A stretch of DNA of 64,000 nt from Natrinema gari JCM 14663 (lineage in GTDB: Archaea; Halobacteriota; Halobacteria; Halobacteriales; Natrialbaceae), in assembly GCF_000337175.1 (NCBI RefSeq), contig NZ_AOIJ01000061.1, positions 150,651 to 214,650 of the forward strand. Reading direction: 5' to 3'. Shown here one piece after another: positions 1-64,000 of the stretch; position 1 is the stretch's first letter; every line of letters starts with the position of its first letter. The notes beneath the pieces were generated by a model. It saw only the letters and a program-made list of their open reading frames with translations, was not told where the DNA came from and ran no database searches. The translations under genes were made by a program, and so were the position numbers.

Positions 1-60
1 AGGGGGTTTGTTATGCTGTGAGAGAGCAACTTACATGATATGCAACAGAGGTAACATGAA

Positions 61-202
61 GCCGCGGAGAACTTGCCGGTCGCCGCACTCGAGGGAACGG
101 ACTGTACGTTCTGCGGCGAGGGGGAACTCGTTTGAGGGGAATATAAGGGTAACACAGCCGTTATCTGGGATTCGTGTAAGACTCCCGGCGCACTACTGGT
201 AA
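61..202 (+). pseudogene. Decayed small CxxC zinc-finger gene (HVO_A0556-like)
   Basis: Reading from 61 gives a zinc-finger-like peptide with CTFCGEGELV, then an in-frame TGA at 133, then GEYKGNTAVI, WDSC and KTPGA. It lines up closely with the intact small protein at 3463-3642 (CSFCDDGSLM, GSYKGNRAVI, CEGC, ETPAAQLW). Three lesions are visible: the internal TGA, one of the four cysteine codons changed to Trp (TGG at 166), and a two-base loss near 193-197 that shifts the final Leu-Trp-stop out of frame. The only nearby ATG (56) is also out of frame. The similarity is seen directly; the family name is from memory. It is a dead paralogue at the window edge. Confidence 0.7.
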
Positions 203-307
203 CACCGACCGCTCTGTTTTCCGGAGCGAACGACCGATCGTGTGATTCGAAAATCCGTGCCTCGAAAAACCACAGTGTTCTCATAGGTGGAACCCCGTCA
301 TGCTGAC

Positions 308-1249
308 ATGCAGAACAAACAAATCCTGATCACGGGTGGTGCAGGGTTTATCGGCTCAAATTTGGCGAATCATCTCGCGGCGGACAACGATGTCGTCGCA
401 ATCGACAATGAGTACCTCGGCACACCCACGAACCTCGAGGCAGCTGTCGACTATCGGACGCACAGCGTCCTCGAGGACGACCTCCCAACGGACGTGGACG
501 TCGTCTTCCACCTCGCAGCGCTTTCCTCCTATGCGATGCACGAAGAAGACCCCACCAAAGGCGCTCGAGTCAACGTCGAGGGATTCGTCAACGTGGTCGA
601 GCAGGCCCGCGAAGACGGCTGTGAGACGGTTGTCTATGCGTCGACATCCTCAATTTATGGCAGTCGAACGGAGCCGTCTCCGGTCGACATGGACGTCAGC
701 GTCAACACGGGGTACGAGGCCTCCAAACTCGCCCGCGAACGCTACGGCGAGTACTTCGCGAACCACTACGACATGACCGTCGCTGGCATGCGCTTCTTCT
801 CGGTATATCAGGGCTACGGCGGTGCCGAAGAACACAAAGGCGAGTACGCCAACGTGATCGCGCAGTTCGCCGACGACATCGCCAACGACGACGCGCCGGT
901 CCTCTATGGCGACGGCACGCAGACGCGAGACTTCACCCACGTCTCCGACATCGTCCGCGGGCTCGAGCTCGCGGCCGACCACGAGCTCACTGGCATCTAC
1001 AATCTCGGGACAGGCAACGCCTACAGTTTCAATATGGTCGTCGACATGCTCAACGAGGAACTGGGGACCGACGTTGAACCCGAATACATCGAAAACCCCA
1101 TTCCCGACTCGGTGTACGTCCACGACACCTGTGCCGATTCGTCGACGATGCGTGAGGCAACCGGGTGGGAACCTGAGATCGACTTCGAAGAGGGAATACA
1201 GCGGGTCTGTTCGCAATATACCGACGCAGCAGCTTCGACTCACCAGTAG
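308..1249 (+). CDS. NAD-dependent epimerase/dehydratase (UDP-sugar type)
   Basis: A 313-residue extended short-chain dehydrogenase that most likely epimerises or dehydrates a nucleotide-linked sugar in the cytoplasm. The N-terminus carries the Rossmann NAD motif TGGAGFIGSN (residues 10-19). The catalytic region shows a Ser-rich STSSIYG strand followed by the YxxxK pair in GYEASK, and the sugar-binding half contains RFFSVYQGYGG. An in-frame ATG exists at 287, but MQNKQILITGG at 308 places the Rossmann motif at its normal distance from the start. It is separated by a relic-rich 480-base gap from a convergent membrane glycosyltransferase, so a role in surface glycan or N-glycan sugar supply is a reasonable inference. 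Substrate cannot be told from sequence. Confidence 0.88.
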   Translation: MQNKQILITGGAGFIGSNLANHLAADNDVVAIDNEYLGTPTNLEAAVDYRTHSVLEDDLPTDVDVVFHLAALSSYAMHEEDPTKGARVNVEGFVNVVEQAREDGCETVVYASTSSIYGSRTEPSPVDMDVSVNTGYEASKLARERYGEYFANHYDMTVAGMRFFSVYQGYGGAEEHKGEYANVIAQFADDIANDDAPVLYGDGTQTRDFTHVSDIVRGLELAADHELTGIYNLGTGNAYSFNMVVDMLNEELGTDVEPEYIENPIPDSVYVHDTCADSSTMREATGWEPEIDFEEGIQRVCSQYTDAAASTHQ

Positions 1250-1733
1250 GCAGAACAGTCTGCTCTAGCAACTGTGTTTCTTACAGGAACGGTCACTATC
1301 GGGAAACCAGTTCGTCTCTGTGACCCGTATCGGGGCTTGATCCTGAAAGACACCCGGTCCGCTCCACCGGTGCATGCCGAGAAACCGCTTGTCGATCGGG
1401 TTGATCGCCTGCTCGCCACCCATGGAACGTTCGACAAGCCAAACGCAGCGTTGCCTGCCCTGACGAGCAGACGGAGTCCGTCCACTCCGCACTCGAGGCT
1501 GCGATCCTCGACACGATCGCCAGCGGCACTATCGAGAACGTGCATACCGCGGATGGATTCAAACTCACGCGCGAAGACGGGCAGGTAAGGACGAACTGTC
1601 CCGAATCAACGCCTGTGGAGACTCACTCACTATGGGGACTACTTCGGCTCCTGCACAGCACGTCAGCGACACAGGAACACCACCCTCACGGAGCAAGCAG
1701 CACCAGCCGTGAGCGAGTAGGGTGGAGAGGATG
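1250..1733. other. Intergenic gap with a short coding-like relic
   Basis: No complete gene is visible between the epimerase and the glycosyltransferase. On the plus strand about 1455-1590 reads as a coherent peptide (ESVHSALEAAILDTIASG, then HTADGFKLTREDGQ) with haloarchaeal codon use but no proper start and no conserved ending. It looks like the tail of a decayed gene; I could not assign a family. The remaining sequence shows nothing further. Confidence 0.3.
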
Positions 1734-2963
1734 TCACCGATTCACAGCACTCAGGAAGAACGACGAGAAGACCGTCTGAAGTCCGATGACGATTGCTGTG
1801 AACGCAATGAGTGCACTCATGGTGAACGAGAGGGTCGCAAACCCACTCGAGATCCATTGATAGATCAACGTGCCCGCGTACACACTACCGACGCCGAATA
1901 CCGCCAGCCCGGCCGTCGCACCGTGTTCAAGCGACAGCGAATTCGTCACCCAGTCCGTGATCGGATCCGCGGGTTGCCGAATCGGATCGCTCGCCACAGC
2001 TGCGAACACTCCCAGACTGCCGATCTGATAGCCGACGATCGTCAACAGACTCCCGGCGATCAGCGAGTGAATTCCAAGCGTTACACCACCGAGTGACACT
2101 CCAGTGGCGGCGATCCCCATGACGGCCATTCCGACGAGGCCAAGCAGGAGCCCTGGCACTGAGAACAGATAGCCGGGCGCGTTCACCAGCATGAAGCGGA
2201 CGTGTCGCCACCCGTCCTTGAAACTCTCGAGGGTCTCTTCACCCTCGCGTTCGTGGTAGATGATCGGCGTCTCCGCGATTTCAAGACCCTGAGCGCCGGC
2301 TTCCATGATCATCTCGCTGGCAAATTCCATCCCCGTCGTCTCCAGATCCATTGTCTCATAGGCCGCCTGCGTAAAGATCCGGAAGCCACTATGTGAATCG
2401 CTCACACCAGCACCGTAGAATAGGTTCAGGAACCTCGTCAGCATCGGATTCCCGATGTACTGGTGAAGCGTCGGCATTGCACCGGGCTTGATCTCGCCGT
2501 CGAGGCGACTTCCCATCACCATATCTGCGCCGGTATCCTCGAGTTCGGCGAGCAGCCGAGGAATTTCTCGGAAGTCGTACGTCGTGTCAGCGTCCCCCAT
2601 CGCAATGTAGTCACCACGAGCACGCTCGAACGCGTACCGATAGGCGTACCCGTACCCTCCCTGGTCAGGTTCGACGACGATCGCCCCGTGTTCGCGGGCG
2701 ATCTCCGGCGTCCGATCAGTCGAACTGTCGCTGATGATGATTTCAGTTGGTATCTGCAGCTCTTCGATTGCTTCTTTGATCCAGTTGAGACACTGCCCAA
2801 TGCCATCTTCTTCGTTCAGCGTCGGCATAACGACGGTCAATTCGGGCTCGAGGTCGGAATCCTGATCGAGGAGGAAGTCATCGGCAGACTGATGTCGGAG
2901 TACAGTTCCATCTTCCCCTGCTTCGGAGGGCTCCGAGAGTTGTGAGTTCTGCTGAGTGGACAT
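1734..2963 (-). CDS. Membrane-anchored family 2 glycosyltransferase
   Basis: A 409-residue enzyme. Residues about 40-280 form a GT-A fold of the dolichyl-phosphate sugar synthase type: VVMPTLNEEDGIG nucleotide-binding strand, SDSSTDRT, and the metal-binding MGDADTTYDF. The C-terminal third holds several hydrophobic stretches (FSVPGLLLGLVGMAV, GSLLTIVGYQIGSLGVFAAV, GLAVFGVGSVYAGTLIY, then a last segment near the end). It probably loads a sugar from a nucleotide donor onto a lipid phosphate carrier at the membrane. An upstream in-frame ATG at 3026 would precede the TATA box; MSTQQNSQ at 2963 is preferred. It converges on the epimerase across relic DNA. Sugar and acceptor are unknown. Confidence 0.88.
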   Translation of the reverse strand: MSTQQNSQLSEPSEAGEDGTVLRHQSADDFLLDQDSDLEPELTVVMPTLNEEDGIGQCLNWIKEAIEELQIPTEIIISDSSTDRTPEIAREHGAIVVEPDQGGYGYAYRYAFERARGDYIAMGDADTTYDFREIPRLLAELEDTGADMVMGSRLDGEIKPGAMPTLHQYIGNPMLTRFLNLFYGAGVSDSHSGFRIFTQAAYETMDLETTGMEFASEMIMEAGAQGLEIAETPIIYHEREGEETLESFKDGWRHVRFMLVNAPGYLFSVPGLLLGLVGMAVMGIAATGVSLGGVTLGIHSLIAGSLLTIVGYQIGSLGVFAAVASDPIRQPADPITDWVTNSLSLEHGATAGLAVFGVGSVYAGTLIYQWISSGFATLSFTMSALIAFTAIVIGLQTVFSSFFLSAVNR

Positions 2964-3010
2964 TTGTAAGCTATGTAAATTGATTCGTACTGATACCTGC
3001 TTGTAGTACC

Positions 3011-3020
3011 ATATAAGTAT
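3011..3020 (-). promoter_or_regulatory. TATA-like box for the glycosyltransferase
   Basis: The minus strand reads ATACTTATAT, about 50 bases upstream of the ATG at 2963, in an AT-rich stretch. It fits an archaeal TATA element giving a leader of roughly 25 bases. Position-based inference only. Confidence 0.45.
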
Positions 3021-3198
3021 TCTCACTCGAGATTATCATAGTCATATTCTCAAGTTGAGATATATTTTAGGAGCGTATGACTGGGGTGAGGGAATTTCGT
3101 CACAAAGCAATAACAAAGAAGGTATGAGTTGCACATCAGCAAGAAGAGGCTCACTATTATTGTAAATTATGTTCCGTTGAATAGATGCTGCGTCGCGG

Positions 3199-3336
3199 CT
3201 ACAGCGTCTCACAAAGTGATTCGCTGTTGCTGGTGGCGAACATCAAGACAGTTTCACGGAACTGCCGATACCAGCCGAGTGCTCGCACGGCATCGTCGAG
3301 CGAGCGCTTCGGTGCCGAATCCGAAGTCTCGGTCAT
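3199..3336 (-). pseudogene. C-terminal scrap of an IS5-type transposase
   Basis: The minus strand encodes KRSLDDAVRALGWYRQFRE followed by TVLMFATSNSESLCETL and a stop at 3199-3201. The WYRxFREIVLM signature is typical of the last 40 residues of haloarchaeal IS5-family transposases (known family pattern, not searched here). Only about 45 codons remain and no catalytic DDE motif, inverted repeat or upstream transposase body is present. It is a dead fragment marking past insertion-sequence activity beside the glycosylation genes. Confidence 0.6.
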
Positions 3337-3462
3337 CCAGCGCTGAGAGGCCCGATTCGGCCATACCTGTTAATACCAATACGTAGAACTCAATAGCGAT
3401 CATCGCTCTTTCTCTTTAGCTGAATTGATCTGAGGCCGGTAAGTATATGGTGATGAAATTGA

Positions 3463-3642
3463 ATGTCTCAATCAGGAATGCAAAACGTTGAGACGACGGA
3501 TGATCGTCATAAATTGATTGATGAACTGACAGGTCGACCCTGTTCTTTCTGCGATGACGGCAGCCTCATGTCGGGCAGCTACAAGGGGAATCGGGCAGTT
3601 ATTTGCGAGGGCTGTGAAACGCCCGCTGCGCAACTCTGGTAA
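3463..3642 (+). CDS. Small double-CxxC zinc-finger protein (HVO_A0556-like)
   Basis: A 59-residue protein too short for routine ORF calling. It contains CSFC at residues 27-30 and CEGC at 48-51, spaced 17 residues apart, with a conserved GSYKGNRAVI strand between them and a terminal AQLW. This arrangement matches a family of tiny haloarchaeal zinc-finger proteins of unknown partner. The reading begins at ATG 3463; a second in-frame ATG lies at 3478. A broken sister copy is at 61-202. It may bind zinc and act as a protein-protein or nucleic-acid adaptor; no function is demonstrated by the sequence. Confidence 0.78.
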   Translation: MSQSGMQNVETTDDRHKLIDELTGRPCSFCDDGSLMSGSYKGNRAVICEGCETPAAQLW

Positions 3643-4202
3643 TAGCGTAACTCGTTCATCGATTGGCAGTCGTACGCGGTGATCCAAGGCTAGCTAGATG
3701 AGTGTTGAAGCTGACTCGAGCGGTAGCCCAAACCGACTTCGCGATGAGCAGTATCGTCGGCCCCGTCAGCCGGAAGGCCGACGCTGAGTTCCCTCTGGTG
3801 AGTTCCAGAGGACGGCTCGAGATCGGGCCTGTCTGGCTAGTGACTTCGGGTCCCGATCTCGAAATGATGGGGAGCATTGTCTCGGAGCGGAGACGTACTA
3901 GTTATCCGACAGAGACAGCTCCCGCCACGAACATCTGTGAATCGTACTATTGTAGCATTGGTGGCCACCCGATACTAGCAGAACAGGCTATCGTTCGCCT
4001 CAATAGCACTGACATGCTGACCGTGTCAAGATACGACCTGGATCACACGTCAGCGGTGCAAGCACCGTCATGACCAATTGGAGGAGACGACGCCTGTGAC
4101 ACTATGCCTGTGCCGTGTTCGCCATCCATTCCCGGTGGACCTGCACAGACTGCGCTCCTGTGAACGATACGCCTTTGGGACTTCCCCTGAAAGTCCGAGT
4201 CG
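3643..4202. other. 560-base gap without a convincing gene
   Basis: Open frames exist on both strands (for example 3702-4073 plus and 3656-3877 minus) but none has a recognisable domain, a credible start or haloarchaeal acidic composition. Base composition is lower in GC than the core genes. I see nothing definite here. Confidence 0.4.
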
Positions 4203-4766
4203 ATGTGGCCCTGGGGACACCTCGCCGTTGCGTACCTGTTGTACACGATCTATACGCATCGCCGCGACGGCCGCAGACCACGCACAGGTCCGCTGATCGT
4301 CCTCACGATTGGATCGCAGTTTCCAGACCTGATCGATAAACCGCTCGCGTGGTCGTTCGGAGTTCTCCCCGCCGGGAGAACGTTCTCCCACTCAGTGTTC
4401 GTCGCTGCACTCCTCCTCCCAACTGTCGCCTTGCTCGCCTATCGCGTTGATCGGCCTGCTATCGGCCCTGCGTTCGCCATCGGACAGCTTTCACATTTAC
4501 TCTCCGATATTCCGCCGTCCGTCCTCCTCTCGCAGGATTTCTCGGCAACGACGTTTCTATTCTGGCCTGTTCTCGAGCCGCCAGCGTACCACTCGCCCGA
4601 CAGCCTTCTCGACGGCTTCCTGCGGTACTCGATGGGGTGGTACGAGGGGGTCCAATTGGGATTAGTCCTCGTCGCGCTCATTGTCTGGTACCATGATGGG
4701 ACACCCGGACTCGGTGCTGTGCGCCGCAGGCTCGAGTACATCGGAAGCACCGTAGCTGGTGATTGA
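4203..4766 (+). CDS. DUF457/YdjM-family membrane metal-dependent hydrolase
   Basis: A 187-residue integral membrane protein. It begins MWPWGHLAVAYLLY, with the conserved early His of the family, continues with GSQFPDLIDKPLAW (Asp motif), then GRTFSHSVFVAALL (His in a helix start) and GQLSHLLSDIPPS (second His/Asp motif), and ends with a hydrophobic segment LGLVLVALIVWY. The H, DxxDK, H and HLxxD pattern is what defines the LexA-binding, inner-membrane-associated hydrolase group; the substrate is unknown, possibly a lipid. It stands alone in an accessory region, and the start at 4203 gives the correct first transmembrane helix. Confidence 0.82.
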   Translation: MWPWGHLAVAYLLYTIYTHRRDGRRPRTGPLIVLTIGSQFPDLIDKPLAWSFGVLPAGRTFSHSVFVAALLLPTVALLAYRVDRPAIGPAFAIGQLSHLLSDIPPSVLLSQDFSATTFLFWPVLEPPAYHSPDSLLDGFLRYSMGWYEGVQLGLVLVALIVWYHDGTPGLGAVRRRLEYIGSTVAGD

Positions 4767-5065
4767 TCGCAGCTCAATCTACTTCTGGCTGGGCCGTGGG
4801 GTTGTTCGGGCCCGTCGACGCCGGTCCAGCGCGGTGGCTCCAGTCGCCCTTGTCGGTCGTGCTACCTCGGTCGCGTGACTCGGTGGGTTCGAGAACCCGC
4901 AACCTGCGCCGCGGTGGCGCGGGTGACGACGCTGTTCCGGTTGGGACGTATTCGGGGACGACGCGGCCGTCCGGAGACATGTGTCCGCTGTTTCCCGGTT
5001 AATCAAAACAATTATTCCGCGTGAATATGTTTGCTGCTTAAGTGGTTGCGGAATGATAAGGACAT
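4767..5065. other. Gap with two hairpins
   Basis: No gene is convincing in this 299-base gap. Two back-to-back inverted repeats are visible. The first, 4883-4900, pairs GTGGGTT with AACCCGC (one wobble pair) around CGAG. The second, 4906-4920, pairs GCGCC with GGCGC. They could act on RNA or DNA level; no flanking T-run supports a simple terminator. Confidence 0.35.
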
Positions 5066-5380
5066 ATGTCCAATATAGATGAATTTTTCCGATCGGTTGT
5101 GAATGTTCGACGCCGTCGGTTGTTAGTCCACATGCTATCTCACAATCCGGAGGACGAATCGAAACTCTACACTGGCGATATCGAGACGGTCGATACGGAA
5201 GCGACGAGGTTGCTCATCGAGATGGAACATACGCACTTGCCGCTGTTGGAGGACTACGGGTTCATCAATTGGGACAGGGACAACCACGAGGTAACGAAGG
5301 GGCCGAAGTTCGACGACATCAGGCCGCTGTTGGAGATGATTGAAGCTCATCAGGACGAACTCCCGGATGACTGGTTATAA
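5066..5380 (+). CDS. Small winged-helix protein, DUF7344-like
   Basis: A 104-residue soluble protein. Its core (residues 10-80) follows the haloarchaeal DUF7344 pattern: an early RRRRLLVHML helix, a middle region ending in THLPLLEDYGFINWDRD and a charged tail. The corresponding motif in the larger family member at 13698-14336 is THLPKMDDSGILRFDSD, which supports the relationship. Such proteins are thought to be DNA-binding winged helices, but targets are unknown. It lacks the membrane segments of the other copy. A TTAAG-containing stretch about 30 bases upstream suggests a leaderless transcript. Confidence 0.65.
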   Translation: MSNIDEFFRSVVNVRRRRLLVHMLSHNPEDESKLYTGDIETVDTEATRLLIEMEHTHLPLLEDYGFINWDRDNHEVTKGPKFDDIRPLLEMIEAHQDELPDDWL

Positions 5381-5670
5381 CGTTGGGCGAGTGCTGACTG
5401 CGAGCGACTGCCAACACGATTCGGTGGCACTGAAATAACGGCTCGAGAGTGCATCTCGAACTCGGTATTCCTCGCAATGGCTATCGGATTCCTCGTGTTG
5501 TGGTATGCGGAAGGTAGGTGGGACGCTCGCACCACTTCGGACTGTTCGGCCGATGGCTGAGTGAGGCGTACGTCACCCGCTCGAGGGGGGAACCGATCCG
5601 CCCAACGGACGGGACTCGCTTTCACGGAAGTAACAGTAGATATAAGTTAGTATAGGACAACGATTAGAAC
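5381..5670. other. Gap upstream of a folded element
   Basis: No gene recognised. Short frames on both strands lack domain signatures. Confidence 0.35.
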
Positions 5671-5743
5671 GGAAGCGGGTCTCCAGAAGCAGGGGACGTA
5701 TCGAAACGTCCCGGGTGCTGGAACCACCCGAGACTTCGCTTCC
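5671..5743 (+). ncRNA. Candidate structured RNA, three-way junction
   Basis: The sequence folds on paper into a closed three-way junction. The outer stem pairs GGAAGCG (5671-5677) with CGCTTCC (5737-5743) and continues as GTCTC (5679-5683) with GAGAC (5730-5734). Inside are two adjacent hairpins: GGGACGT/ACGTCCC (5693-5699 with 5706-5712) around loop ATCGAA, and GGGTG/CACCC (5713-5717 with 5725-5729) around a seven-base loop. A third GC-rich hairpin CCCCG/CGGGG follows at 5747-5759. No protein frame covers it convincingly. It may be a non-coding RNA, a leader element or the palindromic remnant of a mobile element; strand is assigned arbitrarily because the pairing is symmetric. Confidence 0.45.
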
Positions 5744-5871
5744 AAACCCCGGCGCGGGGATTGCAAGCATGATTGCGTACATTCTACCGGGATATAAACG
5801 TCCCGCACGACAGCAGAATCGCCCGACGCGAGTAGCTGTGATGTTAGCTCGGCGTGCGAGCGGTGGTTGCG

Positions 5872-6039
5872 ATGGGTAGCGACCGGGCGGCGAGTGACGA
5901 CGCCGCGTCGTCGGCACCGCCCGACTGTCCGCGCTGTGGGCAGCGGATCGCGTTCCTCACCGTGTCCGGCCCGATGACGGCGTCGGTCAGTCCCTGTGGC
6001 TGTTCGGTGCCGCCCGCGCTCGTCCACCGCGAGGACTAG
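5872..6039 (+). CDS. Small CPxCG zinc-binding protein
   Basis: A 55-residue protein with one clear zinc knuckle, DCPRCGQRIAF (residues 18-28), and a second pair in SPCGCSV near residue 43-47. Many haloarchaeal proteins of this size carry paired CPxCG-type motifs; most are uncharacterised. An in-frame ATG at 5854 would add six residues; ATG 5872 (MGSDRAAS) is chosen because the acidic/serine-rich leader is typical. It sits next to, and points towards, the convergent Tat-exported protein gene. Function unknown. Confidence 0.55.
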   Translation: MGSDRAASDDAASSAPPDCPRCGQRIAFLTVSGPMTASVSPCGCSVPPALVHRED

Positions 6040-6341
6040 GGGCTCGGCCGCGAGTCCCGGCGGGCAGCCGACCGGTCGGCCTTGCCGTTCGAACCCACCA
6101 CAACCACCCATCCGACAGCGGTTGCCGTGCGGTCGGTCCGAAAGCGGGTCTCGGGTCGGGGATGAGGGATCGACGCAGTCGAATCGGTGGCGCGCAGTTT
6201 TTGCGGCGAATCTCGGCGACTCGAGCGGCCTCGCTCGCTCGAGCGGCGGATTTCGTGCGGTCTCGGCTGCTGCCCACCAGCGGGCAGTCGTCGGCGCGCC
6301 ACGTTCCCGAGGTGTCTCGGTGCGCGGTCGCGGGGCGACCG

Positions 6342-7211
6342 TTAGCGGCCGAACTCGAGCCCGACGGGGGCGGTCGGGGAGAGATCGGCGGGCAGCCGAT
6401 CGGGGACGATCGCGTCCGGCAGCGCGGTCCAGTCGAGGTCGTCTTCGCCGGGGACCGCATCGGTATCGAACTCGGGCTCGTCCGCGGGTGGCAGGTCGCG
6501 GTACTCCTCAGGGGGTGCATCGTGTGCGTAGACGCTTTCGGGGTGGTCGACCCGCCAGACGTGGAGCATACAGGGCGTCCGGCAGGGGAACTCGAGGCTG
6601 TCGTCCCCGGACGACTGCTCGTAGGTCTGCTGATAGAACCACCACGCGAACCGGCCGGGAAGGCCGGTGTGGGCGTGCCACGGCGAACACCGTTGTTCGT
6701 CGTCGTCCGCGCCGTACACCGCCGGCGGCTCGACCGGCTCCCCCTCGTCCGTCGCGATGAACATGACGCCGAGGGACCGCCACGACTCGTTGTCGACGAG
6801 GACCGACTCCGGCCGGGTCGGGTCCAGCAGGTCGTCGTCGCCGATGAACGCGGGGCTGAGCCAGTGTGACCAGCTGTCGTCGCCCGTCTCGAGCGTGTCG
6901 AAGTACGGTTTGTACCCCGCGTCGAGCAGCGCGTCCACGTCGGGATACTGCGTCTCGAGGGCGTCGGTCACCGACGATCGAAGGGCGGTCGTCGCCGGGT
7001 GATCGTCCGCACAGCCCTCCATAGTCGTCCCCTCGCAGTCGGTCATGCTGGGCTCGAGGGTGGCTTCCGGACAGTCGTCGTCGAACTGCGACGCGCCTGC
7101 GGCGTCCCCGGTGGCGTGTACGCTGCCGACGCCGGAAAGTGCGACCGTCCCGGCCGATGCCCGGAGCAGTGCCCGTCGAGACACGTTTCGCTTGCCGTTA
7201 CTGTCGTCCAT
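6342..7211 (-). CDS. Tat-exported protein of unknown function
   Basis: A 289-residue protein with a textbook twin-arginine signal: NVSRRALLRASAGTVALSG followed by a small-residue cleavage region, so it is exported folded. The mature part is acidic and has a Cys-rich start (DDDCPEATLEP, DCEGTTMEGCADD). It then contains a compact core SPWHAHTGLPGRFAWWF and FPCRTPCMLHVW, where the two His residues and three nearby Cys residues could bind metal. The C-terminus is proline/acid rich with no sortase motif. I do not recognise the family. Start ATG 7211 (MDDSNGKR) is used; an upstream in-frame ATG lies at 7226. It is transcribed in the same direction as the dgcN-dgcA pair, whose end lies 109 bases upstream, but need not be in that operon. 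Confidence 0.7.
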   Translation of the reverse strand: MDDSNGKRNVSRRALLRASAGTVALSGVGSVHATGDAAGASQFDDDCPEATLEPSMTDCEGTTMEGCADDHPATTALRSSVTDALETQYPDVDALLDAGYKPYFDTLETGDDSWSHWLSPAFIGDDDLLDPTRPESVLVDNESWRSLGVMFIATDEGEPVEPPAVYGADDDEQRCSPWHAHTGLPGRFAWWFYQQTYEQSSGDDSLEFPCRTPCMLHVWRVDHPESVYAHDAPPEEYRDLPPADEPEFDTDAVPGEDDLDWTALPDAIVPDRLPADLSPTAPVGLEFGR

Positions 7212-7319
7212 CCCAGCACGATCCACATCGACCGGCGGTATGAAACCCCGTTGCCGCTCGGACTGAGAGTCGCCCGCAGCCGACAGTTTTCGAGGGGCCG
7301 GTCGCGCCGTCCCGCCGCG

Positions 7320-8372
7320 TCAGTCGCGTGCCGACTCGAGGACGGCACCCGTTCCCGGACGCTCGAGGTCGGCGAGTTCGATCCGGCCATCGGGCATCGG
7401 CACGCCGTCGGCGGGATCGTCGGCCAGAAGCAGCGAGCCGTCGAGATCGGCGTAGTCGAGCAGCGGCGCGAGGTGACAGGCCGCCGCGATCGAGGCGTTG
7501 GATTCGGTCATACAGCCACACATCACTTCGAGGCCGTGGGCGCGAGCGGTACTGATCATCCGCCTGGCTTCCCGCAGGCCGCCGCATTTCATCAGTTTCA
7601 GGTTCGCGATGTCACAGCGGTCGGCGATTCGGGGAATGTCCGCGAGCGTGATACACGACTCGTCGGCGGCGATCGGCAGCGCCGACCGCTCGAAGACGAA
7701 CCGGAGCCCCTCGGGGTCCTCGGCCGGGACCGGCTGTTCGACGAACGCGAGGTCGAACTCGGCGAGTCGGTCGATCTTCGCGACCGCTTCGCGGGGCGTC
7801 CAGGCCTCGTTCGCGTCGACGAACAGTCGAACGTCGGGCGCGACCGACCGGATCGTCCGCACGATCTCGAGATCGCGGTCGGTGCCGAGTTTGACTTTCA
7901 GCGTGTCGTACCCTCGATCGACGGCCGTCTCGGTCTTCTCGCGCATCGTTGCGAGGTCGTCCAGCCCGATGGTGTAGGACGTTGCGGGGGCGTCGTCGGG
8001 ATCGAGTCCCCAGTACCGGTACAGCGGGACCGCGACCCGTTTCGCGACGAGGTCGTGGAGGGCGATGCTCACTGCGGTCCGCGCGGCCGGATTCCGCCGG
8101 ACCGTGTCGCGCATGCGCCGTTCGATCCGCTCGAGTTGGTGGGGATCGCCGACGTCCTCGACGACCGCGAGGAGGTCGGGCAGGACGGCCGCGACGGTGT
8201 CGGCGGTCTCGCCGTAGTGGGTCGCCGGTGCGGCAGCGCCGAGGCCCGTTGTGCCGTCGTCGGCTTCGATCCGGACGAAGAGCACTTCGGTCTCGGTCGT
8301 CGTTCCCCGGGCGATCCCGAACGGGAACTCGAGGGGGAGCGAGCGCCGTTCGACGGCGGTCTCGAGGGCCAT
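7320..8372 (-). CDS. dgcA: N-acetyl-D-glutamate racemase / dipeptide epimerase-like enolase-superfamily enzyme
   Basis: A 350-residue enolase-superfamily enzyme. The N-terminal capping domain begins LETAVERRSLPLEF; the barrel shows the KxK base motif in LKVKLG, the metal ligands in FVDANEAW, VEQPV and DESC, and the opposite-face lysine in LKLMKCGG, as in L-Ala-D/L-Glu epimerases. In bacteria and haloarchaea this protein is known to occur with a DUF1611 partner as DgcA/DgcN, where DgcN acetylates D-glutamate and DgcA racemises N-acetyl-D-glutamate. Here the DUF1611 gene ends one base before this start (8372), arguing for co-transcription and for the dgcA assignment over a generic dipeptide epimerase. 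Activity is inferred from context. Confidence 0.82.
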   Translation of the reverse strand: MALETAVERRSLPLEFPFGIARGTTTETEVLFVRIEADDGTTGLGAAAPATHYGETADTVAAVLPDLLAVVEDVGDPHQLERIERRMRDTVRRNPAARTAVSIALHDLVAKRVAVPLYRYWGLDPDDAPATSYTIGLDDLATMREKTETAVDRGYDTLKVKLGTDRDLEIVRTIRSVAPDVRLFVDANEAWTPREAVAKIDRLAEFDLAFVEQPVPAEDPEGLRFVFERSALPIAADESCITLADIPRIADRCDIANLKLMKCGGLREARRMISTARAHGLEVMCGCMTESNASIAAACHLAPLLDYADLDGSLLLADDPADGVPMPDGRIELADLERPGTGAVLESARD

Positions 8373-8373
8373 C

Positions 8374-9393
8374 TCAGCACAGCACCTCGAGCAACTCGTC
8401 GGTGCCAAAGCGGATCACGTCGGTCGCGGGGCGGCCGAGCGCGTCGGCGTACTCGTCGACGGCCTCGCGGGCTCGCTCGTCGCTCTCGAGGCCGGACGTG
8501 TTGAGCGCGCCGGCGACGACGCGACTGTCCGCGACCGGCGCGGCGATGCTCTCGTAGAGATCGATATAGGTCCGCAGCGACGGCAGTGCGACCGATTCGT
8601 AGCCGTGGATCGCGTCCTGGTCGGCGTTGTGACAGAGCACGAGTGTGTCGGCCATCGACCCGTGGAGGATACCGAGCGTGACCGCCGAGTACGCCGGGTG
8701 GATGATGCTGCCCTGGCCCTCGACGAACAGGTAGTCGTGGTCGTCGCCCTTTTCGAGAATCATCTCCTCGACCGCGCCCGCGGTGAAGTCGCTGACGACG
8801 CGATCGATCGGCGTGCCCCAGCCCTCGATCATGATCCCGGTCTGGCCGGTCGGGATGACGGCGGCGTCGTGGCCGGCCGCGCGGGCGTCGCGGGCGAGTT
8901 CCATCGTCGTCGTCATCTTGCCGACCGAACAGTCGGTGCCGACGGTGAGGATCACCTCGGCGTCGACCTGGTCGGCGATGCCATCGGCAACCGTGAGATC
9001 GGCCGGCGGGTTCCGAACGTCGCGAATCTCACAGTCGTTGTCGGCCGCCAGCCGGGCGAACTCCTCGTCTTCCGCAAGGAAATAGTGCAATCCCGAAATC
9101 ACGTCACAGCCGTACTCGAGGGCCGTCCGCACGTCCTCGCGCCAGCTCTCGTCGAAGCCGCCGCCGATCGGCGCGATCCCGATCAGCAGGGTGTCGACGG
9201 CGTCGGGCTCGAGGTCGGCCATCCCGGAGACGATCGGCGCGTCCTGGACATCGGGAACGAGGTCCGCGACGTGTCGGCCGTCGTTCGCTCGATCGAGGAC
9301 GGCGACGGCATCGTGATCGGCGTACCGGAGGACGCCGAGTGCTGTCTTGGCTCGGTCGGGGAACTTCTCGTGTGCGAGAATTGCGACACGCAT
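8374..9393 (-). CDS. dgcN: D-glutamate N-acetyltransferase, DUF1611 family
   Basis: A 339-residue two-domain protein. Residues 1-130 form a Rossmann-like domain (MRVAILAHEKFPDRAKTALG at the start, then LLIGIAPIGGGFDESW). The C-terminal domain has a P-loop, GTDCSVGKMTT, followed by PTGQTGIMIEGWG and FVEGQGSIIHPAYS, all characteristic of DUF1611. Members were characterised as DgcN, which acetylates D-glutamate in a catabolic route shared by marine bacteria and halophilic archaea. The dgcA partner follows directly downstream. An AT-rich region precedes the gene. The assignment rests on domain signature plus gene order. Confidence 0.82.
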   Translation of the reverse strand: MRVAILAHEKFPDRAKTALGVLRYADHDAVAVLDRANDGRHVADLVPDVQDAPIVSGMADLEPDAVDTLLIGIAPIGGGFDESWREDVRTALEYGCDVISGLHYFLAEDEEFARLAADNDCEIRDVRNPPADLTVADGIADQVDAEVILTVGTDCSVGKMTTTMELARDARAAGHDAAVIPTGQTGIMIEGWGTPIDRVVSDFTAGAVEEMILEKGDDHDYLFVEGQGSIIHPAYSAVTLGILHGSMADTLVLCHNADQDAIHGYESVALPSLRTYIDLYESIAAPVADSRVVAGALNTSGLESDERAREAVDEYADALGRPATDVIRFGTDELLEVLC

Positions 9394-9592
9394 ACCCGGA
9401 GAGAGATGGAGCGATCACTTATACTATTGGCGGCTAGTCCGGTCAAGCACCGGGATCTCTCGGCTCGACAACTGATCAGTGTCGGCCGACGGGGAGAAGC
9501 GATCGGCGCGATCGGCGGGGAACGACGCATAGCGGACGATGCTGTTCACGGACCAGTAAATCAAAAATAGAACGGCTATTCGAGAGCGAATA

Positions 9593-9760
9593 ATGTCAAT
9601 ACAATATTACTATCTCGAAGATACCGAAACCCTCATTCCGGTTACCACCCGATTCGACCACAACTTCGTGTTCCACCAGTTCGAACGAGTCGGTACGGGG
9701 CCGATTCGCGGCGGTTCTGTCGGCATCGCTCAGTGGGACCGTAACAGTACGTCGAACTGA
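9593..9760 (+). CDS. Possible 55-residue hypothetical protein
   Basis: An uninterrupted ATG-to-TGA frame in the divergent gap between dgcN and the sulfatase. The peptide begins MSIQYYYLEDTETLIP and continues with RFDHNFVFHQFERVGTG, aromatic-rich and moderately acidic. It has no cysteines or recognisable domain. It ends 28 bases before the sulfatase ATG, so it could be a short leader gene. It may equally be chance; the rest of the 9394-9788 gap shows nothing else. Confidence 0.3.
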   Translation: MSIQYYYLEDTETLIPVTTRFDHNFVFHQFERVGTGPIRGGSVGIAQWDRNSTSN

Positions 9761-9788
9761 CATTGCTCGACGGGAGTGCTGGAAAGAG

Positions 9789-11225
9789 ATGACATCCGAC
9801 ACATCGGTTTCGAACGTCGTGCTCGTCACGGTCGACTCGCTGCGGGCGGACGCGATCGGTCCGTACGAAAGCGGCCGCCACACGCCGGTCATGGATTCCC
9901 TCGCTGACCGCGGGACCGTCTTCGACCGGGCCTTCGCGACCGGTAACTGGACGCCCTTTTCGTTCCCGTCGATCCTCTCCTCGCGGCCCGTGTTCGCCGA
10001 CGACGGACGGATCGGGGTCGAGGAGTCCCCCACGCTCGCGGAAACCGTCTCGGACGCGGGCGTCGCGACCGGCGGGTTCAACGCCGCGAACGGCTTTCTC
10101 ACGACCCACTGGGGGTACGACGACGGGTTCGACGAGTTCGACTCGTTCGTCGCGAACGTCGGCTCGAGCGTCTACAGCCGCTATCTCGCGACGCATCCGA
10201 CCGTCGAGGCCTGGCTCCAGTTGGCCGCCTCGCCGATCCGCCGCGCGGGTTCGTGGCTCCGGGGCGAGACCGACGACCGGCCGTTCCTGGACACGTCCCG
10301 GCTGTTCGATGTCGAGCACGCCGCAAGCGAGTTCGTCGAGGAGACATCGTCGCCGTTCTTCCTCTGGGTCCACTACATGGACGCCCACACGCCGTACGTC
10401 CCCGCCCCGCGTTACATCCGCGAGGTCTCGGACGATCGGGTCGGGACCCACAGAATGTTGCTCGCCCACACCCGGACCGGACTGGGGCTGGGCGTCAGCG
10501 ATCGCACCCTCTCGGACCTTCGAACGCTCTATCAGGCGGCGGTTCGACAGGTCGACGCGAGCATCGGGCGACTCCTCGAGACGCTCTCGGCGAACGACCT
10601 CGCCGACGACACCGCGGTCGTTCTGGCGGGGGACCACGGCGAGGAGTTCCAGGAACACGGCCATCTCGCCCACTATCCGAAGTTGTACGACGAACTGATT
10701 CGGGTCCCGCTCATCGTCGACGTTCCCGGTGCCGAGGGGAGCCGAGTCGAGGGACAGGTCGGACTCGATTCGATCCCCCCGACGGTGACCGACCTGCTGG
10801 ATGTCGCGGCCCCGGCGTCGTGGACCGGCGACACGCTCGTCCCCAGCGTCGTCGGGGACGAGTCGCCCGCCGACGACCCGGTCGTCTCGGTCACGGTCCG
10901 GGACGACTCGGTGACCGCCCAACCGATTCCGCGCTCGCTCACGGACGGTGACCTCCTCGTCAGCGTCCGCAATCGAGACTGGACCTACATCGAAAACGTC
11001 GCCACCGAGGAACCCGAACTGTACTATCGACCCGACGATCCGCGACAGCAAACGAACCTCGCGACGGAGCCGACGTCCGAACAGCGGGACGTGATCGAAT
11101 CGCTCGCGCCGGTCGCGACGGCACATGCGAACACGCTTCGGGACCGCGACGACGAGGCGACGGCCGACGACGAGGCCGTCGACGAGGACCTCGAGGCACG
11201 GTTGTCGGCACTCGGCTACCGCTAG
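9789..11225 (+). CDS. Sulfatase-family hydrolase/transferase
   Basis: A 478-residue alkaline-phosphatase-superfamily protein of the sulfatase branch. Early metal-binding VVLVTVDSLRADAIG (residues 10-24), the active-site region GNWTPFSFPSILSS near residue 58-71, the metal ligands in WVHYMDAHTPY and the late AGDHGEEFQEHGH are all present. The classical CxPxR formylglycine motif is absent; the nucleophile is probably a Ser or Thr of the WTPFSFPS stretch, as in phosphatases and phosphoglycerol transferases. There is no signal peptide or membrane segment. It is followed after one base by a GtrA gene and then a DedA-like gene, suggesting work on cell-surface polymers or lipids. Confidence 0.82.
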   Translation: MTSDTSVSNVVLVTVDSLRADAIGPYESGRHTPVMDSLADRGTVFDRAFATGNWTPFSFPSILSSRPVFADDGRIGVEESPTLAETVSDAGVATGGFNAANGFLTTHWGYDDGFDEFDSFVANVGSSVYSRYLATHPTVEAWLQLAASPIRRAGSWLRGETDDRPFLDTSRLFDVEHAASEFVEETSSPFFLWVHYMDAHTPYVPAPRYIREVSDDRVGTHRMLLAHTRTGLGLGVSDRTLSDLRTLYQAAVRQVDASIGRLLETLSANDLADDTAVVLAGDHGEEFQEHGHLAHYPKLYDELIRVPLIVDVPGAEGSRVEGQVGLDSIPPTVTDLLDVAAPASWTGDTLVPSVVGDESPADDPVVSVTVRDDSVTAQPIPRSLTDGDLLVSVRNRDWTYIENVATEEPELYYRPDDPRQQTNLATEPTSEQRDVIESLAPVATAHANTLRDRDDEATADDEAVDEDLEARLSALGYR

Positions 11226-11226
11226 C

Positions 11227-11652
11227 ATGATCCGATCGTTCCTTCGCAGTCTCGTCGACGGCCCGTTCGCGCGCCAACTGCGCCGGTTCGTGATCGTCGG
11301 GATCGTGGCCGCGGGAGTACAGATGGGGTTGCTCTGGGCGTTCGTCGACAGCGCCGGACTCCATTATCTGCTCGGGGCGGTGATCGCCATCGAGATCACG
11401 ATCGTCCTTTCGTACGTGCTCAACAACGCGTGGACCTTCGAGGCCTCACAGAACACCGGGACCATCGAGTATCTCGTCGGCTTGCTCAAGACGAACGTCG
11501 TCCGCGGGACGGCGATTCCGATCCAACTCGGCGTCCTCTTTGGCTTCGTCGAGTGGGTCCACCTGCCGTACCTGCTCGCCAACGGGATGGCTATCGCGCT
11601 CAGTGGCGTGTATCGGTACGTCCTCGACGCACGATGGACGTGGGGGTCGTGA
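11227..11652 (+). CDS. GtrA-family membrane protein
   Basis: A 141-residue protein with four predicted membrane helices: FVIVGIVAAGVQMGLLWAFV, LLGAVIAIEITIVLSYVLN, a third around IQLGVLFGFVEWV and a fourth around LLANGMAIALSGVYRYV. The NNAWTF motif after helix two and the YRYVLDARWTW ending are signature GtrA features. GtrA proteins are thought to help move lipid-linked sugars across membranes. The start is one base after the sulfatase stop, so the two are translationally adjacent and probably co-transcribed. Confidence 0.85.
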   Translation: MIRSFLRSLVDGPFARQLRRFVIVGIVAAGVQMGLLWAFVDSAGLHYLLGAVIAIEITIVLSYVLNNAWTFEASQNTGTIEYLVGLLKTNVVRGTAIPIQLGVLFGFVEWVHLPYLLANGMAIALSGVYRYVLDARWTWGS

Positions 11653-11746
11653 TGTTCGGCACAGTCCCTCTCGGCCATGTCCCGCCGCAACGAACGGCTG
11701 CTCGATCGTCCGACGGCGCGTTGAACGTTCACTCAGCTGATCACTC

Positions 11747-12316
11747 ATGAACGGCATACTCTCGATCCCATCGCTGCTCGTGCTCGAAGTGCTGGACGGG
11801 TTCCTCGTCGGCAGCGGCGAGGCGATCGTCGAGTCCGCGACCGGGTGGGGTGGGATGGGAATCGTCTTCGTCTACTCGTTTTTGATCGCGTTCGTCCTGC
11901 CGGGCCCCAGCGAGGTCGTTCTCGTCGCGCCGCTCGAGATCGGCCTGCCCCCCTGGCTGCGGCTCTCGAGTATCATGCTCGTCAGCGCGGCCGGAAAGAT
12001 GGCCGGCAGCGTGTTCGCGTTCCACCTCGGACAGGAGGTCAAACACTCGGGACCGATAACGCGGTGGCTACGCCGGTCCCGGTGGGACATCCTGGCGTGG
12101 TCGGAGAACCGCACCGTCCAATTGGCTCAACGGTACGGCTACGGGGGACTCGCGCTCGCCCTCTCGGTTCCGTTCTTTCCCGATACGATCTCGATCTACG
12201 CCTTCGCCGTCCTCGAGACGGATTACCCGAAATTCGCGCTGGCGACGTTCGTCGGAAGCCTCGGCCGATTCCTCGTGACGCTCGGTCTCTTCGGGGGCCT
12301 CGTGACGGTGTTCTGA
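11747..12316 (+). CDS. DedA/YqaA-like (VTT domain) membrane protein
   Basis: A 189-residue integral membrane protein. The segment IVFVYSFLIAFVLPGPSEVVLVAP contains the glycine/proline re-entrant loop typical of SNARE-associated/VTT-domain proteins; the second conserved loop is seen in GGLALALSVPFFPDTISIYAFAV. This family is implicated in lipid scrambling or transport. It lies 94 bases after the GtrA gene on the same strand, completing a sulfatase-GtrA-DedA run consistent with surface lipid or glycan handling. Substrate unknown. Confidence 0.75.
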   Translation: MNGILSIPSLLVLEVLDGFLVGSGEAIVESATGWGGMGIVFVYSFLIAFVLPGPSEVVLVAPLEIGLPPWLRLSSIMLVSAAGKMAGSVFAFHLGQEVKHSGPITRWLRRSRWDILAWSENRTVQLAQRYGYGGLALALSVPFFPDTISIYAFAVLETDYPKFALATFVGSLGRFLVTLGLFGGLVTVF

Positions 12317-12409
12317 CGCACTCGCCGAGCGCCCGCGACGCGGCCGACCGACGGGGACGGCTGCCGACGCCGGTACTGATAAACCGACCACGCGTCAAGT
12401 CAGCGGTGA

Positions 12410-13582
12410 ATGCTTGAGGGAGTCAATGTCGCACTCGGTGTGACCGGCTCGATCGCCGCCGTCAAGACGGTCGAACTGGCCCACGAACTGCGACGGCAAG
12501 GTGCCGCGGTTCGCGGGGTGATGTCCGACAGCGCACAGGGGATCGTCCACCCCTGGGCCGTCGAGTTCGCGACCGAGAACGCGGTCGTCACGGAGATCAC
12601 GGGCGGCGTCGAACACGTCGACCTCTGTGGCTACGACGGCTGGGCGGACGTGCTCCTGATCGCGCCCGCGACGGCCAACACCGTCGGCAAGATCGCCGGT
12701 GCCGTCGACGATACGCCCGTGACCACGTGCGCGACGACCGCACTGGGTGCCGACACGCCGATCGTGATCGCACCCGCCATGCACGAACCGATGTACGACC
12801 ACCCCGGCGTGCTCGAGGCCATCGACACCGTCTCGGAGTGGGGCGTCGACTTCGTCGATCCCCGCATCGAGGAGGGGAAGGCCAAGATCGCCAGCGAGGA
12901 CGCGATCGTCCGCGATACGGCCCGCGCGGCGGGTGATCGGCCGCTCGAGGGCACACACGTCGTGGTCACGAGCGGGGCGACCAGCGAGTCGATCGACCCC
13001 GTTCGGGTCATCACGAACCGCTCGTCGGGGAAGATGGGCCGGGCCGTCGCGACGGCCTGCTACGTCCGCGGGGCGGACGTGACGCTCGTCCACGACGGTC
13101 CCGAGGTGTCCTTTGCCGATGTCCGCGCGGTCGAGAGCGCCCAGGACATGCTCGCCGCCACGCGCGAGGCCTGTGAGGACGCCGACGCGCTCGTCTCCGC
13201 CGCGGCGATCAGCGACTACACCGTCGACACGAACGCGGAGAAGATCCGTTCGGGCCGGGAACTCACGCTCGACCTCGAGCCGACGCCGAAGCTGATCGAC
13301 GAGATCCGCTCGACCCATCCCGACCTCCCGATCGTCGGCTTCAAGACCGAGACCTCCGGCGACGAGGACGCGATGATCGAACGGGCCAGGAACACGCTCG
13401 AGCGGGTCGACCTCGCGTTCGTCGTCGCGAACGACGCGAGCGTGATGGGTGCCGAGCGGACCAAGGCCCTGCTAGTCCACGCCCGCGACGCGGCTCGGTA
13501 CGAGGGGACGAAAGCCGGACTGGGTGGCGAAATCGCCGACTCGATCGCGGCGGTACTGTCCCCGAACGTGACAGATAGTTAA
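12410..13582 (+). CDS. coaBC: Bifunctional phosphopantothenoylcysteine decarboxylase / phosphopantothenate-cysteine ligase
   Basis: A 390-residue coenzyme A biosynthesis enzyme. Residues 1-180 form the FMN-dependent decarboxylase: GVTGSIAAVKTVELAHEL, the His of GGVEHVDL and the FMN-binding IAPATANTVGKIAGAVDD. Residues about 185-390 form the ligase, with VVVTSGATSESIDPVRVITNRSSGKMG and VVANDASVMG. The two domains together convert 4'-phosphopantothenate to 4'-phosphopantetheine in the cytoplasm. Length is normal for the fused archaeal enzyme. Start ATG 12410 gives MLEGVNVALGVTG, directly before the first beta strand. Confidence 0.93.
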   Translation: MLEGVNVALGVTGSIAAVKTVELAHELRRQGAAVRGVMSDSAQGIVHPWAVEFATENAVVTEITGGVEHVDLCGYDGWADVLLIAPATANTVGKIAGAVDDTPVTTCATTALGADTPIVIAPAMHEPMYDHPGVLEAIDTVSEWGVDFVDPRIEEGKAKIASEDAIVRDTARAAGDRPLEGTHVVVTSGATSESIDPVRVITNRSSGKMGRAVATACYVRGADVTLVHDGPEVSFADVRAVESAQDMLAATREACEDADALVSAAAISDYTVDTNAEKIRSGRELTLDLEPTPKLIDEIRSTHPDLPIVGFKTETSGDEDAMIERARNTLERVDLAFVVANDASVMGAERTKALLVHARDAARYEGTKAGLGGEIADSIAAVLSPNVTDS

Positions 13583-13697
13583 TTGTAGCTCGAGTGCGTC
13601 AGGACAATTATATGGGTGGGGTTCATCCCACCGGCATAATGGATAGACGTCCGGCACTGGAAGGGAAGGGGTTACCGGCGTTGGCCGGCGCTTCGAG

Positions 13698-14336
13698 GTG
13701 ATCGAGGTGGCACAACGACAGCGAACTGATACGAGTGGTACCGGAGATGGTGGGATCGACGACGCTACCGGGGATGCCGAGACTGCCGACCCGCTCTCGA
13801 AAGGTGAAATATTCGAAGTCCTGCGGAACCAGCGGCGGCGCTACGTCCTGCAGTATCTCAAGCAGGACGATCGACCGGTCGAACTCGGCGATCTGGCCCA
13901 GCAGGTCGCCGCCTGGGAGTACGAGACGACGTTAGAGGGGGTCACGCCCGAACAGCGAAAACGGGTCTACACCACGCTTCAGCAGACGCACCTCCCGAAG
14001 ATGGACGACTCCGGCATCCTCCGGTTCGACTCCGACCGGGGCGTCATCGAGGCGACCCAGCGCACGCACGACATCAGCGTCTACCTCGAGATCGTTCCCG
14101 GTCGGGAGTTCGCGTGGCGGGAACTGTACCTCTCCTTGGGTGCGATCAGTTGCGCGCTCGTCGCCGCGCTCTGGCTCGAGATCTATCCGCTGGTCCGTCT
14201 GTCGAACCTGACGTGGACGACCATGATCGCGGCCACGTTCACACTGACCGCGGTCGCACACATTTACCACGAGCGGAACATGCGCCTCGGTCACGGCGAC
14301 CAGCCGCCGGAACTCAGCTACAGTACCGACGAGTAG
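13698..14336 (+). CDS. Membrane-tethered DUF7344 winged-helix protein
   Basis: A protein of about 212 residues that starts with GTG (13698; an alternative GTG lies at 13707). After a low-complexity acidic leader, residues 35-125 form the DUF7344 domain: IFEVLRNQRRRYVLQYLKQ, LAQQVAAWE, TPEQRKRVYTTLQQTHLPKM and a wing ILRFDSDRGVIE. Two membrane segments follow (SLGAISCALVAALWLEIYPL and TMIAATFTLTAVAHIYH). It is typical of haloarchaeal regulators held at the membrane; the stimulus is unknown. The soluble protein at 5066 is a shorter relative. Confidence 0.8.
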   Translation: MIEVAQRQRTDTSGTGDGGIDDATGDAETADPLSKGEIFEVLRNQRRRYVLQYLKQDDRPVELGDLAQQVAAWEYETTLEGVTPEQRKRVYTTLQQTHLPKMDDSGILRFDSDRGVIEATQRTHDISVYLEIVPGREFAWRELYLSLGAISCALVAALWLEIYPLVRLSNLTWTTMIAATFTLTAVAHIYHERNMRLGHGDQPPELSYSTDE

Positions 14337-14474
14337 CGGTCGGTGTGCGGGAACGGCCGACTGGCGCGCTCGAGGCGACGAGAGAGGTGTCTCGACCGAC
14401 CGAACGGTCGGCTGATCCGACATGCTGAATGTGAGGCGTTCGCATCTGTCGGGCCGCTCGCTCGTATCGTCAAC

Positions 14475-14480
14475 TTTTAC
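14475..14480 (+). promoter_or_regulatory. TATA-like box for hpt
   Basis: TTTTAC lies about 27 bases upstream of the ATG at 14504, the spacing expected for a leaderless haloarchaeal transcript. Inference from position only. Confidence 0.4.
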
Positions 14481-14503
14481 TCCGCTACCGTCCCACCCAC
14501 GAC

Positions 14504-15073
14504 ATGGATCAGTTGAAGCAGTCGCTCCTGGAAGCGCCGATCATCGAGAAAAACGGGTATCATTACTTCGTCCATCCGATCAGCGACGGCGTCCCGAAAC
14601 TCGACCCCACCCTTCTGCGGGAGATCGTCATTCGGATCATCCGGAAGGCGGAACTCGACGAGGTCGACCGGATCGTTACCCCTGCGGCGATGGGGATTCA
14701 CATTTCGACCGCCGTCTCGCTGATGACCGACATTCCGCTGACGGTCATCCGCAAGCGCCAGTACGGACTCGACGACGAGGTCGCGATCTCCCAGAAAACG
14801 GGCTACTCGGAGAACGAGATGTACATCAACGACGTACGCGAGGGCGAGCGCGTGCTCGTCCTCGACGACGTCCTCTCGACGGGCGGCACGCTCGCCTCGG
14901 TGCTCACCGCACTCGACGAGATCGGCGCGGAGGTCGTCGACACCGTCGCGGTCATCAAAAAGGTCGGCGGGGAGAACGAAGTCGCTGACACCGACTACAA
15001 CGTCAAGACGTTGATCAACGTCGATGTCGTCGACGGCGAAGTCGTCATCATCGACGAAGAAGGCGATCAGTAA
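14504..15073 (+). CDS. hpt: Hypoxanthine/guanine phosphoribosyltransferase
   Basis: A 189-residue purine salvage enzyme of the archaeal HGPRTase type. The PRPP-binding motif is [14 protein letters not shown] near residue 121-134; the preceding loop contains [11 protein letters not shown], which is characteristic of this branch rather than of bacterial Hpt. It transfers the phosphoribosyl group from PRPP to hypoxanthine and/or guanine. The start [12 protein letters not shown] matches family length. It stands alone between the DUF7344 regulator and the ABC importer. Confidence 0.9.
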
Positions 15074-15179
15074 GCAGCGTCGGTAACGCGTCGGTTTTCG
15101 ACCAGTATCTCCAGCCTTCGCACTGAGTCGTGTATACCTATCACAAGGAATATGTCGCCACGATTTGAATTGCATACCG

Positions 15180-16826
15180 ATGCCAGGAAATAGCGCTGGG
15201 TCGCGCGAACGGCGTCCGATCCGGCGGCGTTCGCTCTTGACGAGCGTGGGTCTGGTGGGGATCTCCGGGTTCGCCGGCTGTATTCGCAGTAACAGCGTCG
15301 AAGCCGACGGTCCGGCCGAGGAGTTGATTCAACAGGGGTTCGCGGCGACCGATACCGCTCCGCCGTTCGAAACGACGATCGTCGTCACCGAGGGCACCGA
15401 ACGAAGCCGCGTTGCGACGCTCCTCAAATCCGCACTCGAGGACACCGGCTTCTTCGAGATTTCGATCGCGGAATACAAGTGGACGACGCATCTCGATCTG
15501 TTGACCACGGCGGCCGACGAGAACAAAAACGCCCTTTTTATGGTCAGTTGGACCGGCGGCTGGGACCCCGACGACTACGTCAACATGCTGTTTCACTCGG
15601 ACAGCCACCCGCCCAACGGACTCAATATCAATCAGTACGCCGACGAGACCGTCGACGAGTACATCGAGACCGGACTCGAGGAGACGGTCTTCGACGACCG
15701 GGTCGAGATCTACCGGCAGTTACAGGAGCGGCTGGTCGCCGACGCTCCGGTATCGTTCGTTCGATTCGGCGAGGTGACACACGTCTGGGATGCCGACGCC
15801 GTCAGCGGCTGGCAGGCGTATCCGCTCGAGACGGGAACGTACAACGCGGTGTACGCCCCCTGGGCCGACACCGTCACGAAACTCGAGGGGAGCACGGAAC
15901 TGGTCGCCGATCTCGGCAGCGATATCTCGACGACCGATCCCGTGTCGATGAACGACACCGCCTCGAGCCAGGCGACGCAACTCGTGTACGAGGGGCTGAC
16001 CGGGATCGACTTCGACGGGACGGTACAGCCTGTTTTGGCCGACGAGTGGAAGCGACTCGACACCACGCGGTATCGGTTTTCCCTCCGGGAGGGCGTCCAG
16101 TTTCACAACGGCGAGGAACTCACCGCCGCCCACGTCAAGTGCTCGTTCGAACGCTACGAGGGCGAACCGCGCGAGGCCGATGTCTTCGATTGGTACGGTG
16201 ACAGCGAGATCGTCGACGACTACACGATCGATATCGACTGCCGACGGGAGTACGGCCCGTTCGAGCGGCGACTGTTCGACGTTCCGATCGTCCCGATGGC
16301 GGCGATCGATGGCGATCTCGACCTCGAGTCGACCCCGATCGGAACCGGTCCCTATCGGTTCGTCGACTATCAGGCGGGCGACGACTGTCGATTGGAACGG
16401 TTCGACGAGTACTGGTTCGAGGGCTCGGAGACGGTTCCGGCGACGGCACCGGTCGAAACCGTGCGTCTCGAGGTAATCCCTGAACCGGCGTCGCGCCAGG
16501 GCGCACTCGAGGCCGGGAATATCGATGTCAGCTACGGCGTCCCGTCGGCGAGTCTCGCGGACCTGGCCGCCGACGACGCGTACGGCGTCGACCGCCACGT
16601 CGGCGGCGGGTTCGATATGCTGATCTACCCGCTCTACCGCGAGCCGTTTTCCAGTACCGCCGTCCGCCGGGGCTGTAACATGTTGCTGCCGCGCGAGCGG
16701 ATCGTCGAGGAGGTGTACAACGGCGTCGGCCATCCGGCGTACACCCCGATCTCGCCCCTGCTCGAGGCGTACGCCGACGAGGAGTTTCAAGAGCGGATCG
16801 CCGACGAATACGTGCGGTCGCCCTGA
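15180..16826 (+). CDS. Peptide/nickel-type ABC transporter substrate-binding lipoprotein
   Basis: A 548-residue family 5 solute-binding protein. The N-terminus is a Tat lipoprotein signal: RRRSLLTSVGLVGISGFAGC, where the Cys is the likely lipidated residue. The body has typical SBP_bac_5 features such as YEGLTGIDFDGTVQPVLADEW and a REGVQFHNGEELTAAHVK stretch. It binds the ligand outside the cell and passes it to the permeases encoded by the next two genes. ATG 15180 is preferred over an in-frame TTG at 15165. Ligand type (di- or oligopeptide, or other) is not resolvable. It leads a five-gene operon. Confidence 0.9.
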   Translation: MPGNSAGSRERRPIRRRSLLTSVGLVGISGFAGCIRSNSVEADGPAEELIQQGFAATDTAPPFETTIVVTEGTERSRVATLLKSALEDTGFFEISIAEYKWTTHLDLLTTAADENKNALFMVSWTGGWDPDDYVNMLFHSDSHPPNGLNINQYADETVDEYIETGLEETVFDDRVEIYRQLQERLVADAPVSFVRFGEVTHVWDADAVSGWQAYPLETGTYNAVYAPWADTVTKLEGSTELVADLGSDISTTDPVSMNDTASSQATQLVYEGLTGIDFDGTVQPVLADEWKRLDTTRYRFSLREGVQFHNGEELTAAHVKCSFERYEGEPREADVFDWYGDSEIVDDYTIDIDCRREYGPFERRLFDVPIVPMAAIDGDLDLESTPIGTGPYRFVDYQAGDDCRLERFDEYWFEGSETVPATAPVETVRLEVIPEPASRQGALEAGNIDVSYGVPSASLADLAADDAYGVDRHVGGGFDMLIYPLYREPFSSTAVRRGCNMLLPRERIVEEVYNGVGHPAYTPISPLLEAYADEEFQERIADEYVRSP

Positions 16827-16837
16827 CCACACCATCA

Positions 16838-17785
16838 ATGTCGCTCGGACGCTACGTCCTCACGCGGATTGCGGTCGCGGTTCCAGTCCTGCTTGGCGTC
16901 ACCGTGTTGACGTTCTCGTTCATCCACGCGCTCCCGGGCGACCCGATCGATGCGCTCGTCGGGTTCCGGAGCGTCAGCCCCGCCACTGAGGCCTCGATTC
17001 GGGCCGAGTATCACCTCGACCGGCCGATATGGGAACAGTACCTGCTATGGCTGCGGGACGTGCTGGTCCTCGAGTTCGGCGAGTCGCCGATCACCGGTCG
17101 GAACGTCATGGCGACGGTCGGCCGCCGGCTGCCCGCGACGCTCGCCCTCGGTGGGGCGGCGTGGCTGCTCGCGCTCGCGATCGGCGTTCCCACCGGCATC
17201 GTCGCCGCGGTCCGGCACGGCGGGCCGGCGGACGAACTCAGTCGGATCGCCGCGCTCGCCGGGATCGCGACGCCGAACTTCTGGCTCGGCCTCGTCCTCC
17301 TGTTGCTCTTCGGCGTCCGACTCGGCTGGGTTCGAGTGATCCCGCCGGACGCGCCGCTGGCGAGCCTCGCGATGGCGAAGTTCATGCTCCTGCCGACGAT
17401 CACGCTCGGAACGGCCTCGGCCGCGTTCGTCACGCGGCTGCTGCGATCGTCGATGCTAGCGGAACTCGACGCGACCTACGTTCGGACGGCGCGTGCGAAG
17501 GGGCTGCGCGAACGAACGGTGATCCTGAAACACGTCCTGCGAAACGCGTTCCTCCCGGTCGTGACGATTACCGGGCTCCAACTCGCGTTTCTGATCGACG
17601 GTGCCGTCGTGGTCGAACGGATCTTCTCCTGGCCGGGCATGGGACGACTCCTCGTCCGGTCGATCCTGCAGCGGGACTATCCGGTCATTCAGGCCGGCGT
17701 CCTGCTCATCGGCGTCTCGATCGTCCTCGCGAACCTGCTCGTCGACATCGTCTACGCGGTACTCGATCCACGCATCCGATACTAA
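16838..17785 (+). CDS. dppB: ABC transporter permease, DppB type
   Basis: A 315-residue inner-membrane permease. The amino terminus, YVLTRIAVAVPVLLGVTVLTF, is the first helix of the DppB/OppB group, followed by the FIHALPGDP motif. The cytoplasmic EAA coupling loop is ARAKGLRERTVILKHVLRNA, and the protein ends DIVYAVLDPRIRY, a family hallmark. It pairs with the DppC-type permease that begins two bases after its stop. Gene order is SBP-B-C-D-F. The symbol reflects family position, not a proven substrate. Confidence 0.88.
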   Translation: MSLGRYVLTRIAVAVPVLLGVTVLTFSFIHALPGDPIDALVGFRSVSPATEASIRAEYHLDRPIWEQYLLWLRDVLVLEFGESPITGRNVMATVGRRLPATLALGGAAWLLALAIGVPTGIVAAVRHGGPADELSRIAALAGIATPNFWLGLVLLLLFGVRLGWVRVIPPDAPLASLAMAKFMLLPTITLGTASAAFVTRLLRSSMLAELDATYVRTARAKGLRERTVILKHVLRNAFLPVVTITGLQLAFLIDGAVVVERIFSWPGMGRLLVRSILQRDYPVIQAGVLLIGVSIVLANLLVDIVYAVLDPRIRY

Positions 17786-17787
17786 CC

Positions 17788-18939
17788 ATGAGCGACCGAC
17801 CACCCACCACCGACCGCGGCCGGATTCGCATCGTCGGCTTCGACGACGCGGACTCGGGCCGGCCCGGCGACGCGACCTCGAGCGGCGACGGCGATGAGTC
17901 ACCGGCTGCGACTGCCGAGTCACCGGCCGAGCGCACCGCTCGTCCGACCGCCGACACGCAGTCGCGGACGGACCCGACAGCGGCGGCGAGTCGTCCGTCA
18001 GGGACCGCACTCGAGGGATCCGGACGCTCCCGGTCCGCCGGAGCGTGGCAGCGGTTCCGCCGGAATCGGACTGCGATGGCCGGGCTGACGATCATCGTCG
18101 TCATGGCGGTGCTTGCGGTCTTCGCCCGCCCGATCGAGGTCTCGACCGCGGAGTACACGATTACGCTCCAGCCCGTGTCGCTGGCCCCGTACGATCCCGC
18201 ACAGCCGTTCGTCGGCCCGGCGAACGCTCCGCCGTCGTGGGCCCACCCATTCGGCACCGACTGGGCGGGCCGCGATCAATTCTCTCGAGTGCTCGTCGGC
18301 GGCCGCTACACCCTGACCGTCGGCCTCGTCGCCGTCTCGCTGGCGTTGGGCGTCGGGATTCCCCTCGGCGCGATCGCCGGCTATTTCGGTGGCCGAATCG
18401 ACGAAATCATCATGCGTCTCGTCGACGTCTTGTACGCCTTTCCGTTCCTGATTCTCGCGATCGGGACCGTCGCGATCCTCGGACGGGGCTTCTGGAAACT
18501 GGTCGTGGCGCTGGTCGTCACCGGCTGGATCGGCTACGCAAGGCTGTTGCGCGGCGAAGTCCTCTCCGTCCGCGAACGGGAGTACGTAACGGCGGCCAGA
18601 GCGCTCGGCATCCCCGACCGAACGATCATCCGTCGTCACGTCGTCCCGAACGCGATCACGCCCGTCGTCGTGCAGGCGACGCTCAACGTCGGCACGGTCG
18701 TTCTCACGGCGGCGGCGCTTGGCTTTCTCGGGCTCGGCCTGGAAGCCGACACCGCCGAGTGGGGTGCGATGCTCTCTCGAGGACGGGACTCGCTGCTCCA
18801 GGGCCACTGGCACGTCACTGTCTTCCCCGGAATCGCGATCTTCCTGTTCGTGCTGGCGATCAACCTCGTCGGCGACGGCGTCAACGACGCGCTCGACCCC
18901 CACCGGGACGCAAGCGACGACCGGAGGCGGATGCGCTGA
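17788..18939 (+). CDS. dppC: ABC transporter permease, DppC type
   Basis: A 383-residue permease, longer than bacterial DppC (about 300) because of a roughly 80-residue acidic, Ser/Thr/Ala-rich cytoplasmic leader (residues 10-90). The core starts at WQRFRRNRTAMAGLTIIVVMAV; it includes HPFGTDWAGRDQFSRVL, the EAA loop ARALGIPDRTIIRRHVVPNA and the ending GDGVNDALDPH. The ATG at 17788 follows the dppB stop by two bases. Its own stop overlaps the next gene's ATG by one base, so translation is coupled. Confidence 0.88.
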   Translation: MSDRPPTTDRGRIRIVGFDDADSGRPGDATSSGDGDESPAATAESPAERTARPTADTQSRTDPTAAASRPSGTALEGSGRSRSAGAWQRFRRNRTAMAGLTIIVVMAVLAVFARPIEVSTAEYTITLQPVSLAPYDPAQPFVGPANAPPSWAHPFGTDWAGRDQFSRVLVGGRYTLTVGLVAVSLALGVGIPLGAIAGYFGGRIDEIIMRLVDVLYAFPFLILAIGTVAILGRGFWKLVVALVVTGWIGYARLLRGEVLSVREREYVTAARALGIPDRTIIRRHVVPNAITPVVVQATLNVGTVVLTAAALGFLGLGLEADTAEWGAMLSRGRDSLLQGHWHVTVFPGIAIFLFVLAINLVGDGVNDALDPHRDASDDRRRMR

Positions 18940-20042
18940 TGGCGCTGCTCGAGGTCGACGATCTCGTCGTCCAGTTCTACACCGACGACGGCGTCGTCCG
19001 GGCTGTCGACGGCATCAGCTACGAGATCCGCGCGGGCGAGACGGTGGGGCTGGTCGGCGAGAGTGGGGCCGGCAAGAGCGTCGCCAGCCTGGCACTCCTC
19101 CGCCTGCTCCGTTCCCCCGGCGAGATCGTCCGCGGGGAGATCCGATTCGACGGCCGCGACCTCCGCGAGTGCTCGGCCGCCGAGCTCCGGGAGCTCCGCG
19201 GCAACGACATTGCCATGGTGTTTCAGGACGCCGACGCCGCGCTCAATCCGGTCTACACCGTCGGCGAACAGATCGCCGAGGCGATTCGCGCCCACGAGCC
19301 CGTCACTGATCGCGAGGCCCGCGAGCGGGCGATCGATCTCCTCGAGCGGGTCGGGATCGCGGATGCGACAGCGAGATATTCCGACTACCCCCACGAGTTC
19401 TCCGGCGGCATGCAACAGCGGGCCGTCATCGCGATGGCGCTGTCCTGTGACCCCGCCCTCCTGATCTGTGACGAACCGACAACGGGACTCGACGTCACCG
19501 TGCAGGCCGGCATCCTCGAACTGCTCGCGGACCTCGCCCGGGAGTCGGAGACGGCGATTCAACTCGTCACACACGATCTCGGCGTCGTCGCGGAACTCTG
19601 TGATCGGGTGCTGGTCCAGTACGCGGGCGAGATCGTCGAACGCGCGCCGGTCGAGGATCTGTTCTACGACCCGAAACACCCCTACACCGCCGGACTGCTG
19701 GCGTCGATTCCCCGACTCGGCGACGATCGGCCCCGCCTCGCGACGGTCCCCGGGACGATGCCGAGCCTGGTCGATCCGCCGACAGGCTGTCGGTTCCATC
19801 CGCGCTGTCCCTTCGCCGAGGACGCGTGTGCCCGCCGGAATCCGTCGCTCGTTGAGGCCGAATCGGGGTCCCCAGCCGTCGACGCTGGCCCCGACACACA
19901 CCTCGCCGCCTGCCTCGAGTACACCGGCGACCTCGTGGGCGGGCTGGACTACGAGGTCCGGGTCCGAGACGAGAGCGAGGACGTGGCGGACGATCCGTGT
20001 CGCGAACGGAAGCCGGAGAGTCGGCGGGGTGACACGCGGTGA
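18939..20042 (+). CDS. dppD: ABC transporter ATP-binding protein, DppD type
   Basis: A 367-residue ATPase. Walker A is GESGAGKS, the signature is FSGGMQQR and Walker B is LLICDEPTTGLD, followed by the H-loop in VTHDLG. The C-terminal oligopeptide-family extension has CRFHPRCPFAEDAC and a later Cys near LAACLEY, the Cys set seen in iron-sulfur-containing DppD proteins. It energises import with the following DppF. The ATG overlaps the permease stop (TGATG). Confidence 0.9.
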   Translation: MALLEVDDLVVQFYTDDGVVRAVDGISYEIRAGETVGLVGESGAGKSVASLALLRLLRSPGEIVRGEIRFDGRDLRECSAAELRELRGNDIAMVFQDADAALNPVYTVGEQIAEAIRAHEPVTDREARERAIDLLERVGIADATARYSDYPHEFSGGMQQRAVIAMALSCDPALLICDEPTTGLDVTVQAGILELLADLARESETAIQLVTHDLGVVAELCDRVLVQYAGEIVERAPVEDLFYDPKHPYTAGLLASIPRLGDDRPRLATVPGTMPSLVDPPTGCRFHPRCPFAEDACARRNPSLVEAESGSPAVDAGPDTHLAACLEYTGDLVGGLDYEVRVRDESEDVADDPCRERKPESRRGDTR

Positions 20043-21379
20043 CGACGGCCGAAGACGCCCCGCTCCTCCGGGCTGAGGGACTCGAGACGTACTACTCGAC
20101 CGACGACGGTTTCCTCGATCGGTTGCTCGGCCGTGGCGAGACGGTCCGAGCGGTCGACGGCGTCGACCTCGAACTCCGTGCGGGCGAGACGCTCGGACTG
20201 GTCGGCGAGAGCGGTTGTGGGAAGACGACCCTCGGTCGAACGCTCCTCGGACTGCAGGAGCCGACCGGCGGCTCGGTCACGTACCGCGGCACCGAACTGA
20301 CGGGCCGCTCGCGATCGGCCCTGCGGGAGCTCCGGACGGAGATTCAGTACGTCTTCCAGAACCCCACGGCCAGCCTCGATCCGCGGCTGACGATCGGCGA
20401 GAGCGTCGGCGAAGCCCTCGCGGCCCACGATATCGTTCCCCCAGACCGCCGCGACGAGCGCGTTCGGGAACTGCTCGAGACGGTCGGGCTGCGGGCCGGC
20501 CACGCGAGTCGGTATCCCGACGAGTTCTCGGACGGGCAGCGCCAGCGGATCGGGATCGCCCGCGCGCTCGCGGTTGAACCCGAACTCGTCGTTTGCGACG
20601 AGCCGGTCTCCGCGCTCGACGTCTCGATCCAGGCCCGCATCCTCAACCTGCTGTCCGATCTCCAGGCCGAGTTCGGCCTCTCGTATCTGTTCATCGCCCA
20701 CGATCTCTCGGTCGTCGAGCACATTGCCGACCGCGTGGCCGTCATGTACCTCGGCGAGATCGTCGAAACCGGGCCGACGGCGGATGTCTTCGACGACCCG
20801 TCCCACCCGTACACGGCGGCGCTGTTGTCGGCGATTCCCGAACCCGATCCCTGCTGGGAAAGCGATCGGACCGTGCTCGAGGGAGCGGTGCCGTCGCCGA
20901 CGGACCCGCCCGCCGGCTGCCGGTTCCATCCCCGCTGTCCGAGGGTCGTCCCGCCCGCGGCCTACGAGTTCGAGGCCGACGCGTTCCGCGCCGTGATGGC
21001 GTTACGGACCCGCCTTGCACAAGCGGACGCCGACGCCGGACGCGAGGCATTGCTCTCCCGCCCCGATGACCGCGCGGACGTCGTGGCGGCGCTCCGGGAC
21101 GCCTACGGGCTTCCCGACCGACTTTCCGATCCAGACGCGGACGCCGTGCTGACGGCCGCGCTCGAGACCGCCGCAGCCGGCGACCTCGACGAAGCACGAC
21201 GCCGTCTCGCGTCGGCGTTCGAGACACCCTGCGAGACGACCGCGCCGGTGTTGGAACCGGGGACGGCCGACCACCCGATCGCCTGTCATCGGTTCGACGA
21301 CCGAATCGCGGGCGACGCCGGGTCGGACGAGAGCGACACGAATTCGGACGACGCCCACCAAGGTCTCGCCGATGACTAG
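20039..21379 (+). CDS. dppF: ABC transporter ATP-binding protein, DppF type, with inserted C-terminal helical segment
   Basis: A 446-residue ATPase starting at GTG 20039, overlapping the dppD stop by four bases. Walker A is GESGCGKTT, Walker B is LVVCDEPVSALD, and the signature is FSDGQRQR, with Asp in place of the usual first Gly of SGGQ. The oligopeptide C-terminal motif is split: CRFHPRCPRV occurs near residue 300, but the closing HPIACHRFDD comes about 115 residues later, after a helix-rich insert. Normal DppF is about 325-350 residues. The insert function is unknown. Confidence 0.87.
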   Translation: MTTAEDAPLLRAEGLETYYSTDDGFLDRLLGRGETVRAVDGVDLELRAGETLGLVGESGCGKTTLGRTLLGLQEPTGGSVTYRGTELTGRSRSALRELRTEIQYVFQNPTASLDPRLTIGESVGEALAAHDIVPPDRRDERVRELLETVGLRAGHASRYPDEFSDGQRQRIGIARALAVEPELVVCDEPVSALDVSIQARILNLLSDLQAEFGLSYLFIAHDLSVVEHIADRVAVMYLGEIVETGPTADVFDDPSHPYTAALLSAIPEPDPCWESDRTVLEGAVPSPTDPPAGCRFHPRCPRVVPPAAYEFEADAFRAVMALRTRLAQADADAGREALLSRPDDRADVVAALRDAYGLPDRLSDPDADAVLTAALETAAAGDLDEARRRLASAFETPCETTAPVLEPGTADHPIACHRFDDRIAGDAGSDESDTNSDDAHQGLADD

Positions 21380-21451
21380 CCCGATCACCGACGTACAAAC
21401 CGGCTGCAGAGCGCGGCCCGTGAGAATGGCTGCCCGACGAGAGAGCCCGCG

Positions 21452-21979
21452 ATGAGACGGATCTACGAGTCTCGCGCGCTCGAGCGGACGACCGACGACC
21501 CGTTCGCCCCCGACGAAGACGAGTCCCGGGACGGACCGCGAACGATCGACTGGGCTGCGTTCAGCCACGCGTTCACGCCAACAGCGCTGCGCCATCGGGC
21601 GCTCGAGGTCAGCGTGTCGACGGACGCACAGCGATACGAGTCCGGCGACCCGGTCGCAATCACGGTCACGTTCCGCAACCGACTCCCATTCCCGATTCGG
21701 CTCCGCACGGAGTCGCCGAACCGCTGGCACTGGACCGTCGACGGCCTTCGAGCGGCGTCGAAACTGCCGCGTGCGGTTCCGGATCGACCCGCCGCGTTCT
21801 CCTTTACCCGCGGCGAACGCAAGACGTTCCGACGGCAGTGGCCCCAGCGCATCCGGGTCGCCGACGACGAGTGGGAGCCCGTCGATCCCGGCACCTACAC
21901 GATCGCGGTCCGGATCGCGCGGGCCGACGCGGCCGATCGCGGACTCGTCGACAGCACGACCATCGAGATCACGGATTGA
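21452..21979 (+). CDS. Haloarchaeal beta-sandwich protein of unknown function
   Basis: A 175-residue acidic protein. The middle (residues 50-170) reads as an Ig-like beta sandwich: LEVSVSTDAQRYESGDPVAI, VTFRNRLPFPIRL, then WHWTVDG and PGTYTIAVRI before a final strand TTIEITD. This arrangement resembles intracellular proteinase-inhibitor BsuPI-type folds, but similarity is only in pattern. It follows the ABC operon on the same strand after 72 bases. No signal peptide is present. I cannot name a specific family. Confidence 0.6.
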   Translation: MRRIYESRALERTTDDPFAPDEDESRDGPRTIDWAAFSHAFTPTALRHRALEVSVSTDAQRYESGDPVAITVTFRNRLPFPIRLRTESPNRWHWTVDGLRAASKLPRAVPDRPAAFSFTRGERKTFRRQWPQRIRVADDEWEPVDPGTYTIAVRIARADAADRGLVDSTTIEITD

Positions 21980-22028
21980 CGCGCCGGCTCGCTCGAGCAT
22001 CGGTGTCGGGGGGTCTCACCCCTGGCCG

Positions 22029-22153
22029 TGCTCGTCGGTGACTCCGAAAAGTATGCAAGAGGGGGTTGAACCACGGTCGCGGCGATGTCGCTTCTCGGTT
22101 CAGACAGCTACGGTGCTATGGATGACGTTCACGGGTTCGTTCGCGCCAAAACA
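22029..22153. other. Short non-coding gap before the tRNA
   Basis: No coding gene is convincing; this lies downstream of the tRNA on its strand and may contain the tRNA 3' trailer. Confidence 0.3.
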
Positions 22154-22228
22154 TAGCGGGAGGTAGATTTGAACTACCGGTCTGCGGGTTATGAGCCCGC
22201 CGGAATCTCCTGGCTATCCCATCCCGCT
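22154..22228 (-). tRNA. Initiator tRNA-Met (anticodon CAT)
   Basis: The minus strand reads AGCGGGATGGGATAGCCAGG at its 5' end and ends CTACCTCCCGCTA. The acceptor stem pairs AGCGGGA with TCCCGCT, with A as discriminator. The anticodon loop is CTCATAA, giving CAT. The anticodon stem GCGGG/CCCGC has the three consecutive G-C pairs diagnostic of initiator tRNA, and the A1-T72 start pair is typical of archaeal initiators. The T arm contains GTTCAAATC. No intron is seen and CCA is not encoded. Confidence 0.95.
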
Positions 22229-22250
22229 ATCACATCATACCCGAGTGCAC

Positions 22251-22260
22251 TAGTTAAGGG
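22251..22260 (-). promoter_or_regulatory. Promoter box for the initiator tRNA
   Basis: The minus strand reads CCCTTAACTA, centred about 27 bases upstream of the tRNA 5' end at 22228. This is the expected position for an archaeal TATA element. Confidence 0.45.
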
Positions 22261-22294
22261 TTGTGATTCGGGTGCCGTATGCGGGTTTGTACCG

Positions 22295-22741
22295 CTACTC
22301 CTGGTGAACCTGCCAGGTGTAGAGGCTCTCACAGGTGTAGTTGACGAAGAAGCCGACGCCGATCCCAACCACGTTCGCGGCCACGTACCAGACATCGAAC
22401 TGCCGGACCAGAACGCGCAGGACGGCCAGCGTCACCAGAAACCCGCCGAACCGGACGCCGTTCGAGCGGAGAAACCGCCTCGCCAACGGCCTCAATCCGA
22501 CCTGCCCGTAGTCCGCGAACGTCCACCGTTCGTTGATCGCGAAGATAATCGCGATCCCGGGCTCCCAGGAGAGGATCTTCGCCACGACCGGTCCGAGAAA
22601 CGTCGCCTCGACGAGCACCACGAAGACCACCATATCGACGGTCGCACCGACGGTCCCCACCCCGACGAACTGGGTAAACCGCGTCGTCGAAAGCAGCGCA
22701 CGAACCCGCGTCCGGATGGCCTCAGAGAGTGAATCACTCAT
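22295..22741 (-). CDS. GtrA-family membrane protein
   Basis: A 148-residue protein with four membrane helices. Landmarks are FTQFVGVGTVGATVDMVVFV in helix one, the INERWTF motif after helix two, a third helix RFGGFLVTLAVLRVLV and the ending VNYTCESLYTW, all GtrA-like. It probably aids translocation of a lipid-linked sugar. An in-frame extension reaches 23107 but is Arg/Ser-rich and shadow-like; ATG 22741 (MSDSLSEAIR) is chosen. It is the second GtrA here and lies alone, between the tRNA and a small conserved protein. Confidence 0.85.
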   Translation of the reverse strand: MSDSLSEAIRTRVRALLSTTRFTQFVGVGTVGATVDMVVFVVLVEATFLGPVVAKILSWEPGIAIIFAINERWTFADYGQVGLRPLARRFLRSNGVRFGGFLVTLAVLRVLVRQFDVWYVAANVVGIGVGFFVNYTCESLYTWQVHQE

Positions 22742-22901
22742 CGTCGTGTTCGATCTCGAGCGGGCCGGTCGTCGTCTCCCGGGTCGCGGTCGGGAGACGG
22801 ACAGCCACTCGCGGGACCTAGTCGTCCGCATGTTAGCCGCGGAAAGAAAAACGTTCTGAGACGACTCGAGGAACGGGCCGCCGACCGAGCCGCGACGGCG
22901 C

Positions 22902-23180
22902 TCAGACTGCGAGATCGCTTTTCGCTCGGACGACTTCGACATCGTCGGCGTCGACGCGGTCGACATCGAGGAAGTGGGGCGTGAAGTTTCGCTTCTCGTA
23001 GTCCTCGTACTCGTCTTCGCTGCCGACGGTACACCAGAGTTGGACCCGATCGGGACCGTGATACTCCCCGTTCCGATTGATCCCGAAACAGACCACCTCG
23101 GAGTCACCCTCGTCCCCCTCGTACCGAACGATGGCCCCGTTGCGGATTCCGGGATCGCCGTGAATGATGAGCTGCTTCAT
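22902..23180 (-). CDS. HAH_0734-family small protein
   Basis: A 92-residue acidic, beta-rich protein starting MKQLIIHGDPGIRNGAIV, with VVCFGINRNGEYHGP and HFLDVDRVDADDVEVVR. It matches the haloarchaea-wide HAH_0734 family, known only as a conserved hypothetical. The gene diverges from the ribosomal operon starting at 23327. The start at 23180 fits family length. Function is unknown; its conservation and position next to translation genes may hint at a housekeeping role. Confidence 0.75.
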   Translation of the reverse strand: MKQLIIHGDPGIRNGAIVRYEGDEGDSEVVCFGINRNGEYHGPDRVQLWCTVGSEDEYEDYEKRNFTPHFLDVDRVDADDVEVVRAKSDLAV

Positions 23181-23284
23181 GGACGGTCGTTCACAGGAGA
23201 GCGGATTAAACGCTTCGGACCCGGGAGTCGCCGTCCGCATCGAAACGACAGCCGGCAGTAACGAGCGACGACGAACCAAACGGG

Positions 23285-23291
23285 TTTTAAA
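23285..23291 (+). promoter_or_regulatory. TATA-like box for the L44e operon
   Basis: TTTTAAA lies about 40 bases upstream of the L44e ATG (23327), consistent with a short leader transcript. Confidence 0.45.
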
Positions 23292-23326
23292 CAGCGCTAT
23301 CTTAGGCCACGGCAAGTGAGATAACT

Positions 23327-23608
23327 ATGCAGATGCCACGTCGATTCAATACGTACTGCCCGCACTGCAACGAACACCACGAACACGAAGTCGAAAAGGC
23401 CCGAACCGGCCGCTCCTCGGGTCTGAAATGGGACGCTCGCCGCACTCGGCGGAGCACCTCGAGCATCGGTAACTCCGGTCGCTTCTCGAAGGTGCCAGTC
23501 GGCGAGAAGCCCACCAAGAAGACAGACCTCAAGTACCGCTGTGGCGAATGCGGCAAGGCCCACCTCCGCGAGGGATGGCGTACCGGCCGACTCGAGTTCC
23601 AGGAGTGA
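23327..23608 (+). CDS. rpl44e: Large-subunit ribosomal protein L44e
   Basis: A 93-residue zinc ribosomal protein: [17 protein letters not shown] provides the first CxxC, and [12 protein letters not shown] the second. The basic middle ([20 protein letters not shown]) contacts rRNA. It opens a conserved archaeal operon: L44e, S27e, aIF2-alpha, Nop10 and a PAC2 protein, the order seen in many archaea. A second in-frame Met lies two codons in. Confidence 0.95.
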
Positions 23609-23613
23609 TTCCA

Positions 23614-23787
23614 ATGGCAGGAAATTTCTACAGCGTTCGATGCGATGACTGCGAGAACGAACAGACCGTCTTCGGCAAGGCCTCCTCGGAGGTCGCCTGT
23701 GCCGTCTGTGGCACGACGCTCGTGCGGCCGGCCGGCGGGAAAGCCGAGATCGAACACGAGATCGTTGAGACAGTCGAGTCACGATGA
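23614..23787 (+). CDS. rps27e: Small-subunit ribosomal protein S27e
   Basis: A 57-residue zinc ribosomal protein with [16 protein letters not shown] and [16 protein letters not shown], the four Cys residues forming one zinc site. Length is normal for archaeal S27e. ATG 23614 follows the L44e stop by five bases, and its stop overlaps the aIF2-alpha start (ATGA). Confidence 0.95.
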
Positions 23788-24584
23788 AGTACAGCGGCTG
23801 GCCCGATCCCGGCGAACTCGTCGTCGGTAAGATCGACGAAATCGAGGACTTCGGTGTCTTCGTCGATCTCGAGGAGTACGAGGACAAGCGCGGCCTGATC
23901 CACATCTCCGAAGTCGCGAGCGGCTGGATCAAGAACGTCCGCGATCACGTCCGCGAGGGCCAGATCGTCGTCTGCAAGGTCCTGGACGTCGACGAGGGGT
24001 CCCAGCAGATCGACCTCTCCCTGAAAGACGTCAACGATCACCAGCGCTCCGACAAGATCCAGGAGTGGAAAAACGAGCAGAAAGCGGACAACTGGATGGA
24101 ACTGGCCTTCGGCGAGGAGATCGCCGACGAGGACTACACCGCGATCGCCAACGACCTGATCGCCATCCACGGCGGGCTCTACGAAGGGTTCAAGCAGGCC
24201 GCGATCCACGGCACTGAGGCTCTCGACGACACCGATCTCGACGACGACGAAATCGCATCGATCGTCGAAACGGCCCGCGAGAACGTCTCGGTGCCGTACG
24301 TCAACGTCACCGGCTACGTCGATCTCGAGAACCCGACCGAGACCGGCGTCGACGGCATTCGCGAGGCCCTCGAAGCGGCCGAAGGCAACGGTGAGGTACC
24401 CGAGGAAGTCGATCTCGAAGTGAGCTACGTCGGCGCACCCGAGTACCGCATCACGGTTCGAGCGCCCAACTACAAGACCGCCGAATCCCAACTCGAGGAC
24501 AGCGCACAGCGAGCGGTCGCGGCGATCGAAGGCCACGGTGGGGCGGGCGAATACCACCGCGAGCGCCGGACCGACGACGAGTAA
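23784..24584 (+). CDS. eif2a: Translation initiation factor aIF2 alpha subunit
   Basis: A 266-residue factor. Residues 8-85 are an S1/OB domain ([47 protein letters not shown]). A helical middle domain follows, and the C-terminal alpha/beta domain includes [19 protein letters not shown]. With the beta and gamma subunits it delivers initiator tRNA-Met to the small ribosomal subunit; the initiator tRNA gene itself lies 1.6 kb away. The start overlaps the S27e stop by four bases and the stop overlaps the Nop10 ATG by one. Confidence 0.95.
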
Positions 24585-24763
24585 TGAAATCCGACATTCG
24601 GGTGTGCTCGGCGTGGCGCGAGGCCCACGACAGCCCGATCTATACCCTTGCCGATAGCTGTCCCGACTGCGGTGCGGACACGGAAAACAGCGCTCCAGCG
24701 CCGTTCGATCCGAACGACCCACACGGAAAGTACCGACGCGCTCTTAAACGTCGCCGCCGCTGA
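24584..24763 (+). CDS. nop10: Nop10-like H/ACA RNP protein
   Basis: A 59-residue protein, short enough to be missed by standard ORF cut-offs. It starts [17 protein letters not shown], has a second Cys pair CPDCG, the FDPNDPHGKYRR motif of Nop10 and a basic tail KRRRR. Nop10 is a core protein of box H/ACA pseudouridylation particles and binds Cbf5. The ATG overlaps the aIF2-alpha stop (TAATG), and the PAC2 gene begins six bases after the stop. Confidence 0.92.
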   Translation: MKSDIRVCSAWREAHDSPIYTLADSCPDCGADTENSAPAPFDPNDPHGKYRRALKRRRR

Positions 24764-24769
24764 TACGGT

Positions 24770-25537
24770 ATGGACGAACTCGAGATCGACGCAGTCGCCG
24801 AGGTCGAACTGGACGACCCCGTCCTCGTCGAAGGGTTGCCGGGTGTCGGACACGTCGGCACCCTCGCGGTCGAGCACTTACTCGAGGAACTCGAGGGCGA
24901 GAGCACGCTCGTCCGGCGGCTCTACTCTCGGGAGTTCCCGCCGCAGGTCAGCATCGAAGACGGTATCTCGGAGTTGACCTGTGCGGAGATCCACGCCGTC
25001 GAGGTTCCCGAGGGCCGTGATCTCCTCTTGCTGACCGGCGATCATCAGGCACAGAGCAACGCGGGTCACTACACGCTGACCGACGCGTTCCTCGACATCG
25101 CCGAGGCGTTCGGTGCGACCGAGGCGTACGCGCTCGGCGGCGTCCCGACCGGCGAACTCATCGACGAATACGCCGTTGTCGGGGCCGTCAACGACGAGTC
25201 GCTGCTCGAGGCGCTCGAGGACGCGGGCGTCGAGTTCCGCGAGGACGAACCCGCCGGCGGCATCGTCGGCGTCTCGGGGCTCCTGCTTGGACTCGGCGAT
25301 CGCCGCGGCTTCGAGGCGGCGTGCCTGATGGGCGAGACCAGCGGCTATCTCGTCGATCCCAAGAGCGCCCGCGCGGTGCTGGAAGTGCTCGAGGACGTAC
25401 TCGGCGTCGAACTCGAGTACGAGTCCCTCGACGAACGGGCCGACGAGATGGAGGAAGTCATCGGCAAGATCCAAGAGATGGAGCAACAACAGCAGATGGA
25501 CGTGCCGACGGACGACGATCTGCGTTACATCGGCTGA
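24770..25537 (+). CDS. PAC2-family (proteasome assembly chaperone-like) protein
   Basis: A 255-residue ATP-grasp-superfamily-like PAC2 domain protein. It shows VEGLPGVGHVGTLAVEHL near the start, LLLTGDHQAQSNAGHYTLTD, and GVSGLLLGLGDRRGFEAACL; a glutamine-rich helical tail follows (MEEVIGKIQEMEQQQQ). Archaeal members are thought to be proteasome assembly factors, though direct proof is limited. It closes the L44e operon. A T-run follows at 25567-25571. Confidence 0.88.
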   Translation: MDELEIDAVAEVELDDPVLVEGLPGVGHVGTLAVEHLLEELEGESTLVRRLYSREFPPQVSIEDGISELTCAEIHAVEVPEGRDLLLLTGDHQAQSNAGHYTLTDAFLDIAEAFGATEAYALGGVPTGELIDEYAVVGAVNDESLLEALEDAGVEFREDEPAGGIVGVSGLLLGLGDRRGFEAACLMGETSGYLVDPKSARAVLEVLEDVLGVELEYESLDERADEMEEVIGKIQEMEQQQQMDVPTDDDLRYIG

Positions 25538-25566
25538 CAGCAGCGCCGGACGACGCGTCGCGAGTC

Positions 25567-25571
25567 TTTTT
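25567..25571 (+). terminator. T-run after the L44e-PAC2 operon
   Basis: Five T residues lie 30 bases beyond the PAC2 stop, a typical archaeal transcription stop signal. No hairpin is needed in archaea. Confidence 0.35.
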
Positions 25572-25634
25572 CTGAACGGGGAGCGCTCGCCGTCGCGTGG
25601 CTCGCGTATCCGCCGGAGCGAACGGCCGATCGAC

Positions 25635-26414
25635 TCAGCCTTCGAGCACTTCGTAGGAGACGTCGGCGTCCCGGAGCGCGTCGGTGACGCGGCCGACGGC
25701 GTCGGTCGTGGCCACGGCGGTGACCTCGAGTCCATGGTTCGCGGCGTCGGCCGCAACCTCGCCGACGGCGAACGTGACGTCGGGATCGGCAGCCGTCTGT
25801 CGGCAAGCGACGATGGCTTCGACGCCCGCGGCGACCACGATATCGGCATCGTCGCAGGCGTCGGTGACCGTTTCGTCGTCGATCGCGCGGCTGCCACCGG
25901 TGCGGATCGAGGGGACCTGCAGAACGGTGACGGAGCCGGGAACGAGGTCCATGACGCCTTCGAAGCTAGTGACGCCGACGTCGGTTCCGGCCGCGGCGTC
26001 GGTCGTCGCGATGCCGGTCGCGGGTCCGTCGCTGCCCGGCGTGGCGTGGAGCAGTCCGTCTTCGACGGTCAGCGAGACGGTTTCGCCTTCTTCGATGTCC
26101 GTGGTCGCGATGTAGGCGTCTTCACTCATCGCGCCGAGTACGTCTCCGGTGACGTGGTCGGCGAACCGGCGGACGTCGTCGGCTGCCCGGAAGAGCCAGT
26201 CGACACCTTCACGAGTGACGCGATAGCGCGATCGGCCTTCCTTCTCGACTAGGCCGTCGTCGACGAGCTCGCGGATGTACTCGCTGACGGCCTGGCTCGT
26301 CACGCCGACTTCCCCGGCGATCTCCCCCTGGCTGACTGCGGGCTGGCGCTCGGCGATCTGAACGAGGATCCGGAACCGCGTCGCGGCCCGCTTGTTATCG
26401 AGGACGTCGACCAT
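25635..26414 (-). CDS. Winged-helix transcriptional regulator with C-terminal sensor-like domain
   Basis: A 259-residue protein. Residues 1-75 form a MarR/TrmB-like winged helix: NKRAATRFRILVQIAER, then QGEIAGEVGVTSQAVSEYIR as the recognition helix and a wing RSRYRVTREGVDWL. The C-terminal part (85-259) has alternating alpha/beta segments such as VMDLVPGSVTVLQVPSI and ADIVVAAGVEAIVAC, and may bind a small ligand. The protein is typical of haloarchaea; no target is known. It is divergent from archaeosortase A, so it could regulate that gene (speculation from position). Confidence 0.75.
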   Translation of the reverse strand: MVDVLDNKRAATRFRILVQIAERQPAVSQGEIAGEVGVTSQAVSEYIRELVDDGLVEKEGRSRYRVTREGVDWLFRAADDVRRFADHVTGDVLGAMSEDAYIATTDIEEGETVSLTVEDGLLHATPGSDGPATGIATTDAAAGTDVGVTSFEGVMDLVPGSVTVLQVPSIRTGGSRAIDDETVTDACDDADIVVAAGVEAIVACRQTAADPDVTFAVGEVAADAANHGLEVTAVATTDAVGRVTDALRDADVSYEVLEG

Positions 26415-26532
26415 GTAGCTAGCGTTTTCTCGAGCGACGGAAAAAGGTACGCGGTCGGCGGGTCGGCCGCCCGGACGCTCCGCCCGCCCGAGCGTTCCGA
26501 GGCGTCAAGTTGATAGCGGGAGAGTCCATCGG

Positions 26533-27615
26533 ATGTACGTGAGTATGTCGGCCCTCTCAGCGACGACCGCCGCAACCGCGCCGGCCGTCGATTTCGTAGC
26601 GACCATGTCATTCATTCCGGCAGTCGTCGGCCAACTCGGACTCTCCGACTGGGTCGCCTGGATCGCGATCGGAACCTTCGTCGCGGCGATGGTGCTGCAG
26701 TGGTCCGGTGCCGTCGATCCCGCGCGATACGTCGCCGCAGCGGCCTGGTCCGTCTTCGGCGTCTACTGGCTCATGTTGGTTCCGTACTACTACGGCCACC
26801 TGCAGAGCCCACTCGAGACGCTGTTGGCACTCGCCGCGCTGCCGCTGTGTCTCTATACCGGCTACCTCCTCGTCACGGGCCGGGAGTCGCTGCTCTTGCT
26901 CTCGAAGGCCGTCGCGTTCATGGGGCTGATCTACCTGCCCGCCGAGACGATCCCCGTCGTTCGCACATGGCTGATCGAGACGACCGCGGCACAGACCCAC
27001 TTCGGGATGGAGTTGCTGGGGCACAGCCCCGGACTGACCGAAGGCGCGGACGGGTACATGAGCAAGTTCGACTTTGACCCGGACAAGACGGTCACCGGGC
27101 GGACGACCTACATCATCATGGCCTGTACCGGAATCGGTAGCATGGCCATCTTCGGCGGCCTCATCGCCGCGGTCAACGCACCGCTCAAGCGGAAAGCGAT
27201 GGCCTTCGCGAGCGCGATCGGCGTCATCTGGATCCTCAATCTCTCCCGGAACGTCTTTATCGGGCTGGCCTCGCCGTGGGGCTGGTTCCAGCAGGACGTG
27301 TTCATCTACATCGCGAGCGACCTGATGGGGTCCCCCGCGAGTCGGACGTCCTATCTCGTCGCCCACAACTTCATCGCCCAAACGCTGTCGATCGTCGCCC
27401 TGCTGGGCATTACCTACCTCGTCGTTCGCATCCTCCCCGAAGTCCTCGAGCCCCTCGAGGACGTCCTCTTCGTGCTGACCGGCTCCGAGTACGACCTCGC
27501 GGCCGCGCTCGGCGAGGAGGGACGCGCCGACGGCGGGGCGGATACGTCCCAGTCCGACCAGCGGTCGCCGCCCGACTCCGACACCGCGTCCGGGTCCGGG
27601 CCCGACGATGACTGA
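26533..27615 (+). CDS. artA: Archaeosortase A
   Basis: A 360-residue polytopic membrane cysteine transpeptidase. The catalytic set is visible: Cys198 in IIMACTGIGSMAIFGG, Arg239 in LNLSRNVFIG and a downstream pair of candidates, Arg271/His278, in RTSYLVAHNFIA. About eight hydrophobic segments surround them and a disordered acidic tail follows. ArtA processes PGF-CTERM surface proteins and attaches them to lipid, notably the S-layer glycoprotein. No PGF-CTERM substrate is encoded in this window. The stop overlaps the metallophosphoesterase ATG by eight bases. Confidence 0.92.
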   Translation: MYVSMSALSATTAATAPAVDFVATMSFIPAVVGQLGLSDWVAWIAIGTFVAAMVLQWSGAVDPARYVAAAAWSVFGVYWLMLVPYYYGHLQSPLETLLALAALPLCLYTGYLLVTGRESLLLLSKAVAFMGLIYLPAETIPVVRTWLIETTAAQTHFGMELLGHSPGLTEGADGYMSKFDFDPDKTVTGRTTYIIMACTGIGSMAIFGGLIAAVNAPLKRKAMAFASAIGVIWILNLSRNVFIGLASPWGWFQQDVFIYIASDLMGSPASRTSYLVAHNFIAQTLSIVALLGITYLVVRILPEVLEPLEDVLFVLTGSEYDLAAALGEEGRADGGADTSQSDQRSPPDSDTASGSGPDDD

Positions 27616-28324
27616 CGACACCGCCGTCGATGTTCCGTTTTCGATCCACGACCGCGCCGTGTTCGTTCCCGCGGCCGAGACGCTCGTCGTCGCCGACATC
27701 CACCTCGGCAAGGCGGCCGCCTCGCGCGTCGAGGCACCGATCGACGACGGACGCGATGCCGTCGAGCGGCTTCGGGGACTCCTCGCGGAGACCGAGCCCG
27801 CTACCGTCGTGGTCGCCGGCGATCTGTTACACTCGTTTTCGCGGCTTCCGCGGGGCGTCGAGCGCGATCTCGAGCGACTGGTCGAGACCGTCGAGGCGGC
27901 CGGTGCCGAACTGATCGTTACGCCCGGCAACCACGACACGCTGCTCGAGGACGTGTTTTCGGGCACGACCGTCGAGGAGTACCGGCTGACCGACGGCGAC
28001 ACGGTCGTCTGTCACGGCCACGAGCGCCCCGCCGCGACGGCTGACCGCTACGTCGTCGGCCATGACCACCCGGCGCTGTCGATCGAGGGCCGCAAACTGC
28101 CGTGTTTCCTCTACGGGCCGGCGTGCCACGAGGAGGCGGCCGTCCTTGTCCTGCCGGCGTTTACGCGCCTCGCCGCCGGGACGACGGTCAACGGACTGTC
28201 CGGCCGGGACTTCCAGACGCCGCTGGTCCAGTCCGCCGACGCGTTCCACCCCGCGGTCAGGGACGACTCGAGCGGCGAGGTCCTGTGGTTCCCACCGTTA
28301 GGGGAGCTACGACGGGTGCTGTGA
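27608..28324 (+). CDS. Calcineurin-like metallophosphoesterase
   Basis: A 238-residue cytoplasmic phosphoesterase. The metal-binding motif series is complete: VVADIHLGKA (D, H), VVAGDLLHSF, TPGNHDTL, VCHGHERP and VVGHDHPALS. It resembles the archaeal YfcE/SbcD-type small metallophosphoesterases often found next to DNA helicases, but here it is translationally coupled to artA. The substrate (nucleic acid or phosphorylated metabolite) cannot be set. Its 3' end overlaps the convergent small membrane protein gene by 68 bases. Confidence 0.88.
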   Translation: MTDDTAVDVPFSIHDRAVFVPAAETLVVADIHLGKAAASRVEAPIDDGRDAVERLRGLLAETEPATVVVAGDLLHSFSRLPRGVERDLERLVETVEAAGAELIVTPGNHDTLLEDVFSGTTVEEYRLTDGDTVVCHGHERPAATADRYVVGHDHPALSIEGRKLPCFLYGPACHEEAAVLVLPAFTRLAAGTTVNGLSGRDFQTPLVQSADAFHPAVRDDSSGEVLWFPPLGELRRVL

Positions 28325-28583
28325 CCGTTTGGGGGACTCCTTCCCGCTCAGGTCGACGACGCACGACCCAGCGACGCTCGAGTGCACTGGTCGACGGCAC
28401 GGTCACGAGCAACAGTGTGCCGACTCGAACGCCGGCCGCATCGGCGGTCGCCACCAAGTTTTTGAAGAAATCGCTAAACGTGATCAGTACGATCGCGGCG
28501 GTGATGATCAAGATAAGGAACGCGAAGAAGATGATCGCCGCTTGTCGCCCGGTCAATGCCGTCCCTTCGAGGAAGTCGTCCAT
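28257..28583 (-). CDS. Small membrane protein
   Basis: A protein of 108 residues: a short leader MDDFLEGTALTGRQ, one strong membrane helix AAIIFFAFLILIITAAIVLI and an amphipathic stretch FSDFFKNLVATADAAG, then a basic tail. Two start codons are possible (28589 and 28583). The last 22 codons are antisense to the 3' end of the metallophosphoesterase, and that tail is Arg-rich, so either the overlap is real or a recent frameshift has extended the gene. Function unknown. Confidence 0.5.
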   Translation of the reverse strand: MDDFLEGTALTGRQAAIIFFAFLILIITAAIVLITFSDFFKNLVATADAAGVRVGTLLLVTVPSTSALERRWVVRRRPEREGVPQTVTAPVVAPLTVGTTGPRRSSRP

Positions 28584-28744
28584 GGCCATGGCGGTTCCGT
28601 CCGTATCCCGAGGGGACGAGACGAGCCGAAGTTAGTATTTTCCCGCTCGTCGATGACTGTCGTCGGTCGACGCACGTCTCGGCGCGGCGGCGACACCAGG
28701 ACGCCGCGAGTACCGGTCGCCGACCGACTCGGATGCGAGTGCAG

Positions 28745-30100
28745 TCACCGTGACAGGTCGTCGATCACGGCTTTGGCCGCCTGCCGACCGCTCTCCATCG
28801 CGCCCTGAATCGACGACCACTGCGTGTAGTCGCCGGCGAGGTAGACGGGACCGGCGGGCGCGCGAACGTCGGGCAGCCGGTCGTAAATCCCCGGCGGCTG
28901 GTCGAACTGCGCGAACGGGACGCGCTCGGTGTGGAGCGCCTCGAGCGCGGCGAACTGCCGGTCGGGATACCACGACTCGAGGGCGCGTTGCGTCCGCTCG
29001 ACGAGGGCGGCGTCCGACGCGTCCGGGCCGCGGTCGGCGTCGCTTTCGGTCGCAGACCTGGAGTCCGCGAACTGCTCGTCGAGGTAGGTCGCGCTGAGCA
29101 GCGTCGTCCCGTCGGGGGCGTACTCGGGTGCGACCGCACTATGTGGGACGACGTGGTTCGGCCCCCGATCGGTCGCGTTCAACAGGAGTCGCCGGCCGGT
29201 CTCGAGGTCGATCTCGGCCGGCAGCGCGTAGTATTGGGTGACACACCCTCGCCCGGCGGTCGGGATCGACGGAACGCCGGTGAGGTCGCGAGCGGTCGGC
29301 GGGTCCGTCGCGACGACGACCGCGTCGGCGTCGATCGGTCCGCCGTCGGTCTCGAGCGTGACGCGGCCGTCCGCGCGCTCGGTACCGCTCAAGGCGGCGT
29401 CGTTCGCTGTGACCGACTCAACGTCGACACCCGTTCTGATCGTGCCGCCGGCCTCGCGAACGCGGGCGGCGAGTTGGGTGGGGATCGCTTCCATACCGGT
29501 CGCTGGGACCACTGTCTCGCCCGCCGCGAGCGTCCGGAAGGTGTACTCGAAGACGCGTCTCGAGGTCGCGAGCGATCGGTCGAGCGTGATCCCCCCGTAG
29601 AACGGAGCGATGAACCCCTCGATGAACGCCTCGGAGAAGCCGCGGTCGCGGAGGAACGCGTCGATTCGCTCGTCGTCGCCGGCGAACAGGGCGTCCGGCT
29701 CGGTCCGCCGAAGGTCCCACCAGAGCCGGGCGATCCGGAGCGCGTCGCCGGCGGAGACGTACGGACTGGACAGCGTCGACGGGATCGTTTCGGGCTCCCG
29801 AAGCGGGTCCGCCAGTATCGATCGCCCGGTCGGGCCGACGACGGTGGCACCCGGGGCGAACCGCCGGAGGTCCAGCGCCTCGAGATCGAGTTCCGTTCGG
29901 ACCGCCGGATAAGCGGTAAAGAGGACCTGAAAGCCGCGGTCGAATCGGTAGCCGTCGCGCTCGAGGGTTCGGACGCGCCCCCCGACCGTCTCTCGGCGTT
30001 CTACCAGCGCCACGTCCACGCCGCCGCCGGCGAGGTGCCGCGCGGCGACCAGTCCGGCGAGTCCGCCACCGGCGACGACGACCTGCGGAGTCGAGCGCAT
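28745..30100 (-). CDS. FAD-dependent amine oxidase / phytoene desaturase-like oxidoreductase
   Basis: A 451-residue flavoenzyme. It starts with the FAD motif VVVAGGGLAGLVAARHLAG and the second dinucleotide motif VGGRVRT, contains GFSEAFIEGFIAPFYGGI and ends with the FAD-binding GPVYLAGDYTQWSSIQGAM of protoporphyrinogen/phytoene-oxidase relatives. Substrates in this clan include carotenoids, porphyrinogens and amines; no carotenoid genes are adjacent. An in-frame upstream Met (30178) is rejected because ATG 30100 places the FAD motif at residue 6. Confidence 0.85.
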   Translation of the reverse strand: MRSTPQVVVAGGGLAGLVAARHLAGGGVDVALVERRETVGGRVRTLERDGYRFDRGFQVLFTAYPAVRTELDLEALDLRRFAPGATVVGPTGRSILADPLREPETIPSTLSSPYVSAGDALRIARLWWDLRRTEPDALFAGDDERIDAFLRDRGFSEAFIEGFIAPFYGGITLDRSLATSRRVFEYTFRTLAAGETVVPATGMEAIPTQLAARVREAGGTIRTGVDVESVTANDAALSGTERADGRVTLETDGGPIDADAVVVATDPPTARDLTGVPSIPTAGRGCVTQYYALPAEIDLETGRRLLLNATDRGPNHVVPHSAVAPEYAPDGTTLLSATYLDEQFADSRSATESDADRGPDASDAALVERTQRALESWYPDRQFAALEALHTERVPFAQFDQPPGIYDRLPDVRAPAGPVYLAGDYTQWSSIQGAMESGRQAAKAVIDDLSR

Positions 30101-30238
30101 GGGTGCCCATCCGGCCGGCGGCGAATAAAATGGTCGACCCAACAATGCAGGCGCGTCGACGGCGGTCCGGCCGGTCACCCCGCGAGACCGTGGAGCCGAT
30201 CGCCGTTTCGGACGACTGTACCGTTGTGGTAACCCCGA

Positions 30239-31267
30239 TTATCGTCCGCCGCTCCCGCCGCTCCCGCCGCGATGACGCCGGACCGACGGGACGACATCCT
30301 CGAGATCGATCGTCCCGTCTCGGAGCCGGTAGTCGCCGTTTTCGCACGCGAGATACCCCTCGTGGCGGAGGTGGTCGAGATGTGCGAACGCCTCTCCGGG
30401 GCCGTGAACGATGTGGATGCCCTCGAGGTCGCCAAACAGGTGGGCACTGACCGTCCAGGCGTCGGCCGGTCCGTTCGCCGACAGGAACTCGAGGACGGTT
30501 TCGGTCCGCTCGCGGTGGTGCTCGAGGATCGCCAGTGCGCGGGCGGTCGGCTCTGAAATCGAGTCACGGTGCCCGGGCCAGACCCGCTCGTAGTCGCGGT
30601 CGGCGAGCCGCGTCACGGCGGCCGTATACTTCTCGAGGGGGCGGTCGACCCGGACGTCCGCTCCACCGACGTTCGGCGTGTACACCGGGAGGACGGCGTC
30701 GCCGACGAACGCCTCGTCACCGCCGTCGAGTTCGAAACAGCAGAGACCAGCCGCGTGGCCCGGTGTGTGGATCGTCTCGAGGGTTCGTCCGCCAACCGTG
30801 AGCACGTCGCCGTCCGCGATCGGCGTCGGATCGACCGGCCGCCCCTCTACTTCCGCCGCCTCGAGAAAAGCAAGCAGTTCCGCCCGTGCGTCCTCGGGCA
30901 CGCCCCACTCCTCGAGTCGGCTCCGGCGGCGGTCCTCGACGGCCGCGGTCGCGGCGGGTTGCTGGGCGACCAGCGGGGCGTCGGCTTCGTGGACGTAAAC
31001 CGTCGCGTCGCTTTCGGCCTGGATCTCGCCGGCCAGTCCGGCGTGGTCTGCGTGGAAGTGCGTCAGGACGATGTCGTCGACGTCCGCGATGTCGTAGCCG
31101 CGCTCGGCGAGGCCGTCACGGAGGTCCCGACGAACGGGGTCGGTTGCGAGTCCGGTATCCACGAGTGCGAGTGCGTCAGCGTCGTCGTCGGCGAGCACGT
31201 AGGCGTTGTTTCGCCCCTCGAACTCCTCGTTGCCGAGCGAAATGCGGTCCATGTCGGCTATCGACAT
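30239..31267 (-). CDS. MBL-fold metallo-hydrolase with winged-helix tail
   Basis: A 342-residue beta-lactamase-fold hydrolase. The dinuclear metal site is complete: THFHADHAG, TPGHAAG, VGDAVLPVY and a final VWPGHRDSI. Residues beyond about 255 form a small helical domain (LAILEHHRERTETVLEFL, then AHLDHLRHEGYLA) resembling the LACTB2-type winged helix. The tail ends in a Gly/Ser/Arg-rich stretch. Likely activity is on a thioester or a nucleic-acid-like ester; unspecified. Several in-frame starts exist upstream; ATG 31267 is chosen for its fit to the domain. Confidence 0.85.
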   Translation of the reverse strand: MSIADMDRISLGNEEFEGRNNAYVLADDDADALALVDTGLATDPVRRDLRDGLAERGYDIADVDDIVLTHFHADHAGLAGEIQAESDATVYVHEADAPLVAQQPAATAAVEDRRRSRLEEWGVPEDARAELLAFLEAAEVEGRPVDPTPIADGDVLTVGGRTLETIHTPGHAAGLCCFELDGGDEAFVGDAVLPVYTPNVGGADVRVDRPLEKYTAAVTRLADRDYERVWPGHRDSISEPTARALAILEHHRERTETVLEFLSANGPADAWTVSAHLFGDLEGIHIVHGPGEAFAHLDHLRHEGYLACENGDYRLRDGTIDLEDVVPSVRRHRGGSGGSGGR

Positions 31268-31470
31268 GCTTCCTGCTAATAACTCACGCGGTCGCGGAAC
31301 GCGGTTTCCAACGACGGGGAAGCCGATCGGTCGGCCCGCCACCGTGCGGGCACCGCTCACTCGGTCACTCGAGTCTCACCGATCTCAGTCAGCGCGCTCC
31401 CGGGACCGGGACATATCTCTCGAGTTGTCCCCGCCGAGACTTATGAGACCGCGTCTCGAAGACAGTTCGT

Positions 31471-31992
31471 ATGGGAACTCCGCCGTCCACAGCCGAGACG
31501 TTCGAGTGTCCCTCCTGTGGCAACCTCGGCTTCGGTCGGGGCGAGATCGTCTGTTGTGATCGGCCGATGGAGCGGGTGGCTGACACGGATGTCGGTGTCA
31601 CCCAGCCGGAACTCGACGACGTGATGCGGTCGGTCTTCGGGATGTCGGAAACCGAACTGGACATCTGTCTCTGTGTCATGGAGGGTGGTGAACAGACCGT
31701 TTCGGAACTGGCCGAACAGGTCGAGTACGATCGGAGCGTCGTCTCCCGCCATCTCAATCACCTCGCCGAGCTCGGTGTGGTTGATAAACACCGCCGACTC
31801 CTCAAGGAGGGCGGTCAGGTCTACATTTACGCGCCCAATGACCCGGACGCTGTGAGACACACCCTCGCGGGCGCGTTCGTGACGTGGGCTCGAGAGGCCC
31901 TCTCGCTCATCGATTCGCTGAGTCGCGAAAAGACCGAAGCGATGGTCGACCGCGAAACGGAGGACGCGCAGTGGCGAATCTATCAGGAGTAG
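31471..31992 (+). CDS. Zinc-ribbon plus winged-helix transcriptional regulator
   Basis: A 173-residue protein. Residues 11-33 form a compact Cys-rich ribbon, ECPSCGNLGFG with IVCCDRPMERV. A TrmB/ArsR-like winged helix follows from about residue 45: TELDICLCVMEGGEQTVSEL, VEYDRSVVSRHLNHLAELG and KEGGQVYIYAP as the wing. The combination of N-terminal metal-binding ribbon and HTH suggests a metal- or redox-sensing DNA-binding protein, an inference. It is divergent from the MBL hydrolase. Confidence 0.78.
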   Translation: MGTPPSTAETFECPSCGNLGFGRGEIVCCDRPMERVADTDVGVTQPELDDVMRSVFGMSETELDICLCVMEGGEQTVSELAEQVEYDRSVVSRHLNHLAELGVVDKHRRLLKEGGQVYIYAPNDPDAVRHTLAGAFVTWAREALSLIDSLSREKTEAMVDRETEDAQWRIYQE

Positions 31993-32094
31993 CACCGCCG
32001 TGCGTCGTTCTCGCCGGATCGGAGATATGGTCACTACTGAAACGGTCGACACGCTGACCGCACCGCCGTCATGCAGTCAGGTGTGCAGTGACGT

Positions 32095-32580
32095 TCAATG
32101 GCTACTGTAGGGCCCGTCTCCGAGCACGCCGTAGACGCCGCCGAGCACGAGACCGTACACGGCGTGCCAGAGCAGCGACGGCGGCGCGAAGTTGGGGACC
32201 GGCGGCGACGCGGGAGAGCCGACCGCGCTGAGCCAGACGGGCATGAGAAGTCCGGCCAGCACGACCCAGATCACGACGCCCCAGACGAGACCGAGGCCGA
32301 CGACGTTCCCTATCGAGTCGACCCCAAGCACGCCGGCGAGTCCGGCGAAGGCGAGCCCCAACACTGCGCCGTGAAAGACATGAACCGCCATCCCCACGGG
32401 GACGGTCGCCGGGGGTGCCAGGAAGTACAACGACGGAATCGCCACGGCGATCACCGCCTCGTTCATCACGAGCATCAGCGCCCCCATGACGATGCCGCCC
32501 GCTACGCCACCGCCGATGCCCGCCTTCCAGTTGCTTCTGTGTGAAATCGTTCGGACACGACGACCGGTTTCGATGGCCAT
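32095..32580 (-). CDS. Four-to-five-helix membrane protein, haloarchaeal, unknown function
   Basis: A 161-residue integral membrane protein. Hydrophobic segments include IGGGVAGGIVMGALMLVMNE, a region around YFLAPPATVPVGMAVHVF, LAGVLGVDSIGNVVGLGLVW and LLWHAVYGLVLGGVYGVLG. The conserved HxxHG-like signature VHVFHGAVLG and a WHAVYG motif could bind metal or heme. Members of this kind are common in haloarchaea. An upstream in-frame start at 32679 is rejected. Its last codons and 3' flank resemble sequence at 58511-58553. Confidence 0.6.
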   Translation of the reverse strand: MAIETGRRVRTISHRSNWKAGIGGGVAGGIVMGALMLVMNEAVIAVAIPSLYFLAPPATVPVGMAVHVFHGAVLGLAFAGLAGVLGVDSIGNVVGLGLVWGVVIWVVLAGLLMPVWLSAVGSPASPPVPNFAPPSLLWHAVYGLVLGGVYGVLGDGPYSSH

Positions 32581-32802
32581 ACCGAACGGAGGACCCGCGT
32601 TTTCATAGGCGTGCTGAGGGTGTGGGATAGGGACCCACGTTCGCGAAACACTTATAAGGTCGTCCGTCTCGAGTCGCATAGAGCGTCGAGTGGGTCCACC
32701 GCTTCGATTCTCGTCGGGCGTTCCGATGGGTGTCGCGAGCGAACTCGACCGCTCGCGGTCACCGGTGAGCCGGCGTCGCAGTCGATGGACTCGGCTCGCG
32801 GC

Positions 32803-34299
32803 TTAGCCCTCGAGTTCGCGCCGCAGAAGCTGATTGACGTCGCCGGGGTCGGCGCTGCCGCCGGTCTTTTGCATGACCTGTCCGACGAGGAAGTTGATCG
32901 CACCGTCGTCGCCGCTCTCGTAGTCGCCGACTGCGTCGGGATTCTCGTCGATCGCCTCGACGACGGCTTGCTTGACCTCGTCCTCGCCGGTCTTCCCCAG
33001 CCCGTCCTCTTTGACGACCTCGTCTGGCAGCCGACCGTCGTCGAGCATCGATCGCAGGACCGTCTCGCGGGCGTTCTTCGCCGTAATCTCGTCGTCGGCG
33101 ACGAGTTCGACGAGCCGTTTGATCTCCTCGAGTCGCCCCTCGATCTCGGTGATCTCGATATCGCGATAGTTGAGTTCGCCCAGCAGGTTGTCCGCGACCC
33201 ACGTGGCGGCGAGGTCGGGATCGAACTCGCCGGCGACGTCCTCGTAGAAGTCCGCGACCTGTTTCGTCGAGGTGAGCTTCGAGGCGGCCTCCTCGCTGAG
33301 GCCGTATTCCGTCTGGAACCGCTCGCGGCGGGCCGTGGGGAGTTCCGGAATCGCGATTTCGTCTTTCCAGCCCGAGACGCGCAGCGGCGGCAGGTCGGCC
33401 TCCTCGAAGTACCGGTAATCCTTCTCCTCCTCTTTCGACCGCATCGAGACCGTGATCCCGCGGGATTCGTCCCAATGGCGGGTTTCCTGCTCGACCGCGC
33501 GCCCGCGTTGAATCGCGTTTTTCTGACGGGTTTCCTCGTAAGCCAGGGCTTTCTCCGCGCCCTTGTGACTCGAGATGTTCTTGACCTCCGTTCGGTTCGC
33601 GGCCTCGAGGGCGTCCATCCCGATCTCGTCGGTGTCGTCGCCGTCGATCTCCGCGTCGGGAATGATCGAGAGGTTGGCATCGATCCGCAGGCTGCCGTCG
33701 CGCTCGGCGTCGAAGACGCCCAAGTACTCCAAGACCTCCTCGAGTTCGGCGAGGAACGCCCGCACTTCGCTCGGACTGCGGAAGTCGGGTGCCGTGACGA
33801 TCTCCATCAGGGGCGTGCCGGCGCGATTGTAGTCGACGAGGGTGTACTCTGCCGAATCGATACCGCCGCCGCCACCGACGTGCTGGAGGCTACCCGGGTC
33901 CTCCTCGAGATGGGCGCGCTCGATCGCGACGGTGCGTCGCTCGCCCTCGACGGCGATCTCGAGTTCGCCGTCCTGACAGATCGGCTCGTCGTACTGGGTG
34001 ATCTGGAAGTTCTTGGGCAGGTCGGGGTAGTAGTAGTTCTTCCGGTGGAAGCGGGTCTCTTCGGGGATGTCGGCGTCGATCGCCTTCCCGATCTTGACGG
34101 CAGCCTCGACGGCCCCCTCGTTCAGTACCGGCAGCGCCCCCGGCAGGCCGAGACAGACCGGACAGACGTTGTCGTTCGGTTCGTCGCTCGGCTCGGTCGA
34201 ACAGCCACAGAAGATCTTCGTGTCGGTCTCCAGCTGGACGTGGACCTCGAGGCCGATGACGGTCACGAGGTCGCCCTGCTGGGCGGTCTGGGCAGTCAT
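32803..34299 (-). CDS. gatB: Asp-tRNA(Asn)/Glu-tRNA(Gln) amidotransferase subunit B
   Basis: A 498-residue tRNA-binding kinase subunit. It opens VTVIGLEVHVQLETDTKIFCGC, the family signature, with zinc-binding Cys residues continuing in NVCPVCLGLPG; the middle contains RKNYYYPDLPKNFQITQYD and DYNRAGTPLMEIV. The C-terminal helical YqeY-like domain ends DVNQLLRRELEG. With GatA and GatC it converts mischarged Glu-tRNA(Gln) or Asp-tRNA(Asn) to the correct form. The gatA and gatC genes are not in the window. An upstream in-frame start at 34401 is rejected. Confidence 0.95.
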   Translation of the reverse strand: MTAQTAQQGDLVTVIGLEVHVQLETDTKIFCGCSTEPSDEPNDNVCPVCLGLPGALPVLNEGAVEAAVKIGKAIDADIPEETRFHRKNYYYPDLPKNFQITQYDEPICQDGELEIAVEGERRTVAIERAHLEEDPGSLQHVGGGGGIDSAEYTLVDYNRAGTPLMEIVTAPDFRSPSEVRAFLAELEEVLEYLGVFDAERDGSLRIDANLSIIPDAEIDGDDTDEIGMDALEAANRTEVKNISSHKGAEKALAYEETRQKNAIQRGRAVEQETRHWDESRGITVSMRSKEEEKDYRYFEEADLPPLRVSGWKDEIAIPELPTARRERFQTEYGLSEEAASKLTSTKQVADFYEDVAGEFDPDLAATWVADNLLGELNYRDIEITEIEGRLEEIKRLVELVADDEITAKNARETVLRSMLDDGRLPDEVVKEDGLGKTGEDEVKQAVVEAIDENPDAVGDYESGDDGAINFLVGQVMQKTGGSADPGDVNQLLRRELEG

Positions 34300-34412
34300 T
34301 GAAGACCGATTCGGCCCCACAGGGGTAAAACGTAACGGGACGCGCTCAGTCGGTTCCGATCGGGTAGTGTGCCACCACACTAGATTTGTCTCGTCGGTCA
34401 CTACCGTCGAGT

Positions 34413-34658
34413 ATGAGTACCGATCGGGTCGACGCCGAAAGCAAGGTCTCCGGAAATCAGGCCAACATTCCCGCGCGAATCCGACGGCGGCTCGGCATCG
34501 ACGACGGCGATCGACTTCGGTGGAACGTCGAAGACGACGGAGCGGTCCGAGTGGAGGTCGTCCACCGCCGCGGCGGCTCGTTCGCTGATTTCACCGGATA
34601 CGACGGTGACGAGGAGACTGACGCAACGACGGGCCACGGCGCCTGGGGAGTCGAATAG
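34413..34658 (+). CDS. AbrB/MazE-type antitoxin-like DNA-binding protein
   Basis: An 81-residue protein with a swapped-hairpin AbrB domain: KVSGNQANIPARIRRRLGI followed by DDGDRLRWNVEDDGAVRVEV. The C-terminal tail is acidic and glycine rich. Such proteins typically bind their own promoter and neutralise the neighbouring toxin. The PIN gene starts immediately after its TAG stop (34659), the classic antitoxin-toxin arrangement. Confidence 0.82.
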   Translation: MSTDRVDAESKVSGNQANIPARIRRRLGIDDGDRLRWNVEDDGAVRVEVVHRRGGSFADFTGYDGDEETDATTGHGAWGVE

Positions 34659-35092
34659 ATGCCGCGTGCGGTCGTCGATACGTCGGTGCTGTTCGCTGCG
34701 AGTTACCGCCGAGACGGGGCACACGAGGACGCGCTTCCGATTCTTCGCGGGATGGAGATCAGTCCCTGCCCGAAGCCATTGTACTCGATTCCGTTCTCAC
34801 GGAGACGCTCAACGGTCTGACGACACACGCCGGCCACGATCCGTCCGTCGATTTTCTCGATCGCATCGAAGAAAACGAGCGGTTCCATATCGTCTCGCTA
34901 GCAGCGGATTCGTTGGCGACAGCGAAATCGCTGTTCCGTCAGCATCACGGCCTTTCGTTCGTCGACGCGTGTATCGTCGCGTCCATGCACGACACCGATA
35001 TCGACTACCTGTACGCGTTCGACGACGATTTCGATCGCATCGACGACATCACTCGGCTCGAGACCGCGACGAACCCGTCCGATCCGCACTGA
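34659..35092 (+). pseudogene. PIN-domain toxin, broken by one frameshift
   Basis: The first frame (34659-34820) gives MPRAVVDTSVLFAASYRRDG, the start of a PIN domain with its catalytic Asp7. After a one-base loss around 34751-34760, a second frame continues LPEAIVLDSVLTETLNGL, then LSFVDACIVASMHDTDIDY and a final LYAFDDDFDRIDDI, supplying the remaining acidic residues. The whole region is one base short of 145 codons, so a single deletion explains it. Unless the base is a sequencing error or is bypassed during translation, the toxin is inactive while the antitoxin is intact. Confidence 0.75.
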
Positions 35093-37168
35093 TTACCGCG
35101 CGTCCTCGAGTGCCTCGAGCGCGTCGGGGTTCTCGATGCTGCTCATGTCGCCGAGATCCTCGCCGGTGTAGGTCGCTTGGATGGCCCGGCGGATGATCTT
35201 GCCCGACTGGGTTTTGGGGAACTCGTCAACGAACAGGATTTCGCGCGGGCGGAACGGTTTGCCCAACTCGTCGCCGACCTGTGTGCGCAGGTCCTCGCGG
35301 AGGTCGTCCGTTTCGTCGACCCCGTCCTCGAGGACGACGTAGGTGACGACGGCGGTACCGGTGGTGTCGTCGGGCGCGCCGATAGCGGCGGCCTGTGTGA
35401 CGGCCTCGTGGTCGATGAGCGCGCCCTCGACCTCGGCGGGGCCGACCTTGCGGCCGGCGACGTTGAGCGCGTCGTCGGCCCGGCCGTGGAGGAACCAGAA
35501 GCCGTCCGCGTCCTTCTGTGCCCAGTCGCCGTGATCCCACATATCCTCGAACGTCGACCAGTACTCCTCGAGATAGCGCTCGTCGCCGGCCCACAGGGAT
35601 TTGGTCATCGACGGACAGGAGTCCCGCGCGACGAGGTAGCCCCGTTCGGTGTCTTCTTTGACCGAGTTGCCCTCGCGGTCGACGACGTCGATGTCCATCC
35701 CGAGGCCGGGGCCGCCGAGCGTACAGGGCTTGAGCGGTTCGGTCGGCATCGGCATCAGGAAACAGCCACAGATCTCGGTGCCGCCGGAGATGTTGATGAT
35801 CGGGGCCTCGCCCCCGCCGACGTTCTCGTGGAACCAGTGCCAGGATTCGGGGTCCCACGGCTCGCCCGTCGAGCCGAGGATTCGCAGCGAAGAGAGGTCG
35901 TGGCCCTCGAGCCACTCGTCCCCGTGTTTTCGCAGCGCCCGAATTGCCGTTGGCGAGATGCCGAACTGAGTGATCCTGTGACGGTCGATCATCTCCCAGA
36001 ACCGGTCGGGATCGGGATAGTCCGGCGCGCCCTCGTACATGAAGACGGTGCCGCCGAACGTGTGCGTCCCGATCAGGCTCCAGGGTCCCATCATCCAGCC
36101 GATGTCCGACACCCAGAAGAACCGATCCGACGGCTTGAGATCCATCCCGAAGTGGACCTCCTTGGGGCACTGGACCTGTACCCCCGCGTGGGTGTGGACG
36201 ATTCCCTTCGGCTTGCCGGTGGTGCCCGACGAGTACAGCAGCATCGACTCGTGGTCCGAGGCCAGGGATTTCGTCTCGTACTCGTCGTCGGCCGCCCCGA
36301 CGGCATCGGCCCACCATTCGTCGCGGTCGTCGGTCCACGGAATCTCGTGTTCGTTCGTCCGCTCGCGGGACCCACCGTGTCCCGCCCGCCCCTCCGCGGC
36401 GCTTCGCGCTCCGCTGCTCGAGCCGAGGCGGTCGAAAACGATCGTGTGTTCGACGTGGCCGGCCGTCGCGATGGCCTCGTCGGCCGCGGACTTGAGGAAG
36501 ACCGGATCGCCGCGGCGGTAGAAGCCATCGCCGGTAAAGAGCACGGTCGGCTCCGCGTCCGCGATCCGGGTGGCGGTTGCGTCGACGCCGAACCCGGAGA
36601 AGATCGGGACCGCGATCGCGCCGACCTTGAAACAGCCATAGAGGATCGAGACGACCTCCGGGACCATCGGCATGTAGAGGCCGACGGTGTCGCCCGTGCC
36701 GACGCCGCGCTCCTCGAGCGCGTTCGCGACCCGATTCGACTGGCGGTGGAGTTCGTGGTACGTTATTTCCCGAACGTCGCCGTGTTCACCCTCCCAGATC
36801 GTGGCGACCGTGTTTCGGCGCTCCTCGTCGACGGCCGCGTGGCGGTCCACGACGTTGTGGGCGATGTTGAGTTCCCCGCCGGGGTACCACTCGGTAAACT
36901 GCGGCCCCGCGCTGTCGTCCCTGACCTCGTCGTACGCCTCATAGAACTCGATTCCGAGGTAGTCGACGAGTTCGTCCCAGAACCAGTCCACGCCGCTGTC
37001 GGGTTCGTCCTCGAGGTCGGTCGTCGTTCGCTCGATGAGTTCCTCGTAGTCGTCGATCCCGTACTCCTGCATGAACTGCCAGACGTTCGTCGATTCGACG
37101 AACTCCTGGCTGGGCTCGTGGGCGATCTCGTCGATGTCAGCGAGACTGGGACTCGTATTTCCGGGCAT
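35093..37168 (-). CDS. acs: AMP-forming acetyl-CoA synthetase-type ligase
   Basis: A 691-residue acyl-CoA synthetase. AMP-binding motif LLYSSGTTGKPKGIVHTH, the ISGGTEICGCFL substrate region and DDALNVAGRKVGPAEVEGAL are present, ending PKTQSGKIIRRAI with the acetylated catalytic Lys. It probably makes acetyl-CoA (or a short-chain acyl-CoA) from the acid, ATP and CoA. A low-complexity Ser/Gly/Arg stretch (SSSGARSAAEGRAGHGGSRE) interrupts the N-terminal domain, unusual for the family. Its stop abuts the PIN pseudogene. Confidence 0.88.
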   Translation of the reverse strand: MPGNTSPSLADIDEIAHEPSQEFVESTNVWQFMQEYGIDDYEELIERTTTDLEDEPDSGVDWFWDELVDYLGIEFYEAYDEVRDDSAGPQFTEWYPGGELNIAHNVVDRHAAVDEERRNTVATIWEGEHGDVREITYHELHRQSNRVANALEERGVGTGDTVGLYMPMVPEVVSILYGCFKVGAIAVPIFSGFGVDATATRIADAEPTVLFTGDGFYRRGDPVFLKSAADEAIATAGHVEHTIVFDRLGSSSGARSAAEGRAGHGGSRERTNEHEIPWTDDRDEWWADAVGAADDEYETKSLASDHESMLLYSSGTTGKPKGIVHTHAGVQVQCPKEVHFGMDLKPSDRFFWVSDIGWMMGPWSLIGTHTFGGTVFMYEGAPDYPDPDRFWEMIDRHRITQFGISPTAIRALRKHGDEWLEGHDLSSLRILGSTGEPWDPESWHWFHENVGGGEAPIINISGGTEICGCFLMPMPTEPLKPCTLGGPGLGMDIDVVDREGNSVKEDTERGYLVARDSCPSMTKSLWAGDERYLEEYWSTFEDMWDHGDWAQKDADGFWFLHGRADDALNVAGRKVGPAEVEGALIDHEAVTQAAAIGAPDDTTGTAVVTYVVLEDGVDETDDLREDLRTQVGDELGKPFRPREILFVDEFPKTQSGKIIRRAIQATYTGEDLGDMSSIENPDALEALEDAR

Positions 37169-37330
37169 TGATACCCGGAGGTACGAGACAGACCATCATC
37201 AAACAACAGGTCGCCCGTCGAACGCGAGGAGCGATCGCCGTTCGACACCGCTGCTGACCGGTTCGAACGACCGAGACACGACCTGTGAGCGCCGGAGGGC
37301 TTTTTCTCGTTCGACGGCTATTGGTAGCTT

Positions 37331-39982
37331 ATGAGTACTCGAGCGGACGCGGACGACGAGGCATTCTGGGGGGATGCCGACGACGACGTCGCGCTCCACC
37401 GGTATCGGACGCTCGTCAACGCGATCGACGACGGGCTCTACCAGCTCGATGCCGATGGGCACTTCGTCGCCGTCAACGACGTTCTCGTCGAGACGACCGG
37501 GTATACACGCGACGACCTCCTCGGCGAACACGTCTCGCTCGTGCTCGCCGATGCCGATGTCCGCCGGATGGAACGCGAACTCGAGGGGATCGAGGCGATC
37601 GACGACGCGGTCGTAACCGTCGACCTCGACGTTCGAACCGCCGACGGCGAGACGCTCCCCTGCGAACTGCGCGTCACTCCGTTGCTGACGGACGGCGAGT
37701 TCCGCGGGAGTATCGGCATCGTGCGTGGCTGTGCGGAGCGAAACCGGCAGCAGGACCACGACATCTCCGACCAGAAGGAGTCGGCAGCGGACTTGCGGGA
37801 GAGCGAAGACGCGTTTCGGTCGCTGGTCGACGCCGTCGAGGAGTACGCGATCTTCCGGCTCGATGCGGCAGGCAACGTCATCAGTTGGAACAAGGGAGCA
37901 TGCAAGATCAAAGGCTACGATCGCGAGGAGATACTCGGGGACCACTTCTCGACGTTTTACACGGAGGCCGACCGGGCGGCGGCCGTACCCGAGCGGAACC
38001 TCGAGCGGGCGCTCAACGACGGCTCTGCCGAGGACGAGGGGTGGCGCGTCCGCAAGGACGGGACGCGGTTCTGGGCGACGGTCACGATCACGCCGATTCG
38101 GGACGACGACGGGTCCCATCAGGGCTATCTCAAGGTGACTCGTGATATGACCGATCGGCGGGAACGAGAACAGGAACTCGAGGGCGAACTCCAGCGCATT
38201 CTCGGGCGGATCTCGGACGCGTTCTACGCGGTCGACGACGAGTTCCGATTTACGCACGTCAACGACCGCGCCGCGGAACTCCTCCAGCGCTCGGAGTCGG
38301 AACTGCTCGGAAAGCAGCTCTGGGAGGTATTTCCCGACCTCCCCGAGATAGACCCGGTCTGGGACGCCTTCCATACAGCCCTGGAAACCCAGGAGCCGAC
38401 CAGCTACGAACTCTACTACGACACGCTCGATTTCTGGGTCGAGTCGAACCTCTACCCCTCCGAAACCGGTATTTCGGTGTACTTCCGCGATGTCACCGAG
38501 CGCCGAGAGCGCGAACGCGAACTCGAGCGGACCGAACGGCGCTTCGAGGCGATCTTCGAGGACCCGAACATCTTCGTGGGGCTGCTCGAGCCCGACGGAA
38601 CGGTGATCGATATCAACGGGACGGCGATGGGGTACGTTGACGCCGCTCTCGAGGACGTGATCGGTGACCACTTCTGTGAAACGCCCTGGTGGGACGAGAG
38701 CGGTCGGGCCGTCGTCAGGGAGTGGACCGACCGGGCGGCGGCCGGCGAGTACGTCAATTTCGAGATCGACCTCGCCCGGCCGACCGGGGTGGGATACACG
38801 CTCGACGGCGTCTTCAGGCCCGTGACGAACGAAGCGGGCGATGTCGTCTCGATCGTCGTCTCGGCCCGCGATATCACGGCGCGAAAGAAGCGCGAACGTG
38901 AACTCGAGGAGTCCGAGCAGCGGTACCGAACGCTTGCGGAACACTTCCCGAACGGAGTCGTGACCCTGTTCGACCACGACCTCGAGTACACGCTGGTTGC
39001 GGGACAGGGCTTCGACAAGATCCCGGTTGACCCGGCGGAAGCCGAGGGGGAACACTTCGACGACGTCTGGCCGACGGAGGCGAACAGGTCGCTCAAGCCG
39101 GCGCTTCAGGCCGCACTCGAGGGCGAGGAGCGATCGGTCGAACTCGAGTACGCCGGCCGCGAGTGGATCGTCTACACGGTGCCGATCACCGACAGCCGCG
39201 GTGATGTCTTCGCCGGGGTGACGATGGCACACGACATCACCGAACGGAAGCAGTACCAGCGGCAACTCGAGGAGACGATCGAGCGACTCGAGGCGTCGAA
39301 CAAGCGACTCGAGCAGTTCGCCTACGCCGCCTCCCACGACCTGCAGGAACCCCTGCGGATGATTTCGAGTTACCTCCAACTCATCGAGAGCCGATACGCC
39401 GCCGATCTCGACGCGGACGGCGAGGAATTCATCGACTACGCCGTCGATGGGGCCGAGCGGATGCGAGACATGATCGAGGGACTGCTGGCGTACTCGCGAG
39501 TCGAGACACAGGGGACCCCGCTCGAACCCGTCGACCTCGAGTCGATTCTCGAGAGCGTGCTGGCTGATCTCCAGCTCCGAATCGAGGAGACAAACGCCGA
39601 CATCGAAATCGCGGACCTCCCCCGCGTCGAGGGCGACGCGAGACAGTTACGACAGGTGTTTCAGAACCTGCTTTCGAACGCGATCGAGTACACCGACGGC
39701 GAGCCGCCGCGGATCGCCGTCGACGCCGACCGCCGGGGATCGGAGTGGCTGATTTCGGTCCGCGACGAGGGCATCGGGATCGCGCCCGGCGATCAGGACC
39801 GCGTGTTCGAGGTCTTTCAGCGCCTCCACAGCCGGGAGAACTATTCGGGGACCGGAATCGGCCTCGCGCTCTCCCAGCGGATCATCGAGCGTCACGGCGG
39901 CGAAATCCGGGTCGACTCCGAGCCGGGAGTGGGGTCGACGTTTTCGCTGACGCTGCCGGCGGTCGAGTCCGACTCGCGGTGA
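37331..39982 (+). CDS. Soluble multi-PAS sensor histidine kinase
   Basis: An 883-residue cytoplasmic kinase without membrane helices. Five PAS/PAC units are visible: about residues 25-140, 160-275, 285-395, 400-525 and 530-640, each closed by a PAC-like strand such as TRDMTDRREREQELE, FRDVTERRERERELE and VSARDITARKKRE. A short coiled coil leads to the HisKA domain with phospho-His in FAYAASHDLQEPLRM. The ATPase has the N box QNLLSNAIEYT, DEGIGIAPGD and GTGIGLALSQRI. The PAS set suggests redox, light or ligand sensing. No response regulator lies adjacent. Confidence 0.9.
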   Translation: MSTRADADDEAFWGDADDDVALHRYRTLVNAIDDGLYQLDADGHFVAVNDVLVETTGYTRDDLLGEHVSLVLADADVRRMERELEGIEAIDDAVVTVDLDVRTADGETLPCELRVTPLLTDGEFRGSIGIVRGCAERNRQQDHDISDQKESAADLRESEDAFRSLVDAVEEYAIFRLDAAGNVISWNKGACKIKGYDREEILGDHFSTFYTEADRAAAVPERNLERALNDGSAEDEGWRVRKDGTRFWATVTITPIRDDDGSHQGYLKVTRDMTDRREREQELEGELQRILGRISDAFYAVDDEFRFTHVNDRAAELLQRSESELLGKQLWEVFPDLPEIDPVWDAFHTALETQEPTSYELYYDTLDFWVESNLYPSETGISVYFRDVTERRERERELERTERRFEAIFEDPNIFVGLLEPDGTVIDINGTAMGYVDAALEDVIGDHFCETPWWDESGRAVVREWTDRAAAGEYVNFEIDLARPTGVGYTLDGVFRPVTNEAGDVVSIVVSARDITARKKRERELEESEQRYRTLAEHFPNGVVTLFDHDLEYTLVAGQGFDKIPVDPAEAEGEHFDDVWPTEANRSLKPALQAALEGEERSVELEYAGREWIVYTVPITDSRGDVFAGVTMAHDITERKQYQRQLEETIERLEASNKRLEQFAYAASHDLQEPLRMISSYLQLIESRYAADLDADGEEFIDYAVDGAERMRDMIEGLLAYSRVETQGTPLEPVDLESILESVLADLQLRIEETNADIEIADLPRVEGDARQLRQVFQNLLSNAIEYTDGEPPRIAVDADRRGSEWLISVRDEGIGIAPGDQDRVFEVFQRLHSRENYSGTGIGLALSQRIIERHGGEIRVDSEPGVGSTFSLTLPAVESDSR

Positions 39983-40103
39983 GGCATCCGACGGCCCGGC
40001 CATGTGCACCCGCTCAGAACTGCCGGCCCCGTGGCCGTCTCGAGCGAACTGCGCGCCGCGCCGGCCCACTACGATAAGATATCCAACACTAGTCTGACGT
40101 ACG

Positions 40104-40109
40104 TTTATG
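40104..40109 (+). promoter_or_regulatory. TATA-like box for the smc operon
   Basis: TTTATG centred 27 bases upstream of the ATG at 40134, suggesting a leaderless transcript that starts at the coiled-coil gene and continues into smc and scpA. Confidence 0.4.
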
Positions 40110-40133
40110 TGCCCAGACCGACCCCTAGGGGAT

Positions 40134-40448
40134 ATGTCGAACAATCGCGTCGAGCAGCTCGAATCGACGGTTGCGGAACTCGAGTCGACGGTAGAGGGCC
40201 TGACGGACGAACTCATCGAGGCGAAGGAGCGAATCCGCGTGCTCGAGTCGGAACTCGATGCCGAGACGCCGACGCGCGTCCCCGACCGTCGGGCCGAGGA
40301 GACGGGAACGACGACGGTCGATGAGGACGACACTCCGGAGGCCGAACCCGACGAAGTCGCCGAGGCGGCGGCCGACGCCGAGGACGAGGACGACACCGTC
40401 GGCGATGAAGCGGAAGACTCAGGTAGCGACGACATCATCGTTGCGTAA
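40134..40448 (+). CDS. Small coiled-coil acidic protein upstream of smc (DUF7518-like)
   Basis: A 104-residue protein. Residues 1-45 form a heptad coiled coil (MSNNRVEQLESTVAELEST, then LTDELIEAKERIRVLESEL). The rest is a disordered Asp/Glu-rich tail ending GSDDIIVA. It precedes smc by 86 bases on the same strand, an arrangement seen in other haloarchaea. It may assist or regulate condensin, but this is association only. An in-frame upstream Met (40107) would remove the promoter box and is rejected. Confidence 0.75.
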   Translation: MSNNRVEQLESTVAELESTVEGLTDELIEAKERIRVLESELDAETPTRVPDRRAEETGTTTVDEDDTPEAEPDEVAEAAADAEDEDDTVGDEAEDSGSDDIIVA

Positions 40449-40534
40449 CTGCTGCCGACGCCGTGTGCGGGAACCGCGGCGTGGGTCCCACCGTCGACCG
40501 ACGGCTGGTGGCTATACGGAGGTCTCGCAACAAG

Positions 40535-43500
40535 ATGTATATAAAGGCGATCGTTCTCGACGATTTCAAGAGCTTCGGCCGAAAGACGAAGATTCCGTTC
40601 TACGAGGATTTCACCGTCGTAACGGGTCCGAACGGCTCCGGGAAGTCCAACATTATCGACGCCGTCCTCTTCGCGCTCGGGTTGGCTCGAACCCGTGGGA
40701 TTCGTGCCGAGAAACTGACCGATCTCATCTACAACCCCGGCCACGAGGGTGACGACACCTCGAGCGGGCCCCGCGAGGCGACCGTCGAAGTGATCCTCGA
40801 CAACTCGGAGGGGACACTCGAGCGCTCGCAGGTCGTCAACGCCGCGGGGAGCGATGATGTCGGCGCTGTCGACGAGATTCGCATCCGTCGCCGGGTCAAG
40901 GAGACCGAGGACAACTACTACTCCTACTACTATCTGAACGATCGGTCGGTCAACCTCTCGGACATTCAGGACCTGTTGGCACAGGCGGGAATCACGCCGG
41001 AAGGGTACAACGTCGTCATGCAGGGCGACGTGACCGAGATCATCAACATGACACCCCACGCCCGGCGGGAGATCATCGACGAAATCGCGGGCGTCGCGGA
41101 GTTCGACGCCAAAAAGGAAGACGCCTTCGAGGAACTCGAGACGGTTCAGGAACGGATCGACGAGGCCGAACTCCGCATCGAGGAGAAACGCGACCGGCTC
41201 GAGCAGCTCGCGGACGAACGCCGGGAAGCAATGCGCTACCGTCGGCTGCGACGCGAGAAAGAGGAGTACGAGAGCTACAAGAAGGCCAGCGAACTCGAGG
41301 AGAAACGCGTCGAACTCGCGGCCGTCGAAGACGAGGTCGACGACCTCGACGACGAACTCGCGGACCTCCAGCGCGAGCTCGACGAGCGCGAGGGGAAAGT
41401 CGTGCGCCTGCAGGAGGATCTCGAGGATTTGAACGCCGAGATCGAGCGCAAGGGCGAGGACGAACAGCTCCGAATCAAAAGCGACATCGAGGAGCTCAAA
41501 GGCGACATTTCCCGGCTCGAGGACAGGATCGAGACCAGCGAGGAGCAGATCGAGGACGCCGAGGCCGAGCGCCGCGAGGCGTTCGTCCAGATCGACCGCA
41601 AGCAGGAGACGATCGATGACCTCGAAGACGAGATGCGCGAGCACAAACTCGAGAAAGCCTCGATCAAAAGCGAGATCCAAGACCGGGAGCAAGAGCGCGC
41701 CGACCTCAAGGCCGAAATCGAGGCCGTCGACACGGAGTTCGACGAGCTCAAAGCCGATCTCGCGGAGCGCAAAGACGAATTAGAGGCGGCCAAGACCGAG
41801 CGGAACGACCTCCAGCGCGAACAGGATCGCCTCCTTGACGAGGCACGCCGCCGCTCGAACGCGATCAGCGAGAAAGAGGCGACGATCGAGGACAGGCGCG
41901 AGACCATTCCCGAAATCGAGAGCCAGCGAGGCGACCTCGAGCGGGAACTCGAGAAAGCCGAACGGAACCGCGAGAACATCGCCGACGTCGTCGACGACCT
42001 GAAAACCGAGAAGCGCCGGCTGCAGTCTGACATCGACGACCTCGACGACGAGATTCAGGCGAAACAACAGGAGTACGCCGAACTCGAGGCCAACGCCGGC
42101 GAGAGCGGCGACTCCTCGTTCGGTCGCGCGGTGACGACGATCCTCAATGCGGGAATCGACGGCGTTCACGGTGCGGTCGCGCAACTGGGGACCGTCCCCG
42201 GCGAGTACGCGACCGCCTGTGAGACCGCCGCGGGCGGCCGGCTGGCGAACGTCGTCGTCGACGACGACATCATCGGCCAGCAGTGTATCGATCACCTCAA
42301 GTCCAGAAACGCGGGCCGGGCGACGTTCCTCCCGCTGACGGACATGAGCCAGCGCCGGCTACCGAACGCGCCGAGCGATCCGGGCGTGGTCGGCTTCGCG
42401 TACAACCTCGTCGACTTCGACGGCGAGTACGCCGGGGTCTTCTCCTACGTTCTCGGGGACACGCTGGTCGTCGAAGATATCGAGACCGCCCGGTCGTACA
42501 TGGGTGACTACCGGATGGTCACCCTCGATGGCGACCTCGTGGAGAAAAGCGGCGCGATGACCGGCGGTTCCGGCGGCGGCTCGCGGTACTCCTTTACCGG
42601 CGGCGGCGAGGGCCAACTCGAGCGCGTCGCCAAACGGATTACGGAGCTCCAGGAGGAGCGCGAGTCCCGTCGCGAGGAGTTACGCGGCGTCGAGGAGCGC
42701 CTCGACGACGCTCGCGATCGCAAGAGTGACGCGGCCGACGAGGTCCGCTCGATCGAGGCCGAACTCGAGGGGCTCGACGACGAGCGCGAGCGCGTCGAAG
42801 CGGAGATCGAGGGCTTGGAGGCCGACCTCGAATCGCTCCGCGAGGAACGCGAATCCGTCGACGAGCGGATGAACGAGATTTCAGCTGAGATCGACGCCAA
42901 GACGGCGACGGTGGAAGAACTCGAGGCCGAAATCGACGACCTCGAGACGGAACTCGCGGACTCGAAGATCCCCGAACTCACCGATCAGATCGAGGAACTC
43001 ACGGCCGAGATCGACGAGCGCGAGGATCGGATTCAGGAACTCGACGCCGACCTCAACGAGTTGCGCCTCGAGGCGGAGTACGCGGAGGACGCAATCGAGG
43101 AACTCCACGACGACATCGAGGCCGCCCAGAACCGCACGGCCGAACACGAGGAGCGCATCGCGGAGTACGAGGCGGAGATCGAGACGAAACAGGCGGGGCT
43201 CGAGGAGAAACGCGAGGCCGTCGCGGAGCTGGAAGAAGAACTCACGGAGCTGAAAGCCGATCGTCGCGATCTCAAAGAAGAACTCTCCGAGGCTCGGACG
43301 AAACGCGACCAGCAACAGGACCGCGTCAACACCGTCGAGAGCAAACTCGAGGATGCACGCGAACGGGCAGGCAACCTCGAGTGGGAGATCGAAGCCCTCG
43401 AATCGGAGGTCGGCGACTACGACCCCGACGACGTCCCTGACCACGAGACCGTCCTCGACATGATCGACTACCTGCAGACGGACATGGCGGCGATGGAGCC

Positions 43501-44107
43501 GGTCAACATGCTCGCGATCGACGAGTACGACGAGGTCCGCAGCGAACTCGACGATCTCGAGGCGGGGCGGGAAACGTTGGTCGAGGAGGCCGACGGGATC
43601 CGCGACCGGATCGAGCAGTACGAGACCCAAAAGAAGCAGACGTTCATGGACGCCTACGACGCGATCGCCGCCCACTTCACCGAGATTTTCGAGAAGCTCT
43701 CGGAGGGGACCGGCTCGCTGCACTTGGAGAACGAGGCCGACCCGTTCGACGGCGGGCTAACGATGAAAGCACAGCCGGGTGACAAGCCGATCCAGCGCCT
43801 GGACGCGATGTCCGGCGGGGAGAAGTCGCTGACCGCGCTGGCGTTTATCTTCGCGATCCAGCGGCACAATCCGGCCCCGTTTTACGCGTTAGACGAGATC
43901 GATGCCTTCCTCGACGCCGTCAACGCCGAGCGGGTCGGCGAGATGGTCGAGGAACTCGCCGGGGACGCCCAGTTCGTCGTCGTCTCCCACCGCTCGGCGA
44001 TGCTCGACCGCTCTGAGCGGGCGATCGGCGTGACGATGCAACAGGACAACGTGAGCGCGGTGACCGGGATCGATCTGAGTAGTGGAGAGGTACCGGCTGA
44101 TGACTAG
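40535..44107 (+). CDS. smc: Chromosome segregation ATPase SMC
   Basis: A 1190-residue condensin ATPase. N-terminal Walker A GPNGSGKSNIIDAVLFALG is at residues 31-49; long coiled coils occupy about 170-510 and 680-1020; the hinge near 515-670 includes GVHGAVAQLG and CETAAGGRLANVVVDDD. The C-terminal lobe has the ABC signature LDAMSGGEKSLTALAF and Walker B FYALDEIDAFLDAVN. It compacts and segregates chromosomes with ScpA. ATG 40535 (MYIKAIVLDDFKSFG) is the correct family start. The scpA ATG overlaps its end by eight bases. Confidence 0.96.
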   Translation: MYIKAIVLDDFKSFGRKTKIPFYEDFTVVTGPNGSGKSNIIDAVLFALGLARTRGIRAEKLTDLIYNPGHEGDDTSSGPREATVEVILDNSEGTLERSQVVNAAGSDDVGAVDEIRIRRRVKETEDNYYSYYYLNDRSVNLSDIQDLLAQAGITPEGYNVVMQGDVTEIINMTPHARREIIDEIAGVAEFDAKKEDAFEELETVQERIDEAELRIEEKRDRLEQLADERREAMRYRRLRREKEEYESYKKASELEEKRVELAAVEDEVDDLDDELADLQRELDEREGKVVRLQEDLEDLNAEIERKGEDEQLRIKSDIEELKGDISRLEDRIETSEEQIEDAEAERREAFVQIDRKQETIDDLEDEMREHKLEKASIKSEIQDREQERADLKAEIEAVDTEFDELKADLAERKDELEAAKTERNDLQREQDRLLDEARRRSNAISEKEATIEDRRETIPEIESQRGDLERELEKAERNRENIADVVDDLKTEKRRLQSDIDDLDDEIQAKQQEYAELEANAGESGDSSFGRAVTTILNAGIDGVHGAVAQLGTVPGEYATACETAAGGRLANVVVDDDIIGQQCIDHLKSRNAGRATFLPLTDMSQRRLPNAPSDPGVVGFAYNLVDFDGEYAGVFSYVLGDTLVVEDIETARSYMGDYRMVTLDGDLVEKSGAMTGGSGGGSRYSFTGGGEGQLERVAKRITELQEERESRREELRGVEERLDDARDRKSDAADEVRSIEAELEGLDDERERVEAEIEGLEADLESLREERESVDERMNEISAEIDAKTATVEELEAEIDDLETELADSKIPELTDQIEELTAEIDEREDRIQELDADLNELRLEAEYAEDAIEELHDDIEAAQNRTAEHEERIAEYEAEIETKQAGLEEKREAVAELEEELTELKADRRDLKEELSEARTKRDQQQDRVNTVESKLEDARERAGNLEWEIEALESEVGDYDPDDVPDHETVLDMIDYLQTDMAAMEPVNMLAIDEYDEVRSELDDLEAGRETLVEEADGIRDRIEQYETQKKQTFMDAYDAIAAHFTEIFEKLSEGTGSLHLENEADPFDGGLTMKAQPGDKPIQRLDAMSGGEKSLTALAFIFAIQRHNPAPFYALDEIDAFLDAVNAERVGEMVEELAGDAQFVVVSHRSAMLDRSERAIGVTMQQDNVSAVTGIDLSSGEVPADD

Positions 44108-45209
44108 TGAGTCGGATACCGACTCGGACAAGCCGAGCGGGGACCAACGCGATCCCCGAGGGAGCGAGCCACGGGCCGGTGAGAGCGAACTACGACCCGA
44201 CGGCGGCGACGACATCCCCCTCGATATCACCGGTCACGACGAGCGCGAGCGGCCGAGCGAGTCGCCGGGGTCCGTCCTCGAGTCGCCGGCGGATGCGAGC
44301 GCGGGCGGCGACGAGGAGCGGGCAGGCGGGTCCGCCGACTCGGTGCTCGAGTTCACGGAGGGAGAACCGGCCGAGGGCGACGACGGGGCCGAGAACGAGG
44401 ACGCAGTCGAACCCGTCGAGCTGCTCGTCCAACTCGCGAAAGACGGCGAGATCGATCCGTGGGACATCGACATCGTCGACGTTACGGACACGTTTCTCGA
44501 GGCGATCGAGGACGCCGACCTCCGCACGTCCGGGCGCGCGCTGTTCTACGCGAGCGTCCTTCTGCGGATGAAAAGCGACGAGTTGTTCGCGACCGACGAC
44601 CCGGACGAGGACGACCTCCCGCCCTGGGAAGCCCCCTTCGCCGACGACGGGCCGGTGGACGCGGCGGGTGACGACCGGGCGCACCCGCCCGGGTTCGATC
44701 CCGTCGAGACCCTCGAGAACGAAATGGAGCGCCGCCTCGAGCGCAAGCACGCCCGCGGGAAGCCCGAAACCCTGGACGAACTGGTCCGCGAACTCCGCAG
44801 CGCCGAACGCGACACGTGGTGGAAGGAGTCCCGGAGCTACGACACGAGCGACTCGCCGACGGGGTACGACCGGGGCGTACAGGAACTGAACTACCACGCC
44901 GGCGACGACGTCCGTGTCGACGACGAACCGACCAGCGACGACGTCACGCACACGACCCACGAGGAGGACATCGAAGCGGTCATCGACGACGTCGAAACCG
45001 AACTCGAGGCCCACTACGAGAACGGACGCGATGAGGTGCTGTACGCCGAGATCGACGCGGTCGGCGGCTCCCGCGTGATGACCTACCTCGCGTTGCTCTT
45101 TCTGGCCCATCGAGGTCGAGTCACCCTCGAGCAGGACGAACTGTTCGGCGACCTCTGGGTCAGAGACGACGCGGTGGCATCGGATACGAGCGAATCAGCC
45201 GCCGGCTGA
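44100..45209 (+). CDS. scpA: Segregation and condensation protein ScpA (kleisin)
   Basis: A 369-residue kleisin. After an unusually long acidic disordered leader (about 95 residues), the SMC-neck binding region reads VELLVQLAKDGEIDPWDIDI with VDVTDTFLEAIEDADLRTSG and FYASVLLRMKSDELF. The C-terminal winged helix that binds the SMC cap includes SRVMTYLALLFLAHRGRVTLEQ. It is translationally coupled to smc. Bacterial and other archaeal ScpA are closer to 250 residues, so the leader and an acidic central linker are the expansions. No scpB follows here. Confidence 0.9.
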   Translation: MTSESDTDSDKPSGDQRDPRGSEPRAGESELRPDGGDDIPLDITGHDERERPSESPGSVLESPADASAGGDEERAGGSADSVLEFTEGEPAEGDDGAENEDAVEPVELLVQLAKDGEIDPWDIDIVDVTDTFLEAIEDADLRTSGRALFYASVLLRMKSDELFATDDPDEDDLPPWEAPFADDGPVDAAGDDRAHPPGFDPVETLENEMERRLERKHARGKPETLDELVRELRSAERDTWWKESRSYDTSDSPTGYDRGVQELNYHAGDDVRVDDEPTSDDVTHTTHEEDIEAVIDDVETELEAHYENGRDEVLYAEIDAVGGSRVMTYLALLFLAHRGRVTLEQDELFGDLWVRDDAVASDTSESAAG

Positions 45210-45398
45210 GGGGCTGTTTCGATCGTCGTCGGTCGGTTCGGTCGCCGAGACGGGCCGCCGGTTCGTGATTGTCGTTGACCCGCCGAGGCGCGCATGCCTC
45301 GACGCGCGATCGATTCGGGTGTGGTTCGAGCCGAGCCCTTCCGCGAGCGACCGCAGCGAACGGCAACTTTCTATACTCGAGGCCGTCAACCCGGAGCC

Positions 45399-46136
45399 AT
45401 GCGAGACGTCTGCATCGTCGGCGGTGGCGTCGCCGGCCTCACCGCATCGATTTTCACCGCACGTGGGGGACTGGATACCCTCGTCGTCGACGGCGGCGAG
45501 TCTATCCTCGCGCGCAACGCCAGCCTCGAGAACTTCCCCGGCTTCCCGGATGGGGTCGACGCCCGCCAGCACCTCCGAATGACCCGTGAGCAGGCCCGAA
45601 CCGCGGGTGCCGAATTCGAACTCGGACGCGTGACTCGCGCCGAGCCGATCACCGACGGGGCGCTCGAGGAGGGGTTCGTCCTCGAGACGGAGGGTGGCGA
45701 CCCCCTCGAAGCGCGTCGCGTCATCGCCGCCTCGTGGCCGACCAGCGACTACCTCGAACCACTGGACGTGGGCCGGATGCAGCGGGGTAGCAAGCACTTC
45801 GTGAGCGTCGACGAGGGCGGCCGGACGGCCGTCGACGGCGTCTACGCTGCGGGTCGGATCGCGGACGAACCCCACCAGGCGGTCGTTGCGGCCGGCCACG
45901 GGGCGAAAGCCGCCCTCGCGCTCCTCTACGACGCCGACGTTCCCTTCTATCAGGACTGGGTCGTCCCGGAGGGATATTTCACCGGCCGCGATCGCGAGGT
46001 CCCGCCCGGATGCGAGGAGATCGACGACGAGGAACGACGGCGGCGCGACGAGCGAGCCCGAGAGACGATCCGTGAGGCGTTCGACGACCCGCTCGACGAG
46101 GAACCGACGATGCATCCGAGCGTCGACCGGGACTGA
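45399..46136 (+). CDS. Thioredoxin reductase-like FAD protein lacking the redox Cys pair
   Basis: A 245-residue flavoprotein. It begins with a canonical Rossmann motif, DVCIVGGGVAGLTASIFTARGG, has ENFPGFPDGVDARQHLRMTREQA as in thioredoxin reductases, and an FAD-closing segment VDGVYAAGRIADEPHQAVVAAGHGAKAAL. The NADPH-binding insert and its CxxC are missing, so it is about 70 residues shorter than a true TrxR. A charged helical tail follows. It may be a flavin-dependent oxidoreductase with an external reductant; activity is unknown. ATG 45399 is preferred over the in-frame start at 45294. Confidence 0.8.
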   Translation: MRDVCIVGGGVAGLTASIFTARGGLDTLVVDGGESILARNASLENFPGFPDGVDARQHLRMTREQARTAGAEFELGRVTRAEPITDGALEEGFVLETEGGDPLEARRVIAASWPTSDYLEPLDVGRMQRGSKHFVSVDEGGRTAVDGVYAAGRIADEPHQAVVAAGHGAKAALALLYDADVPFYQDWVVPEGYFTGRDREVPPGCEEIDDEERRRRDERARETIREAFDDPLDEEPTMHPSVDRD

Positions 46137-46307
46137 TCGCGCGACCCACACCTGCGCTCCGCTCGAGCGGTCGCGTCCGCGACGATCGGCGGGGTATCGA
46201 CCCGGTTCACTGCGGCGGGTCACCGGTCACGAACCTGGTGGGATTCGAAGCTACTCGAGGCACCCGCCCGGCGGAGCGAACGGACTGGAGTCGCGGCCGG
46301 TCCCCGG

Positions 46308-46427
46308 TCAGTTCGCCGCGAGGGAACACGCAGGACTACAGAATCCTCGTTGCGCGGCCTTGGAGTCCGGATATGCCTTGAAATCGTCACCACACTGCTC
46401 GCACGTGACGGTTTCGAAGTCGGACAT
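46308..46427 (-). CDS. Tiny zinc-finger protein (39 residues)
   Basis: Encodes MSDFETVTCEQCGDDFKAYP followed by SKAAQRGFCSPACSLAAN. Two Cys pairs, CEQC at 9-12 and CSPAC at 30-34, make one zinc knuckle resembling the FYVE/MYM-like short zinc fingers common among haloarchaeal microproteins. The frame continues further upstream (to 46748) without features, so ATG 46427 is chosen. Function unknown. It is convergent with the FAD gene and neighbours two other Cys-containing proteins. Confidence 0.7.
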   Translation of the reverse strand: MSDFETVTCEQCGDDFKAYPDSKAAQRGFCSPACSLAAN

Positions 46428-46640
46428 ACTCGATCGGAGATTCGGCGTTCGAAACCGAAAACGTATCGGTGGCGAGTCGGTGACGACGATCATCCGTCCG
46501 TTCATCGGCGCTGATAATCGTCGCGTTCGATTTCGGGCCGGTTTCAGCCGTTCTCGAACGCGAGTCCGATCCGGTCTCGATCCGACCCTTGCTATGCAAC
46601 GGACGATGCTATTATAGGCAGTGCCGTGGTGTAGAATGTC

Positions 46641-46835
46641 ATGGATGGTGTTCTGAACGAGGCGACGGATAAGCTTCACAAGTACGAATCCGGCCAGTCG
46701 GATTTTCAGACGACCTGTGGCGCGACCTCGCACGTAGCACACGACCATCTCCGGCTGGTTCCCGTCGAGCAGACCGCTACCGGCGGCGACGTGAACCGGT
46801 GTGGCCGCTGTTTTGCCGACGGCGACAGTTACTGA
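46641..46835 (+). CDS. Small CGRCF-type zinc-binding protein
   Basis: A 64-residue protein. Potential ligands are Cys26 in FQTTCGATSHVAHDHLRLV, where two His follow, and the C-terminal pair in NRCGRCFADGDSY. The CGA...CGRCF pattern, ending GDSY/GGGY, recurs in haloarchaeal proteins of unknown role. It is convergent with the Vms1-like gene, with the two ends 18 bases apart. Confidence 0.65.
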   Translation: MDGVLNEATDKLHKYESGQSDFQTTCGATSHVAHDHLRLVPVEQTATGGDVNRCGRCFADGDSY

Positions 46836-46853
46836 CGATCGATCGGGAGCGGC

Positions 46854-47798
46854 TCACAACACCCGCAGCTCCGTCGTCCAGAACGAGTGCACGGCGTCCT
46901 CGAGCGCCGGCTCCGGATCGCCGGTCGCGTCGACGGCGGCCGTCGCGGTCGGTTCGAGCCCCGCCTCCGCGGCGAGCGCGTCGACGATGCCGCGCTGGCC
47001 GACCAGATAAAGCGGCGTGTCGGCGGCCTCGCCGCCGGGTTCGTACGCGGCGAGGGCCCCCGCACACCGCTCGAGGTGAGCGTCGATCTGCCCGTCCCGA
47101 ATCCGTTCGAAGCGGGCCTGGGAGAACCCACCCTTGGAGTGGGCCCCCTTGACATCGCTCTCGAAGCCGCGGTAGTCGACGCGCTCGTTGCCCTCGTAGA
47201 CGCCGAGGGCGAACAGATCGGCCCGGACGAGTGCGACCGCGTGGCGGCCGGTCGGCAAGAACCACTCGCGCTTGAGGGCGAACCGATCCTGCCAGGTCGC
47301 ATCGAGATCGGGGACGACCGGCGGCTCGAGGGTTACGGCGAGCAGGCCGGCGTCGTCGACACAGCACAGGCAGGGGCCGCTGTCGTCGACGAGCGCGAGC
47401 CGCTCGCCGAGGACGGACTCGAGTTCCGTGCGGACGGGCTCCGCGACCCCATCGTCGTCCACGCCTACGGTCAGCGCACCTTCCGGTCCCGTTCGAAACG
47501 ACGTGAGGCGGTCGAACACCGCCTCGAGACGGGCACCGCGAAGGTGGTCGCGGTGCCTGACTGACGGCCCGCTCTCTGCCTCGTCGACCCGTTCGAGTTC
47601 GCCCTCGAGTTGGGCGATCCGGTCTTCGAGTCGATTGATCCGCTCCTCGGCGTCCTGCCTCGCGGTGGCGGCCTCGGCCCGGCGGTCGGACTCGGCCTCG
47701 TAGCGGTTCCGTAACCGCTCGTTTTCGTCCTCGAGTTCGTCGATGCGGTCCCTGAGCGATGCACGGCCAAGCAACTCGTCGAGCATCCGGCCGAACAC
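46854..47798 (-). CDS. Vms1/Ankzf1-type (VLRF1) release-factor-like protein
   Basis: A 314-residue protein. Residues 1-75 form a coiled coil (LRDRIDELEDENERLRNRYE and similar heptads). The rest is an eRF1-like domain with the signature DVKGAHSKGGFSQARFERIRD, in which the Gln of GGFSQ corresponds to the catalytic Gln of release factors. In eukaryotes Vms1 cleaves peptidyl-tRNA on stalled large subunits as part of ribosome quality control; the archaeal protein is probably equivalent. It shares a strand and an 17-base gap with the following DUF5802 gene upstream. Confidence 0.85.
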   Translation of the reverse strand: MFGRMLDELLGRASLRDRIDELEDENERLRNRYEAESDRRAEAATARQDAEERINRLEDRIAQLEGELERVDEAESGPSVRHRDHLRGARLEAVFDRLTSFRTGPEGALTVGVDDDGVAEPVRTELESVLGERLALVDDSGPCLCCVDDAGLLAVTLEPPVVPDLDATWQDRFALKREWFLPTGRHAVALVRADLFALGVYEGNERVDYRGFESDVKGAHSKGGFSQARFERIRDGQIDAHLERCAGALAAYEPGGEAADTPLYLVGQRGIVDALAAEAGLEPTATAAVDATGDPEPALEDAVHSFWTTELRVL

Positions 47799-47815
47799 GG
47801 GAAGCGAGCGTACTT

Positions 47816-48208
47816 CTAGGTTCCGGCGTTTCGCAGGTCGTCGGCCGAGCCGTCGTCTCCCGATGCCTGCCAGCCGCCGGCGAGGTCGAGCAACTGCCGG
47901 GCCCGGTCGCGGCGGGCGAGAAACACCTCCCGAAGCGACGGGGGGTTTCGAACGTCGGTTCCCTTGAGCATCGATTCGGGCACCGCGAGCGTGTTCGTCG
48001 GGACATCGGCCGCCCCGTGGACCGGGAAGTGCCGGGACTCGAACTTCATCACGAGCGGCGTATCGAGGCGCTCGAGACCGTCGCCGGTCGCGTACACTTC
48101 CTCGTTGAGCCGCTCGTGTTGCTCGCTGTGCATGAGTGCGTGCTCCCCGTCGGTGGGGGTCACGTAGAGACGTCCGAGATAATAGCTTCGGGAAAACACC
48201 TCGAACAT
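47816..48208 (-). CDS. DUF5802 family protein
   Basis: A 130-residue acidic protein starting MFEVFSRSYYLGRLYVTPTD; it contains HERLNEEVYATGDGLERLDTPLVMK and PESMLKGTDVRNPPSLREVFLARRDRARQ. This is a haloarchaea-specific conserved family with no known role. It is followed on the same strand, after 17 bases, by the Vms1-like gene, so the two may be co-transcribed. ATG 48208 is chosen over an in-frame Met at 48238. Confidence 0.78.
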   Translation of the reverse strand: MFEVFSRSYYLGRLYVTPTDGEHALMHSEQHERLNEEVYATGDGLERLDTPLVMKFESRHFPVHGAADVPTNTLAVPESMLKGTDVRNPPSLREVFLARRDRARQLLDLAGGWQASGDDGSADDLRNAGT

Positions 48209-48238
48209 GATAACTAATACCATGGGTTCGATGGACAT

Positions 48239-48599
48239 AACTGTTTGCGAATACGTTTAAACAGTCGCGCTATCAGACCGTTCTCTCGGTTCTCGAGACG
48301 GGCCGGGATGATCGATCCGCAGCGTCGAGCGATCGGGCGGTCATCCCGGGACTGGCCGGCGTTTCGTTCCCCACGGGTCGTCGCTCGCTATTGATTCGTC
48401 CTCGAGCGAATGAAACGGTCCGAACGGTGAGAACCGGCCGGGCAGGCGCGACCGACAGTGGTGTCCTTCGCCGAGCGACAACGACGCGAGTTCCTGCCGC
48501 CTTGAACGCTCAAATCCCCTCTCGGCGACGTACCGGTCCAAGTAAACGGTCCGAACGAAGGTCCGTCTTTTTACTATGTTCCGGCCAACGATAGAGCCG
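48239..48599. other. Divergent promoter region without a gene
   Basis: A 361-base gap between DUF5802 (minus) and the exported protein (plus). Short frames exist on both strands but none is convincing. It is AT-rich just upstream of DUF5802 (48230-48260, GTTTAAAC), which may serve as a promoter. Confidence 0.4.
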
Positions 48600-49730
48600 A
48601 TGACAACCACTCGGTCGGTCGCCCTCCTCGCGGCCGTCGTCGTCGGACTCACGGTCGCGCCGCTTGCAAGCGCCGCAGCCGTGGATTCGTTGACGGAGGA
48701 CCACGCTCTCCACTCCGCCCGCTCCGAGACGGCACCGACGAACGCGTCCGTCGGAACGCTGCTGCAGGCGACCGCGGCTGAGACGAAGGAAACGGTCGAG
48801 ACCGGGATGTTCGAAGCGGCGTACGAAACCGCGGACGACGAGAGTCAGGCGGCCATCGTCGGCGACCGGACGGCCGAACTCGAATCGCAACTGCGGTCGC
48901 TCGAGGCCGAACGCGCCGAGCTCCGGGAGCAGCGCGCGGGGCTTTCACGCGGCGCGTATCGATCCAGAATGGCGAAGTTGACCGTCGAAATCGCCACCCT
49001 CGAGCGCTCGATCGAGCGAACAACCGAGACCATAGACGACGGCAGTATCGATGACAGCGATCTCGCGACGCTGCGGGAGAACGCGACGCGACTCCGAGAA
49101 AACGCCTCGGCGGAAGCCGGGCCGGACATCGCGGCGGTCGCTCGCGGACTGTCCGACTCCGACGGGCCCCCCGGTGTCGGAGCGGGACCGCCGGACGACC
49201 GTGGCCCATCCGCCGACACGGGCGGCTCGAGCGGCGATCGGACACCCGGAAACAGGAATGGAGCAGGCCCCCCTACCGAAGCCGGAACCGGTGAGGGGAC
49301 GGAGACCGGCTCCCCACACGGTGACGATGTCCCCGGAAAGAGCGGGAATACAGGGGGCGGTTCCGAGAACGGCGAATCGAACGGGGACGGAACCCCAAAC
49401 CGCGCAGCAGAGGATAACGGGTCCGGCCCCGGAAACGCTGCACCGGGATCAAACGGGGACGACGACGGAAACGCTGCGCTGGGGTCGAACGGGGACGACA
49501 ACGGAAACGACGGGACGAATGGGGACGGCGCTGGGTCCCAAGCCAGTGACCCAGTCGGAACCGATACCGAGTCCGGGAACGGCCACGCCGGTGGAAACGA
49601 CGACGGGGGATCGACAGGACCATCGTCCGCCGGGTCCGACTCACAAGGCGGCGATCGGACGGCCGATCCCGGCGGCGGAATGGGAGGCGGCGCTGGCGGC
49701 GGGACCGATACCGGCCGTGGGTCGCGGTAA
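48600..49730 (+). CDS. Exported Gly/Asn/Asp-rich low-complexity protein
   Basis: A 376-residue secreted protein. The Sec-type signal MTTTRSVALLAAVVVGLTVAPLASA is followed by a coiled-coil domain (about 70-150, ELESQLRSLEAERAELREQR and relatives). The last 200 residues are disordered, rich in Gly, Asn, Asp and Ser. Two perfectly phased 12-residue repeats, GNAAPGSNGDDD and GNAALGSNGDDN, are visible. No PGF-CTERM or membrane anchor closes it. It precedes, on the same strand, an ArsR-like regulator by 76 bases. Function unknown; biofilm or matrix role is conceivable. Confidence 0.7.
   Translation: MTTTRSVALLAAVVVGLTVAPLASAAAVDSLTEDHALHSARSETAPTNASVGTLLQATAAETKETVETGMFEAAYETADDESQAAIVGDRTAELESQLRSLEAERAELREQRAGLSRGAYRSRMAKLTVEIATLERSIERTTETIDDGSIDDSDLATLRENATRLRENASAEAGPDIAAVARGLSDSDGPPGVGAGPPDDRGPSADTGGSSGDRTPGNRNGAGPPTEAGTGEGTETGSPHGDDVPGKSGNTGGGSENGESNGDGTPNRAAEDNGSGPGNAAPGSNGDDDGNAALGSNGDDNGNDGTNGDGAGSQASDPVGTDTESGNGHAGGNDDGGSTGPSSAGSDSQGGDRTADPGGGMGGGAGGGTDTGRGSR
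49431..49502 (+). repeat. Two 36-base in-frame tandem repeats
   Basis: GGAAACGCTGCACCGGGATC... at 49431-49466 repeats at 49467-49502 with five substitutions, both in the exported protein's frame. A partial third unit follows. Confidence 0.7.
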
Positions 49731-49806
49731 CGCCCCGTCGACCCGGGTCTCCCGACAGTACGGTGAGCAGACACGCTTTTCAGCGGCGATCACTAACCCC
49801 CTCTCG

Positions 49807-50466
49807 ATGGACTCCGCCGCGTTGTTGGATTTACTCGGGAACGAAAACCGAAGACGAATCCTTCGGTTGCTCGCCCGCAAACCGTGTTACGTGACCGAAA
49901 TTTCGGAATACCTCGGCGTGAGTCCCAAGGCGGTTATCGAGCACCTCCGAAAACTCGAGGAAGCGGGACTGATCGAAAGTCGCGTCGACGACCAGCGGCG
50001 AAAGTACTTCCATATCGCTCGGAACGTCCGTCTCGAGGTGTCCGTCTCACCCTATGGCTTCGCGAGCAAGAGCGCCTATCCGGCGAACAACAGCTTCGAT
50101 ATCACCACCTGCCGGCACCTCTCGCTCGATGTCGCCTGGGACGACGCTGACGACCTCGACGACCTGCTCGTCGCCCTACAGGACCTCGAGCGACTCGAGA
50201 ACGAACTCTCCTTGGCCCAGCGATGGGTCCAGGGGCGGCTCTGTGACGTCCTCGATGAGATCTCCGAATCCATTGGTGCCGGGCCGGAAAGCCGGATCTA
50301 CGCCGACCTGCTCGCGAGCATCCGTGCCAAGCCGAAATCGGTCGACGAGCTCAGCGACGATATCGACGCTCCCCGCGAAGTCGTCGCCGAATTGCTCGAG
50401 GTGATGGCCGATAACGGGGTCGTGCGGCGAACCGAACGGGGCTGGGAACTGACGACGAACGGCTGA
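49807..50466 (+). CDS. ArsR-type winged-helix transcriptional regulator
   Basis: A 219-residue regulator. Residues 1-75 are an ArsR-like winged helix: LLDLLGNENRRRILRLLAR, VTEISEYLGVSPKAVIEHLR and a wing DDQRRKYFHIARN. A ligand-type middle domain with SVSPYGFASKSAYPANN follows; the C-terminus adds a second small helix-turn-helix-like segment (SVDELSDDIDAPREVVAELLE). It is a common haloarchaeal family with unknown effector. The frame upstream of 49807 is open for 750 bases only as a shadow of the exported protein. Confidence 0.83.
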   Translation: MDSAALLDLLGNENRRRILRLLARKPCYVTEISEYLGVSPKAVIEHLRKLEEAGLIESRVDDQRRKYFHIARNVRLEVSVSPYGFASKSAYPANNSFDITTCRHLSLDVAWDDADDLDDLLVALQDLERLENELSLAQRWVQGRLCDVLDEISESIGAGPESRIYADLLASIRAKPKSVDELSDDIDAPREVVAELLEVMADNGVVRRTERGWELTTNG

Positions 50467-50473
50467 GAACGGT

Positions 50474-51106
50474 TCAATCGAGATCCTGCGAGAGTCCGGC
50501 GCGGAGATCGCGACCGAAGTAGTAGCCGAGGACGGACGCGAGGAGCCCGACGGTCGCGCCGACGGCGACCAGCGTCTGTCCGGAGCCGATGGCGGCGATG
50601 ACGGCGTTGCTGAGGATCGCCGCGATGCCGCCGACCGAGACGCCGGCGACACCCACCTCGAGGTAGCGCCGCTTCGACGCGAGGAGTCCGACCGCGAAGG
50701 CGGCGGTAAACATCCCGACTGGACGGCCGGCGACCGGCAGTGCGGTTGCGCCGGCCAGTAAGCCGGCGCTGAGCACGCCCACGAGCGCGACGTACCCCTT
50801 CGGCGAGAAGTACCGCCCGAGCGAGAGCCGGGCGGTAAGCGGGGCGAACCACGACCGCAAGGTGCCGCTTTCGGACCCCTCGGCCGGGCCGTCGTCGGCG
50901 GGCGTGCCGGTCGATCCGCGCTCGAGACCGGCTTGGGAATCCAAGGGATCGGCGTCGACGGACGGAGCCGACGCGCCGGCGGACTCGGGCGGTGCGTCGC
51001 CGGCGTCAGTGCCCGTGTCCGAGAGCAAGCGGTCCGTTTCCTCTACGAGGTCGTCGGTAGCGGGAGGGTCTCGGCTCTCGGTGACCTCGTCCGAGCGGTC
51101 GCTCAT
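50474..51106 (-). CDS. Membrane protein with long acidic leader
   Basis: A 210-residue protein. The first 85 residues are acidic, Ser/Thr/Pro-rich and disordered. Then GYVALVGVLSAGLLAGATAL, PVGMFTAAFAVGLLA, LEVGVAGVSVGGIAAILSNAV and VAVGATVGLLASVLGYYFG form four hydrophobic segments. It fits a small membrane-protein family found across haloarchaea, without known function. It is convergent with the ArsR-type regulator, whose stop lies eight bases away. Confidence 0.6.
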   Translation of the reverse strand: MSDRSDEVTESRDPPATDDLVEETDRLLSDTGTDAGDAPPESAGASAPSVDADPLDSQAGLERGSTGTPADDGPAEGSESGTLRSWFAPLTARLSLGRYFSPKGYVALVGVLSAGLLAGATALPVAGRPVGMFTAAFAVGLLASKRRYLEVGVAGVSVGGIAAILSNAVIAAIGSGQTLVAVGATVGLLASVLGYYFGRDLRAGLSQDLD

Positions 51107-51284
51107 ACGTCAATCGACGCGTGCCCACACCATGGGCCTTTCCCAACGCGGCCCTGGGATGAGCCGGCGGTCACTGCTCCATGGGGGCTCCAACGCGAGG
51201 CGACGGCGGGACCGGTTGAAGCGGGACAGCAGCCGTCGCTCGAGACGGTCGAAAGACGGCGTGGAAAACGCAACCAGCTAGTAG

Positions 51285-53627
51285 TTATCTGACGGAATCG
51301 AGCAGGAGTTTCTGTTCGACGCGTTTGACCTCGTGTTGGACGTCGCGGACGGCGTCGATGTTCGCCGAAATGGAGCTAATGCCCTCGTTGACGAGGAACT
51401 GAACCATCTCTGGTTTGGAGCCGGCTTGTCCGCAGATGCTCGTTTCGACGTCGTGTTCGCGGCAGGTCTCGATGACGTCACCGATCAGTCGCAAGACAGA
51501 CGGATGGAGTTCGTCGAAACGGTCGGCGACGTGTTCGTTGTTGCGGTCGACCGCGAGCGTGTACTGGGTCAGGTCGTTGGTCCCGAAGGAGGCGAAGTCG
51601 ATGCCCGCCTCGGCCATCTCCTCGACCGACAGCGCGGCTGCAGGCGTCTCGATCATCGCTCCCCACTTCCGTTTCTCGGGGTCGATGCCCGCTTCTTTCA
51701 TGCAGCTTTTGGCCCGATAGATGTCCTCGGCGTCGTTGACCAGCGGGAACATGATCTCGACGTTGTCATAGCCCATCTCGTAGAGCCGGTGGAACGCCTC
51801 GAGCTCGTGGGCGAAGACGTCGGTCCGGTCGAGCGAGCGCCGAATGCCGCGATAGCCGAGCATCGGGTTGTGCTCTTCGGGTTCGTCCTCGCCGCCCTCG
51901 AGCTGTCGGAACTCGTCGCTCGGGGCGTCGAGAGTGCGGACACGGACGGGGCGCGGGTAGAACTCGTCTGCGACGCCGCGGATGCCGTCGACGAGTTCCG
52001 AGATGTAGTCGTCGACGCCGTTTTCGGCGATGAACTTCTCGGGCGTCTGGTTCAGCGAGAGGATCATGTGCTCGGTCCGAAGCAGACCGACGCCGTCCGC
52101 GCCCGTCGCGGCCGCACGTTCGGCCGCCTCCGGGATCGAGACGTTGACCTTGACCTCGGTGGCGGTCATCGGCTTGACCGGCGACTGCGGACGGACCTCC
52201 TCGACGGGTTCGGTCTCCTCTTCCGGTTCGACTTCGCTCCCCTCGAGCACGGAGCCTTTGTCGCCGTCGAGGGTGACGACCTGGCCGTCCTCCAGGATCG
52301 TCGTCGCGTTGGTCGTCCCGACAATGGCTGGAACGCCGAGTTCGCGGGAGACGATGGCGGCGTGGCTGGTCATGCCGCCCTCGTCAGTGATGATCCCCGA
52401 AGCCCGTTTCATCGCGGGCACCATATCGGGCATCGTCATCTCGGTGACGATGATGTCGCCCTCGCCGACCTTGGCCAGATCGTCGAGTTTGGTGACGATT
52501 TTCGCGGGGCCGCTGACCGTCCCCGGACTCGAGCCGAGGCCGTCGACGATGACCTCGCCGGAGCCGCCCGCGTCGGCGGTGCCGGCGCTGCTGGTGTTCT
52601 CGGCGGCCTGGACGCTCCCGCTGCCGTCGGTCAGGCCCTTTGTGGGGTCGACGCTGCCGGTCGCGCTCGCGGCGTCGCTGCCCTCCTCGTCGATCGTCGT
52701 GATCGGTCGGGACTGGAGCATGTAGACGTCGTCCTCGACGATGGCCCATTCGACGTCCTGGGGCTCGCCGTAGTGGTCCTCGACGCGCTCACCGAGATCC
52801 ATGAGGGAGCTGATCTCGTCGTCGGAGATGACCCGCTGGGTGCGCTTGTCCTCAGGCACCTCGCGCTCGACGGTTTGGCCGGTCGCCTCGTCTTTCTCGT
52901 GTTTGACCTTCTTCTCGGCGACGGTCACGTCCATCGAGCGATCCTTGCGGTCGATGACGTAGTTGTCCGGCGAGACCGCGCCGGAGACGACGGCCTCGCC
53001 CAGTCCCCACGCGGCCTCAATGATCATCGTCGGATCGCCCGTCGAGGGGTGGCTCGTGAACATCACGCCCGATTTCTCGGCGTCGACCATCTGCTGGACG
53101 ACGACCGCGATGTTCACCGCGGAGTGATCGAAGCCCTGTTCCTGGCGGTAGTAGATCGCCCGCTGGGTGAACAGCGAGGCCCAACACTCCCGAACGCGGT
53201 CGAGCAAGTCCTCCTCGGTGACGTTGAGGAACGTTTCTTGCTGGCCCGCGAAGGAGGCGTCGGGCAGGTCCTCAGCCGTCGCCGACGACCGAACCGCGAC
53301 GAACGCCTCACCGTCGCCGACCTCGCCGTAGCTCTCGAGGATCTCGTCGCGTAACTCGTCGGGGAACGGGGTCTCGAGGATGAGTTCCTGTGCGCGGTCG
53401 GCGGCGTCGGCCAGCGCGGTCGAGTCGTCGACATCAACGTCGACGGCCGCGAACAGTTCCTCGTCGATTTCGGCTTCTTCGATAAACGATCGGTAGGTCC
53501 CGGCGGTTACGACGAATCCCGGTGGAACGGGCAGCCCCGCGCCCGTCAACTCACCGAGGGAGGCACCTTTACCGCCGACCTGCTCGAGGTCGCCGGCACT
53601 GATCTCGTCCAGCCAGAGTACAGCCAT
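51285..53627 (-). CDS. ppsA: Phosphoenolpyruvate synthase
   Basis: A 780-residue gluconeogenic enzyme converting pyruvate and ATP to PEP, AMP and phosphate. The ATP-grasp domain opens GGKGASLGELTGAGLPVPPG; the phospho-His lies in EGGMTSHAAIVSRELG; the C-terminal PEP-binding barrel has GVGLLRTEHM, EIMFPLVNDAEDI and SICGQAGS. A roughly 45-residue Ser/Gly/Asp-rich linker (about 315-360, including SDAASATGSVDPTKGLTD) joins the ATP-grasp and His domains; it is longer than usual. The catalytic Cys of the CGQA type is present. Confidence 0.93.
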   Translation of the reverse strand: MAVLWLDEISAGDLEQVGGKGASLGELTGAGLPVPPGFVVTAGTYRSFIEEAEIDEELFAAVDVDVDDSTALADAADRAQELILETPFPDELRDEILESYGEVGDGEAFVAVRSSATAEDLPDASFAGQQETFLNVTEEDLLDRVRECWASLFTQRAIYYRQEQGFDHSAVNIAVVVQQMVDAEKSGVMFTSHPSTGDPTMIIEAAWGLGEAVVSGAVSPDNYVIDRKDRSMDVTVAEKKVKHEKDEATGQTVEREVPEDKRTQRVISDDEISSLMDLGERVEDHYGEPQDVEWAIVEDDVYMLQSRPITTIDEEGSDAASATGSVDPTKGLTDGSGSVQAAENTSSAGTADAGGSGEVIVDGLGSSPGTVSGPAKIVTKLDDLAKVGEGDIIVTEMTMPDMVPAMKRASGIITDEGGMTSHAAIVSRELGVPAIVGTTNATTILEDGQVVTLDGDKGSVLEGSEVEPEEETEPVEEVRPQSPVKPMTATEVKVNVSIPEAAERAAATGADGVGLLRTEHMILSLNQTPEKFIAENGVDDYISELVDGIRGVADEFYPRPVRVRTLDAPSDEFRQLEGGEDEPEEHNPMLGYRGIRRSLDRTDVFAHELEAFHRLYEMGYDNVEIMFPLVNDAEDIYRAKSCMKEAGIDPEKRKWGAMIETPAAALSVEEMAEAGIDFASFGTNDLTQYTLAVDRNNEHVADRFDELHPSVLRLIGDVIETCREHDVETSICGQAGSKPEMVQFLVNEGISSISANIDAVRDVQHEVKRVEQKLLLDSVR

Positions 53628-53762
53628 CTCTAGAGAGTCCCTCAGTGGAACGAATAAAGAAGGTTGCGAACGGGCGCTCCCAGCCGAAACTCGGATCTGA
53701 GTAAATCACGCGCCGGTGCAGGCGACCGACGGGGACTCCCGCGCCCGACTCCGACCGCGCGG

Positions 53763-54662
53763 TCAGGCTTCGAGGATTTCGTCCTCGTCGGTCTCGGGAA
53801 CGGCCATCGAACCGTCGAGCACGGTCACGCCGCGGCCGCCGACACGGACGGCGTCCCCGAGGCGAACGCGAACGATTCCCGGCCGGTCGACGTAGTGGCC
53901 CTGCTCGAGTCGGAGTTCCGCTGGCAGGTCGCCGTCGAACGCGCCGAAGCGATCGAGGTACGCGCTGACGGCCCCGCTTGCGGTGCCGGTGACGGGGTCC
54001 TCCGGGACGCCGGCTCCCGGCGCGAACATCCGCCCGTGGACCGTTGACTCGGCCTCGAGGGCGTCGAACGTGAACAGATAGACGCCCGTCGCGTCGACGG
54101 CGTTCGTCAGCGCCTCGACCGCCGCCAGGTCCGGGTTGGCGTCGCCGACATCTGAGAGGTACGTGATCGGGACGATCAGGAACGGGAGGCCGGTCGAGGC
54201 CACCGCGAGCGGAATGTCGTCGCTCGCGCCCTCGAGCGCGGCCCGATCGACCCCGAGCGCGTCGGCCACGCGGCCGTATCCGATATCGACCTCGCGAATC
54301 GACGGCTCGTCCTGTGTCATCCAGATCGTCCCGTCCTCGTCTACGTCGATCTCGAGTCGGCCGACGTTCGTCTCGAGGGCCGTCGTCCCGGGCTCGAGGC
54401 CCTCGTCGCGGAGGTGGGCGAAGGTGCCGATCGTCGCGTGCCCACAGAGATCGACCTCCTGGGTCGGCGTGAAGTATCTGATCCGGCGGTCTGCGGTCTC
54501 GCTCGAGCGGAGGAAGGCAGTTTCGCTGACTGCCATCTCCGCAGCGATCGCCTGCATCTGGTCGCTCGAGAGGCCGTCCGCGTCCGGGACGACACCGGCT
54601 GGGTTCCCCGTGTGTGGGTCGTCGGTAAACGCGTCGACCTGCAAGATACGAGTTGTCTCCAT
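53763..54662 (-). CDS. PhzF-family isomerase
   Basis: A 299-residue protein with the PhzF fold of two pseudo-symmetric halves. It has DAFTDDPHTGNPAGVVPDA near the start, EMAVSETAFL with the catalytic Glu, and LCGHATIGTFAHLRDEG; the second half includes VTGTASGAVSAYL. Members catalyse isomerisations by proton transfer, including phenazine precursor processing; the archaeal substrate is unknown. It is a single-gene unit downstream of the hydrolase lipoprotein gene. Confidence 0.88.
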   Translation of the reverse strand: METTRILQVDAFTDDPHTGNPAGVVPDADGLSSDQMQAIAAEMAVSETAFLRSSETADRRIRYFTPTQEVDLCGHATIGTFAHLRDEGLEPGTTALETNVGRLEIDVDEDGTIWMTQDEPSIREVDIGYGRVADALGVDRAALEGASDDIPLAVASTGLPFLIVPITYLSDVGDANPDLAAVEALTNAVDATGVYLFTFDALEAESTVHGRMFAPGAGVPEDPVTGTASGAVSAYLDRFGAFDGDLPAELRLEQGHYVDRPGIVRVRLGDAVRVGGRGVTVLDGSMAVPETDEDEILEA

Positions 54663-54765
54663 ACGACATAGGTTGGACGACTGTCGTATGAATCCTCGGT
54701 CCTCAAAGCCCCAGTTCGTCTTCAGGAGTCGCCTGTCAGTTCAAACCGGGGCGACTTTGATGCAA

Positions 54766-56118
54766 TTACACGTCGTCGATCCAGCCGACGAAATCATCGA
54801 CGACGCGTTCGGCGACGTTGTTCCGAACGAAGGACTCGAAGACGACGGCCGGTCCCTCGCCCGGCATGAGCAGGTGATTGAGGCCGTCGTAGGTCTTGAA
54901 TTCGGGCACTGACCGGTCGCCGAGTTCCGATCGCCACAGCTCGAGGTCGTCCTCGACAGTGACTTGGTAGTCGCGGTCGCCCTGCAGGAACAGCAGCGGC
55001 GCGTCGAGCTTGCCGGCGACTTCGATGTGATCGTAGGACTCGAGGCTCGCCCAAAGGGCACCGGGTAGCCCGACGATAATTTCGTCCGGATCGTAGTCGC
55101 CGTCCCGGATCCGAGCGACATCGTCGGACCACTCCTCGTATCGTTCGCTCATTCCCTCCCACGTTCGATCGCCGACCGTCGCCTGATGCTCCAGCTGGTC
55201 GAGGACCATCTCGTGGAACGGGCGCGCCGGGGCGGCCAACCCGGCGACGCCGGCCAGATTCCCGTCTCGGTCGGCGATTCGTGGGGCAGCCATGCCGCCC
55301 ATACTGTGACCAGCAACGACGATCCGGTCGCCGTCGACGCCGTCGACCGTTCGGAGACGCTCAATCGCGACCAGCGCGTCGTCGACGGTGACGCGATCGA
55401 GCGTATGGTCCGCCGGCGCCACCTCACACGTGTGGGTCCGCTTATCGTACCGCAGGGTCGCGATCCCCTGCGTCGCGAGCCCGTCGGCGAGATCCTTGAA
55501 CATCCGCGTCGCGACCTGTTGGACATCCCTATTTGCCTTCCCGGAGCCGTGGACGAGAACGACTCCCGGGACGTTGTCACCGTTGGACGGTGTCGTGACG
55601 GTCCCGCCAAGCGAGCACTCGTCGGTTTCGAGGTCGATATCTCGCTCGTCGACCGCGCTGGGGTCGACGTAGGTCGGTCGCTCGTAGGCGTCGTTGAACG
55701 CGAACTCGAAGATACGGGACTCGGCGTCGAAGACCAGACGAAGCCCGTGCTCGCCGTGATCGAACGCCATCGTGACATCGATGGTATCGTGGCCGCTCAT
55801 CACTGTCTCCTCGGTGGCAGCGATCCCGTCGAACGCGCCGCCGACTGCCGTGTATCCAAGCCAAATCTGCTCGAGTTGGCCGACACCTATCTCTTCCCGG
55901 ACGGACGGCGCGAACCGCTTGAGGGCGCTCTCGAATCGCGCGTCCGCGAGGTCATTGACGAACGACATCGCCACGTCCGTGACCGGTTCTGACCGGTTGG
56001 CATCGGTACCCTGCTCGCCGTCCGACTCCTGGGAGAGGAAATCGGTACAGCCCGCCACGGCCGATAATGCTGCTGTCGATACTGACGTCACCACGGTGCG
56101 GCGTCGAACGGGGGGCAT
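54766..56118 (-). CDS. Lipoprotein alpha/beta hydrolase with N-terminal DUF3887-like domain
   Basis: A 450-residue exported enzyme. The leader RRRTVVTSVSTAALSAVAGC is a Tat lipobox with the lipidated Cys. Residues about 45-150 form a small NTF2-like domain (AMSFVNDLADARFESALKRF, VGGAFDGIAATEE). The hydrolase part follows: oxyanion VVLVHGSGKANRD, nucleophile elbow VAGHSMGGMA and a late His in YDGLNHLLMPGEG, with an Asp in LFLQGDRDYQ. It probably cleaves an ester at the cell surface. Start ATG 56118 (MPPVRRR) is preferred over 56139. Confidence 0.82.
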   Translation of the reverse strand: MPPVRRRTVVTSVSTAALSAVAGCTDFLSQESDGEQGTDANRSEPVTDVAMSFVNDLADARFESALKRFAPSVREEIGVGQLEQIWLGYTAVGGAFDGIAATEETVMSGHDTIDVTMAFDHGEHGLRLVFDAESRIFEFAFNDAYERPTYVDPSAVDERDIDLETDECSLGGTVTTPSNGDNVPGVVLVHGSGKANRDVQQVATRMFKDLADGLATQGIATLRYDKRTHTCEVAPADHTLDRVTVDDALVAIERLRTVDGVDGDRIVVAGHSMGGMAAPRIADRDGNLAGVAGLAAPARPFHEMVLDQLEHQATVGDRTWEGMSERYEEWSDDVARIRDGDYDPDEIIVGLPGALWASLESYDHIEVAGKLDAPLLFLQGDRDYQVTVEDDLELWRSELGDRSVPEFKTYDGLNHLLMPGEGPAVVFESFVRNNVAERVVDDFVGWIDDV

Positions 56119-56439
56119 CGATAACGGATCCGTCAACATTGCCTCAGATAAGCGTACTGTCCGTTCTCGATTACTGTTTCGGGTGTTGATAGATGGTAGA
56201 CGCTTTTCACCGAATTCTCATCAGCGAGACCACCTTTCCGGCCCGATTCAGTCGTCGCCGGACTCATCGAGCGCGGCCTGACCGGTGTCTAGCACGTCAC
56301 CGACGCGCCTCATAACCGACATCGACCTCGCGAAGGCGGGGGTTGTCCTTGGTCGTTCAGACAGTGCCGTCATCGTCACTCCCGGGGGGAGTGATTCCCG
56401 ACTCGAGACTCTCGTCGGAGAGGGAGGCAAGACGATCGA
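56119..56439. other. Gap at the start of the lower-GC insert
   Basis: No complete gene is clear. On the minus strand a short frame ends at 56248 and includes MRRVGDVLDTGQAALDESGD, which reads well but has no recognised family and could be a micro-gene or a scrap. Confidence 0.3.
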
Positions 56440-56554
56440 TCGGCGCAGAACGCAGGCCGTCCTTGTACAGTGGGTGCATTACTACAACCGACGGAGACTG
56501 CGTCAAGTCCTCGATGGAAAGACGCCGATCAAGGAGATGCAGAACAACCAGTGA
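56440..56554 (+). pseudogene. Possible C-terminal scrap of an integrase-type transposase
   Basis: The frame ending at 56554 gives QAVLVQWVHYYNRRRLRQVL followed by DGKTPIKEMQ. The WxxYYNRxRxHxxLxxKTP pattern is typical of the end of rve/DDE integrase-core transposases. Only about 35 codons are left and upstream residues lose coherence. It marks the left edge of a lower-GC insert. Family assignment is by pattern only. Confidence 0.45.
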
Positions 56555-56639
56555 TATAGTTATTTTCTCATCATTAATATATGTTTATATATAGTGGATA
56601 TAGATTAGATTTATACTGCTGGTGAAATATCTAACTGAC

Positions 56640-57710
56640 ATGTTGGATGAAAACCCAACTCGTCGCAAGACGCTGCAAATATTCGGCGCTGTTGCGTTCG
56701 GCGGTACCATGTCTCTCGGAGCAACGCCAGTCCAAGGAACGAACGATGGTAGTCGCCCTGTTCTGGCCAGCGGACGGCGCATCATTCGTCGGATCCCCAT
56801 GGACGATGGATTTCTCCGGAAAGTGAAATTCGAGGTCGAAGAGACGAATCCCATCTCAGTCGAAGTGCGAGACGGAGAAGTTACAACGAACACCGAGTCC
56901 GGAAGTTACAACCCTGCTGTCAAGCCAGGTAGTACGGTTGACCTCGGGAGCGACGAGATGACCATCGATGAACAAGCGATCGAAGTTCAACTTTCAGGGC
57001 AGACTGATGTCGATAGTGTTCTCGAGGGGACCGGATTAGAGATAGCCCGGCAGGATGATCCGGACGTAATCAAATACAAAGATACAACAATTTTGGGAAC
57101 TGTCGAGCAACACTACGCTCAGGAGATGCGGACACGGGGTGCAGTGTTAGCCGACGATTCCGTCTCCCCGCAGGCGGAATCGAACCCGCTGCTTGCTGCG
57201 GAGTGTTCGAAGTACACGTACAATGGAGACGACCCGTCCGATCCGGATGACCTCGCCGAGCGAACAGCACCGATCAATGTCGCGTGGGATACTGGAAACG
57301 ATGCATCGGACATACAGGCAGAGATGCAGAATGTGGGCTGGGAATCGCCATGGCCGTCCGGTGATAAATACATCTTCGAGGACGAATCTACCGTCAAGGC
57401 GCAAGACGAACATGTAAAAAAGAATATCTCTCCTGATGTGGTGCCAAATCAGTATCACGTCCGAGCGTATGATCTGTCCGGCGTTGATAATCTAGCGGTT
57501 ATCGGGGCGGGTCATAGAGACCCGGTGGATCACAATCAAGGCTGCGAATGGGTCGGAATCGGCTGTGATGTCAACTGGAGAGTGTCAGAGACGCGCGAAG
57601 AAGTGTCGGATGACTGGACGGACGTGTTGACAAAATGGGCGGGGAACGCAAACATTGACTCTGCATCGGGCAATTACGACTACATTCGAGGAAGTGTAAA
57701 AGGACACTGA
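56640..57710 (+). CDS. Tat-exported protein of unknown function in a lower-GC island
   Basis: A 356-residue protein with an N-terminal Tat-like signal NPTRRKTLQIFGAVAFGG. The mature part is hydrophilic. It has two short Cys-bearing patches: AAECSKYTYNGDDPSDPDD near the middle and DHNQGCEWVGIGCDVNWRV near the C-terminus, ending DYIRGSVKGH. No known domain is recognised. GC content is visibly lower than in flanking genes, and the upstream region is very AT-rich. ATG 56640 is chosen over an in-frame GTG at 56622. A multi-helix membrane protein gene follows 96 bases downstream. It could be an exported toxin (halocin-like) precursor, but this is speculation. Confidence 0.6.
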   Translation: MLDENPTRRKTLQIFGAVAFGGTMSLGATPVQGTNDGSRPVLASGRRIIRRIPMDDGFLRKVKFEVEETNPISVEVRDGEVTTNTESGSYNPAVKPGSTVDLGSDEMTIDEQAIEVQLSGQTDVDSVLEGTGLEIARQDDPDVIKYKDTTILGTVEQHYAQEMRTRGAVLADDSVSPQAESNPLLAAECSKYTYNGDDPSDPDDLAERTAPINVAWDTGNDASDIQAEMQNVGWESPWPSGDKYIFEDESTVKAQDEHVKKNISPDVVPNQYHVRAYDLSGVDNLAVIGAGHRDPVDHNQGCEWVGIGCDVNWRVSETREEVSDDWTDVLTKWAGNANIDSASGNYDYIRGSVKGH

Positions 57711-57806
57711 CAAGCATACAGGCTATCCTCCTGTCTGTCCAGTAACCTCGAGTGAAGACAGGTGACCGCGTAGCAACTATCTACACGCCAACAGTGCCAA
57801 ACGAGT

Positions 57807-58313
57807 ATGCAGGGTAATATTGACCCGACATTCGGGAGTAGTCCTGTTGATGCGGCCGTCTCTATCGCGCTTGCATCGTTTACCCTCCTCGGACTGTATG
57901 CCCTCCAGAAGCGAACCGATACTCCGAAAGGGGGCGCTGCAGCCAGTAGTGGTTGGTACGTCCTGATGTGTGCTCTGGTCTATCTTGGTCCGCGATATGT
58001 CCATGACGCGTTTGCATCTGGTGTCTTCACGTTTCAGTACCTCCTCTGGGTTTTCGTGACTGTCGTCCCACTAGTGGCGCTTCAGGCTGGACTTCCAGTG
58101 TACATTTTTGCAACCCGTGGAAACGCGGGCGCGTTGGTTGGATTGTTCGCTGTAACTGTCCTCACGTTTTGGGGACTACTGGGCACTGGTGGTGAGTCGG
58201 ATATTCTGGTTGGGTATCCGTACGCTGTGTTTCCAATCGCCATCATCATCGTTTCAGTTACGACCGGCGTGGATGTCGTTGCCCGAAAAGTAGCAAAACG
58301 GGTTGGTATGTAA
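57807..58313 (+). CDS. Four- to five-helix membrane protein, possible partner of the exported protein
   Basis: A 168-residue integral membrane protein. Hydrophobic segments are VDAAVSIALASFTLLGLYAL, WYVLMCALVYLGPRYV, FQYLLWVFVTVVPLVALQAG, LVGLFAVTVLTFWGLL and YAVFPIAIIIVSVTTGVDVV. Codon use and GC match the preceding exported protein, not the core genes. No family is recognised. The position right after a secreted protein gene would suit a secretion helper or immunity protein. Confidence 0.55.
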   Translation: MQGNIDPTFGSSPVDAAVSIALASFTLLGLYALQKRTDTPKGGAAASSGWYVLMCALVYLGPRYVHDAFASGVFTFQYLLWVFVTVVPLVALQAGLPVYIFATRGNAGALVGLFAVTVLTFWGLLGTGGESDILVGYPYAVFPIAIIIVSVTTGVDVVARKVAKRVGM

Positions 58314-58427
58314 GCCCTGTCGAGGAAACGACCCATTCTTTTACTGATTTTCTGTTATCTGCTGGGGCGAGTGGATGCCAGTGTCGTCTCACCGGACACT
58401 GGTGTAATAATACACGGTTTTCAGATA

Positions 58428-58526
58428 GCAGATGCTATGGCAGTTTACTCACCGACCGTGCGGTCCGTCGGCCGCGTCGGTGACACACGTGAACTCGTCG
58501 TCGGGAACGGCTATAGTAGCAACTGA
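58428..58526 (+). pseudogene. Relic resembling the 3' end of the membrane gene at 32095-32580
   Basis: The plus strand ends GYSSN-stop at 58524-58526, as the gene at 32095 ends GPYSSH-stop. From 58511 to 58553, across and past the stop codon, about 35 of 43 bases match the minus strand of 32068-32110, mostly differing by transitions. Upstream (58434 on) a CTATGGCA...GTTTAC stretch recalls the LWHAVY codons, but the frame is broken. It reads as a decayed paralogue tail or a shared mobile end. The surrounding 58314-58656 gap holds no other gene. Confidence 0.45.
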
Positions 58527-58656
58527 ACGTCATTGCATACCTGATCGCACGACATCCCGTTTTGGCAGGAACTTCTCGAATATCTACCGTCCCACTGACT
58601 TGCCACCCACGTAACGGTGACGAGACATGCCGGACGATCGGCGGGGACTGAGCGAG

Positions 58657-60102
58657 TTATTCGTCGGCCGGTTCCTCGAGCGGGTCACCGCCCTCGTGGT
58701 CGGCCATCGGCGGCAACGCGCCCGACTCGTGGGTTCCCACGGGCGGCCGGTTGACCTCCGCGGCCGGCGAGGCCTCGAGGTCGGTCCGCGCCTCGCCGTC
58801 GATCACTTGCATCTCGCCGTCCTCGCGGGCGTCCTGATCGATCCGCATCGAGCAGAATTCGGCCCCGCACATCGAGCAAAAGCGGGCTTCCTTGTAGTTG
58901 TCTCCGGGCAGGGTCTGGTCGTGGAACGAGCGTGCGCGGTCGGGGTCGAGCGCGAGGTCGAACTGTTCGCGCCAGTCGAACTCGTAGCGCGCTTCGGAAA
59001 GGGCGTCGTCCCAGTCGCGCGCGCCGGGGCGTTCGGTGCCCACGTCAGCGGCGTGGGCGGCGATCCGATATGCTGCGAGGCCGTCGCGAACGTCTTCCTC
59101 CTCGGGAAGGCCGAGGTGTTCCTTCGGCGTGACGTAACACAGCATCGCCGCGCCGGCCTGGGCCGCCATCGCGGCACCGATGGCGCTGGTGATGTGGTCG
59201 TAGCCCGGCGCGATATCGGTCACCAGCGGCCCGAGCACGTAGAAGGGCGCACCGTCACAGACCTCCTGCTGGCGCTGGACGTTCTCGGCGACCTTGTGCA
59301 TCGGGACGTGGCCCGGTCCCTCGACCATCACCTGGACGCCGTGGTCCCAGCCGATGCGGGTCAGTTCGCCCAACGTGTCGAGTTCGGCGTACTGGGCCTC
59401 GTCGCAGGCGTCGGCCAGACAGCCGGGCCGGAGACTGTCCCCGAGGCTGAAGGTGACGTCGTGCTCGGCGAAGATGTCACAGAGTTCGTCGAAGACCTGA
59501 TAGAACGGGTTCTGTTCGCCGTGTTCCTCCATCCACTTGGCCATGATCGAGCCGCCCCGCGAGACGATCCCGGTCTTCCGTCCGTCGGTCAACGGCAGGT
59601 GTTCGACGAGGATACCGGCGTGGATCGTCATGTAGTCGACCCCCTGTTTGGCCTGCTTCTCGACGATCTCGAGCAGCAGGTCTGTCGTGATATCTTCGGG
59701 ACTGCCCGCCTGCTTGACGGCCTCGTACAGCGGCACCGTCCCCAGCGGCACCGGCGAGTGTTCGATGTGGGCCTCCCGAATCTCGTCGAGGTCGCTGCCG
59801 GTGCCGAGGTCCATCACCGTGTCCGCGCCGTAGTGGACCGCGGTGTGGAGTTTCTCGAGTTCCGTCTCGAGGTCGCTGGTCGTCTCGCTGTTGCCGATGT
59901 TGGCGTTGACTTTCGTCGCGAACTCCCGGCCGATAATCATCGCGTCGAGCGCGTCGTGGTGCTTGTTTGCCGGAATGACCGCCTGTCCTGCCGCGACCTG
60001 CTCGCGGACGAACTCCGGTTCGCGATTCTCTCGCTCGGCGATGCGTTCCATTTCGGGCGTCACCGTTCCCTCGCGGGCGGCCTGGATCTGAGTCTGCGGC
60101 AT
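58657..60102 (-). CDS. thiC: Phosphomethylpyrimidine synthase ThiC
   Basis: A 481-residue radical SAM enzyme of thiamine biosynthesis, converting aminoimidazole ribotide to HMP phosphate. It starts [20 protein letters not shown], with [17 protein letters not shown], the GTVPLYEAV motif and [19 protein letters not shown]. The non-canonical iron-sulfur CxxCxxxxC appears near the C-terminus in [13 protein letters not shown]. Start ATG 60102 lies about 25 bases downstream of a TATA box. No TPP riboswitch sequence was recognised upstream. Confidence 0.95.
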
Positions 60103-60123
60103 CGATAACTAGGTTGTATTACT

Positions 60124-60135
60124 GAATTATAAATT
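60124..60135 (-). promoter_or_regulatory. TATA box for thiC
   Basis: The minus strand reads AATTTATAATTC, centred about 27 bases upstream of the thiC ATG (60102), consistent with a leaderless mRNA. The lack of a leader argues against a riboswitch. Confidence 0.5.
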
Positions 60136-60236
60136 ACTATCGGCTCCGTCCGAGGCGGCGGGACCCGTTGGCGGCGCGGCCGGTTTCAGCCAACTTAAGG
60201 GGGCCGCGCTCGAGTCACCGGGTAGGTGGCCATCAG

Positions 60237-60935
60237 ATGTCCGATCTACCGGACGATTTCGACTGTACCATAACCAACTGGGAGTACATTTACGGCCTGT
60301 GTCGGGACGTCAGTGACGACATTCGCGACGACGAGTTCGAGCCCGATGTCGTCGTCGCGCTCGCTCGAGGTGGCTGGTTCGCCGGCCGCTGTCTCTGTGA
60401 CTTCCTCGGGCTGGACGACCTGACGAGCCTGAAGATGGAACACTACGTCGGCACCGCCGAGAAGGCCGGCGAGCCGACCGTCCGCTACCCCATGCCCGAG
60501 GGCAGCGTCGACGGCAAGGACGTGCTCATCATCGACGACATCGCCGACACCGGCGGCTCGATCCAACGGGCCTACGAGTACGTCGACGACCGCAACGCCG
60601 GCGAGGTTCGGACCGCGACCCTCCAACTGTTGGGTACCAGCGAGTTCCGGCCCGACTACGTTGGCGAACGACTCGAGGAGTGGACCTGGGTCGTCTATCC
60701 CTGGAACTTCATCGAGGACATGGTCGATCTGATCACCAGTGCGATGGAGAAAGCGGACCAGGAGACCTTCACGATCGAAGAGCTTCGTCACTTCCTCAAC
60801 GAACACCATGGCATCGAGCGCATCGAGATGGAGATCGCCCAGCCGGATCGGCTGTCCGAAGTCCTCGCCGAGATGGAACGGCGCGAAGTCCTCGAGTCGG
60901 TCGGCACCGACGAGTGGGCGCTCACGGCCGACTAA
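60237..60935 (+). CDS. Phosphoribosyltransferase with C-terminal helical extension
   Basis: A 232-residue enzyme. The type I PRTase core (residues 1-165) has VVVALARGGWFAGRCLCDFLG and the PRPP motif VLIIDDIADTGGSI, ending VVYPWNFIEDM. A further 65 residues (EELRHFLNEHHGIERIEMEI and VLAEMERREVLESVGTDEW) look like a winged helix. The base specificity may be xanthine or guanine, different from the hpt enzyme at 14504; the extension could make it regulatory. ATG 60237 is chosen. Confidence 0.85.
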   Translation: MSDLPDDFDCTITNWEYIYGLCRDVSDDIRDDEFEPDVVVALARGGWFAGRCLCDFLGLDDLTSLKMEHYVGTAEKAGEPTVRYPMPEGSVDGKDVLIIDDIADTGGSIQRAYEYVDDRNAGEVRTATLQLLGTSEFRPDYVGERLEEWTWVVYPWNFIEDMVDLITSAMEKADQETFTIEELRHFLNEHHGIERIEMEIAQPDRLSEVLAEMERREVLESVGTDEWALTAD

Positions 60936-61073
60936 CGCACCGAGTTTACGTTCGCAATCCCGTCGAGCGAGACGCCCGTCGTGCTGCCCGACCGACAGGA
61001 GTCGTCGTGCCGGCATCCGTCCGGTGGTGTCAACGAGATAAATATATATGCGACGGTTGTGACACCCCGTCGT

Positions 61074-61802
61074 ATGAAAGGCGTGCTATCCAGCCTCGGT
61101 ATCGGTGCCGCGACGGTCGATACGGTCTTGCCGACGACGCTCACGGCGGGCGAATCGGTCGACGCGCGCGTCGACATCACCGGCGGCAACGACACACAGG
61201 AGATCGACGACATCTACTTCGCGCTCGCGACGCGGTACGAGACAGACGAGAGCACGAGAACGGCGAAGATCGAGACGATCCGCGTGGGCGACTCGTTTAC
61301 CATCGACCCCGACGAGGAGCGGACCCGAACCGTGTCGATCGACGTTCCGGTCCACACGCCCGTCACGATGGGGACGACGAGCGTCTGGCTCGATACCGGC
61401 CTCGACATCGACTGGGCGGTCGACCCGGACGACCGCGACGCCCTCGAGATCGAGCCCGATCCGCTCCGCCGGGCGTTGTTCGATGCCGTCGACTCGCTCG
61501 GCTTCGTGCTCCGGACGGCACAGTGCGAGGCGACGGAATCGCTGTTCGCCGATCACCGCTTCGTCCAGGAGTTCGAGTTCGTCCCCCGATCGGGCCCCTT
61601 CGCGGGCGACCTCGACGAACTGGAGATCGTCCCCCTCCCGGCGGACGACGGCTTCGAGCTACTGCTCGAGGTCGACCGCCGCGGCGGCCTGCTTGCGGAA
61701 CAGTTCGATGCCGACGAGCGCCACGAGCGCCTCTCGCTGCGAGCCGGTACCGAAGCCGATCTCGCGGAGCGGTTGCGAGTGGCGATCGAACGCAATTGCT
61801 AA
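61074..61802 (+). CDS. Spo0M-like arrestin-fold protein
   Basis: A 242-residue protein of the sporulation-control Spo0M family, here in a non-sporulating archaeon. It begins KGVLSSLGIGAATVDTVLPT, then LTAGESVDARVDITGGNDTQ, VDVP-type strands such as VSIDVPVHTPVTMGTTSVWL and DPDDRDALEIEP, and an arrestin-like C-terminal half. Its role outside Bacillus is not established. An in-frame upstream Met (60981) is rejected because its sequence is not conserved-like. Confidence 0.82.
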   Translation: MKGVLSSLGIGAATVDTVLPTTLTAGESVDARVDITGGNDTQEIDDIYFALATRYETDESTRTAKIETIRVGDSFTIDPDEERTRTVSIDVPVHTPVTMGTTSVWLDTGLDIDWAVDPDDRDALEIEPDPLRRALFDAVDSLGFVLRTAQCEATESLFADHRFVQEFEFVPRSGPFAGDLDELEIVPLPADDGFELLLEVDRRGGLLAEQFDADERHERLSLRAGTEADLAERLRVAIERNC

Positions 61803-61928
61803 CCTCGGCGGTTCGCACGCGGTCTCGGTGTCCTCGTCGCTCTTCGCCGCCCGCTGAACGCGAGCGGTCACAGCGGTCCGGAGAGCGGAACCAGACCGTT
61901 TAGGACGCTGGTCCGACGAGACCAGTAC

Positions 61929-62783
61929 ATGACGATCGGCGTTATCGGCGGGAGCGGTATCTACGAGGCACTGCCACTCGAGAACACCCGGAAAACGGCG
62001 GTTTCGACGCCGTACGGTGAGCCGAGCGAGGCGGTCACCCTCGGCGAACTCGGCGGGCGGGACGTCGCCTTCCTCCCACGCCATGGCGAGGACCACCAGC
62101 ATCCCCCGACCGACGCCTCCTACCGGGCGAACATCTACGCGCTCAAATCGGTCGGCGTCGACCGCGTCATCGCCACGAACGCTGTCGGGAGCCTGCGTGA
62201 GGACCTGCCGCCGCGGTCGCTGGTCGTTCCCGACCAGATCTTCGACCGAACCAAACACCGCACGCCCACCTTCTTCGGCGACGGCATGGTTGTCCACATG
62301 GGCTTTGCCGATCCCTACTGTCCCGAGATGGCGGCCCACCTCGCTGAATCGGCCCGCGAGGCAACCGACGACACGCCCGTCCAGGAGGACGGTACCTACG
62401 TCTGCATCGAAGGCCCGCAGTACTCCACGCGAGCCGAAAGCGAGTTCTACCGCGAGCAGGGCTGGGACATCGTCGGTATGACCGCGGTTCCCGAGGCGAA
62501 ACTCGCCCGCGAGGCCGAACTGAGCTACGCCACCGTCGCCGGCGTCACCGACTACGATGTCTGGAAGGCGGACAGCGAAGTCACGCTGGACGAGGTCCTC
62601 GAAAACGCGGCGGCCAACCGGGACGCGATCAACGCGGTCGTCGAGCGCGCCATCCGAACGATGCCCGACGACTTCGAGAGCGAAGCCTGGAACGCGCTCG
62701 AGGGGACGATCAACACGCCGCCGGAATCGATCCCCGAGGCGACCAGGGAGCGCGTCGACCTCCTGGCCGGCGACTACCTGTAG
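61929..62783 (+). CDS. mtnP: S-methyl-5'-thioadenosine phosphorylase
   Basis: A 284-residue nucleoside phosphorylase. It shows the glycine-rich phosphate loop IGGSGIYEALPLE, PRHGEDHQHPPTDASYRANI, NAVGSLRED and EGPQYSTRAESEFYREQG, the pattern of MTA/inosine phosphorylases. It cleaves 5'-methylthioadenosine from polyamine or related reactions to adenine and methylthioribose phosphate. Start ATG 61929 is directly before the first motif. Inosine phosphorylase activity remains possible. Confidence 0.9.
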   Translation: MTIGVIGGSGIYEALPLENTRKTAVSTPYGEPSEAVTLGELGGRDVAFLPRHGEDHQHPPTDASYRANIYALKSVGVDRVIATNAVGSLREDLPPRSLVVPDQIFDRTKHRTPTFFGDGMVVHMGFADPYCPEMAAHLAESAREATDDTPVQEDGTYVCIEGPQYSTRAESEFYREQGWDIVGMTAVPEAKLAREAELSYATVAGVTDYDVWKADSEVTLDEVLENAAANRDAINAVVERAIRTMPDDFESEAWNALEGTINTPPESIPEATRERVDLLAGDYL

Positions 62784-62928
62784 CGAGTCCCCTCCGATGC
62801 AGTGTCGCGGTCGTGACCGGCGGGGCAGTCGTCGCTCGCGATCGAGCGCGGTCGGTGACGGAGCGACGCCGGTCGACTCCGAGCGAAAGTATGGCAATCC
62901 TTACTTTCGAACCCGTCGTACGGCCGGT

Positions 62929-63450
62929 GTGGATAGAATTCTCCTCAGTACGCTCGCCCACCGGTCGCCCGAGGAGGTCTTCCCGTACGTCCGGTCCTTT
63001 ACTGACTACCCGCGGTACACGGACCACCTGAAGGAGGTTCGAGTCGAGGGCAACGGCGACGCCGGCTCCGTCTACGACCTCGAGTTGGCGTGGTGGAAGC
63101 TCAGCTACACCGCCCGGTCGCGGGTGACCGACGTGTCCGCCCCCAGATCGCTCACGTGGCGGTTGATCAAGGACATCGACGCCCGCGGCGAGTGGCGCGT
63201 CGACCCGGAGCCGGAGTCCGCGCCGCCGGACGCGGAGACGGCGAGCCGGATCTACTTCGAGGCGATGTACGACCCGCATTCGGCCGACACGAACGCCATC
63301 TCGCTCCCGCGGTTCGTCTCGCTGGACTGGGTCGTCGAGAAAGTCCAGCCCAAACTGCTCGGCGAGGCTCGCACGGTCGTCAAGCGGCTGGTTGCCGACA
63401 TCGAGGGCCGCCAGCGAGACGTGGAATTGACGGTCCACGAGATGCCGTGA
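62929..63450 (+). CDS. SRPBCC/START-like ligand-binding protein
   Basis: A 173-residue protein starting at GTG 62929 (MDRILLSTLAHRSPEEVF). The pattern VFPYVRSFTDYPRYTDHLKEV, AWWKLSYTARSRVTD and LTWRLIKDIDARGEWRV is typical of SRPBCC coenzyme/polyketide-cyclase-type domains, with a conserved haloarchaeal end LPRFVSLDWVVEKVQPKLL. It probably binds a hydrophobic ligand. The frame is open upstream but has no better start. Confidence 0.78.
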   Translation: MDRILLSTLAHRSPEEVFPYVRSFTDYPRYTDHLKEVRVEGNGDAGSVYDLELAWWKLSYTARSRVTDVSAPRSLTWRLIKDIDARGEWRVDPEPESAPPDAETASRIYFEAMYDPHSADTNAISLPRFVSLDWVVEKVQPKLLGEARTVVKRLVADIEGRQRDVELTVHEMP

Positions 63451-63689
63451 CCGACCCTTTGCCGCCTCACGTTCGCTCACGGATCGCTCACCGCTTTTCT
63501 GCTCACGGGCGTTTCGCTCACGGCTGTCCGGCGGGGGACGTCCCGTCCCCGTGTTGAGCGCTCCGGAGATCGCGATCACGATCTGCGTCCCGAATCAGGC
63601 CGAACTCACTTACTGCTCGCGACCGAGACTGCGGATATGAGCGGACTCCGGTCCGACTCGAGACAGCGCGCACCGCAGGTGAGGGACCG

Positions 63690-64000
63690 ATGCGCGTGAT
63701 CGTCGTCGGTGCGGGGGAAGTCGGATCGAACATCGCCGCGAGCCTCGACGACGACCACAACGTGGTCGTCATCGATACGGACCCCGATCGTGTCGGCGCG
63801 ATCACGTACGCCTACGACGTGTTGGCGATTCGGGGCGATGGCACCTCGATCGAGACGTTGCGGGAGGCTGGCATCGCGGACGCGGATCTGGTGATCGCGA
63901 GCACCGACGTCGACGAGACCAACATCGTCATCTGCGGGGCGGTAAAGGCCGTCGGTGAGCCGTTCACGATCGCCCGCGTCAAGAAGACGAACCTGCTGCG
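63690..64000 (+). CDS. trkA: Trk potassium uptake regulatory protein TrkA (5' part only)
   Basis: The window ends inside this gene, giving the first 103 residues. It starts MRVIVVGAGEVGSNIAASLD, the RCK/TrkA-N Rossmann motif, followed by VVVIDTDPDRVGAI with the acidic residue that selects NAD(H), and GDGTSIETLREAGI. The full protein normally has two RCK units of about 445 residues. It regulates potassium influx by binding NAD and ATP under a Trk/Ktr channel. The 239-base gap before it shows no gene. Confidence 0.88.
   Translation, partial: MRVIVVGAGEVGSNIAASLDDDHNVVVIDTDPDRVGAITYAYDVLAIRGDGTSIETLREAGIADADLVIASTDVDETNIVICGAVKAVGEPFTIARVKKTNLL

Follow-up and report, generated by a model that had tools for sequence, protein, structure and literature searches.

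A covarying leader RNA upstream of a small basic-peptide ORF and zinc-finger microprotein genes in Halobacteria

The locus in Natrinema gari

The window, a stretch of 64,000 nucleotides from Natrinema gari JCM 14663 (contig NZ_AOIJ01000061.1), contains a three-way junction (P1-P3) followed by a hairpin (P4), both situated 5' of a small basic-peptide ORF that overlaps a CPxCG zinc-finger microprotein gene (Table 1). The MFE of 5671-5780 is -50.9 kcal/mol against a mean of -36.4 (sd 4.0) for 200 shuffled sequences (z -3.66), and as low a fold was obtained in 2 of the 200. The outer stem P1 pairs 5671-5683 with 5730-5743 with one bulge; this stem, the adjoining hairpins of seven and five pairs and the CCCCG/CGGGG hairpin are all present in the MFE fold as described in an earlier sequence-only reading. 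An additional stem between the linker and the ORF, P5, is found in the MFE, yet it is not kept across copies in an alignment by eye and was discarded.

Table 1. Positions in the window of the leader, its promoter and the two genes behind it
Feature	Position	Strand	Basis
TATA-like box, TATAAG in CAGTAGATATAAGT; probable promoter of the leader RNA	5641..5646	+	
P1 5' strand, outer stem of the three-way junction; probable 5' end of the RNA	5671..5683	+	fold; pair changes in A9
P2 hairpin, GGGACGU/ACGUCCC; seven pairs, 5693-5699/5706-5712	5693..5712	+	fold; pair changes in A9
P3 hairpin, GGGUG/CACCC; five pairs, 5713-5717/5725-5729	5713..5729	+	fold; pair changes in A9
P1 3' strand, common to P1 and the alternative helix	5730..5743	+	fold, covariation, linker complementarity, in silico blocking
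P4 hairpin, CCCCG/CGGGG in the window; arms 5747-5751/5755-5759	5747..5759	+	pair changes in A3 and A4
Linker GCAAGC just 5' of the AUG; candidate anti-P1 strand, complement of P1 GCUU.C	5763..5768	+	
Small basic-peptide ORF, unannotated, MIAYILPGYKRPARQQNRPTRVAVMLARRASGGCDG	5769..5879	+	frame without stops; stop overlaps next start
P6 hairpin, CGGGA/UCCCG with loop UAUAAACG, within the small ORF	5788..5805	+	
CPxCG zinc-finger microprotein gene	5872..6039	+	start overlaps small ORF by 8 nt; GGUGGU upstream

The same reading had found no credible protein frame, which is correct for the junction but not for the interval as a whole, where the conserved small ORF begins at 5769. It had also recognised no known riboswitch or ribozyme motif. 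The leader in the window and 15 representative loci gave no Rfam 15 gathering match; the sole gathering match within the window is a tRNA elsewhere, and other matches are below threshold. The CPxCG gene has no Pfam or NCBIfam match.

The first T of the TATA box lies 30 nt 5' of the first G of P1. Of 179 copies 155 contain a TATA in range, at this distance in 145, and 24 contain none. The usual archaeal spacing from TATA box to start would put the transcript start at or near P1. Because the box lies 30 nt before P1 the RNA probably starts there, its 5' end being P1, at or next to 5671. From P1 to the AUG the distance is 80-120 nt (median 98, 177 copies).

Copies and distribution

A 181-base query gave matches in 27 of 61 genomes including its own, all but one of them from the genus Natrinema. 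Nine matches are in the own genome. The 51 copies that were aligned are conserved from the TATA element across the junction, P4, the AUG and a strongly conserved 38-nt stretch; alignments A1 and A2 took 37 and 31 of these copies, near-duplicates and damaged or poorly aligned copies being excluded.

The dispersed, multi-copy occurrence and the inverted repeats are what an insertion-sequence end or a miniature mobile element would give, an origin that had been suggested from the sequence. It is contradicted by the degree of identity, since the seven other own-genome copies among the matches listed are 72-81% identical to the query, with no recent near-identical copy among them, whereas identity reaches 92 and 98% for the top matches from two sister species. 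It is contradicted too by the conservation running from the promoter-like element into the ORFs, by covariation and by the diversity of the neighbours, and we regard a mobile origin as extremely improbable. Viral spread was likewise rejected, as the window query had no phage-record match and two exact-pattern scans of viral contigs were empty.

Among 391 genomes of Halobacteria the model R1 has matches in 71, and 62 of these belong to Natrialbaceae. Weak R1 matches outside this family have the same layout with different sequences, and three of them (L088, L091 and L097) looked spurious. A second model, R2, comprises junction, linker and AUG. At E<=0.01 it has matches in 132 of the 391 genomes, from 54 of 86 genera, with rough E-values and with weak matches included, of which a few are expected by chance. 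At 1e-4 a match was kept in 27 of 28 genomes chosen from its matches, and most of the extra R2 matches carry the usual small ORF. A sample of the phylum gave matches in 9 of 196 genomes, all from the own order, the non-matching genomes being counted together whatever their class.

Copy numbers in the first R1 and R2 searches of the 391 genomes are lower bounds (no more than 8 and 9 candidates scored per genome, respectively). Fuller scoring of 22 chosen relatives gave 24-32 copies in six and 1-10 in the others; the own genome has 10 strong copies and one weak. Copies are also found on plasmids, in Haladaptatus 5' of genes annotated as SWIM zinc finger family protein, and in Halalkalicoccus jeotgali. 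On the Haladaptatus halobius plasmid NZ_CP085339.1 DNA resembling the leader with its SWIM gene occurs at up to 27 places, of which R2 scores five as leaders.

Covariation of the leader

Three alignments, all fitted to the model, a procedure that favours the structure, gave changes on both sides of 21 of 34 pairs in A3 (98 copies; score 0.186 against 0.096 shuffled), 18 of 34 in A4 (81 copies; 0.201 against 0.103) and 14 of 18 in the class-wide A9 (79 chosen copies; 0.312 against 0.151), where 94.3% of cells pair. Compensatory changes in homologues, whose absence would have spoken against the fold, are present above every shuffle: none of 500 reaches any of five whole-structure measures in A3, A4 or A9. 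A chance fold is ruled out by this result together with the MFE of shuffled sequences, and the earlier judgement that the structure is too regular for chance stands on the z of -3.66, the 51 aligned relatives and the 179 parsed copies as well. The leader is under selection as RNA.

The class-wide copies of A9 show both-side changes in all seven pairs of P1, in five of the six modelled pairs of P2 and in two of five in P3, in which 100% of cells are paired and which is nearly invariant in Natrialbaceae. All seven modelled pairs of P4 have both-side changes in A3 and A4, with only 73 and 79% of cells paired. G-U and A-C cells number 246 and 258 overall, 122 of the A-C cells coming from P4, and 58 and 9 in P1 alone; the near-equal totals speak against a simple strand argument.

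P6 lies within the ORF, its end 38 nt from the AUG in 173 of 177 copies. The third pair changes from G-C to A-U on both sides in 22 cells of A3 and 15 of A4, replacing Gly-Pro by Arg-Leu, so that the RNA is here kept more strictly than the peptide; Lys10, also within P6, is AAA in 162 of 166 copies. In the divergent copies L365, L369, L376, L380, L386 and L361 P6-like hairpins of unrelated sequence were seen by eye, seemingly about 18-20 nt after the AUG.

The loop of P6 in Natrinema, GATATAAAC, looks TATA-like and could be taken for a second promoter serving the zinc-finger gene. This is hardly credible, since the loop sequence changes between copies (GACAAAAAGG in others) while the stem persists, there as CGAGA/UCUCG, and a second TATA box was rejected.

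The small ORF and the genes behind the leader

Frame 0 of the small ORF is free of stops over 20 codons in all 166 unique copies, while the other two frames have a stop in 38 and 129. Arg14 and Arg18 are conserved with variable third bases. By BLOSUM score frame 0 is favoured downstream of P6 and, slightly, upstream of it; over P6 itself and over the 20 codons taken together it is not. In three named plasmid copies the annotated CDS starts at the AUG after the linker.

In 179 copies parsed by script the ORF stops where a zinc-finger-like ORF begins in 146, and the overlap is 4 or 8 nt in 113 of these. Two of the remaining copies have no AUG in place and 31 are uncoupled, a number that includes some found coupled by an earlier parse, and at least one of the 146 is mis-picked (L030, a spurious ORF, which the earlier parse shows coupled to a CPxCG gene). 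Of the three origins offered in the earlier reading (small RNA, leader, insertion-sequence end) this result, together with the compensatory changes, supports a leader belonging to the CPxCG gene at 5872.

The class of P6 and peptide matches the class of zinc finger wherever both were assigned. Using our own class names, 177 copies gave 110 of YK/HK with type I and 40 of QKG with type II, none being crossed and 27 unassigned or of other classes. Co-evolution would explain this agreement, and so would descent of two linked operon lineages.

A strict motif test covered 79 chosen copies and allowed two ORFs per leader against one per control. For Natrialbaceae, 37 of 39 copies pass by their coupled second ORF. 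Among the 40 divergent copies, which include a few weak Natrialbaceae matches, 21 pass (14 by the first ORF, 7 by the second), and 11 of 303 neighbouring-gene controls pass (4/152 and 7/151). Of the 19 divergent leaders that fail, ten have by our reading one CxxC in the first ORF and two are without an AUG in place.

The zinc fingers vary in type and comprise CPxCG..PCGC, C-x2-C..HW..C-x2-C, SWIM and CRNCG forms. None of the scanned zinc-finger ORFs reaches a Pfam or NCBIfam cut-off, the SWIM names being taken from plasmid annotation, and the zinc-finger alignment, used in a PDB profile search, yielded weak, short zinc-motif matches only. In the genus g8 (L319, L342-L344) the second gene encodes about 112 amino acids with, by our reading, a HalOD1-like N-terminal part followed by CPxCG..PCGC.

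In the own genome nine of ten CPxCG homologues are preceded by the leader. The tenth homologue (G000:C63:14183-14323, L299) has a promoter-like element, CAATAGATATAAGT, without leader or small ORF. The tenth strong leader copy of this genome has no zinc-finger ORF that was found downstream. One subtype has leader and small ORF (RHKRLARQSVRS...) and no zinc-finger ORF that was found (L331, L303, L333-L335, L339 and L340); L331, its one copy in the own genome, is C63:70034-70149 on the minus strand, and in the subtype a conserved stretch follows.

A common neighbouring gene was looked for and rejected, as the largest cluster among 303 neighbours had six members. This cluster is a methyltransferase-like gene downstream of L043, L016, L114, L175, L225 and L273, perhaps of restriction type. 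Among the matches listed for 79 downstream neighbours no mobile or defence family is common to them, defence models matching single genes or a few.

A possible alternative helix near the start codon

The bases just 5' of the AUG are complementary to the P1 3' strand and change along with P1, giving new complementary pairs such as GGUCUUC/GAAGACC, GGUUGUC/GACAACC, GGGUUUC/GAAACCC and GGUCUUU/AAAGACC. For 27 distinct P1 3' strands, four of them of the GCTTCC class, the mean longest Watson-Crick run with the own linker is 5.19 against 3.76 (sd 0.21) with permuted linkers, a mean reached by 0 of 5000 permutations when relatedness is left out of the model. Runs of at least five occur in 19 of the 27, compared with 6.7 on average after permutation.

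In a fixed register the alternative helix exceeds shuffles on three of five measures, the score being reached by 1 of 500, while the two other measures were reached by 256 and 192 of 500. Many Natrialbaceae linkers are complementary in part only; among the copies with a GCTTCC strand the linker is GTTGCC in 28 of 163.

P1 is formed in the MFE of 59 of 77 copies and absent in 18. Blocking the P1 5' strand in silico, which costs 6.4 kcal/mol in the median, let the 3' strand pair with the linker by at least four pairs in 63 of the 77; the unpaired bases from -8 to the AUG then fell from a median of 6 to 3 of 11. One of seven printed examples, L379, has a helix complementary in sequence that is not formed in this calculation. 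Because the linker complements the P1 3' strand and changes with it, two mutually exclusive helices are suggested, as in a translational riboswitch. The leader has the layout of a translational switch, with the switching itself predicted.

Interpretation

We consider it probable that the fold forms the 5' leader of an mRNA with two genes, transcribed from the TATA box at 5641, in which a switch between P1 and linker sets the translation of coupled ORFs; leader and fold as such are well supported. Transcription would start at or next to 5671, and the leader, to judge by covariation, would fold into the P1-closed junction followed by P4. A small basic peptide, expected from its coding signature, would be translated from 5769, and ribosomes ending at 5879 may restart on the overlapping start at 5872. 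Paired with the 5'-terminal nucleotides of the RNA, the P1 3' strand would leave the surroundings of the AUG more open; paired with the linker, it would close them in part. Stabilisation of either helix would then set translation, and Zn2+ or the zinc-finger products are candidate signals. Because many copies per genome share one layout and often precede small zinc-finger genes, a set of zinc-finger microproteins is probably regulated jointly by the leader.

A constitutive structured 5' UTR, its 5' end protected by the junction and its start codon framed for initiation by P4 and P6 with no switching, is a somewhat unlikely alternative. The stability of P1, with the cost of the blocked state given above, and the fixed AUG-P6 spacing are in keeping with it, but the linker changes with the P1 3' strand across sequence types, which a passive UTR does not need.

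It is clearly less likely that a separate small RNA, about 90 nt long and with its own promoter, acts in trans, the downstream ORFs having a start of their own. The TATA box at a fixed distance and the compact, stable fold suit such an RNA, whereas covariation extends past the junction to P4 and P6, the latter inside the ORF, and the linker is tied to the AUG. A second promoter, moreover, is not conserved, because the TATA-like P6 loop is CAAAAAG in other copies.

The proposed switching leader of a two-gene mRNA has partial counterparts in described systems. In Halobacterium salinarum the Bp4/OE2447F and brz-brb pairs similarly combine a small basic protein and a CPxCG protein on one mRNA, bp4 lying upstream of OE2447F with an overlap of 7 bp (PMC3184054, as far as consulted). 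The window likewise has a small basic ORF overlapping a CPxCG gene, with a shared mRNA predicted. The basic gene is downstream in brz-brb, unlike in the window, and the start site about 134 nt upstream of OE2447F leaves by our arithmetic almost no leader before bp4. A structured leader is not mentioned for either pair in the parts of PMC3184054 consulted. HTH_10, the domain that would mark a linked Bat-type regulator, is absent from the 25 families listed for the 79 downstream neighbours.

With translational riboswitches the leader shares its 5' position, a conserved junction and a common strand able to pair near the start codon. That it is a conserved structured 5' leader is seen from covariation and the position of the TATA box, its transcription being predicted. 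It differs from known riboswitches in having no Rfam match, often many copies per genome, and zinc-finger targets. The fluoride riboswitch of Thermococcus kodakarensis is named in a 2021 paper, according to which a fluoride riboswitch was the only natural one demonstrated by experiment in archaea (PMC8241225, in the part consulted).

Ribosomal-protein leader motifs, one of them in Halobacteria, are also covarying 5' leaders, possibly bound by the product (PMC7247131, in the part consulted), but the present leader precedes zinc-finger microprotein genes in the copies examined. These genes resemble the small one-domain C(P)XCG proteins of Haloferax volcanii (PMC11241148), for which 49 candidate zinc-finger microproteins are given in the parts consulted (PMC11241148; PMC12186497). 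The terms operon, upstream, leader, overlap and basic protein are absent from the main text of PMC11241148. A description of this leader was not found in the open-licence papers searched. That a small basic ORF and a CPxCG gene go together is known from Halobacterium salinarum; the leader RNA appears to be new.

A far-reaching form of the proposal would make the leader a class-wide archaeal riboswitch class with up to about 30 copies per genome, sensing zinc or bound by zinc-finger products and setting the translation of unrelated zinc-finger microproteins, by way of the peptide ORF in Natrialbaceae and without such an intermediate elsewhere. We think this unlikely.

Haloarchaea have a large class of zinc-finger microproteins of which little is understood. 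The finding reveals an unannotated peptide gene 5' of the zinc-finger gene in most of the Natrialbaceae copies examined, and a covarying leader before many zinc-finger genes ties these together and predicts their control, a prediction testable with existing haloarchaeal reporters.
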